In this document: positions 1 to 32,152 of the stretch, piece by piece
Numbering within the stretch: the stretch's first letter is position 1
How the letters are laid out: each line of letters starts with the position of its first letter
Assembly (NCBI GenBank): GCA_004379165.1
Contig: NKXK01000011.1
Location: 1-32,152, forward strand
Direction: 5' to 3'
From: Rhodocyclaceae bacterium
Lineage (GTDB): Bacteria; Pseudomonadota; Gammaproteobacteria; Burkholderiales; Rhodocyclaceae
DNA length: 32,152 bases
The notes under the pieces: model-generated
Databases searched by the model: none
Seen by the model: the letters and a program-made list of their open reading frames with translations, nothing else
What the model was told of the DNA's origin: nothing
Position numbers and translations under genes: made by a program

Positions 1-26
1 GACAGGGCGGCCGGCCTTGCAGGGGC

Positions 27-404
27 TTACGGAAGTCGCTTGAGGCAGGCGGCGAGGGCGGCGTCCATTGTCGCCAGATGGGTGGCAAACCAGGCGGGCA
101 GCGCCTCGACGTAACTGCGGGCGGTTTTAAGACGCCCGGCCTTGGCGGCGCGGCCCATGAAAGCCATTTCACCGAGGACACGCAGGTGTTCCGAGGTGTG
201 CTCGCCGGTCGCCGGGAAGCGGCACTGCTTCATCAGCACGGCTTCACCGTCGAAATGCTGGCGGGTATGCTCGGCCAGCGCCTCGAGCAGGCCGGGAAAG
301 CTCGCATCGTCGGCCGCCGTCAGCGCCTCGAGATGGGCGACGAATTCCCGATGGGTGGCGTCCATGGCCACCACCCCGAGCGCATGACGCTCATCCCAGG
401 CCAT
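27..404 (-). CDS. Bacteriohemerythrin (125 aa)
   Basis: Small four-helix di-iron protein of the bacteriohemerythrin family, which binds O2 reversibly and serves in O2 sensing, storage or delivery. Visible ligand pattern: an N-terminal His (DERH, residues 4-7), THREF near 20, HFDGE with His and Glu in the middle, HTSEH further on, and a C-terminal HLATMD. The length matches single-domain family members. The ATG at 404 overlaps the stop of the upstream gene (ATGA), so translation is probably coupled. It is the last gene of a three-gene operon with a sigma54 promoter and NifA-type site. I infer a role in O2 handling during nitrogen fixation. No signal peptide or fused domain is seen. Family call is firm; the physiological role is inferred. 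Confidence 0.85.
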   Translation of the reverse strand: MAWDERHALGVVAMDATHREFVAHLEALTAADDASFPGLLEALAEHTRQHFDGEAVLMKQCRFPATGEHTSEHLRVLGEMAFMGRAAKAGRLKTARSYVEALPAWFATHLATMDAALAACLKRLP

Positions 405-961
405 CAGACGGCGCCGTGCACTTCGCGCTTGGCGTTGTTGGTCGTCTTGAGGGCTTCTTCGACCGACATTTCCGGGTACTTGTACTTGTTTCCCTTGAGC
501 GCATTGAAGACGGTGACGATCTTGTCCGTCGGGCCCTGACCCTTGAAGTCGCCTTTTTCCAGCGCGGCGAGGTCGATCAGTTCGTTCCAGCACAGGCCTT
601 CGGTCAGCGAAATGAAGACGACGGTGCAGCCGTTGATGGTGGACACGAAAGATTTGGGGATATTGACCGTGAACATCACGGCGATGGTCGCCGGGGTCAG
701 GTCGACACCGAATTTTTCCATGAAGTGTGGCCAGTGCTGCAGTTCTTCCAGCGAGCCGGAGATCAGCTTCAGCTCGTCGCCCTGGGCAAGGACAGTGGCC
801 TGCTTGAAGAGGGCGACCGGCGGCTTGCGACGGCCCTGGTCATCGGCGACTTCGCCTTCGATGACGATCAGTTCGCCGCGATAGCCTTCCCAGCCGGCGT
901 CACTGCCTGCTTCGCGGAAATTGGAGTTGAAAAAGTACGGTGCGTAACGGTCAAGCAACAT
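404..961 (-). CDS. Conserved-looking protein of unknown function (185 aa), nif-linked operon
   Basis: I do not recognise this protein. It looks soluble, with no signal peptide or membrane segment, and has a mixed alpha/beta composition. There are only two Cys (in INGC and GLCW), so no obvious metal site. The C-terminal third is Lys-rich and polar. The start is well supported: GGGAGG lies about 7 nt before the ATG at 961. It follows the SIR2-like gene by 30 nt and overlaps the hemerythrin start by 3 nt, so the three are almost certainly co-transcribed. The only functional clue is this context: a shared promoter of the NifA/sigma54 type upstream of the first gene. Confidence 0.75.
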   Translation of the reverse strand: MLLDRYAPYFFNSNFREAGSDAGWEGYRGELIVIEGEVADDQGRRKPPVALFKQATVLAQGDELKLISGSLEELQHWPHFMEKFGVDLTPATIAVMFTVNIPKSFVSTINGCTVVFISLTEGLCWNELIDLAALEKGDFKGQGPTDKIVTVFNALKGNKYKYPEMSVEEALKTTNNAKREVHGAV

Positions 962-991
962 GGTGATACCTCCCTTTTTTTGGAAATGTTT

Positions 992-1828
992 TCAGGCGGC
1001 CTCGACGGCGCCGATGAATTCGAAAATGTCGGCGTCGATGATTTCGAGGCCGATCTTCTTGCAATAGCGTTTTTCCTTCTCCGTCGGCTCAGCGATGAAG
1101 ACCCAGCCGGCGGGTTCGGCCGCCGACCAGATGATGTCGGCCATCACCATGCGCTCGGTGTCGCGATTCAGGCGCATGCCCATCAGCAGGTACTGCTTGC
1201 CCTTGCGCAGGGCCTTGACCTCGGGCGGGATCGAATAGCCGCCCATCAGCTCGGTGATGAAATCGACGTAGTCGGCGTCGGACGCGATGTAGATGCCCTC
1301 CGGGCGCGGTGTGCCCATCGGCTTGAAGAGGATGGGGAGCGCCGGGTTGATCGTTTCGGTCGGCACGTAGGCATTACCGTTCCAGAAGTAGAGCTTGTAG
1401 CGGAAGGCCGTGCCGGCAATGCGCGCGATGCCGACGATCAGGGTATGCGGGACATCGGCGTAGGAGTCCTGCAGTTGCGTGTCGCGGTTGATGTCGATGA
1501 CGTAGGACGGGCGCAGCGCCTTGATCCAGTCATGCAGCGCGCCGCGCGTCCAGGTCGTCTCACCGTAGGTTTTGGTGAGGAACTTGGTGACCGTCGTGCG
1601 CCCGCGTTTCAGCTCGACATTCATCGCCGCGCGCGGGAATTCGTACATCAGCTTCGGCGCCATCGGCTTGCCGCCGTTCATGGCGATGATCAGCGAATCG
1701 CTGTCGGCGGGAATCCGCTCGCCGGTGGCGGGGTTGGTCACATCGGCGAGCACGCCGGGGCCAAGATAAGGCACGATGCTACCGTCCTTGAGGCCGGCGA
1801 GAAGCTTTTCGCGGAGTTCTGGGGTCAT
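992..1828 (-). CDS. Divergent SIR2-like domain protein (278 aa)
   Basis: Probably a SIR2_2-type Rossmann-fold protein; family members bind or hydrolyse NAD. The pattern is seen in order: PYLGPG (20-25) where SIR2-like proteins have a GAG-type nucleotide loop, DINRD (112-116) where they have a TNYD-like motif, FKPMG (168-172) where they have KLHG, SDADY (183-187) matching the usual TxxDY, and LLMGMRLNRDT (214-224) matching LFxGxSLxDxN. The expected catalytic His of the KLHG motif appears to be Met171, so enzymatic activity is doubtful. It is the first gene of the operon, and the ATG at 1828 lies about 22 nt below the predicted sigma54 transcription start. The family assignment rests on motif order only. 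The nif connection rests on the promoter. Confidence 0.65.
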   Translation of the reverse strand: MTPELREKLLAGLKDGSIVPYLGPGVLADVTNPATGERIPADSDSLIIAMNGGKPMAPKLMYEFPRAAMNVELKRGRTTVTKFLTKTYGETTWTRGALHDWIKALRPSYVIDINRDTQLQDSYADVPHTLIVGIARIAGTAFRYKLYFWNGNAYVPTETINPALPILFKPMGTPRPEGIYIASDADYVDFITELMGGYSIPPEVKALRKGKQYLLMGMRLNRDTERMVMADIIWSAAEPAGWVFIAEPTEKEKRYCKKIGLEIIDADIFEFIGAVEAA

Positions 1829-1861
1829 TTTGTCGGCTCTGAGTTGGGATCGACCCTACTC

Positions 1862-1877
1862 AGCAAATTCCGAGCCC
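1862..1877 (-). promoter_or_regulatory. Sigma54 -24/-12 promoter of the SIR2-like/hemerythrin operon
   Basis: On the minus strand the sequence reads GGGCTCGGAATTTGCT. Compared with TGGCACG-N4-TTGCT it keeps the invariant GG and GC with exactly 10 nt between them. Predicted transcription starts near 1850, about 22 nt before the ATG at 1828. A TGT-N10-ACA site lies 50 nt upstream, as at the nif promoters in this window. Confidence 0.75.
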
Positions 1878-1885
1878 AGAACGAA

Positions 1886-1930
1886 ACAACGCAGCGGTGC
1901 GCCTTTTCAGGCGCTCGGCCGCTGCGTTGT
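1886..1930 (-). terminator. Terminator hairpin after ureG
   Basis: On the minus strand a perfect 12-bp stem (ACAACGCAGCGG with its complement) encloses a second 6-bp stem, GCGCCT/AGGCGC, capped by a GAAA tetraloop. A short T-rich stretch (TTTCGTT) follows. It ends the urease transcript and separates it from the SIR2-like operon on the same strand. Its promoter-distal end is also the region from which the next operon is controlled. Confidence 0.75.
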
Positions 1931-1943
1931 CAGGTTTGCTACA
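1928..1943. promoter_or_regulatory. NifA-type upstream activator site (TGT-N10-ACA)
   Basis: TGTCAGGTTTGCTACA fits the NifA site TGT-N10-ACA exactly. Its reverse complement differs at one of 16 positions from the site upstream of nifV (30201). It is 50 nt from the sigma54 element at 1862 and overlaps the end of the ureG terminator stem. Confidence 0.7.
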
Positions 1944-1958
1944 GCGTATTTGGCGCGA

Positions 1959-2573
<615 letters not shown>

Positions 2574-2577
2574 GGTT

Positions 2578-3264
2578 TTACGATCTGAAGAGACGTGAAT
2601 ATTGAGTTTCGTGGCGGGCGCAGGCAATCGCGAAGCCCGGGGTGAAATTGGACCATGCCGATTTTGGCCGGTTTTCCGCGTTCACCGCAGTAGCCGGGAT
2701 GCGTGCCCCGAGGTCGGCCAGCAGGCGTTGGCCGGCGGCCTGGCCGAGCGGTACGGCCTTCAGCGCGGCCATCACCTGATTTTCAGCCCACGACCACAGG
2801 TAGGCGGTGAGGGCGGCTTCATGGTCGATCTGCCAGGCGGCGGCAATGCCGGCCCAGACGGTGGGAAAGGCCACTTCGGGCCAGGCTTCGACGGTTTGCG
2901 CCACGCCGGCAAGATTGTCGTCGCGCAGGTCGCGTAGCAGTCGGCGCAGCGAAAAGCCCATCTGGGCCGTTTCGGCGCGAAGCTCGGCCGATTCGCGGCT
3001 GGCGAGGAATTCGGCATTCAGGCATTCGACGTCGGCGAGGTCATGGGCTGACCACGCTGCCATCAGCGCCGCCAGCAGCGGCGCCTCGAAGCAGCCGATG
3101 CCGTGGTCGAGCAGGTCGGCGATCCAGCGGCCGGCCGTCGCCTCGTCGCGGATGATGCCAGCCTCGACGGCCCACTCCAAACCCTGCGAGTAGGTGTAGG
3201 CGCCAACCGGCAGCGCCGGGCTGGCCAGTTGCAGCAGGCGGGCGATTTGCAGTTGCGGGTTCAA
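2578..3264 (-). CDS. ureF: Urease accessory protein UreF (228 aa)
   Basis: Activates urease by forming the UreD-UreF-UreG complex and gating nickel transfer. All-helical UreF signatures are visible: [21 protein letters not shown] at the N terminus and the invariant tail [13 protein letters not shown]. The start is an unusual TTG at 3264 that overlaps the ureE stop (TTGA). No ATG lies near the conserved N terminus, so translation is probably coupled to ureE. Residues just before the tail ([14 protein letters not shown]) are encoded by a copy of a dispersed DNA repeat found elsewhere in the window (2648-2692). This replaces the usual acidic segment without a large length change. The function call is secure; the effect of the repeat on UreG/UreD contact is unknown. 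Confidence 0.95.
2648..2692 (-). repeat. Dispersed repeat copy D (inside ureF)
   Basis: The minus strand reads TGCGGTGAACGCGGAAAA followed by CCGGCCAAAATCGGCATGG. It is close to the intergenic copy at 15092-15139, with only a few mismatches and two one-base gaps. It is translated in the frame ACT-GCG-GTG-AAC as part of UreF. Confidence 0.7.
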
Positions 3265-3803
3265 CGCGGCTTGAACTCGTGAATCTTCGGCACCGAGCGA
3301 TGCGGACCGTGGCCGGGGTTGTGCAGGGCGGCGTGGTCATGGTCGGCTTCTCCATGATGATGGTGGCCGCCGTGCGCGCCATACGCGCCAGATTCCGGCT
3401 GGAAGGGGGCGTCTACTTCGCTCACCGAGCATCCCAAGCCTTTCACCATCTCGGCCAGTACGTGGTCGGTCTGCAGACGCAATACACCGCCGTTTTCGGT
3501 CGGCAGAATCTGCACCGGCACGTGGCGGTTGCCGAGGTGGTAGGCGGCGCGGGCGAAGAGCAGCGGGCTGTCGGCGACGGCCTCGATCAGCTTTTCCGGC
3601 GCGGCGAGGATTTCGACAACGGCGCTGCCGTCTTCCGCCACCAGCCTGTCGCCGCCGTGCAGGTGATCGCCACGATCAAGGAAGATGCCAGCTTCAAGAC
3701 CGGAAGCGAGCGTCACCTTGAGGCGGCTACGCTTGCGTTCGTCGTAGGCCAAGGCCACCGAGTCGGTGGCGGAGGCGGTGGTGCGTTGGTTGAGGATGAG
3801 CAT
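3261..3803 (-). CDS. ureE: Urease accessory nickel chaperone UreE (180 aa)
   Basis: Dimeric metallochaperone that binds Ni(II) and passes it to UreG. The N-terminal beta domain and central ferredoxin-like domain are recognisable (LPTE, LGNRH, LQTDHVLAEMVKGLG). The C-terminal tail carries the His-rich nickel-binding segment GGHHHHGEADHDH and further His residues. It starts with an ATG at 3803 and overlaps ureF by 4 nt. It is separated from ureC by an 87-nt gap that holds a long inverted repeat. Confidence 0.96.
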   Translation of the reverse strand: MLILNQRTTASATDSVALAYDERKRSRLKVTLASGLEAGIFLDRGDHLHGGDRLVAEDGSAVVEILAAPEKLIEAVADSPLLFARAAYHLGNRHVPVQILPTENGGVLRLQTDHVLAEMVKGLGCSVSEVDAPFQPESGAYGAHGGHHHHGEADHDHAALHNPGHGPHRSVPKIHEFKPR

Positions 3804-3820
3804 GTTAGTTCGTCTTCAGC

Positions 3821-3880
3821 GTCATCCCCGCGAAAGCGGGGATCCACAATTCGCTGGATTCCCGCCTGCGCGGGAATGAC
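3821..3880. repeat. REP-like inverted repeat between ureC and ureE
   Basis: Two roughly 26-nt arms, GTCATCCCCGCGAAAGCGGG.. and ..CCCGCCTGCGCGGGAATGAC, are mirror images around a short AT-richer centre. The same unit appears at 5930-5959 and 15174-15241. As RNA it would form a stable hairpin inside the urease transcript and could tune ureEFG relative to ureC. Confidence 0.85.
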
Positions 3881-3890
3881 AGCAGGGGTG

Positions 3891-5597
3891 TTAGAACAGG
3901 AAGTAACGTTGTGCCAGCGGCAGTTCAGTTGCCGGTTCACAGACCAGATGCACGCCGTCGGCCTTGACCACGTAGGTTTCGGGATCGACGGTGATTTCCG
4001 GCGTAGCACCGTTGTGCACCATGTCGGACTTCTGCACGCAACGGCAACCCGAGACGGCGATCAGCGGCTTGCTCAGCCTCAGCGCGGCGACGGCAGGGTT
4101 GTTCAGCGCGGCCTGCGAGACGAAGGTGACCGAGGTTTTCAGCGCCTTGCCGAAGCTGCCGAACATCGGCCGGTAATGCACCGGTTGCGGCGTCGGGATC
4201 GAGGCGTTGGGATCACCCATCGCGGCGGCGGCGATCATGCCGCCCTTGAGGATCAGCGATGGTTTGACGCCGAAGAAAGCCGGTTTCCAAAGCACCAGGT
4301 CGGCCAGCTTGCCGACCTCGATGGAACCGACGGTGTGGGCGATGCCGTGGGTCAGCGCCGGGTTGATGGTGTATTTGGCGATGTAGCGCTTGACGCGGAA
4401 GTTGTCGTGGCGGGAGCTGTCTTCCGGCAGCGTGCCGCGCTGCAGCTTCATCTTGTGCGCCGCCTGCCAGGTGCGGATGATGACCTCGCCAACGCGGCCC
4501 ATGGCCTGCGAGTCGGAGCTCATCATCGAGAAGACGCCGAGGTCGTGCAGGATGTCTTCGGCGGCAATGGTTTCGCGACGGATGCGGCTTTCGGCGAAGG
4601 CAATGTCCTCGGCGATGCTCGGGTCGAGGTGGTGGCAAACCATCAGCATGTCGAGATGCTCGTCGATGGTATTCACCGTGTAGGGCATGGTCGGGTTGGT
4701 CGAGCTGGGCAGCACATTGGGCAGTCCGGCCGCCTTGATGATGTCCGGCGCATGGCCGCCGCCAGCGCCTTCGGTGTGGAAGGTGTGGATGGTGCGGCCC
4801 TTGAAGGCGCCGATGGTTGCCTCGACGAAGCCGGATTCGTTGAGCGTGTCGGTGTGGATGGCAACCTGAATGTCCATCTCGTCGGCAACGCTCAAACAGC
4901 AGTCGATGGCGGCCGGCGTCGTGCCCCAGTCCTCGTGCAGCTTCAGGCCGATAACGCCGGCTTCAACCTGCTCGCGCAGCGCCTCCGGCAGGCTGGCGTT
5001 GCCCTTGCCGAGGAAACCGAGGTTCATCGGGAAAGCATCGGCGGCTTCCAGCATGCGGTGGATGTGCCAGGGGCCGGGCGTGCACGTCGTTGCATAGGTG
5101 CCGGTCGCCGGCCCGGTGCCGCCGCCGATCATCGTGGTAACGCCGGAGTTCAGCGCTTCCTCGATCTGCTGCGGGCAGATGAAATGGATGTGGCTGTCGA
5201 TGCCGCCGGCGGTGACGATCATGCCTTCGCCGGCGATGACTTCGGTGCCGGGGCCGACGACAATCGTCACGCCCGGCTGGATGTCCGGATTGCCGGCCTT
5301 GCCGATGGCGGCGATGCGGCCATCCTTCAAGCCGATGTCGGCCTTGACGATACCGGTGATGGCGTCGACGATTAGCGCGTTGGTGATCACGGTATCGACG
5401 GTTTCAGCGGAAACGCGCTGGCTCTGGCCCATGCCGTCGCGGATGACCTTGCCGCCGCCGAATTTCACTTCCTCGCCGTAGATCGTGTAGTCCTGCTCGA
5501 CCTCGATGATCAGTTCGGTATCGGCCAGACGCAGGCGGTCACTGGTGGTCGGGCCGAACATTTCGGCATAGGCCTGACGGGTAATTTTATTCGCCAT
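3891..5597 (-). CDS. ureC: Urease alpha subunit UreC (568 aa)
   Basis: Catalytic subunit of urease: urea + H2O to ammonia and carbamate, with a dinuclear nickel centre in the cytoplasm. The full active site is visible with a +2 offset from the Klebsiella numbering: His136 and His138 (HIH), carbamylated Lys219 with His221 (LKLHEDWG), His248, His274 ([12 protein letters not shown]), the flap Cys321 with neighbouring His residues (MVCHHL), and Asp362 (SSDSQAMGR). Length is standard. The ATG at 5597 shares one base with the ureB stop and is preceded by GGGAG. Confidence 0.99.
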
Positions 5598-5902
5598 TAC
5601 AGTGCTCCCTGAACGAGGCCGCGGAAACCATAGACTTTGCGGTCACCGGCCAGCGCCACCAGTTGCACGGTGCGCGTCTGGCCCGGCTCGAAGCGCACGG
5701 CGGTGCCGGCGGCGATGTCGAGGCGGTAGCCTCGGGCGGCCTCGCGGTCGAAGCTGAGGCCGGCGTTGGTTTCGTAAAAATGGTAGTGCGAGCCGACCTG
5801 AATCGGCCGGTCACCCGTATTGGCGACGACCAGAGTGATGGTCGGGCGGCCGGCGTTGAGTTCGAGTTCGCCGGCTTCGGCGAGGAGTTCTCCGGGGGTC
5901 AT
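5597..5902 (-). CDS. ureB: Urease beta subunit UreB (101 aa)
   Basis: Structural small subunit of the (alpha-beta-gamma)3 urease. It begins MTPGELL, like the MIPGE start of most UreB, and contains the conserved [12 protein letters not shown] and [12 protein letters not shown] segments and a VYGFRGLV tail. The ATG at 5902 is chosen over an adjacent in-frame TTG at 5905; AGGA lies about 9 nt upstream. It overlaps the ureC start by one base, so translation is likely coupled. Confidence 0.97.
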
Positions 5903-5929
5903 CAATTATTCCTAACGTAATTCTTGCTG

Positions 5930-5959
5930 CCGTCACTCCCGCCTGCGCGGGAGTGACGG
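5930..5959. repeat. REP-like perfect palindrome between ureA and ureB
   Basis: A perfect 13-bp inverted repeat, CCGTCACTCCCGC-CTGC-GCGGGAGTGACGG, lies in the 66-nt ureA-ureB gap. It is the shorter relative of the elements at 3821 and 15174. Confidence 0.85.
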
Positions 5960-5968
5960 AGCGGGCAA

Positions 5969-6271
5969 TCAAACTATCGGGTTATGCACGGTGACCAGCT
6001 TGGTGCCGTCCGGGAAGGTGGCCTCAACCTGGATTTCCGGGATCAACTCGGCGATGCCGTTCATCACGTCGGCACGGGTCAGTATCTGCGTGCCTGCGTG
6101 CATCAGCTCGGCCACGGTCTTGCCCTCGCGGGCGCCTTCCATGATGGCGCAGGTGATCAGCGCCACGGCTTCTGGGTAGTTCAGCTTCAGGCCCGTGGCC
6201 TTGCGCCGTTCGGCGAGCAGGCCGGCAGTGAAGATCAGCAGCTTGTCTTTCTCGCGGGGTGTCAGTTCCAT
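5969..6271 (-). CDS. ureA: Urease gamma subunit UreA (100 aa)
   Basis: Smallest structural subunit of bacterial urease. It shows the typical start [17 protein letters not shown], the core [12 protein letters not shown], and the C-terminal [21 protein letters not shown]. The length of 100 aa is exactly that of the family. It follows ureD by 9 nt and precedes ureB across a palindrome-containing gap. Confidence 0.99.
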
Positions 6272-6280
6272 GAAGACTCC

Positions 6281-7147
6281 TCAGGTATTCCAGATTCGGG
6301 GGATGACGGCCGGGCGGCCACAACAGGCCGGGCGCAGGATGGTCCAGAGTTGGGCAAACCACTGCCGGGCTGCCTCACTGTTGTCGCCCAGGTAACGGGC
6401 GATCAGAACGCCTGGCAGCGCGGTGATGCCGTGCTGCGACGCATCGGCCGGCGCGATGGCGCGCAGCGCTTCGAGCAGCGCAGCGGCGTGCTGCGGCAAT
6501 TCCGGAAAGCTGCACAGCAGCGTGCCGCACACCGAATGTCCCGCCCAACCGGCTGGACTGGCCAGCATCGGATCGTTACCGGCCACCTGGCCACGCTCCA
6601 GCCAGATTGGTTGACCGTCGCGGTCAACCCGAAAAAACAGCGAAATTTCGCCTTTTTCAAACCGCTCACCGCTTGCTGCTCGGCCCAGGCACAGGATGTC
6701 CAAGCCGATGTAGCGGCTATCGGCGGCGAGGCTGACGCGTGTTTCCATGCGTGCCTTCGCGCCGTCGAAAACGATGGTTTCCTGCGGCAGCCATTCCAGC
6801 GTTGCACCTTCTCTCGCCGTGAAATCGATGCACTGCGATGCCTCGAGCCCGCCACTGCGGTACCACTTGCCTGCCCCTGGCGTCGTCAGCTGGGCGAGTG
6901 CGTTGGTTCCAACCTCAGCGGCTATGCTCAACTGGTCGCCGCCCGCAATGCCTGATGGCGGATGCAGCACGATGGCCTGGCAGAGGGCTTCGCCCTCCGG
7001 ATATAACGCCTTCTGCACCCGCAACGGCCCACGATGCCGATTTTCGCGCAGCACCGTCCGTTCGCCAGCGCGGGCGAAGCCGAGGCGCAAATCCGCATGC
7101 CAGCTTGCTGCTGAGGCCGGCTGTGAAACGGGAAGACAGGAATTCAT
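6281..7147 (-). CDS. ureD: Urease accessory protein UreD (288 aa)
   Basis: Scaffold protein that binds apo-urease and, with UreF and UreG, channels nickel to the active site. Recognisable segments are RGPLRVQKALYPEG, HPPSGIAGGDQL, TTPGAGKWYRS and LPQETIVFDGA, in family order and at normal length. The ATG at 7147 (MNSCLPVSQ) is chosen over a TTG 24 nt upstream. It is the first gene of the urease operon and is divergent from the GGDEF gene across about 200 nt. Bases 6618-6650 inside the gene resemble the dispersed repeat seen elsewhere, but the encoded FFRVDRDGQPIW is ordinary for UreD. Confidence 0.95.
   Translation of the reverse strand: MNSCLPVSQPASAASWHADLRLGFARAGERTVLRENRHRGPLRVQKALYPEGEALCQAIVLHPPSGIAGGDQLSIAAEVGTNALAQLTTPGAGKWYRSGGLEASQCIDFTAREGATLEWLPQETIVFDGAKARMETRVSLAADSRYIGLDILCLGRAASGERFEKGEISLFFRVDRDGQPIWLERGQVAGNDPMLASPAGWAGHSVCGTLLCSFPELPQHAAALLEALRAIAPADASQHGITALPGVLIARYLGDNSEAARQWFAQLWTILRPACCGRPAVIPRIWNT
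6618..6650 (+). repeat. Possible dispersed repeat copy E (inside ureD, weak)
   Basis: The plus strand reads CGCGGTCAACCCGAAAAAAC and then GCGAAATTTCG. This matches the 5-prime half of the dispersed repeat well and the 3-prime half poorly. Because the antisense codons give normal UreD sequence, a chance match is possible. Confidence 0.35.
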
Positions 7148-7224
7148 ATGGGGATTATCCGGGGAAGCCAAGTGGGAGGGGAATACGCAGGAATACGCAG
7201 GGGTTGGAAGCGATACTACGGACC

Positions 7225-7253
7225 ATAATCCAAACCGTGCAGCCGTCGTTCAA
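7225..7253 (-). promoter_or_regulatory. Candidate sigma70 promoter for ureDABCEFG
   Basis: On the minus strand TTGAAC and GATTAT are 17 nt apart, about 80 nt upstream of the ureD ATG. This is the best -35/-10 pair I see in the gap. No sigma54 element or NifA-type site is apparent here, so urease is not evidently under nif control. Confidence 0.35.
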
Positions 7254-7321
7254 GCAGCTGTTCATCATGGGAAATGCCAGATACGCTCAATCCAAACTGG
7301 CACTATCAAAGCTGTTGAAGT

Positions 7322-7327
7322 TATAAT
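7322..7327 (+). promoter_or_regulatory. -10 box (TATAAT) upstream of the GGDEF gene
   Basis: A perfect TATAAT lies 20 nt before the ATG at 7347 in a locally AT-rich stretch. The -35 region at the right distance (near 7299) is poor. The predicted leader is short. Confidence 0.4.
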
Positions 7328-7346
7328 ATTTAACTGTAGTAAATCC

Positions 7347-9290
7347 ATGTCCGCAGAACTGATGACACGGCCCTTTCAAACCGCGCTCAAGACCGAAAAC
7401 ACGCTGGCTGAGGCCGTGCGTTCAGACGTGCTCGCGTGGTTTGCGCTGGTTTCGATCCTGATTATCAGTTGGGTCGCGTGGTATTTCATGTCGGCAAAAC
7501 ACGCAAGCCTGGTTCAGGAACGTTTTGATTCCCGTGCTGAAATGGCTCGTGTAAGCCTCGTCGTCCGGATCCAGGCGTACGAACAGATCCTGCGTGGAGG
7601 CGTGGCCCTTTTTGACTCAAGCGAGCATGTGTCGCGTGCTGAATGGCAGCAATACATTCAGAGCCTCAATCTCGAAAAAACACTTCCCGGCATTCAGGGG
7701 GTCGGCTTCTCGCAAATGATTCTTGCGAAAGAGAAGTCACGTCATGAGCAACAAATTCGTGCCGAAGGGTTTCCTGACTACACAATAAAACCTGAAGGCA
7801 GTCGCCCCGTTTACAGCAGCATCGTTTTTCTCGAGCCATTTTCAGGGCGGAACCTGCGGGCATTTGGCTATGACATGTTTTCGGAGCCGACTCGTCGCGC
7901 TGCTATGGAAAGAGCGCGAGACTCCGGGCTGACCGCCATGTCTGGCAAGGTAAAACTTGTCCAGGAAGATGGTGAGGATGAGCAGCCCGGATTTCTGATG
8001 TATTCACCGGTTTACGCCAAAAACAAAACGCCCGATGCGTTAGAGGCGCGCAGGGAGCGACTGATCGGCTTTGTTTATAGCCCGTTCCGCGCCAAAGACC
8101 TGATGCGCGCACTGCTGGACAATTCCGGAAAAGAGCTTGATTTCAAGGTCTACGATGACAAAGTCAGCGAAGGAAACCTGCTGTTTGACTCCAGTACAGT
8201 CATTCCCGGTGGGCGCAAAGGTCGATACAAAACCACGCTTGAACTCGACATTTTTCAGCACCGCTGGATCATTCTTTATGAAAGCCGACCGGAGTTTGAA
8301 GCAATTACCCGCGATGATTTACCGGCTTCATTGGGTATTGGCGGAAGTATTCTCGGGGTGCTGATCTTTTTCTTGCTCCGTATCCATGCACAACATCGCC
8401 GCAGAATGGATTTGGCTGCCAGCGTCTTCACCCACGCTGAAGAGGGAATCGTGATCGCGGACAAAAATGCCAGGATCATTGATGTCAATGCTGCATTTTC
8501 AAAACTGACCGGCTATTCGCGAGCGGAAGTTTTGGGTCAAAACCCGCATATTCTTAACTCAGGCCACCACTCGCCAGAGTTCTTTGCGAACCTCTGGCGG
8601 TGTTTGGGTGAAGAAGGGCACTGGACGGGCGAAATCTGGAATCGACGTAAAAATGGTGAGGCCTATCCTGAAAGCTTGAGCATCGTCGCCGTACGCGGCC
8701 ATCGGGGCAAGATTCAAAATTATGTCGGAATGTTTTCGGACATTTCGGTCCAGAAAATGCACGAATTCGAGCTGCAGAAAATCGCCCATTTCGATGCCCT
8801 GACCGAGTTACCCAATCGCGTCCTTCTTGCTGACCGCCTGACGCAGACGCTCGCGCAGGCAAAGCGCCAATCGACTATGTTTGCCCTGATATATATCGAC
8901 CTGGATGGTTTCAAGGCAGTCAATGACACCTATGGCCACATTGCGGGTGATTACCTTCTGAAAACGGTTTCGAAGCGCATGAAGGACGTGCTGCGTGACG
9001 CCGATACGCTTGCGCGACTAGGCGGTGACGAATTTGTGGCCGTGGCCAGCACACTGTCTTCGGAAGAAGAATGTATTGAAATCGTCGGACGTTTGTTGCT
9101 GGCCGCCAGACAGCCAGTTCAATGGCAGGAGGTCCAGTTGAGTGTTTCCGCAAGTGTCGGTATTGCCCTCTATCCGACGCATGGCTCCGAACACGAGACC
9201 CTGATGCGACTGGCCGATCAGGCCATGTATAAAGCCAAAGGCAACGGAAAAAACACTTTCTTCTTTGCTAATGCCAACAACATGGCTTAA
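7347..9290 (+). CDS. Membrane CHASE-PAS-GGDEF diguanylate cyclase (647 aa)
   Basis: Makes the second messenger c-di-GMP from two GTP. Order of parts: a membrane segment at about 29-48, an extracytoplasmic CHASE-type sensor at about 60-300 (ARVSLVVRIQAYEQILRGG and LPGIQGVGF are typical), a second membrane segment at about 328-346, a PAS domain at about 355-468 (ADKNARIIDVNAAFSKLTGY), and a GGDEF domain at about 478-640. The catalytic GGDEF is intact at 559-563, and an inhibitory-site RxxD is at 550-553. No EAL domain is present. The ATG at 7347 is chosen because the frame continues upstream only as antisense of ureD; an ATG at 7362 is an alternative. It sits between the ure and urt operons. 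The CHASE ligand is unknown; a nitrogen-compound signal is speculation from position. Confidence 0.9.
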   Translation: MSAELMTRPFQTALKTENTLAEAVRSDVLAWFALVSILIISWVAWYFMSAKHASLVQERFDSRAEMARVSLVVRIQAYEQILRGGVALFDSSEHVSRAEWQQYIQSLNLEKTLPGIQGVGFSQMILAKEKSRHEQQIRAEGFPDYTIKPEGSRPVYSSIVFLEPFSGRNLRAFGYDMFSEPTRRAAMERARDSGLTAMSGKVKLVQEDGEDEQPGFLMYSPVYAKNKTPDALEARRERLIGFVYSPFRAKDLMRALLDNSGKELDFKVYDDKVSEGNLLFDSSTVIPGGRKGRYKTTLELDIFQHRWIILYESRPEFEAITRDDLPASLGIGGSILGVLIFFLLRIHAQHRRRMDLAASVFTHAEEGIVIADKNARIIDVNAAFSKLTGYSRAEVLGQNPHILNSGHHSPEFFANLWRCLGEEGHWTGEIWNRRKNGEAYPESLSIVAVRGHRGKIQNYVGMFSDISVQKMHEFELQKIAHFDALTELPNRVLLADRLTQTLAQAKRQSTMFALIYIDLDGFKAVNDTYGHIAGDYLLKTVSKRMKDVLRDADTLARLGGDEFVAVASTLSSEEECIEIVGRLLLAARQPVQWQEVQLSVSASVGIALYPTHGSEHETLMRLADQAMYKAKGNGKNTFFFANANNMA

Positions 9291-9358
9291 GTAGTTCCGA
9301 ATTGGTGTGTTGGGCAGATATTGCTCATACAGTCACAGGTCGCAACTGCCTCAGGAAA

Positions 9359-10051
9359 TCAAACCGCCAGCGCCTCTCGAACCCCATCCTGAGGCATGGT
9401 CTCGCCCCGGCCGCGCATGATGAATTCACCGCGTTCCATCAGCAGGTACTGGTCGGCCAGGGACTCGGCGAAATCGTAGTACTGCTCGACCAGCAGGATG
9501 GCCATTTCGCCGGTTTGGGCGAGCATGCGGATGGCGCGTTCGATGTCCTTGATGATCGACGGCTGGATGCCTTCGGTGGGCTCGTCGAGAATCAGAAGTT
9601 TCGGCCCCATGGCCAGCGCGCGACCAATGGCGAGCTGTTGCTGCTGGCCGCCGGAGAGGTCGCCGCCGCGGCGGTGCATCATCTGCTTCAAGACCGGGAA
9701 CATCTCGAAGATGCGCTCGGGAATCCTGGTGCTACCCGGCTTGGTGGCGAGGCCCATCAGCAGGTTTTCCTCGACCGTCAGCCGCGGGAAGATTTCGCGG
9801 CCCTGCGGCACGTAGCCGATGCCCGCCTTGACGCGCTCGTGCGGCGGCAGGTGGGTGATGTCCTTGCCGTCGAAGCTCACGCTGCCGGACTTGGTCTTGA
9901 CGAGGCCCATCAGCGACTTGAGCAGCGTGGTCTTGCCGACGCCGTTGCGGCCGAGGAGGGTGGTGACTTCACCGGTGGTGACCTCGAAGCTGAGGCCGCG
10001 CAGGATGTGGCTGCCGCCGTAGGCCTGGTGGAGGTTGTCGATCTTCAGCAT
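9359..10051 (-). CDS. urtE: Urea ABC transporter ATP-binding protein UrtE (230 aa)
   Basis: One of two ATPases of the high-affinity urea ABC importer (branched-chain amino acid transporter family). Walker A is GRNGVGKTT, the signature LSGGQQQQLAIGRA, Walker B LLILDEPTEG, and the switch His is replaced by Gln in LLVEQYYDFA, as is usual for UrtE/LivF. The ATG at 10051 (MLKIDNLHQAYGG) matches family N termini; an in-frame upstream start adds 19 odd residues. It is the last gene of urtBCDE, ending convergently to the GGDEF gene with about 70 nt between and no clear terminator seen. Confidence 0.95.
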   Translation of the reverse strand: MLKIDNLHQAYGGSHILRGLSFEVTTGEVTTLLGRNGVGKTTLLKSLMGLVKTKSGSVSFDGKDITHLPPHERVKAGIGYVPQGREIFPRLTVEENLLMGLATKPGSTRIPERIFEMFPVLKQMMHRRGGDLSGGQQQQLAIGRALAMGPKLLILDEPTEGIQPSIIKDIERAIRMLAQTGEMAILLVEQYYDFAESLADQYLLMERGEFIMRGRGETMPQDGVREALAV

Positions 10052-10098
10052 GATGTTCTGCCCTTGTTGTATTGCCCATCGGGTTGTTGGCCACTCAT

Positions 10099-10132
10099 CT
10101 GCGGTCAACCCGGAAAAATGCCCAAAATCCGG
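10099..10132 (+). repeat. Dispersed repeat copy A (urtE-urtD gap)
   Basis: The plus strand reads CTGCGGTCAACCCGGAAAAA followed by TGCCCAAAATCCGG. It fills most of the 86-nt gap between urtD and urtE, where the rest of the operon is tightly packed. Confidence 0.75.
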
Positions 10133-10137
10133 ACGCG

Positions 10138-10964
<827 letters not shown>

Positions 10965-10968
<4 letters not shown>

Positions 10969-12077
10969 GCTGCGGCTCCCTTCTTATCCATGACTTTTTT
11001 CCATAGCCCGACCAGGCCTTGCGGCAGCATCAGGGTGACGACGATGAACAGCAGGCCGAGGAAGAACAGCCAGTATTCGGGGAAGCTGACGGTGAACCAG
11101 CTCTTGGCGAGATTGACGACGAAGGCGCCGATCACCGGCCCGATCAGCGTGCCGCGCCCGCCGATCGCGACCCAGATGGCGATTTCGATCGAGTTGCCGG
11201 GCGACATTTCCGAGGGGTTGATGATCCCGACCTGCGGTACGTAGAGCGCTCCGGCGATGCCGCAGAGCACGGCAGAGATGGTCCAGATGGTCAGCTTGTA
11301 CCAGAGCGGGTTGTAGCCGATGAACATGACGCGGGACTCGGCATCGCGAATCGCCGTCAGCACCCGGCCGAACTTGGATTTGACCAGCCAGGCAGCGAAG
11401 ATCAGCGTCGCGGCGAGCGCCAGTGCGGTCAAGCCGAACAGCACGAGGCGCATTTCCGAAGTGGTGATGCCGTAGCCGAGAATTCGCTTGAAGTCGGTGA
11501 AGCCGTTGTTGCCGCCGAAGCCGGTTTCGTTGCGGAAGAAGAGCAGCATCGCGGCGTAGGTCAGCGCCTGGGTGATGATCGAGAAATAGACCCCCTTGAT
11601 CCGCGAGCGGAAGGCGAAGTAGCCAAAGACGAAGGCGACCAGCGCCGGCACGGCCATGACCAGGAAAGCCACCCAGCCGAAGCTGTCGCTGCCCAGCCAG
11701 AACCAGGGCAGCTCCTTCCAGTCGAGGAAGACCATGAAGTCGGGCAGGTCGCTCTGGTAGCTGCCGTCGCGGCCGATCTGGCGCATCAGGTACATGCCGA
11801 AGGCGTAGCCGCCGAGCGCGAAGAACAATCCGTGGCCGAGTGACAGGATGCCACCATAGCCCCAGACCAGGTCCATCGCGATGGCGACCAGCGCGTAGCA
11901 CATGATTTTGCCGACCAGCGTGATGGCGTAGGTGGAGACGTGGAAGGCGCTATCCTCGGGCACCATCAGATGCAGCACGGGAACGGCGACGAGCGAGAGG
12001 ACGAGGAAGACGACGAGCGCGATCCAGGCCGGGGTGTCCAGTCCAGACAGGATGCGAACGATGAGCGGTTTGCGCAT
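10965..12077 (-). CDS. urtC: Urea ABC transporter permease UrtC (370 aa)
   Basis: Inner-membrane permease of the LivM type. It has many hydrophobic segments and the urea-transporter-specific core VWGYGGILSLGHGLFFALGG, followed by SIITQALTYAA, GGRGTLIGPVIGA and a C-terminal LPQGLVGLWKK. The ATG at 12077 (MRKPLIVR) is preferred over a TTG 9 nt upstream. It is 12 nt after urtB and overlaps urtD by 4 nt, so translation is coupled within the operon. Confidence 0.95.
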
Positions 12078-12089
12078 GGTGTCCAACCC

Positions 12090-13667
12090 TTATTCGACGA
12101 AGCGGCCCTTGAGGGCAAAGATGCCCTGCGGACGCTTCTGGATGAAGATGATGATGCAGACGAGGATGCTGATCTTGGCGATGACCGCCCCAGCCCAGCC
12201 TTCGAGCAGCTTGCTGAAGATGCCCAGCCCGAGCGCCGCCCAGACCGCACCGGCGAGCTGGCCGACGCCGCCGACGACGACGACCATGAAGGAATCGACG
12301 ATGTAGCCCTGGCCCATGTCCGGCCCGACGTTGGAGATCTGCGACAGGGCGACGCCGCCCAGCCCGGCGATGCCGGCGCCGAGGGCGAAGGCCATGGTGT
12401 CGATGCGCGCCGTCGGCACGCCGACACAACCTGCCATCGGGCGGTTCTGCGTCACGGCGCGGACGAACATGCCGAGCCGTGTCTTGTTCATCAGGACCCA
12501 GACGATGAAGAGCACGAACATGGCGAAGCCGACGATGATGATGCGGTTCCACGGCAGCATCAGGTTGGGCATGATTTCGATGCCGCCCGACATCCAGCTC
12601 GGGTTCGAGACTTCGACGTTCTGCGCGCCGAAGAGCACGCGGGCGGCCTGAATCAGCACCAGCGAGATGCCCCAGGTGGCGAGCAGGGTTTCCAGCGTGC
12701 GGCCGTAGAGCCAGCGGATGACCGTGCGTTCCATGACCACGCCGACCAGCGCCGCGGCGAAGAAAGCAACCGGAATCGCCGCTGGCAGATACCAGTCGAT
12801 GTAATCCGGCAGGACGGCGCGGAACAGGCTCTGCATGCCGTAGGTGGCGTAGGCACCGACCATCAGCAGCTCGCCGTGCGCCATGTTGATGATGCCCATG
12901 ACGCCATAGGTGATGGCCAGCCCGAGGGCGCCGAGCAGCAGGATGCTGCCGAGCGACAGGCCGGAGAAGGCGCGGCCGACGTTTTCGGCCATTGCCAGCC
13001 GGCTGTCGATGGCCTTGACTGCTTCAATCGCGGCGTAGCGCACCTTGTCGTCGGCCTCGCCGGTCTTTTCGGTGAGCGGCAGCAGCACGCTCTTGATCGT
13101 CGGCGACGAGGTCTCGGCCAGCGCCTTGACCGCCGCCAGCCGGGCGGCCGGGTCGGCATTGCCAAGGTTGGCCTGGGCGTGGGCAAGGGTCAGCAGTTTC
13201 TTGATGCGGTTGTCGGTTTCCTTGTCCAGCGCCCGGGCGAGCAGCGGGGCCATGTCGGCGCTGACATTGCTTTGCAGCTTTTGCGCCGAGGCGAGGCGAA
13301 CCGCAACATTGGCGTCGAACAGTTTGAGCGCCGCCAGCGCACCGGCCAGTTCGCCGCGGATACGGTTGTTGACGGTGATTGATTCGGGATCGGCGGGCGC
13401 CTTGATTGGTGCGCCACTGGCGGCGTCGAAGGCATTGTCGCCATCGACGATCACGACTTTGTCACCGGCCAGGAACAGGCTGTCCTCCGACATCGCCTTG
13501 AGAACGCGCACGGCGTCGGGTTCTGCCGTCTGGGTGATCTGGCGGATGGCCGCCACCTTGTCGCTGGAGTCGTCGGCTGCCAGACGACGAATCTGGGCCG
13601 GGTCGAGCGCCGCCTGGGCATTCAGTCCGCTGGCGCAGAGCAGTACAACGAGTAACTTTTTGATCAT
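12090..13667 (-). CDS. urtB: Urea ABC transporter permease UrtB (525 aa)
   Basis: Inner-membrane permease of the LivH type, with the long N-terminal extension characteristic of UrtB. A signal peptide (1-20, ending NAQAA) is followed by about 200 periplasmic residues with HEAT-like helical repeats (KVAAIRQI, RLAAVKAL, VRYAAIEAV). The permease begins near 233 (SLGSILLLGALGLAITYGVMG, then NMAHGELLMVGAY). The C terminus has GQLAGAVWAALGLG and RPQGIFALKGRFVE. It heads urtBCDE and carries its own upstream block shared with urtA, from which it is separated by about 2 kb. Confidence 0.96.
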   Translation of the reverse strand: MIKKLLVVLLCASGLNAQAALDPAQIRRLAADDSSDKVAAIRQITQTAEPDAVRVLKAMSEDSLFLAGDKVVIVDGDNAFDAASGAPIKAPADPESITVNNRIRGELAGALAALKLFDANVAVRLASAQKLQSNVSADMAPLLARALDKETDNRIKKLLTLAHAQANLGNADPAARLAAVKALAETSSPTIKSVLLPLTEKTGEADDKVRYAAIEAVKAIDSRLAMAENVGRAFSGLSLGSILLLGALGLAITYGVMGIINMAHGELLMVGAYATYGMQSLFRAVLPDYIDWYLPAAIPVAFFAAALVGVVMERTVIRWLYGRTLETLLATWGISLVLIQAARVLFGAQNVEVSNPSWMSGGIEIMPNLMLPWNRIIIVGFAMFVLFIVWVLMNKTRLGMFVRAVTQNRPMAGCVGVPTARIDTMAFALGAGIAGLGGVALSQISNVGPDMGQGYIVDSFMVVVVGGVGQLAGAVWAALGLGIFSKLLEGWAGAVIAKISILVCIIIFIQKRPQGIFALKGRFVE

Positions 13668-13688
13668 GGAGATTCCGTCCGCTTTTTG

Positions 13689-13755
13689 TGCAGTGCAGCG
13701 ACAGGTTACGGTCGCCCAGGCGGATCAGGAATACGATGAATTGCGTAGGGCTGCG
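13689..13755 (-). promoter_or_regulatory. urtB upstream control block (paralogous to that of urtA)
   Basis: Aligned without gaps, 49 of 67 positions match the block at 17064-17130 upstream of urtA. Conserved inside are a 12-nt core TGCAGTGCAGCG, a candidate -10/-35 pair (minus strand TTCCTG-N17-TAACCT), and a palindrome TACG-N8-CGTA at 13732-13747 abutting the -35. The arrangement suggests one activator controlling both transcription units. The promoter parts are inferred. Confidence 0.6.
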
Positions 13756-13772
13756 CATGGTCCTGGCGGGGG

Positions 13773-13788
13773 TGGTCCTGAAATTGCT
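13773..13788 (+). promoter_or_regulatory. Candidate sigma54 promoter for the 13854/Nif11 genes
   Basis: TGGTCCTGAAATTGCT has GG and GC exactly 10 nt apart and a good -12 half (TTGCT), but the -24 half is imperfect (TGGTCCT against TGGCACG). No exact TGT-N10-ACA is found upstream; the nearest is TGT-N11-ACA at 13687. Confidence 0.4.
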
Positions 13789-13853
13789 AACCACGGTCTT
13801 TGCCCGGCTTTTCGCGGGATTTTTGTCACCAACCCGACATTTTCTTGTTCGCC

Positions 13854-14135
13854 ATGGCCGAAATTGACCTTGTTGTTCGCTACTTTACGAGTTACAGCGG
13901 CGTCCGCTTGCCGCTCCGGCTGGTCGGGGAACTGGCCGTCGAGGATATGCGCAACCGCAACACCTTCTACCGGGGCGGTTTCGCTGCCGACGGTCGGCTG
14001 CTTCGCTGCGAGAAGATGGTCTATGGCGAGATCGAGGTCTGTCACGAGTACAGCTACCACCCGGACGGGCGGCTGGCCAGGGCGGTTATCCACGCGGGTG
14101 GCGACGACCCTGAGACCATTGACTATCCGGCCTGA
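13854..14135 (+). CDS. Small protein of unknown function (93 aa)
   Basis: Not recognised with certainty; I recall similar small proteins under the label DUF6156, unverified. It begins MAEIDLVVRYFTSYSGVRLPLRL and contains two YxxxGRL-type turns (AADGRLLRCEKMVYGE, YHPDGRLARA). This suggests a compact beta-hairpin protein. There is no signal peptide or membrane segment. The ATG at 13854 is used; an in-frame ATG 54 nt upstream would add a non-homologous leader. It is followed after 51 nt by a Nif11-type gene on the same strand. A possible sigma54 element lies 65 nt upstream. Confidence 0.7.
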   Translation: MAEIDLVVRYFTSYSGVRLPLRLVGELAVEDMRNRNTFYRGGFAADGRLLRCEKMVYGEIEVCHEYSYHPDGRLARAVIHAGGDDPETIDYPA

Positions 14136-14186
14136 TCCGGCCACAGGCGTCATCGGTTTTTTCACTCATCTGCTCAAGGAGAAATC

Positions 14187-14405
14187 ATGTCCGTAGCACC
14201 CATCAAGGCCTTTGCCGACAAGGCGCGCGCCAATGCCGAACTTGGCGCCCAGTTGAAGGCTTGCCTGAAGATCAAGGAATTGCGCGCCCTGGCCCTGGCT
14301 GAAGGCTTTGAAATCGAAGAAAACTCGCTGTACCCGCCCAACGAACCGCAATTCACCGAAGATCAGTTGTCCGAGCGCCTGGTCAAGGCCTTGCTCCGCG
14401 TCTAG
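14187..14405 (+). CDS. Nif11-type small protein (72 aa)
   Basis: Resembles the Nif11 family: a short helical protein with an N-terminal VxxFxxKxxxNxELxxQLK pattern and the LALAEGFEIEENSLY segment that corresponds to the usual AxxxGFxxTxxEL. The family is named for occurrence in nitrogen fixers, and related domains act as leader peptides of ribosomal natural products. The chain has no Cys-rich core and no obvious GG cleavage site, so a leader role is not supported here. AGGAG lies 6 nt before the ATG. A GC-rich hairpin follows the stop. Confidence 0.7.
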   Translation: MSVAPIKAFADKARANAELGAQLKACLKIKELRALALAEGFEIEENSLYPPNEPQFTEDQLSERLVKALLRV

Positions 14406-14416
14406 TGCGTTTCGCA

Positions 14417-14441
14417 TGCCCCGGGCCGTGGCCTCGGGGCA
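14417..14441 (+). terminator. Terminator-like hairpin after the Nif11 gene
   Basis: TGCCCCGGGCC-GT-GGCCTCGGGGCA forms a GC-rich stem with a wobble pair and a small bulge, followed by CACTATTTATT. It starts 12 nt after the stop codon. Confidence 0.5.
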
Positions 14442-14563
14442 GCACTATTTATTCCGCCCGGCAGCCTTGCCCCGCCGGGAGAGTGCTTGATGGCGCTGCG
14501 GACGCCAATTTATCGCGGCCCGGCAGGTAAAATGCGGCCTTCAATCCTGGTCCGGGCATCCGC

Positions 14564-15043
14564 ATGAACACCGAAATCAACTACAAGAACAACCCGCTGC
14601 ATGGGGTCAGCCTGAAAACCCTCGTGAGCGAAATCGTTAACCACTACGGCTACGAGTTGTTGTTCGCCTATTTGAACATCCAGTGTTTCAAGAACAACCC
14701 GAGCATCGATGCCAGCGTGAAATTCCTGAAAAAGACGGATTGGGCGCGCGAGAAGGTGGAAAGCTTTTACCTGTACAAGTTCAAGAGCCTGCCGCGTGCT
14801 TCCGACGATCAGTTCGAACTGCCGCCGCGCGACCGCATCGTGCCGGAGGATCAGGTGCCGTGCGCTCCGGCCGTATTGAGTCTGGAAGATGCCGAGCGTC
14901 TGCGCGAGAAGCGCGCGAGAAAGGCGGCCGAGCACGACGAACGAAAATCCCGTCGTCCTTCCGCCCCGGCCCGGCGGCCGGCGAGAGAATCAACTGCCCC
15001 GGCAGCCAGCGATGCCGACCCGTGGGCGAAGTGGCGAAAGTAA
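14564..15043 (+). CDS. VF530/DUF2132-type DNA-binding protein with basic tail (159 aa)
   Basis: The N-terminal 75 residues match the VF530 family: [21 protein letters not shown], then INxxCFxxNPS-type [26 protein letters not shown]. The Vibrio prototype is a small helical protein thought to bind DNA. The remaining 80 residues are low-complexity, rich in Arg, Lys, Ala and Pro, and end in DPWAKWRK. The tail is unusual for this normally short family. The gene stands alone on the plus strand and no promoter is obvious. Whether it has any link to nitrogen metabolism is unknown. Confidence 0.8.
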
Positions 15044-15091
15044 GCACGGCTGGCGGACAGGGCAGTAACCCCAAGACCGCCAAAGACCCGA

Positions 15092-15139
15092 CTGCCGCGG
15101 TGAACCGGAAAATCGGTCCAAAATCGGCAAGGTTGCTAA
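15092..15139 (+). repeat. Dispersed repeat copy B (downstream of the VF530 gene)
   Basis: The plus strand reads CGCGGTGAACCGGAAAATCG then GTCCAAAATCGGCAAGGTTGC. It is the fullest intergenic copy and the best match to the copies inside ureF (2648) and nifM (26281). Confidence 0.75.
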
Positions 15140-15173
15140 CCACTTTAAGGCAAGGCGGCAAACCTGAGAACTC

Positions 15174-15241
15174 GTCATTCCCGCGCAAGCGGAAATCCAG
15201 TAGACCGGCTGTCGGTGGATTCCCGCTTTCGCGGGAATGAC
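15174..15241. repeat. REP-like inverted repeat between the VF530 gene and cynS
   Basis: The arms GTCATTCCCGCGCAAGCGG.. and ..CCGCTTTCGCGGGAATGAC are 26 nt each, with two or three mismatches, around a 16-nt centre. It lies between convergent genes and may act as a bidirectional transcription stop. It is the same family as 3821-3880. Confidence 0.85.
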
Positions 15242-15254
15242 ATTCAACCGAACC

Positions 15255-15698
15255 TCAGTAGGTCTTGTACGGCAGGAATTTTCCGCTCATCACGATCTTG
15301 ACGCGGTCGCCTTTGGGGTCCGGCTCGCGGGTCAGATCCATGTTGAAATCGATGGCGCTCATGATGCCGTCGCCAAATTCTTCGTGGATCAGCGACTTGA
15401 AAGTCGTCCCGTAGACGCTGATCAGCTCGTAGAAGCGGTAGATCAGCGGGTCCGTCGGCACGGCAGTGGGCAGCGAACCCTTGTAGGGCACGACCTGCAG
15501 TTGCGTGACGGCCTCTTCCGGCAAATCGAGCGCGGCGCCGACGGCCTGGGCCTGCGCTTCGGTCAGTGTCATCTGGCCGAGCAGCGCGGCGGTGCTCCAT
15601 TCCTTGCCGTGGCCGACGACTTCGGCTAGCCGGGCCCAGGTCAGTTTCTTTTTCACTTTCTGCGTGACGATCAGGTCAGTGACTTCTTCACGGTTCAT
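15255..15698 (-). CDS. cynS: Cyanase (cyanate hydratase) CynS (147 aa)
   Basis: Catalyses cyanate + bicarbonate to ammonia + 2 CO2. The catalytic triad is present: Arg88 and Glu91 in YRFYE, and Ser114 in MSAIDF (E. coli Arg96, Glu99, Ser122). The N-terminal helical domain (EEVTDLIVTQKVKKKLTWARLAEVVG) and C-terminal FLPYKTY are typical. The ATG at 15698 has GAGGAA about 5 nt upstream. It lies 64 nt after urtA, beyond a hairpin terminator, so expression probably depends on readthrough from urtA. Cyanate forms spontaneously from urea, which explains the pairing. Confidence 0.97.
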   Translation of the reverse strand: MNREEVTDLIVTQKVKKKLTWARLAEVVGHGKEWSTAALLGQMTLTEAQAQAVGAALDLPEEAVTQLQVVPYKGSLPTAVPTDPLIYRFYELISVYGTTFKSLIHEEFGDGIMSAIDFNMDLTREPDPKGDRVKIVMSGKFLPYKTY

Positions 15699-15715
15699 GG
15701 TATTTCCTCGTTTGA

Positions 15716-15743
15716 CGTAAAAACGGGGGCCGAAGCCCCCGTT
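15716..15743 (-). terminator. Terminator/attenuator between urtA and cynS
   Basis: On the minus strand ACGGGGGC-TTCG-GCCCCCGT forms a perfect 8-bp stem with a stable TTCG tetraloop, followed by TTTTT. It lies between urtA and cynS, so it should make urtA mRNA much more abundant than cynS mRNA. Confidence 0.85.
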
Positions 15744-15762
15744 GCGACACTGGCGATCCGGA

Positions 15763-17025
15763 TTACTTGGCTTCCGGCTCGTCCTTCTTCTTGTCGTTGC
15801 CCGGAATGTACGGCGACCACGGGGCGGCCTTGACCGGACCGGAGGTCTTCCAGACGACATTGAACTGACCGTCGGCCTTCACTTCGCCGATGAACACCGG
15901 CTTGTGCAGGTGGTGGTTCTTCTCGTCCATCTTCACTTCGAAGCCGGACGGGGCCTTGAAAATCTGGCCGGCCATGGCGGCGATGACCTTGTCGGTGTCG
16001 GTGGACTTGGCCTTCTCGACCGCCTGCTTCCACATATGGATACCGATGTAGGTGGCTTCCATCGGGTCGTTGGTGACGACGGTCTTGGCGTTCGGCAGCT
16101 TCTGCTTGACGGCCCAGTCCTTGTACATCTTGATGAACTTGGTGTTCTCGGCGTTCTTCAGCGACTGGAAGTAGTTCCAGGCAGCGAGGTGGCCAACCAG
16201 CGGCTTGGTATCGACCCCGCGCAGTTCCTCTTCGCCCACGGAGAAGGCGACGACCGGCACATCGGTGGCCTTCAGGCCGGCGTTGCCGAGTTCCTTGTAG
16301 AAGGGCACGTTGGAGTCGCCGTTGATGGTGGAGACGACGGCGGTCTTCTTGCCTTCGGAGGCGAACTTCTTGATCTTGGCGATGATGGTCTGGTAATCGC
16401 TATGACCGAACGGGGTGTACTCTTCCATGATGTCGGCTTCGGCCACGCCCTTGGACTTCAGGAAGGCGCGCAGGATCTTGTTGGTCGTGCGCGGATAGAC
16501 GTAGTCGGTGCCGAGCAGCACCCAGCGCTTGGCTTCGCCGCCGTCCTTGGACATCAGGTATTCGACGGCCGGGATGGCTTGCTGGTTGGGCGCGGCGCCG
16601 GTGTAGAAAACGTTCTTTTCGAGTTCTTCACCTTCATATTGAACCGGGTAAAACAGCAGGCCGTTCAGTTCCTTGTAAACCGGCAGCACCGACTTGCGGG
16701 AAACCGAGGTCCAGCAGCCGAAGGTGACGGCGACCTTGTCCTTGGTCAGCAGCTGGCGGGCCTTTTCGGCGAACAGCGGCCAGTTGGACGCCGGATCGAC
16801 GACGACTGGCTCGAGCTTCTTGCCCATCACGCCGCCGGCCTTGTTGATTTCCTCGATGGTCATCAGCGCCGTTTCCTTGAGCGCCGTTTCCGAAATGGCC
16901 ATGGTGCCCGACAGCGAGTGCAGGATGCCGACCTTGATGGTCTCGGCGGCGTGGGCGGTCATGCCGATGGCGGAGAGGGAAGCGGCCAGGACGGTGGCCT
17001 TGATGAAGTTACGGCGAGTGCTCAT
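15763..17025 (-). CDS. urtA: Urea ABC transporter substrate-binding protein UrtA (420 aa)
   Basis: Periplasmic urea-binding protein of the urea ABC importer. The N terminus STRRNFIKATVLAASLSAIG with cleavage after AHAA looks like a Tat-type signal (twin Arg plus hydrophobic core), as in many UrtA. Family segments include IKVGILHSLSGTMAISE, FGCWTSVSRKSVLPV, YPVQYEGEE and SNVPFYKEL. The ATG at 17025 has AAGGAG about 6 nt upstream. Its promoter region is shared, in divergent orientation, with the nifN promoter. It is separated from its permease genes by three plus-strand genes and cynS. Confidence 0.97.
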   Translation of the reverse strand: MSTRRNFIKATVLAASLSAIGMTAHAAETIKVGILHSLSGTMAISETALKETALMTIEEINKAGGVMGKKLEPVVVDPASNWPLFAEKARQLLTKDKVAVTFGCWTSVSRKSVLPVYKELNGLLFYPVQYEGEELEKNVFYTGAAPNQQAIPAVEYLMSKDGGEAKRWVLLGTDYVYPRTTNKILRAFLKSKGVAEADIMEEYTPFGHSDYQTIIAKIKKFASEGKKTAVVSTINGDSNVPFYKELGNAGLKATDVPVVAFSVGEEELRGVDTKPLVGHLAAWNYFQSLKNAENTKFIKMYKDWAVKQKLPNAKTVVTNDPMEATYIGIHMWKQAVEKAKSTDTDKVIAAMAGQIFKAPSGFEVKMDEKNHHLHKPVFIGEVKADGQFNVVWKTSGPVKAAPWSPYIPGNDKKKDEPEAK

Positions 17026-17063
17026 GGAAGCTCCTTGGACGTTGGGTGATCGGGCTGCGTTGT

Positions 17064-17130
17064 TGCAGTGCAGCGTCAGATTACGGCCGGGGAGAGGCAG
17101 CAGAAATACGTCAGATTGCGTACAGCGGCG
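17064..17130 (-). promoter_or_regulatory. urtA upstream control block (paralogous to that of urtB)
   Basis: It is the counterpart of 13689-13755. The minus strand carries the palindrome TACGCAATCTGACGTA at 17107-17122 just upstream of a candidate TTTCTG-N17-TAATCT promoter. The palindrome placement is that of a class II activator site. The regulator is unknown. Confidence 0.6.
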
Positions 17131-17222
17131 TAGTGGCTGTTATTGGGCGTGGCATGAGCCTGGAATGCCTTTGGGCAGCGCCTGACATCCGACAAGCCAG
17201 GCCGGGTCTTATTCCGGATTGT

Positions 17223-17238
17223 TGTCGCATTTGCGACA
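17223..17238. promoter_or_regulatory. NifA upstream activator site for nifN
   Basis: TGTCGCATTTGCGACA is an exact TGT-N10-ACA and nearly a full palindrome. It is the exact reverse complement of the site upstream of iscA (21389). It sits 40 nt before the sigma54 element. Confidence 0.85.
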
Positions 17239-17278
17239 GGCGCGTTTCCAAGTCGTTGTTTAATTGATGTTGTTTTCT

Positions 17279-17294
17279 TGGCGCGCTCCTTGCT
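17279..17294 (+). promoter_or_regulatory. Sigma54 -24/-12 promoter of the nifN operon
   Basis: TGGCGCGCTCCTTGCT matches the consensus TGGCACG-N4-TTGCT with one change and exact GG-N10-GC spacing. The predicted start is near 17306, 24 nt before the nifN ATG. Confidence 0.88.
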
Positions 17295-17329
17295 GAGATG
17301 AAGGCAATCTCAACAGGACGACGCCCAAA

Positions 17330-18736
17330 ATGGCAGAAATCATCCACTCGAAGAAGGCGCTGGCGGTCAATCCGCTGAAGGTCAGCCAGCCGGTTGGCGC
17401 TTCGCTGGCCTTCCTTGGCCTGGCCCGCAGCCTGCCGCTGATGCACGGCTCGCAGGGCTGTACGGCCTTCGGCAAGGTGTTCTTCGTGCGCCACTTCCGC
17501 GAGCCTATCCCGCTGCAGACAACGGCGATGGATCAGGTGTCGACCATCATGGGCGCCGACGACAACATTATCGAAGCCCTGCGGACGCTTTCCGACAAGA
17601 GCAAGCCGGACATCATCGGTCTGGTGACCACCGGCCTGTCGGAAACTCAGGGCACCGACATCCACCGTGCAGTGCGCGACTTCCGCGAAAAGTACCCGGA
17701 GTACGCCGGCGTCGGCGTGGTTGCCATCAATACGCCCGACTATCTGGGGTGTCTGGAAAGCGGCTATGCGCTAGCCATCGAAGGTGTCATCAATGCCCTG
17801 GTGCCGGCCAGCAACTGTGCTGGGAAGCGTCCGAAACAGGTCAACGTGCTCGCCTCAGGCATGTTGACGCCGGGTGATATCGACGCGATCCGGGAATGGA
17901 TCGAGGCTTTCGGCCTGCGGGCCGTGGTGCTGCCCGATATCGGCGATTCGCTCGACGGTCACCTGATCGAGGCGGAAACCTCGTCCCTGACCATTGGCGG
18001 CACGCCGCGCGTCGAAATCGAATCGATGGGCGAGTCCGTGGCGACGCTGGTCATTGGTCCCTCCCTGAACAAGGCGGCTGATCTGCTCAAGGGCAAGACC
18101 GGTGTGCCGGACTATCGCTTTGAAGGCCTGATGGGGCTCGACGATTGCGACGCCTTTACGCAGGCGCTGGCCGAAATTTCCGGGAATCCGGTGCCGGCGA
18201 GGATCGAACGCCAGCGCGCGCAGTTGCAGGATGCGATGGTCGACAGCCATTTCATGCTTGGCTTCGCCCGCATCGCGCTGGCGGCCGACCCCGATCTGCT
18301 CGGCCAGCAGGTGCGTTTCCTGACCGGCATGGGTGCCGAAATCGTCGCCGCCGTCAGCCCGCACAAACATGACAGCCTGGCCGGGCTGCCGATTCCCAAG
18401 GTCGTCATCGGTGACCTCGAGGATATGGAGAAAGCCGCCCGCGACGGCGCCGCGCAGCTGGTGATGGCCAATTCGCACGCCGCCGACACCGCCAGCCGAC
18501 TGAGGCTGCCGCTGCTGCGTGCCGGTTTTCCGCAGTACGACCTTGTGGGTGGTTATGCCCGCACCTGGGTGGGCTACCGCGGTTCGCGGCAGGCCTTGTT
18601 CGACATTGCCAATCTGATGCTGGAGCAACACCATGAACTCGACGCCTATCGCTCAATCTACTGGGACGACGACCGCGACGGCGGCGTCGGCAAGCAACAT
18701 GTCATCTCGTCGGCTGCAGCTGGTCTGGTCCATTAG
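17330..18736 (+). CDS. nifN: Nitrogenase FeMo-cofactor scaffold protein NifN (468 aa)
   Basis: Beta-type subunit of the NifEN scaffold, on which the NifB-cofactor is converted to FeMo-co. The start [24 protein letters not shown] and the segment [31 protein letters not shown] are NifN hallmarks, with the conserved cluster-ligand Cys in SQGC. The later [15 protein letters not shown] is also typical. It is full length. Unusually, nifE does not precede it: the gene has its own NifA/sigma54 promoter and urtA lies upstream in the opposite direction. nifX follows after 16 nt. Confidence 0.96.
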
Positions 18737-18752
18737 GCAGGAGCCCGACGCC

Positions 18753-19178
18753 ATGCTCAAGGTCGCCTTCGCCTCCACGGACCGCACTCGGGTCAATCAG
18801 CACTTCGGCGCGGCCGAGGGCTTTGTCATCTACGAAGTGACGCCGGACAAGGCGACGCTGGTCGGCGTTGCCGAATTTGCCGAAGAGGCGATGGATGGCA
18901 ACGAGGACAAGCTGGCGGCGAAGATCGACTTTCTCGACGGTTGTGCGGCTATTTACGTGATGGCGATTGGCGCCTCGGCGATCAAGAAGCTGATGGCCAA
19001 GGGCGTGCAGCCGATCCGTGTCGATGAGCAGGATGGCATCGACGAACTGCTGGTCGAAATTTCAAAAGCGATGAGCGATGGCGGCGTGGCCTGGATCGAC
19101 CGCGCCATTGCCGCCCAGGACAAGTCCAAGTCCGAAGATCGTTTTGCCGCAATGGAATCGGAAGGCTGGGACGGCTGA
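18753..19178 (+). CDS. nifX: FeMo-co biosynthesis protein NifX (141 aa)
   Basis: Small carrier that binds NifB-co and VK-cluster during FeMo-co assembly. Family features are the start MLKVAFASTDRTRVNQHFGAA, the central DGCAAIYVMAIGASAIKKLM, and GVQPIRV. The ATG at 18753 is used, with CAGGAG about 9 nt upstream; the frame is open further upstream but overlaps nifN. Its stop overlaps the next start (TGATG). Confidence 0.95.
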   Translation: MLKVAFASTDRTRVNQHFGAAEGFVIYEVTPDKATLVGVAEFAEEAMDGNEDKLAAKIDFLDGCAAIYVMAIGASAIKKLMAKGVQPIRVDEQDGIDELLVEISKAMSDGGVAWIDRAIAAQDKSKSEDRFAAMESEGWDG

Positions 19179-19636
19179 TGGCGAGCGGGATGATCGAACA
19201 CCGCGGCATCGTCCAGCGCGTCGAGGCCGGGCAGGCGTGGGTCGCCATGGAAACCGCCGGCTGTTCGGCCTGCGGCCAGGGGGGCAGTTGCGGCATCGGC
19301 AAGATGGCAGCGGGACGTCCGGCGACGATGCTGCGCATTCCGGTTTCCGGCGACATCAAGGCCGGCGATCTGGTGCTGATCGGGCTGCCGGAAAACAAGC
19401 TGACCCTGTCGGCGCTGCTTGGCTACCTTTTTCCGGCGTTTGCCATGATTTTCGGTGCCTGGTTGGGAACGCGCCTGACCGGCAGCGACGGGGCGACCGC
19501 ACTTGGCGCCATCGTCGGCTTTCTGGGTGCCCTGATCATCGCCCGAGTGGTCCTCGCCGTGGTGCCTGGCCTGCTGCCTGCACCGCAACTGATTCCGATT
19601 CATTCACCTTCCAATGTACTCGCCAAGGAGCACTAA
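19178..19636 (+). CDS. RseC/SoxR-reducing-system-like membrane protein (152 aa)
   Basis: RseC-type inner-membrane protein. An N-terminal cytoplasmic domain carries a Cys cluster, CSACGQGGSCG (C-x2-C-x5-C), in the pattern GxVxRVExGxAWVxMExxxxCSAC, followed by two membrane helices at about 78-96 and 103-125. RseC proteins are tied to Rnf-type electron-transport complexes and SoxR reduction. Here the gene is embedded in a nif operon (one-base overlap with nifX), so I infer a link to electron supply or to an Rnf complex encoded elsewhere. The family call is by motif and topology. Confidence 0.8.
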   Translation: MASGMIEHRGIVQRVEAGQAWVAMETAGCSACGQGGSCGIGKMAAGRPATMLRIPVSGDIKAGDLVLIGLPENKLTLSALLGYLFPAFAMIFGAWLGTRLTGSDGATALGAIVGFLGALIIARVVLAVVPGLLPAPQLIPIHSPSNVLAKEH

Positions 19637-19637
19637 C

Positions 19638-20099
19638 ATGACTGAAGCAGTCGCCGCCGATCCCATCCTGGAAACCGATTTCATCAAGGAAATGACGCGC
19701 CAGATGCGCGCCCTCGACACCTACGGCACCTATCAGGGCTGGTCGGTCGAGAAGATTCTTGACCCCTATGTTCTGACCAAGGAGCGCAAGGCCGAGATTC
19801 CGCTGGTCGGAGATCCGGATGACGAGACCATCTCGCGCGTCAAGGCCTTCTACAACGCCATCGCCGTGCTGATCGAAAAGGAGTGCAAGCTGCTCGCCGT
19901 GCCGCTGGTGCACCTGACGCACGAAGGCTTTGGCCGGGCGCTGATCACTGTCGGCAAGCTGGTCGCGGTCGACAAGACCCTGCGCGACGTGCATCGCTTC
20001 GGCTTTGCCAGCCTGTCCAAGATGAAGGACGAGGGCGACAAGATTCTGGGCGTCGCGCTGGAGCGCATCGGCCAGCATCCGGGCGTTGCCGGCCTGTAA
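19638..20099 (+). CDS. NifX-associated nitrogen fixation protein (153 aa)
   Basis: Belongs to the DUF269 family that regularly follows nifX. Characteristic segments are FIKEMTRQMRALDTYGTYQGWS, KILDPYVLTKERKAEIPLVGDPD and FYNAIAVLIEKE. A soluble helical protein of the expected length. AAGGAG lies 9 nt before the ATG. Its biochemical role is not established; the constant position next to nifX argues for FeMo-co assembly or insertion. Confidence 0.92.
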   Translation: MTEAVAADPILETDFIKEMTRQMRALDTYGTYQGWSVEKILDPYVLTKERKAEIPLVGDPDDETISRVKAFYNAIAVLIEKECKLLAVPLVHLTHEGFGRALITVGKLVAVDKTLRDVHRFGFASLSKMKDEGDKILGVALERIGQHPGVAGL

Positions 20100-20121
20100 G
20101 GCAAAGGCCAGGGAGAACAAG

Positions 20122-20331
20122 ATGAGCGCAGAAGAACTCGCCGCCCTCGACAAGGAAGTGAAGAAGCTCAAGCGCATCGCTTCCGAATGGGCATCCCAGT
20201 TGCACGATCTGGTGGAGGACCGCCTGCCGGCGGGCTACCACGAGATTCCGGGTATTTCCCAATCCACTTATGATGCCTGCAAGGCCTGGGCGGATGCCAG
20301 CGCCCGCCTTGCTGCGGCACAGAAAGGCTGA
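20122..20331 (+). CDS. Small nif-cluster protein, DUF683/CCE_0567 type (69 aa)
   Basis: Short helical-hairpin protein with the conserved start MSAEELAALDKEVKKLKRIASEWASQLHDLVEDRLP. A homologue has been described as a small metal-binding dimer, but I cannot assign metal ligands with confidence here. The ATG at 20122 follows GGGAG by about 6 nt. It lies directly between the NifX-associated gene and fdxB, which is its usual place in proteobacterial nif clusters. Confidence 0.88.
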   Translation: MSAEELAALDKEVKKLKRIASEWASQLHDLVEDRLPAGYHEIPGISQSTYDACKAWADASARLAAAQKG

Positions 20332-20334
20332 ACG

Positions 20335-20610
20335 ATGATTACCGGCTTGACCCGCGGCGGCGCGGAATGGACGCCCCAGTTCGTCACCGACCTGAACCAG
20401 GAAAAGTGCATCGGCTGCGGCCGTTGCTACAAGGTTTGCCCGCGCAATGTGCTCGATCTCGTCGAACGCGATATCGACGACGATGACGATGGCGACGACG
20501 ACAACACCATGGTGATGAGCATTGCCAATGCCATGGACTGCATCGGCTGTGGTTCCTGCGGCCGGGTGTGCCCGAAGAACTGCTACACCTACGCACCGGC
20601 CAGCGCCTGA
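20335..20610 (+). CDS. fdxB: Nif-specific ferredoxin III FdxB (91 aa)
   Basis: 2[4Fe-4S] ferredoxin of the nitrogenase-linked type. The first cluster motif CIGCGRCYKVCP uses Cys25, 28, 31 and 35. The second, CIGCGSCGRVCPKNC, uses Cys69, 72, 75 and 79, with Cys83 extra. Between them is a long, very acidic loop (about residues 46-56, nearly all Asp) that should sit on the surface. Probably an electron donor in FeMo-co assembly rather than to NifH directly. It starts 3 nt after the previous stop and overlaps the next start by one base. Confidence 0.95.
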   Translation: MITGLTRGGAEWTPQFVTDLNQEKCIGCGRCYKVCPRNVLDLVERDIDDDDDGDDDNTMVMSIANAMDCIGCGSCGRVCPKNCYTYAPASA

Positions 20611-20957
20611 TGTCTTACGTTCTGCCGCCCGATCCGGATGTTGGCGCTGCCGTCTGCGCTGCCTTGCGGTCGCAGGTCGAGAAGCTCGGGCTGTCGATTG
20701 GCGACGAGCCAAACTGGCTGGCGGCCAGCTTCGAGGAGGTGGTCGATCCCTTCTCGCGGGAGGTGAGCAAGGTTGCCTTCTGGCGCGGGGGCCAACGTTT
20801 CGGCAAGGCCACCTTCTTTCCCGACGGCCGGATCTTCGCCGAATATCAGGTGCTGCAGTCGTATCCGGCTCAGCCCGGACATTACGTCGATTATGTTCAG
20901 GTCTGGGGTCGTCCGGAGCGCCTGAGGGGCGATGCCGTCATTGCAGAACAGCCTTGA
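20610..20957 (+). CDS. Unknown nif-operon protein (115 aa)
   Basis: I do not recognise the family. Soluble, one Cys, aromatic-rich C-terminal half (FWRGGQRFGKATFFPDGRIFAEYQVLQSYP), suggesting a beta-sheet protein. No signal or membrane segment. The ATG at 20610 overlaps the fdxB stop (TGATG), so it is translationally coupled to a nif ferredoxin. It is followed by another unknown gene and then the next nif operon. The context points to an accessory role in nitrogenase assembly or electron transfer. Confidence 0.75.
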   Translation: MSYVLPPDPDVGAAVCAALRSQVEKLGLSIGDEPNWLAASFEEVVDPFSREVSKVAFWRGGQRFGKATFFPDGRIFAEYQVLQSYPAQPGHYVDYVQVWGRPERLRGDAVIAEQP

Positions 20958-20958
20958 G

Positions 20959-21387
20959 ATGCCGGCCGGTTTGCCGGCAGCCCCGAGGCTGATACTGGTT
21001 CATAAGCAGGCGACCAGCGGCCGGGTACGTTTTCTCTGCCTGCCTAAGGGTATCCTCGCGTTTCAGCCTTTGCCGGAGTTGTCGGCGCTGCGTGACGAGG
21101 GCTACTCCCCGACTGTGCATATGCATCCCGTCGCCTTGGTACGTGAGGCCGAGTTGCGCCTGGGCCTCCCTGAAGAAGGGTTGATTCCCGACGGCGAGTT
21201 TTCCGCCTGGGTCGATACGCCGGCAGGCGATGTGCCGGTGTTGCTCGCGCTGTTTTCCGGCATTGATCCGCCCTTTGCCGTCGCCGAACGCTGTCGGGGG
21301 CGTTTCATCGCCCTGACCGAGGCACGTCATCTCTCCGATGTCGAGCGCAATCTGCTGCGGCGGGTGTACGAACATTTGCTGGGTTGA
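20959..21387 (+). CDS. Unknown nif-operon protein (142 aa)
   Basis: Not recognised. It lacks the Cys cluster expected of NifQ, which often occupies this position. It contains VHMHPVALVREAELRLGLPEEGL and a second half rich in hydrophobic and acidic residues (DVPVLLALFSGIDPPF). The start at 20959 lies one base past the upstream stop; an ATG at 20932 in the same frame would overlap the previous gene by 26 nt. It is the last gene of the nifN operon. The NifA site of the next operon begins two bases after its stop, and no terminator is visible. Confidence 0.7.
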   Translation: MPAGLPAAPRLILVHKQATSGRVRFLCLPKGILAFQPLPELSALRDEGYSPTVHMHPVALVREAELRLGLPEEGLIPDGEFSAWVDTPAGDVPVLLALFSGIDPPFAVAERCRGRFIALTEARHLSDVERNLLRRVYEHLLG

Positions 21388-21388
21388 T

Positions 21389-21404
21389 TGTCGCAAATGC
21401 GACA
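21389..21404. promoter_or_regulatory. NifA upstream activator site for iscA-nifUS
   Basis: TGTCGCAAATGCGACA is an exact TGT-N10-ACA with nearly perfect palindromy, 57 nt before the sigma54 element. It is the reverse complement of the nifN site at 17223. Confidence 0.87.
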
Positions 21405-21461
21405 AGACGCTGTGATCTTGTAAATCGTTTAAATACAGTGTTTTGGGGTTGTTCTGCGAGA

Positions 21462-21477
21462 TGGCACAGGGTTTGCA
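21462..21477 (+). promoter_or_regulatory. Sigma54 -24/-12 promoter of iscA-nifU-nifS
   Basis: TGGCACAGGGTTTGCA is a near-consensus element with exact GG-N10-GC spacing. The predicted start is near 21488, followed by GGGAGAA before the ATG at 21510. Confidence 0.9.
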
Positions 21478-21509
21478 ATGACTGAACCATCACTTCTGGG
21501 AGAACAGCC

Positions 21510-21833
21510 ATGATCAACCTCACCCCCGCCGCAGTCAAAGCCGTACAACGCTTTATCCGTGGTTCCGAAACGCCGGTTGCCGGCCTGCGCCTGATGATTT
21601 CCGGTGGCGGCTGCTCCGGCCTCCAGTACGGCATGAAGCTCGAAGCCGACAAGGCCGAGGATGATTGGGAATTCGAGTTCGAGGGCGTCAAGCTGCTCGT
21701 CGATCCGATGACCTTTCCGATGATCGACAACGTCACGGTCGATTTCGTCGATACGCTGACCCATACCGGCTTCAAGTTCGACAACCCCAACGCCAGCGCG
21801 CAGTGTTCCTGCGGCTCGTCCTTCTCGGTCTAA
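21510..21833 (+). CDS. iscA: Nif-type A-type Fe-S carrier IscA (107 aa)
   Basis: A-type iron-sulfur carrier of the nif system. The three conserved cysteines are Cys35 (GGGCSG) and Cys99 and Cys101 (QCSCGSSF). First gene of the operon, 12 nt before nifU, with GGGAG ahead of the ATG. It probably passes clusters to nitrogenase components alongside NifU. Confidence 0.95.
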   Translation: MINLTPAAVKAVQRFIRGSETPVAGLRLMISGGGCSGLQYGMKLEADKAEDDWEFEFEGVKLLVDPMTFPMIDNVTVDFVDTLTHTGFKFDNPNASAQCSCGSSFSV

Positions 21834-21845
21834 GGAGAGAAACTC

Positions 21846-22742
21846 ATGTGGGAATACTCGGAAAAGGTTCGCGAACACTTCTTCAACCCGCGCAATTCCG
21901 GCCCGCTGGAAGAAGCCAATGGCATCGGCGATGTCGGCTCCATCCAGTGCGGCGATGCGCTGCGTTTGATGCTCAAGGTCGAGCCGGAAACGGAAATCAT
22001 CCAGGATGCACACTTCCAGACCTTTGGCTGTGGCTCGGCCATTGCGTCGTCGTCGGCGCTGACCGAGATCATCAAGGGCATGACGCTGGATGAAGCGCTC
22101 AAGGTTTCCAATCAGGACATCGCCGATTTCCTCGACGGTCTGCCGCCGGAAAAGATGCACTGCTCGGTGATGGGGCGCGAAGCCCTGCAGGCCGCCATCG
22201 CCAATTATCGCGGCGAGGAATGGTCGGATGACCACGAGGAAGGCGCGCTGATCTGCAAGTGTTTCGCCATCGACGCGGTGATGATCGAGGACGTGGTCAA
22301 GGCCAACGACCTGAATACCGTCGAGGAAGTGACCTTCTACACCAAGGCTGGTGGCGGCTGTGCTGCCTGCCACGAGGGCATCGAGGAAATCCTCGCCAAG
22401 GTCAAGGCCGAGCGTCCGGGCATGGGTGAAACCTCGCCGCCGGCCGCCTGTCCGGCAACGCCGGAAGCGCCGAAGCCGCCGGCCAAGAAGCTCTCCATCG
22501 TCGAGAAGATCGCCAAGATCCAGGAAGTTCTGGAGTCGGTCCGTCCGATGCTGCAGCGCGACCACGGCGATGTCGAACTGGCCGACGTGCAGGGCAAGAA
22601 GATTTACGTGCATCTCAAGGGTGCCTGCTCCGGCTGCATGATGGAAGCAGCGACGCTCGGCGGCATCCAGCAGAAGATGATCGAGACGCTCGGCGAGCTG
22701 GTGCAGGTGCTGCCGTCGTCGATGATGCCGGTCGAAGCCTGA
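21846..22742 (+). CDS. nifU: Fe-S cluster scaffold NifU (298 aa)
   Basis: Three-domain scaffold on which clusters for nitrogenase are built. The N-terminal IscU-like domain has Cys35, Cys62 and Cys106. The central [2Fe-2S] domain has Cys137, Cys139, Cys172 and Cys175. The C-terminal Nfu domain has Cys261 and Cys264 (CSGC). The first seven positions coincide with those of the Azotobacter protein. A Pro/Ala-rich linker at about 197-214 joins the last two domains. AAGGAG precedes the ATG. Confidence 0.98.
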
Positions 22743-22771
22743 GTAACGCATGACAGAACGGAAAAAGCGGC

Positions 22772-22815
22772 TGCTGCGGTGAACCCGGAAAAGCCGCCAA
22801 TTTCCCCTGTTTTCC
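22772..22815 (+). repeat. Dispersed repeat copy C (nifU-nifS gap)
   Basis: The plus strand reads TGCTGCGGTGAACCCGGAAA followed by AGCCGCCAATTTCCCC. It occupies the middle of the 103-nt gap between nifU and nifS, which are usually tightly linked. Confidence 0.7.
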
Positions 22816-22845
22816 AACCCCAATAGAGAACCCGAGGGCCGCGCC

Positions 22846-24060
22846 ATGGACAACAAACCGATCTATCTGGACAACAACGCGACGACGCGCGTCTATCCTG
22901 CCGTGGTCGAGGCGATGCTGCCGTTCTTCACCGAGCATTTCGGCAATGCCTCGTCGATTCATGCCTTCGGCAGTGAAGTTGGCAAGGCATTGAAGACAGC
23001 GCGTGGTCAGGTTCAGGCGCTGCTTGGCGCCGAGCATGACTCCGAAATCATTTTCACCTCCTGCGGCACCGAATCCGACTCGACCGCCATCCTGTCTGCG
23101 CTCAAGGCCCAGCCCGAGCGCAATACGGTGATCACGACCAATGTCGAGCACCCGGCCATCCTGACGCTGTGCGAATGGCTGGAAAAAGAGGGCTACATCG
23201 TCCATAAGCTGAAAGTGGACAAGAAGGGCCGCATCGACATGGATGAATACCGTTCCATGTTGCACGGCCGCGTCGCCATCGTTTCGGTGATGTGGGCCAA
23301 CAACGAGACCGGTACGATTTTCCCGGTCGAGGAAATGGCTGCCATCGCCAGCGCCAAGGGCATCATGTTCCATACCGATGCCGTGCAGGCCGTTGGCAAG
23401 ATCCCCATCGACCTGAAGAACACCAAGATCGACATGCTGTCGCTGTCCGGACACAAGCTGCATGCGCCCAAGGGCATCGGCGTCCTCTACCTGCGCCGCG
23501 GTTGCCGTTTCCGCCCGCTGCTGCGCGGCGGTCATCAGGAACGGGGTCGCCGCGCCGGTACCGAGGCCTCCGCATCCATCGTCGCGCTCGGCAAGGCCTG
23601 CGAGCTGGCCCTGCAGAACATGGAAAAGGAGAACACCGAGGTCCGTCGCCTGCGCGACAAGCTGGAAACGGGCATCCTCAGCCAGATCACGCACTGCTTC
23701 CCGACCGGCGATGTCAGCAACCGTTTGCCCAACACCAGCAACATCGCCTTCGAATACATCGAAGGCGAGGCCATCCTGCTGCTGTTGAACAAACTGGGCA
23801 TTGCTGCCAGCTCGGGTTCGGCCTGTACTTCCGGCTCGCTGGAACCCTCGCACGTCATGCGCGCCATGGGCATTCCCTACACCGCAGCCCACGGCACGAT
23901 CCGCTTCTCGCTCTCGGTCGACAACACCGAGGCCGAGATCGACCGGGTGATTGCCGCCGTGCCACCGATCATCGCACAACTACGCAAGCTCTCGCCCTAT
24001 TGGGGCGAAAACGGCCCGGCGGCCAATCCTGAGGCCGCCTTTGCCCCGAGCTATTCCTGA
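22846..24060 (+). CDS. nifS: Cysteine desulfurase NifS (404 aa)
   Basis: PLP enzyme that releases sulfur from cysteine for NifU-based cluster assembly. It shows MDNKPIYLDNNATTRV at the start, the PLP-binding Lys204 in SGHKLHAPKG, and the catalytic persulfide Cys327 in SSGSACTSGSLEPSHV. Length is typical. A strong terminator follows. Confidence 0.98.
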   Translation: MDNKPIYLDNNATTRVYPAVVEAMLPFFTEHFGNASSIHAFGSEVGKALKTARGQVQALLGAEHDSEIIFTSCGTESDSTAILSALKAQPERNTVITTNVEHPAILTLCEWLEKEGYIVHKLKVDKKGRIDMDEYRSMLHGRVAIVSVMWANNETGTIFPVEEMAAIASAKGIMFHTDAVQAVGKIPIDLKNTKIDMLSLSGHKLHAPKGIGVLYLRRGCRFRPLLRGGHQERGRRAGTEASASIVALGKACELALQNMEKENTEVRRLRDKLETGILSQITHCFPTGDVSNRLPNTSNIAFEYIEGEAILLLLNKLGIAASSGSACTSGSLEPSHVMRAMGIPYTAAHGTIRFSLSVDNTEAEIDRVIAAVPPIIAQLRKLSPYWGENGPAANPEAAFAPSYS

Positions 24061-24095
24061 TCAGCGCATCTGAAGTCTCTCTCTGTAGTATCTTC

Positions 24096-24127
24096 ATGCC
24101 CCGGGTGAAAATCCGGGGCATTTTTTT
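24096..24127 (+). terminator. Rho-independent terminator after nifS
   Basis: ATGCCCCGG-GTGAAAAT-CCGGGGCAT forms a perfect 9-bp stem followed by seven T. Confidence 0.95.
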
Positions 24128-24159
24128 GGATGCGTCGCCTTGCCTGAAGGTAGGCGCGG

Positions 24160-24918
24160 CTAGCGGAGTCCGGCGGTACTCAACCAGATGCCGGTAGCCA
24201 GCATGACCAGTGCAAACGCCTTGCGCATCTGCCGTTCCGGCAGTTTATGGGCCAGCGTCACCCCGGCGGAGACGGTGAACAGGCCACCGGCGGCCAGCGG
24301 CAGCCCCAATCGCCAATCCACTTGCTGTGCCTGCGCATACGTTGCCAGCGCCACCGCCGCACTCGGCGCCACCAGGGACAGTGCCAGGCCTTGTGCACGT
24401 GCTTGGCGTTGCCCCAGCCAACCCGCCAGCAGCGGCGTCGCCAGCAGACTGCCGCCGATTCCGAGCAGGCCCATGCTGCTGCCGCCGACCATGCCCACCA
24501 CTGGCAAGCTGCGTCGCTGCAAAGGCAACTCGCTCGCCGAGTCGGCGTGTCGGCGGGAACGGAGCAGGCGCAGCGCGAGCAAGACGAGGAAGGCCCCAAA
24601 GACGATACGCAATACCGCCTGATCGAGGCGGGTCGCAAAGATCGCCAGTCCCCAGGTGGTCAGCATGCCAGGGACGGCGATGGCGAGCATGTCGGGCCAG
24701 TCGATGGCCAGCCGTTGGTGGTAACGCCACCAGGCGATCAGCAAATTGGGGGTCATCAGCGCCAGCGCGGTGCCCTGTGCCATGGATTGCGGCATCCCGA
24801 GCCCGAGCGCCAGCAGGGGGACCGCGATGATGCCGCCGCCGATGCCAAAAAGGCCGCCAAACAGGCCGAGCGCAGCGCCGGCGCCAAGAGTCAGCAGAAG
24901 TTCGGGAATCGGGGGCAT
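24160..24918 (-). CDS. TauE/SafE-type membrane permease (252 aa)
   Basis: Member of the TSUP (TauE/SafE) family, usually exporters of sulfite, sulfoacetate or related organosulfur anions. About eight hydrophobic segments, and the duplicated family signature GLFGGLFGIGGGIIAVPLL (about 18-36) and GSSMGLLGIGGSLLATPLL in the second half. The start at 24918 (MPPIPELLLTLG) is used; an in-frame TTG 60 nt upstream gives an atypical polar leader. It is divergent from a LysR gene across about 100 nt, so probably controlled by it. The substrate is unknown. A role in sulfur balance during Fe-S synthesis is possible but only positional. Confidence 0.88.
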   Translation of the reverse strand: MPPIPELLLTLGAGAALGLFGGLFGIGGGIIAVPLLALGLGMPQSMAQGTALALMTPNLLIAWWRYHQRLAIDWPDMLAIAVPGMLTTWGLAIFATRLDQAVLRIVFGAFLVLLALRLLRSRRHADSASELPLQRRSLPVVGMVGGSSMGLLGIGGSLLATPLLAGWLGQRQARAQGLALSLVAPSAAVALATYAQAQQVDWRLGLPLAAGGLFTVSAGVTLAHKLPERQMRKAFALVMLATGIWLSTAGLR

Positions 24919-24955
24919 GTCAGCTGCGCAGGTCGGGTGTCGGTGACGGGATGAT

Positions 24956-24979
24956 ATTGATTTCAAAAAATCGATCAAT
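24956..24979. promoter_or_regulatory. Candidate LysR binding site in the tauE/lysR intergenic region
   Basis: ATTGAT-N12-ATCAAT is a perfect 6-bp inverted repeat in an AT-rich patch between the divergent genes, and contains a T-N11-A core. It is where a LysR regulator would be expected to bind to control both genes. Confidence 0.45.
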
Positions 24980-25017
24980 CACAGAAAATGTATTTGATTC
25001 ATGCGAGGAGTGCATTA

Positions 25018-25944
25018 ATGAACCCGGTTTCCGATCTGGCCTTTTTCGTGGTTGTTGCCCGTCAGGCCTCGCTGGCCGCGGCCGCACAGGTACTTGGTGT
25101 GGCGCCACCGAATGTCAGCCGGCGGTTGGCCGCGCTGGAGCGTCGGTTGGGTTTGCGCCTGCTCAACCGCACCACCCGTCGTCTCAGTCTGACCGAGGCG
25201 GGTCGCCGTTACCTGGCGCGGGGGGAACAGATCATGCTCGACCTGGCAGGGCTGGAGCAGTCGCTGGCCTCCGACCGCGATGCCGTCCGCGGTCAATTGC
25301 GGATCAATGCCAGTTTTGGCTTCGGTCGTCGCCATCTGGCGCCACTGATCTCGGTGTTTTCGCGCCACTATCCAGAGGTCGAATTCGTGCTCGAGTTGAG
25401 CGATCATCCGCGCGATTTGACCGAGCATGCCTACGATATCGGTATCCGCTTTGGCGAGCCGCCAGACAGCCGTGTGGTTGCCCGCCGCATCGCCGGCAAT
25501 CGCCGCCTGCTGTGCGCGTCGCCTGCCTACCTGGCGGAGGCGGGACACCCCGAGACGCCTCAGTCGCTGAGCCGGCATCGCTGTATCGTCATTCGGGAGA
25601 ATGCACAGGTCTACAACCACTGGCATCTCAGCGACGGTCAGCGCCACGAACTGGTCAAGGTTGGCGGGCCGCTCAGCGCCAATCATGGTGAAATCGCCGT
25701 TGACTGGGCTCTGGCCGGGCATGGTGTCGTGCTGCGCTCGGAGTGGGACGTCGCGGGCTATCTGCGCAGCGGCGAACTGTTGCGGGTGCTGGCGCCCTGG
25801 ATCGGCGCCGGGGCAGACATTCATGCCGTCTATCCGAACCGTCATTTTGTGCCGGCCAAGGTGCGGGTGTTTCTCGATTTTCTGGAGGCACACTTCGCCG
25901 ACACCCGGGGCGGACCGACGTCAGCAGACGGGTTCGCCTGGTAG
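25018..25944 (+). CDS. LysR-family transcriptional regulator (308 aa)
   Basis: N-terminal winged helix-turn-helix (about 1-60) with the usual LAAAAQVLGVAPPNVSRRLAALERRLGLRLLNRTTRRLSLTEAG, then an effector-binding domain of the CrgA-like type (VRGQLRINASFGFGRRHLAPLI). The ATG at 25018 has GAGGAG about 8 nt upstream; an upstream in-frame start adds 10 residues. It is divergent from the TauE-type permease. It ends 9 nt before the stop of nifM, which comes from the other side, with no terminator between. The inducer is unknown. Confidence 0.93.
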   Translation: MNPVSDLAFFVVVARQASLAAAAQVLGVAPPNVSRRLAALERRLGLRLLNRTTRRLSLTEAGRRYLARGEQIMLDLAGLEQSLASDRDAVRGQLRINASFGFGRRHLAPLISVFSRHYPEVEFVLELSDHPRDLTEHAYDIGIRFGEPPDSRVVARRIAGNRRLLCASPAYLAEAGHPETPQSLSRHRCIVIRENAQVYNHWHLSDGQRHELVKVGGPLSANHGEIAVDWALAGHGVVLRSEWDVAGYLRSGELLRVLAPWIGAGADIHAVYPNRHFVPAKVRVFLDFLEAHFADTRGGPTSADGFAW

Positions 25945-25953
25945 ATCGTCGGC

Positions 25954-26808
25954 TCAGGCCGGCTGGCGTGCCTCGGGGCGCGCGAAAAGCTGTTTGATCC
26001 AGCTGCGCTGCGCATCGCGGCGACGTTTGTCGCTCAGGCGCTCGATGATGTGTTCACTGACCTCGGCGAAGGGGAGCATGCCAAAGGGCGGGATTTCCTC
26101 GCAGTAGATCAGGTGCAGACCGATCGGCGATTCGAGCACCGTGCTGACTTCGCCCTGAGCGAGTGCGAAGGCTGCCGGCTCGAGTTCGCTGTACAGCTGG
26201 CCGCGTTTCACCGTCCCGAGCAGGCCGCCTTCCATGGCCGTCGGGCATTGCGAGTGGCGCAGGGCCGCCTTGCCGAAGGCGCCAGCAAGATCCCGATTTT
26301 GGGCACTTTTCCAGGTTGACCGCAGAGCGTCGAGCGTCGCGATGCCCTGCTGCTTTTCCTTAACATTGCCGTAGGTAATCAGGATGTGGCGCAGCTTGCG
26401 TGTTTCGGGCCGGTCGAAGGCTTCCGGATGCAGGCGGTAGTAGATTTCGGCATCGACGACGCTGACCTCAGGAACGTCCGCGGCAATCTTGTCGAGCACG
26501 GCTTCGACCTTGAGATCACGCTCGACGGCAGCGGCAAGCGACTCAGCCTGCAGGCCCAGCCGTTCCAGATCGTGATGCATTTCATCATCGCTGGCATAGC
26601 GTTGGCGGATCTCGGCGAGCCGATTGTCGAGCGTGGCCGCGGGAACCACCACGCTGGCGGCTTCCGCCGTGGCCAGAATGCGCTGTTCGATCGATTCCTG
26701 ATTGCCGGCAACCGTGCTCAGTTTTTTGCGTTCCGGTTCGCTCAGCCCTTCGGGGGCTTTCTGGAATAGTTCCCAGGCGAGCTTGAGTTCGAGGTAAGCG
26801 TGCTGCAT
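25954..26808 (-). CDS. nifM: Nitrogenase maturation prolyl isomerase NifM (284 aa)
   Basis: Parvulin-type (PpiC) peptidyl-prolyl isomerase needed for folding of the Fe protein NifH. The C-terminal parvulin domain is recognisable in RKLRHILITYGNV, ALRHSQCPTAMEGGLLGTVKRGQLYSELE and SPIGLHLIYCEEIPP. The N-terminal helical half matches NifM rather than generic parvulins. Codons within 26281-26325 (LRSTWKSAQNRDLAG) derive from a dispersed DNA repeat, at the variable loop before the conserved HSQCPT segment. Last gene of the nifV operon, 3 nt after nifZ. Confidence 0.92.
   Translation of the reverse strand: MQHAYLELKLAWELFQKAPEGLSEPERKKLSTVAGNQESIEQRILATAEAASVVVPAATLDNRLAEIRQRYASDDEMHHDLERLGLQAESLAAAVERDLKVEAVLDKIAADVPEVSVVDAEIYYRLHPEAFDRPETRKLRHILITYGNVKEKQQGIATLDALRSTWKSAQNRDLAGAFGKAALRHSQCPTAMEGGLLGTVKRGQLYSELEPAAFALAQGEVSTVLESPIGLHLIYCEEIPPFGMLPFAEVSEHIIERLSDKRRRDAQRSWIKQLFARPEARQPA
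26281..26325 (-). repeat. Dispersed repeat copy F (inside nifM)
   Basis: The minus strand reads CTGCGGTCAACCTGGAAAAG followed by TGCCCAAAATCGGGATCTTGC. It closely matches copies A and B but is read in the frame CTG-CGG-TCA-ACC, one base different from the copy in ureF. Confidence 0.7.
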
Positions 26809-26811
26809 AGT

Positions 26812-27270
26812 TCAATCCTTGTGGTCGATGGCTTCCAGCGTGGCTTCCGGGATTTGAAGGACGCGCCCGGGCAGGCTGGAAAAATGGACGTGATAGGCCA
26901 CACCGCCGGGGGCATCGCGAATGACCTTGATCACCTCGCCGACCGCACCCAGAGCGACCAGTACCTCGCCGCCAACGGCCAGTTGTTTCGCGGCCTGGAC
27001 TTTTTCCCGGAACTCGAATTTCGATGGTGTCCACGGCTCGTCGGCGCCAATCAGCTCTTCCTCACGGCAGCCGACGATCTTGCCCTCGTCGAGGAAATTG
27101 ACCGAATAGATGATCTGGTCCTGGAGAAAAGTACCGACGTCGACGACGTAGCCGATACTGCCGCGGCGAACCAGAAAGGCGCCGGGTTCCAGCCCCGGGT
27201 AGGTGCCGTCGTTGCGGACGTTGCGCGTCAGGCGCACTGCCTCGCCGTAATCCCAGCGCGCGTCCATCAT
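26812..27270 (-). CDS. nifZ: Nitrogenase maturation protein NifZ (152 aa)
   Basis: NifZ helps mature the second P-cluster of the MoFe protein. The family segments DYGEAVRLTRNVRNDGTYPG, GxVGYVxDVGTFLQDQIIYSVNF and GCREEELI are present. Two successive ATG codons lie at 27270 and 27267; the first overlaps the nifW stop (ATGA). The C-terminal half repeats an SH3-like fold pattern (VGGEVLVALGAVGEVIKV). It lies between nifW and nifM. Confidence 0.93.
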   Translation of the reverse strand: MMDARWDYGEAVRLTRNVRNDGTYPGLEPGAFLVRRGSIGYVVDVGTFLQDQIIYSVNFLDEGKIVGCREEELIGADEPWTPSKFEFREKVQAAKQLAVGGEVLVALGAVGEVIKVIRDAPGGVAYHVHFSSLPGRVLQIPEATLEAIDHKD

Positions 27271-27611
27271 TCCTTGAACACCTTGTCGAGCGACACAAAT
27301 GAACTGAAGCCGCCATCCGGCTTGGCCTGGTTTTGGAAGACGGCAAACACCTTCTCGGTGATCGAGTTTGATTCGACGAAGTCCTGATAGGCGCGCTGCA
27401 GCCAGAGGCGGTAGATGCCGCGTTGCTGTGCCTCGTCCGGCGGCAGGTTGGGTGCCTGCTTGGCAATGTAGTCATGGAAACGCTGCAGGATGTGCAGGCG
27501 ATTCACATGCACGACCGAGGGCTCGAAGGGCACGTCGAAAAATTCGAGGAAGTCCTCAGCGGAAACCAGCTCTTCGAGGGCTTCTTCCAGGGTGAGTGTG
27601 ATGTCGTCCAT
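27267..27611 (-). CDS. nifW: Nitrogenase-stabilising protein NifW (114 aa)
   Basis: NifW associates with the MoFe protein and protects it or assists its maturation. Recognised by the LEELVSAEDFLEFFDVPFEPSVVHVNRLHILQRFHDYI segment and YRLWLQRAYQDFVESNSITEKVFAVFQ. Full length. It starts 8 nt after the preceding gene and overlaps nifZ by 4 nt. Confidence 0.95.
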   Translation of the reverse strand: MDDITLTLEEALEELVSAEDFLEFFDVPFEPSVVHVNRLHILQRFHDYIAKQAPNLPPDEAQQRGIYRLWLQRAYQDFVESNSITEKVFAVFQNQAKPDGGFSSFVSLDKVFKE

Positions 27612-27619
27612 GATGCCTC

Positions 27620-28168
27620 CTAGGCTGCTGCAAGGTTGAGGGATAGGTTTTCGCTTGCCGAGTCGTTCTCGGCTTCACTCTGAAACTCGTTGACCACCTC
27701 GAGCAGCTTGGCGGCGCCGAGGTGATCCTTGCTGTCGAGCGCTGCCAGTTTGTTCAGGCGATCACGCGATTCGGCAATGCGCCCGAGGCGTAGCAGGACG
27801 ATGCTTTCGGCCTTCAGGGCCAGCAGGTAGAAGCGCAACAGACCGAAGGAAATCGAAGCGGCAGAGCCAAGTTGCGCTTCATCGATCTGGCGCCAGTCAC
27901 GGGGCAGGCCGAGATATCCGGCCGACACGCGCATCGCGTGGTCGGCCACGATGAGCACGTCGTTCAGCCGGTGCTGGTAGAAATAGTAGCGATACAGCGC
28001 GACCAGCACCGTCAGGTGGTCCGGCGCCAGCAGGTGGGCGCGCAGCAGCGCCATTTCGGCGTTCGGCTGGCCGTAGTCGGCAGCGGCTTCGGCGATCAGC
28101 CGCTCCGCCTCGGCCGGCAGGGCGTCTTCGAAGTAGAGCTTGCAGTCGGAAAAGTCGAGCAGGTCCAT
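27620..28168 (-). CDS. TPR-like helical protein of the nif operon (182 aa)
   Basis: Not assigned to a named family. It is almost entirely helical, with TPR-like spacing: RAHLLAPDHLTVLVALYRYYFYQHRLNDVLIVADHAM, then LLRFYLLALKAESIVLLRLGRIAESRDRLNKLAALD. The ATG at 28168 is one base past the cysE stop; an earlier in-frame start overlaps cysE by nearly 150 nt. A gene of this kind sits between cysE and nifW in some proteobacterial nif clusters, as I recall. A scaffold or chaperone role for nitrogenase maturation is a reasonable guess from TPR character and neighbours. Confidence 0.8.
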   Translation of the reverse strand: MDLLDFSDCKLYFEDALPAEAERLIAEAAADYGQPNAEMALLRAHLLAPDHLTVLVALYRYYFYQHRLNDVLIVADHAMRVSAGYLGLPRDWRQIDEAQLGSAASISFGLLRFYLLALKAESIVLLRLGRIAESRDRLNKLAALDSKDHLGAAKLLEVVNEFQSEAENDSASENLSLNLAAA

Positions 28169-28169
28169 G

Positions 28170-28982
28170 TCAGTGCGTCGCCTCGTGCGATAGGGTGTGC
28201 ATCTCGGTGTTCTCGCAGCACAGGTCGCCGGCCGAGCAGGTACGGCACTCGCCGCTGTGGTCGGGAGGCGGTGGTTCGTTCCGGACTTCGGCCAGTTCAC
28301 GCTCCAGGGTTTCAATGCGCTCGATCAGGCAGGCGATGGACTTGGCGACCGGGTCAGGCATCACGTTGTGGTCGAGCGCGATGGTTCCGGATTTGTCGAG
28401 ATAGGGGCGCAGCGGCGACACCCGGGTATCGACGATGCGGCCGGGAACGCCGACTACCGTGCGATCAGCGGGCACGTCCTTGACCACCACCGAGTTGGCA
28501 CCGACGCGGACGCGCTCTCCAACGGTGATCGGGCCGAGAATCTTGGCGCCGGCGCCGACAACCACGCCGTCAGCCAGCGTCGGGTGGCGCTTTCCCTTGT
28601 TCCAGGAGGTGCCACCGAGCGTGACGCCATGGTAGAGGGTCACGTCGTCGCCGACTTCAGCGGTTTCGCCGATCACGACGCAGGCGCCGTGGTCGATGAA
28701 GAAACGGCGGCCGATGGTTGCACCCGGATGGATGTCGACATTCGTCAGCGTGCGGCTGAGGAAGGACAGGAAGCGCGCCGGAAAACGCCAGCCGCTTTGC
28801 CACAGCCGATGCGACAGGCGATGGACGAGGATGGCATGGACCCCGGGGTAGGTGGTTATCACCTCGAGGGTCGATCGGGCAGCTGGATCACGCTGGAACA
28901 CGCAATCCAGATCCTCGCGCAGGGTTGACCAGAGTCCGGGTGGCGGCAGGGTGGTTTGCGACATGGGCAGGGTTTCAGACAT
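28170..28982 (-). CDS. cysE: Nif-linked serine O-acetyltransferase CysE (270 aa)
   Basis: Makes O-acetylserine from serine and acetyl-CoA, boosting cysteine supply for NifS. The left-handed beta-helix signature is clear ([42 protein letters not shown]), with catalytic His in DHG and YHG. It is the short EpsC-like type without the long E. coli N-terminal domain. The C terminus carries an unusual Cys/His-rich tail, [27 protein letters not shown] region, that may bind metal or sense thiols. The ATG at 28982 overlaps nifV by 8 nt; 28964 is an alternative. Confidence 0.93.
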
Positions 28983-30111
28983 GGTGAGGGTTCCTCAGGT
29001 CGTCGAGGAAGGTGCGCAGGTCATCCGCCTCCGGCGGATGTTTGTGTTCAGCGACAAAACGCCGCACCTGCGCCAGCAGCGGTTCGGCTTCGGCATCGCC
29101 AACGGCCAGACCGAGTCGGGCATAGACGAGGCTGACCGCGCGCGTGCCGGAATGCTTGCCGAGGACGATGCGGTGTTCCTGACCGACTTCACGGGGGTCG
29201 AAGCCCTGGTAGTTGTCCGGATGCTTGATCAGCCCATCGACATGGATGCCTGCCTCATGCGTGAAGGCGCCGGGGCCGACGACGCTTTTTTGCCAGGGCA
29301 CGGAACGCCCCGAGGCGCTGGCGACGGTGTGCGAAAGCGCGGGAAAACGGCGTAGGTCGATGCCGGTACGGATGCCATGCAGCTTGTCCAGGCCGAGCAC
29401 AACCTCCTCAAGCGGCGCATTGCCGGCACGTTCGCCGAGGCCGTTGACCGTGGTATTGACGTGCGTGGCGCCGGCCTTGCAGGCGGCTAACGTATTGGCG
29501 GTCGCCAGACCCATGTCGTCATGGGCATGCATTTCGATTTCCAGGCCCGTGTGGCGGCGCAGGTGGGCGACCCGCTCGTAGGTTCCGAAAGGTTCGAGGA
29601 TGCCCAGCGTGTCGGCAAAGCGCAGGCGACGGGCGCCGGCGCGTTCGGCGATGGCGGCGATCTGGCAGAGGAAATCCGGTTCGGCGCGCGATGCGTCCTC
29701 GCAACCGATGCTGACCTCGAGACCGAGAGTCCGTGCCTGATCGATGTAGCGTGGTAGAACCGCCAGCAGCCAGGCACGGTTCTGGCGGAATTTGTAGGCC
29801 AGGTGTTGCTCCGAGGCGGGCACTGAAATATCGACAAGGTGTGCGCCAAGGTTGGCGCAAGCGGCGATGTCGGCTTCGTGCATCCGGCTCCACAGCATCA
29901 GCCGGGCGTTCAGCCTCAGCGTGCTGACCGCACGGATCGAATCGCGTTCTTCGGCACCCATGGCCGGGATGCCGACTTCCAGTTCGGGGACGCCGATGGC
30001 GTCGAGTTGGCGGGCGATGGCCAGCTTTTCAGTCAGGGTGAACGCCACGCCGGCCGACTGTTCGCCGTCGCGCAGGGTCGTGTCGTTGATGGTGACGAAA
30101 GCTTGTTGCAT
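28975..30111 (-). CDS. nifV: Homocitrate synthase NifV (378 aa)
   Basis: Condenses acetyl-CoA and 2-oxoglutarate to homocitrate, the organic ligand of FeMo-co. The TIM-barrel signature [17 protein letters not shown] (Arg14, Asp15, Glu17) and the metal-binding [16 protein letters not shown] are present, as is [15 protein letters not shown]. The ATG at 30111 is preceded by AAAGGAG; the open frame extends upstream through the promoter, which is not coding. It heads the operon nifV-cysE-orf-nifW-nifZ-nifM. Confidence 0.97.
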
Positions 30112-30134
30112 GGCAATCTCCTTTGGCTCAATTG

Positions 30135-30150
30135 AGCAAGCGCGGTGCCA
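30135..30150 (-). promoter_or_regulatory. Sigma54 -24/-12 promoter of the nifV operon
   Basis: The minus strand reads TGGCACCGCGCTTGCT, one change from consensus, with exact GG-N10-GC spacing. The predicted start is near 30124, leaving a very short leader with AAAGGAG before the ATG at 30111. Confidence 0.9.
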
Positions 30151-30200
30151 GCTTTTAAGTTTCTGATTTATATGGTTTCTGTAGGCTTCCGTCGGGCGCC

Positions 30201-30216
30201 TGTCGCAAACCTGACA
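30201..30216. promoter_or_regulatory. NifA upstream activator site for nifV
   Basis: TGTCGCAAACCTGACA is an exact TGT-N10-ACA, 50 nt upstream of the sigma54 element. The spacing is the same as at the SIR2-like operon. Confidence 0.85.
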
Positions 30217-30244
30217 ATGCGCCGCTTCGCCTGGCTGGCCGGCA

Positions 30245-30276
30245 TAAACGCAAATGCCCGGCGGCGGGCCGGGCAT
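30245..30276 (-). terminator. Terminator after the 322-aa unknown gene
   Basis: On the minus strand ATGCCCGGC-N5-GCCGGGCAT forms a perfect 9-bp stem followed by TTGCGTTTAT. It separates this gene from the nifV promoter. Confidence 0.65.
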
Positions 30277-30301
30277 CCATGAGGCTGTCGATCACGGTGA
30301 T

Positions 30302-31270
30302 TTACACGGTATAAGGTGCGTGCAGCCAATGGCGAATGGCGTCCACATCCTTCTGCGGCAGATAGGCAAATCCACCCAGGGCATCTTCCACGGCCGACTG
30401 GGCGACCCAGTAGGGTACGCTCTTGGTGGTCAGCATGTGGAAGTACCAGGCCATCGGGTAACCGGCGCCGCGGTCGAAGTGTTGCAGGGCTTCCTGCAAT
30501 TTCAGGCCGGAAGTCCCTGCCGACGCTTCGAATTCCGGGGGCTCGCCGGCAAGCGTGGCAATCGGCTGGGCACGGAATATCGGCTGATGGTAACGATCGA
30601 GGTGTTCGCGGGTGGCGACCACCCAGTGATTGCAAAAGCTGCTGGTGGCACCGGCACTGGTCTTTGACCAGTCTTCGAACAGGCGGTGGATCGGCGCCGG
30701 TTCGGCCTTCTGTTGCAGCATGCGCCGGAGAAAGGCGCCAATGTGCTGAATGCGCCGGAAGATGTAGTGCGGCAGGCCCAGAGGCACCAAGGCCTCGTCG
30801 CCAAGCCGGGGATCGACCAATTCCTCGATGGTCGATGGATCATTGACGAAAAGACGGTGCGCCCGCACCTCCTGGTGATCCTCGATTTCGAGTTGAAGGA
30901 AAGCTTCGTGCGCCTCGCCTTCCTGGGCTACGAGGTAGTGCGTCTGGCCGACCAGCCGGGTGGCGTAGAGGGTATTGTCTGCATGGTCGTCGATCAGTTG
31001 TCCGATATCGCCATCGCGTTCATCGAGTGCATTCTCGACCCAACGTTCAAGATTGTCGGTGATCCGGTTGCCGCTGGCATCGACAATGCCGCCGAGGCGA
31101 TACCAGCCGCCACGGGCAAAGACATGGCGGAATTTCCAGTCAGGAAGTTCGGTGGCCAGGACCTTGACCAGTGCGGATGGTCCGGCGGCGACGGATGTAC
31201 GTGTGCAGGTCTCGATGATTGCGGGCGAGAGTGCCTTGCAGTACTCGCTCCAGGCCTGATTTTCCTTCAT
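30302..31270 (-). CDS. Protein of unknown function (322 aa), next to nifV
   Basis: I do not recognise the family. It looks soluble, Trp- and His-rich, with no signal peptide, membrane segment or nucleotide-binding motif. Visible stretches include FARGGWYRLGGIVDASGNRITDNLERWV, LPHYIFRRIQHIGAFLRRML and a C-terminal YPMAWYFHMLTTKSVPYWV. The ATG at 31270 has no good ribosome-binding site, since GGGAGG is about 14 nt too far, so the start is uncertain. It reads toward nifV but ends at a terminator. No convincing NifA or sigma54 site lies upstream. The intact frame and nif-typical codon use suggest a real gene. Confidence 0.75.
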   Translation of the reverse strand: MKENQAWSEYCKALSPAIIETCTRTSVAAGPSALVKVLATELPDWKFRHVFARGGWYRLGGIVDASGNRITDNLERWVENALDERDGDIGQLIDDHADNTLYATRLVGQTHYLVAQEGEAHEAFLQLEIEDHQEVRAHRLFVNDPSTIEELVDPRLGDEALVPLGLPHYIFRRIQHIGAFLRRMLQQKAEPAPIHRLFEDWSKTSAGATSSFCNHWVVATREHLDRYHQPIFRAQPIATLAGEPPEFEASAGTSGLKLQEALQHFDRGAGYPMAWYFHMLTTKSVPYWVAQSAVEDALGGFAYLPQKDVDAIRHWLHAPYTV

Positions 31271-31552
31271 GACGACTATATGGACGCCTCCCGTTTGCCA
31301 AGGACGAAATTTATGTGTTGGGACAGATAGGCTGCAGTTCTATATCCGGCCTGTTGTGCAGGAATGGACCTGCTGGCCCTGATGGAATCCGCTGACCCGC
31401 GCCTCATTCTCCTGGAGGACTCAAAGTCCTTTCCGTCATACAGGCTTGGCGGGTCACGGTCTGACCTGTTTGCCATCACACTTTCATCGACCTTGCGCAA
31501 CCTTTACGGCGGCCACTCCTTTCTTAAAGTGGTTGATACACCCGTCAATCGC
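31271..31552 (-). other. Non-coding flank of the IS110-family element, with hairpins
   Basis: I see no convincing gene here. In the transposase direction it holds three small hairpins: CCACT/AGTGG (31513-31532), GGTCA-GACCG-TGACC (31452-31466) and AGGACT-TTG-AGTCCT (31416-31430). IS110-family elements encode a structured bridge RNA in a terminal non-coding region, so part of this could be that RNA. The element boundary cannot be placed. Confidence 0.4.
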
Positions 31553-32152
31553 CTAAGCCGGCTGACTGACGAAGCCCCTTTGGTACGTCCGCTCATAGGC
31601 AAGAATCGCCCAGATCGTTCGCGCCATTTTGTTGGCCAGTGCCACAACCGCGACGTTGAGCGGCCGGCGCTGGCGTAATTCCGTGACCCACGGTCCCGGC
31701 TCCTTGGTATGAGTTAGCACCGATCGAGCACCATGAATCAGCAGCGTTCGCAGGTAGGTGTCACCCCGCTTGCTGATGCCCATCAGTTTGATTCGCCCGC
31801 CAGTCCCTGTCTGCCCTGGCACCAGGCCGGCAAAGGCTGCAAACTCTCTCCCGGACTTGAATGCCCTGGCATCGCCCATGATGGCGACTGCTGCCGTGGC
31901 TGTGAGTGGCCCGACACCTGGAATTTCGGCAATTCGCTGGCAGGCATCGTTGTTCTTGAGCCACACCTTGATGCGCTGCTCGATTGTGGCGATCTCTTCA
32001 TCCATCCTCCCAATACGCGCCCATTGGTCGCGGAGGGTATCGATCACCATCGCCGGCAGCCGGTCAGACAGTCTCGCCAGTGCCTCGGCGATGCCCTTCC
32101 TGACGCCAGCCTTGCCCTGCGGCATGACTTCACCGTATTCGGTGAGCAAGCC
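31553..32152 (-). mobile_element. IS110-family transposase, C-terminal part (cut by window end)
   Basis: The open frame runs off the right edge, so the N-terminal DEDD (RuvC-like) domain lies outside. The visible part has a coiled region (IEQRIKVWLKNNDACQRI) and the Transposase_20 domain: IPGVGPLTATAAVAIMGDARAFKSGREFAAFAGLVPGQTGTGGR, then GISKRGDTYLRTLLIHGARSVL, with the Ser-bearing helix used in catalysis by this family. The frame is intact, so the element may be active. It marks the right border of the nif region in this window. Confidence 0.9.

Follow-up and report, generated by a model that had tools for sequence, protein, structure and literature searches.

What brings a SIR2-fold protein and a hemerythrin together under a nitrogen fixation-type promoter, and what would such an operon do for nitrogenase? 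The window, which is the whole stretch of 32,152 nucleotides analysed here, begins at a contig end with three minus-strand open reading frames that a sequence-only reading had described as tightly packed, NifA/sigma54-controlled genes that might protect nitrogenase or couple it to O2 or NAD status. All three frames were found at the positions given there, and encode a SIR2-fold, PnfA-like protein of 278 residues and 31.0 kDa (992–1828), a 185-residue middle protein of no named family (404–961) and a 125-residue single-domain hemerythrin (27–404). The middle gene begins 30 bp past the SIR2 stop, with a ribosome-binding-like GGGAGGT (968–974, minus strand) six bases ahead of its ATG, and its own stop is overlapped by the hemerythrin start as TGATG; the region past the hemerythrin gene lies outside this assembly piece. 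This SIR2-unknown-hemerythrin operon is new here. Its neighbours in this species are urease-like genes, while nifD, nifH and draT of the same genome are on a different contig, and SIR2 is not divergent from nifHDK there. Genes for NifA and RpoN are also present in the genome.

By name, size, position, promoter and the relatives given in the published account, the likely counterpart of the lead gene in P. stutzeri A1501 is pnfA (PST1325), whose product is named a SIR2 family protein (PMC11332353). Expression of pnfA needs NifA and sigma54, and in its mutant nitrogenase activity falls to 23% at 0.5% O2 while nifH is transcribed normally; activity is also lost anaerobically with nitrate, but is wild-type-like under plain anaerobic conditions (PMC2820453). 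PnfA (31.7 kDa) and the window protein are of similar size, both belong to the SIR2 family, and both genes have a −24/−12 box and TGT-N10-ACA. A PnfA relative in Dechloromonas aromatica was reported at 54% (PMC2820453). In A1501, pnfA is divergent to nifHDK, just as SIR2 is divergent to nifH in 43 of the 53 window-type loci in which 3 kb or more of upstream DNA is available (15/19 in the genus, 17/20 in the family and 11/14 in the class). The two loci differ in their companions: the unknown protein and the hemerythrin in the window, as against a conserved hypothetical protein, a protein described as nitrogen fixation-related, nifY2 and rnf genes, with no hemerythrin named, in the portion of the A1501 table next to pnfA (PMC2820453). 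A class-level genome (G565) considered as the source of PST1325 was rejected, being close to Methylotuvimicrobium.

The pnfA mutant loses activity microaerobically and, with nitrate, anaerobically, but not in simple anaerobiosis; by analogy, the operon may plausibly contribute to O2 tolerance or to energy supply, in line with the O2-related, nitrogenase-protecting part of the earlier proposal. We favour, with a probability of about 0.57, an accessory NifA/sigma54 operon that would act after nif transcription and keep nitrogenase active in cells respiring at low oxygen. In the proposed mechanism, the three genes would be switched on together with the nif genes through NifA and sigma54. The lead protein, as a pseudo-sirtuin, would bind NAD(H) or an ADP-ribose-like nucleotide but leave it uncleaved, and its bound state would convey respiratory status. 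Next to it, the hemerythrin would bind O2 as buffer or sensor, and the middle protein would be a nif-linked partner. The target could be DraT/DraG where present, or else the supply of electrons or ATP to nitrogenase.

The association with nitrogen fixation is supported by the distribution of relatives. Among 249 genomes, SIR2 and nifD occurred together in 96, SIR2 alone in nine, nifD alone in 12 and neither in 132, so that nifD is present in 96 of the 105 genomes carrying the SIR2 family, and 12 of the family's 108 nifD genomes have no SIR2 match; Fisher values on such counts take no account of shared ancestry. Where both genes share a contig (n = 81), they lie within 20 kb in 78 cases and within 5 kb in 59. 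The scan of named genomes covered the best 80 of 570 confirmed stretches; in 76 genomes, nifD was found in 55 at a loose limit (partial and NifE-like matches included) and in 42 at the curated cut-off. Gene order was mapped in 19 of the 49 other genus genomes with the middle gene, at 20 of the window-type SIR2 places in the family and at 16 of 18 in the class, own genome aside. In 39 of 53 loci, draT lies upstream of SIR2 in the same direction, with draG after it in reverse in many; this frequent place of the operon between draT and draG is new here.

Such an arrangement raises the possibility that the operon is the O2- and energy-sensing arm of DraT/DraG, with the pseudo-sirtuin reading NAD or ADP-ribose and the hemerythrin O2, together setting DraT or DraG activity on NifH. 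Consistent with this, DRAT accompanies window-type SIR2 in 76 of 79 genomes, and two nifD-positive genomes with a decayed SIR2 (G230 and G280) have no genome-wide DRAT match and no draT or draG seen at the locus; distant relatives of the middle gene directly precede draT in several loci (below), and the signals behind DraT/DraG energy switch-off are described as not completely understood (PMC6067124). However, A1501 has PnfA and no DraT/DraG was found there (PMC2820453), Z. mobilis has a nif SIR2 with no draT/draG identified, in 8 of 14 class loci the DNA examined upstream of SIR2 contains no draT, and 11 family genomes have DRAT and no SIR2. Moreover, draT and SIR2 both lie close to nifH, and their proximity may reflect nothing beyond nif clustering. 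We therefore regard a dedicated DraT/DraG arm as possible but unlikely. More speculative still is its generalization, in which PnfA-type proteins would be widespread dead sirtuins reading NAD or ADP-ribose and, in concert with a dra-linked partner and a hemerythrin that reads O2, would make up the missing oxygen/energy sensor that sets DraT/DraG.

Whether the lead protein could instead be an enzyme depends on its catalytic residues. It matches SIR2_2 (PF13289) at 26 bits (cut-off 24.5), and its predicted model matches the SIR2 fold, with the defence proteins DSR2, KomC and ThsA as best matches. A single-sequence search of the PDB gave only E values of at least 0.19, whereas a profile search reached KomC (E 0.0019) in an alignment that stops at residue 150. 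According to PDB entry titles, the residues mutated are H146 in KomC and H171 in DSR2, and we take these to be the catalytic histidine. In the window protein, by motif order, KPMG replaces the sirtuin-type K-x-H-G, with M171 at the histidine place; the profile alignment sets F-H-G of KomC near residues 147–149 instead, with low stated certainty there. We prefer K169–G172 as the likely equivalent of K-x-H-G, because of the strand ahead of it, the invariance of its glycine and an S-D-x-D-Y-V motif that follows. When 367 nif-linked SIR2 sequences (280 window-type and 87 second-clade, many near-identical) were aligned, the histidine of the H-G motif was absent, by motif order, from 367/367, position 171 being M, L or C in 280/280 of the window type and H in 0/87 of the second clade. 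Under the weak KomC profile alignment the histidine place would be residue 148, occupied by F in the window protein and by H in 116/280 window-type sequences. At neither candidate place (M171 or F148) is there a histidine in the window protein.

An active NAD-dependent deacetylase or NADase, working on nitrogenase or NifA, would follow what was proposed for ZMO1821, a SIR2-like protein of the Z. mobilis nif island that is raised under N2 fixation and predicted by its authors to be a deacetylase (PMC8600466). The SIR2 fold match of the predicted model would fit such activity, as would the asparagine of the T-x-N-x-D motif (N114, in a stretch that aligns with TTNYD in KomC), which is kept in 280/280 window-type sequences, the conserved H99 (279/280) and H128 (280/280), and the histidine that many window-type sequences have at residue 148. 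Yet H99 is probably structural, as KomC has a histidine at the aligned position; the second clade has lost the asparagine as well, with W in place of N114 in 85/87; and the H-G histidine is missing by motif order throughout the aligned set, to which ZMO1821 itself does not belong. The lead protein is probably non-hydrolysing, its enzyme activity having been lost, although loss of catalysis is not certain, and we consider an active enzyme improbable. The missing catalytic histidine is new here and, as judged from the alignments, weighs against the published suggestion that SIR2 proteins linked to nif are deacetylases. As for the coupling to NAD suggested earlier, the fold is that of SIR2, but, lacking a histidine at the catalytic place under either mapping, the window protein may at most bind NAD.

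The wider set of SIR2 proteins in nif clusters falls into distinct settings. Proteins of the second clade, 22–26% identical to the window protein, mostly belong to a nifB-nifZ group, in contrast to the draT-SIR2-hemerythrin order of the window type. A plasmid search with the window SIR2 protein returned 72 records, all below 60% identity, of which 55 were from Rhizobium, and the 20 listed were at 28–29%; on R. etli p42d, a SIR2 gene whose product is 28.5% identical to the window protein lies beside nifT, in the order nifA-nifB-4Fe-4S protein-nifZ-nifT-SIR2.

The hemerythrin matches PF01814 (30.6, cut-off 25.3) and TIGR02481 (63.6, cut-off 51.75). Like single-domain bacterial hemerythrins it has their length and a complete set of seven diiron ligands (H18, H50, E54, H69, H73, H109 and D114, kept in 31/31 aligned sequences), and it is predicted to bind O2; it differs from them in its nif-type promoter, its operon and its score against NF033749, the model of the bacteriohemerythrin subfamily, where it reaches 63.7 and the curated cut-off is 84. 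A hemerythrin gene follows SIR2 within 3 kb in 32 of 54 loci (15/19 in the genus, 11/20 in the family and 6/15 in the class); among the 22 loci with none within that distance, three have one at 3.2–4.8 kb. The middle protein has no Pfam match above cut-off and no NCBIfam match (best, DUF7684 at E 0.12), and its structure model, though confident, has no good fold match in the PDB. Its gene adjoins SIR2 in 16/16 genus loci, an adjacency that exists by construction as these loci were chosen via the middle gene, and 16 of 20 family loci lack the gene next to SIR2. Relatives occur in 14 other nif loci, 7 of which have the gene directly before draT in the same direction; as these loci were fetched through SIR2 or nif genes, their nif setting is by construction and only the order before draT is informative. 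Since the hemerythrin and middle genes are both often missing beside SIR2, the latter can occur without them. In the open-licence literature we found no paper joining hemerythrin, nif and SIR2 and none joining draT, draG and hemerythrin, and the main text of an Azoarcus Tn-Seq paper mentions neither SIR2 nor hemerythrin.

Control by NifA and sigma54 rests on two sites upstream of the SIR2 gene, both on the minus strand. The sigma54 −24/−12 element GGGCTCGGAATTTGCT (1862–1877) retains GG-N10-GC and has two mismatches to TGGCAY-N5-TTGCW, a degree of likeness that, taken alone, occurs in the window at about the chance level (38 matches versus 29 expected, with 38 reached in 8 of 100 shuffles). 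The NifA-type upstream activator site TGTCAGGTTTGCTACA (1928–1943), which reads TGTAGCAAACCTGACA on the sense strand, is a perfect TGT-N10-ACA and is 15/16 identical, in reverse complement, to the nifV activator site. The spacer between them (1877–1927) is kept in length and variable in sequence, and here holds most of an inverted repeat. Both positions, the match to nifV and the recurrence of the layout at nifN, iscA and nifV agree with the sequence-only reading; a whole-window scan gave nine two-site pairs, namely those of the SIR2 operon, nifN, iscA and nifV and five others, which are taken as chance. Among relatives, a TGT-N10-ACA and GG-N10-GC pair precedes 48 of 55 homologous SIR2 genes (19/19 genus, 15/20 family and 14/16 class loci), compared with 2.1% of control positions (733/34,930), which overlap one another and were drawn from the family and class loci with the SIR2 neighbourhood included. 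The site-to-site distance is 49–52 bp in the window and in 18 of 19 genus loci, although the intervening DNA varies; family and class loci show a wider range, 39–108 bp.

Because both sites are conserved, with constant spacing in the genus, we rate the pair above chance. That the promoter might answer to another sigma54 activator, or its upstream sites be fortuitous, draws on the poor −24 box and is very improbable in view of the TGT-N10-ACA at a fixed distance in the genus, the NifA dependence of P. stutzeri pnfA (PMC2820453) and the proteome of R. capsulatus, where Rcc03262, a SIR2 family protein of a nif cluster, was not found in a nifA double mutant (PMC6925177). NifA/sigma54 control of the operon is thus well supported, by site conservation, by the nifA and rpoN genes in the genome and by the published data on relatives; by analogy with pnfA, NifA control of this SIR2 gene is not new. 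An anti-phage or other general SIR2 system placed beside nif by accident, as the top fold matches to defence proteins could suggest, is scarcely credible given the close co-occurrence with nifD and the nif-type promoters, and we rejected a defence reading of the SIR2 protein, as PADLOC models gave no family at E ≤ 0.01 for it, the middle protein or one second-clade SIR2.

Post-transcriptional tuning of nitrogenase to oxygen and energy is understood only in part. The operon joins a nitrogenase-linked SIR2-fold protein, a predicted O2-binding protein and the draT/draG locus, and supplies exact genes and residues for testing, with a mutant phenotype already at hand for the likely counterpart PnfA. 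The missing catalytic histidine points to a sensor or scaffold role of nif-linked SIR2 proteins, and accessory genes for nitrogenase at low oxygen would be relevant to moving nitrogen fixation into other hosts.

The three leftward genes and the two upstream sites proposed in a sequence-only reading were confirmed at their positions. On the minus strand, genes for a SIR2-like protein (1828-992), a middle protein without family (961-404) and a hemerythrin (404-27) follow one another with a 30 bp gap and then a one-base overlap, the window start being the contig end (G000:C20:1). A sigma54 −24/−12 element (GG-N10-GC, 1862-1877) and a NifA-type activator site (TGT-N10-ACA, 1928-1943) lie upstream of the SIR2 gene. 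The names of the closest named proteins make the genome probably that of an Azonexus/Dechloromonas. nifA, rpoN, draG, nifD, nifH and draT are all found in it on other contigs, with nifH, nifD and draT on contig C3 (locus L074) and draG on contig C29. By eye, the operon adjoins a urease-like cluster (1959-7171) in this species, whereas in most mapped relatives it adjoins nifHDK/draT; an IS110-type transposase-like ORF (31553-32149, also by eye) occupies the opposite contig end.

The expected association of SIR2 homologues with nif genes was borne out. Among 249 family genomes searched for both, 105 have the SIR2 protein and 108 nifD, with 96 having both, nine SIR2 only and 12 nifD only (p 6e-44, a statistic that ignores ancestry). 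When both genes share a contig (n=81), they lie within 20 kb in 78 cases and within 5 kb in 59. Moreover, the middle gene occurs in 50/76 genus genomes, all inside the set of 55 with a NifD-family match (42/76 over the cut-off).

By itself, the −24/−12 element is weak, the consensus with two mismatches occurring at about chance level within the window. The site pair, in correct order 5′ of the SIR2 gene, was nonetheless present in 48/55 loci (genus 19/19, family 15/20, class 14/16) versus 733/34,930 control positions, and was not found there in the other seven (L046, L049, L055, L059, L063, L186, L193). This conservation supports the NifA control that had been proposed, already published for relatives, and site comparison showed the claimed likeness to the nifN, iscA and nifV promoters to be correct. 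The two sites are 49-52 bp apart, about five helix turns, in the window and 18/19 genus loci, with variable intervening DNA, and 39 to 108 bp apart among family and class loci. In some family loci (L045, L048 and L051 among them) the pair sits within the short draT-SIR2 gap, so SIR2 probably has a separate promoter there. Between the activator site, whose first base it touches, and the −24/−12 element, a 10-bp inverted repeat AACGCAGCGG/CCGCTGCGTT (1888-1897 and 1919-1928) with an inner stem may be the terminator of the preceding urease-like gene. A GGAAA block occurs at about equal distance in 11/19 window and genus rows and 14/47 rows overall.

SIR2 proteins close to that of the window (window type, at least 41% identity) account for 79 of the 105 genomes, a distant type (25-30%) for 23 and fragments only for three. 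Loci of the window type typically show leftward nifD and nifH, next a rightward series of draT, SIR2, in some cases the middle gene, hemerythrin and a Rieske protein, and then leftward draG, ferredoxin, flavodiiron-like, nifO-like and nifB genes. Family models confirmed draT, draG, Rieske and nifO-like; the ferredoxin and flavodiiron names are below-cut-off matches, and nifB, nifH and nifK were assigned by similarity and eye. In loci with enough flanking DNA, draT lies upstream of SIR2 in the same direction in 15/19 genus, 18/20 family and 6/14 class loci, and nifH is divergent from it in 15/19, 17/20 and 11/14. The three-gene set was recovered in part in relatives: hemerythrin follows SIR2 within 3 kb in 15/19 genus, 11/20 family and 6/15 class loci, and the middle gene lies within 6 kb in 16/16 genus loci by construction, in 4/20 family and in 0/13 class loci. 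The Rieske gene is within 6 kb in 3/16, 1/20 and 0/13 respectively; this [2Fe-2S] protein gene follows hemerythrin in a few genus genomes (L026:11160-11534 and similar), a place before which the window contig stops.

DRAT was matched in 76/79 genomes with window-type SIR2. A strict draT-SIR2 tie is countered by 11 DRAT-positive genomes without SIR2 and by 8/14 class loci in which draT was not found upstream of SIR2. Two nifD-positive genomes, G230 and G280 (loci L072, L073), carry a decayed SIR2 beside nifH; DRAT matches are absent genome-wide in both, and both draT and draG are absent from their locus maps.

The distant type, the second clade, has a wide distribution, occurring, among the best 80 of 570 stretches from named genomes, in Azoarcus, Aromatoleum, Rhodopseudomonas, Methylocystis, Beijerinckia and Azospirillum, with nifZ matched in 74/80 and nifB in 67/80 of these loci; in Rhizobium etli p42d it follows nifT. 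H128 of the window SIR2 protein (gene 992-1828) may have a clade-specific function, since it is invariant in the window type (280/280) and absent from the second clade (0/87).

Hemerythrins have a characteristic diiron ligand pattern, and all seven ligands are kept in 31/31 sequences. The middle protein (404-961) gave a confident predicted model (pLDDT 90) for which PDB comparison found no good structure match, and could be a new fold. Its distant relatives (22-31% identity) occur in 14 other loci, nif loci from the outset (L065, L067, L068, L070, L097, L103, L104, L113, L119, L123, L135, L147, L150, L152). Seven immediately precede draT in the same direction, the rest lying near nifO-like, nifZ, nifB, nifH or SIR2; judged by position, they are possibly an unnamed third dra gene.

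The window SIR2 gene, judged by published descriptions, is likely a counterpart of Pseudomonas stutzeri PST1325, named pnfA in 2010, when a Dechloromonas aromatica protein at 54% was among the relatives named (PMC2820453), and listed in 2024 as a SIR2 family protein (PMC11332353). As reported in 2010, pnfA lies opposite nifH, carries −24/−12 and TGT-N10-ACA sites and requires NifA and sigma54 for expression by qRT-PCR; in a non-polar mutant, nitrogenase activity at 0.5% O2 is 23% of the wild-type level and nifH transcription is normal, and the mutant is wild-type-like anaerobically without nitrate but fails with nitrate as electron acceptor (PMC2820453). In Rhodobacter capsulatus, the SIR2 family protein Rcc03262, listed beside NifT, was detected in wild-type cells but not once in the nifA double mutant (PMC6925177). 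Figure legends further name a SIR2-like protein in a Rhodovulum nif operon (PMC9412634) and, in a legend on nif clusters, a hemerythrin (PMC11208148, Nature 2024). As far as we searched, novelty lies in the form of the operon, its draT-draG setting, the seeming lack of the catalytic histidine in the SIR2 protein and a middle protein linked to nif genes.

The accessory function proposed from sequence, protecting nitrogenase or coupling it to O2 or NAD status, is partly supported. By analogy with the pnfA phenotype, the lead protein would act after transcription, in respiring cells. With hemerythrin a frequent partner and the SIR2 fold seemingly without its catalytic histidine, we favour, wholly by inference, a module that would read respiratory status (nucleotide and O2) and keep nitrogenase, or its electron supply, active. 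The proximity of draT/draG makes the ADP-ribosylation switch (DraT/DraG) a candidate target, although not the sole one, because PnfA occurs where DraT/DraG have not been found.
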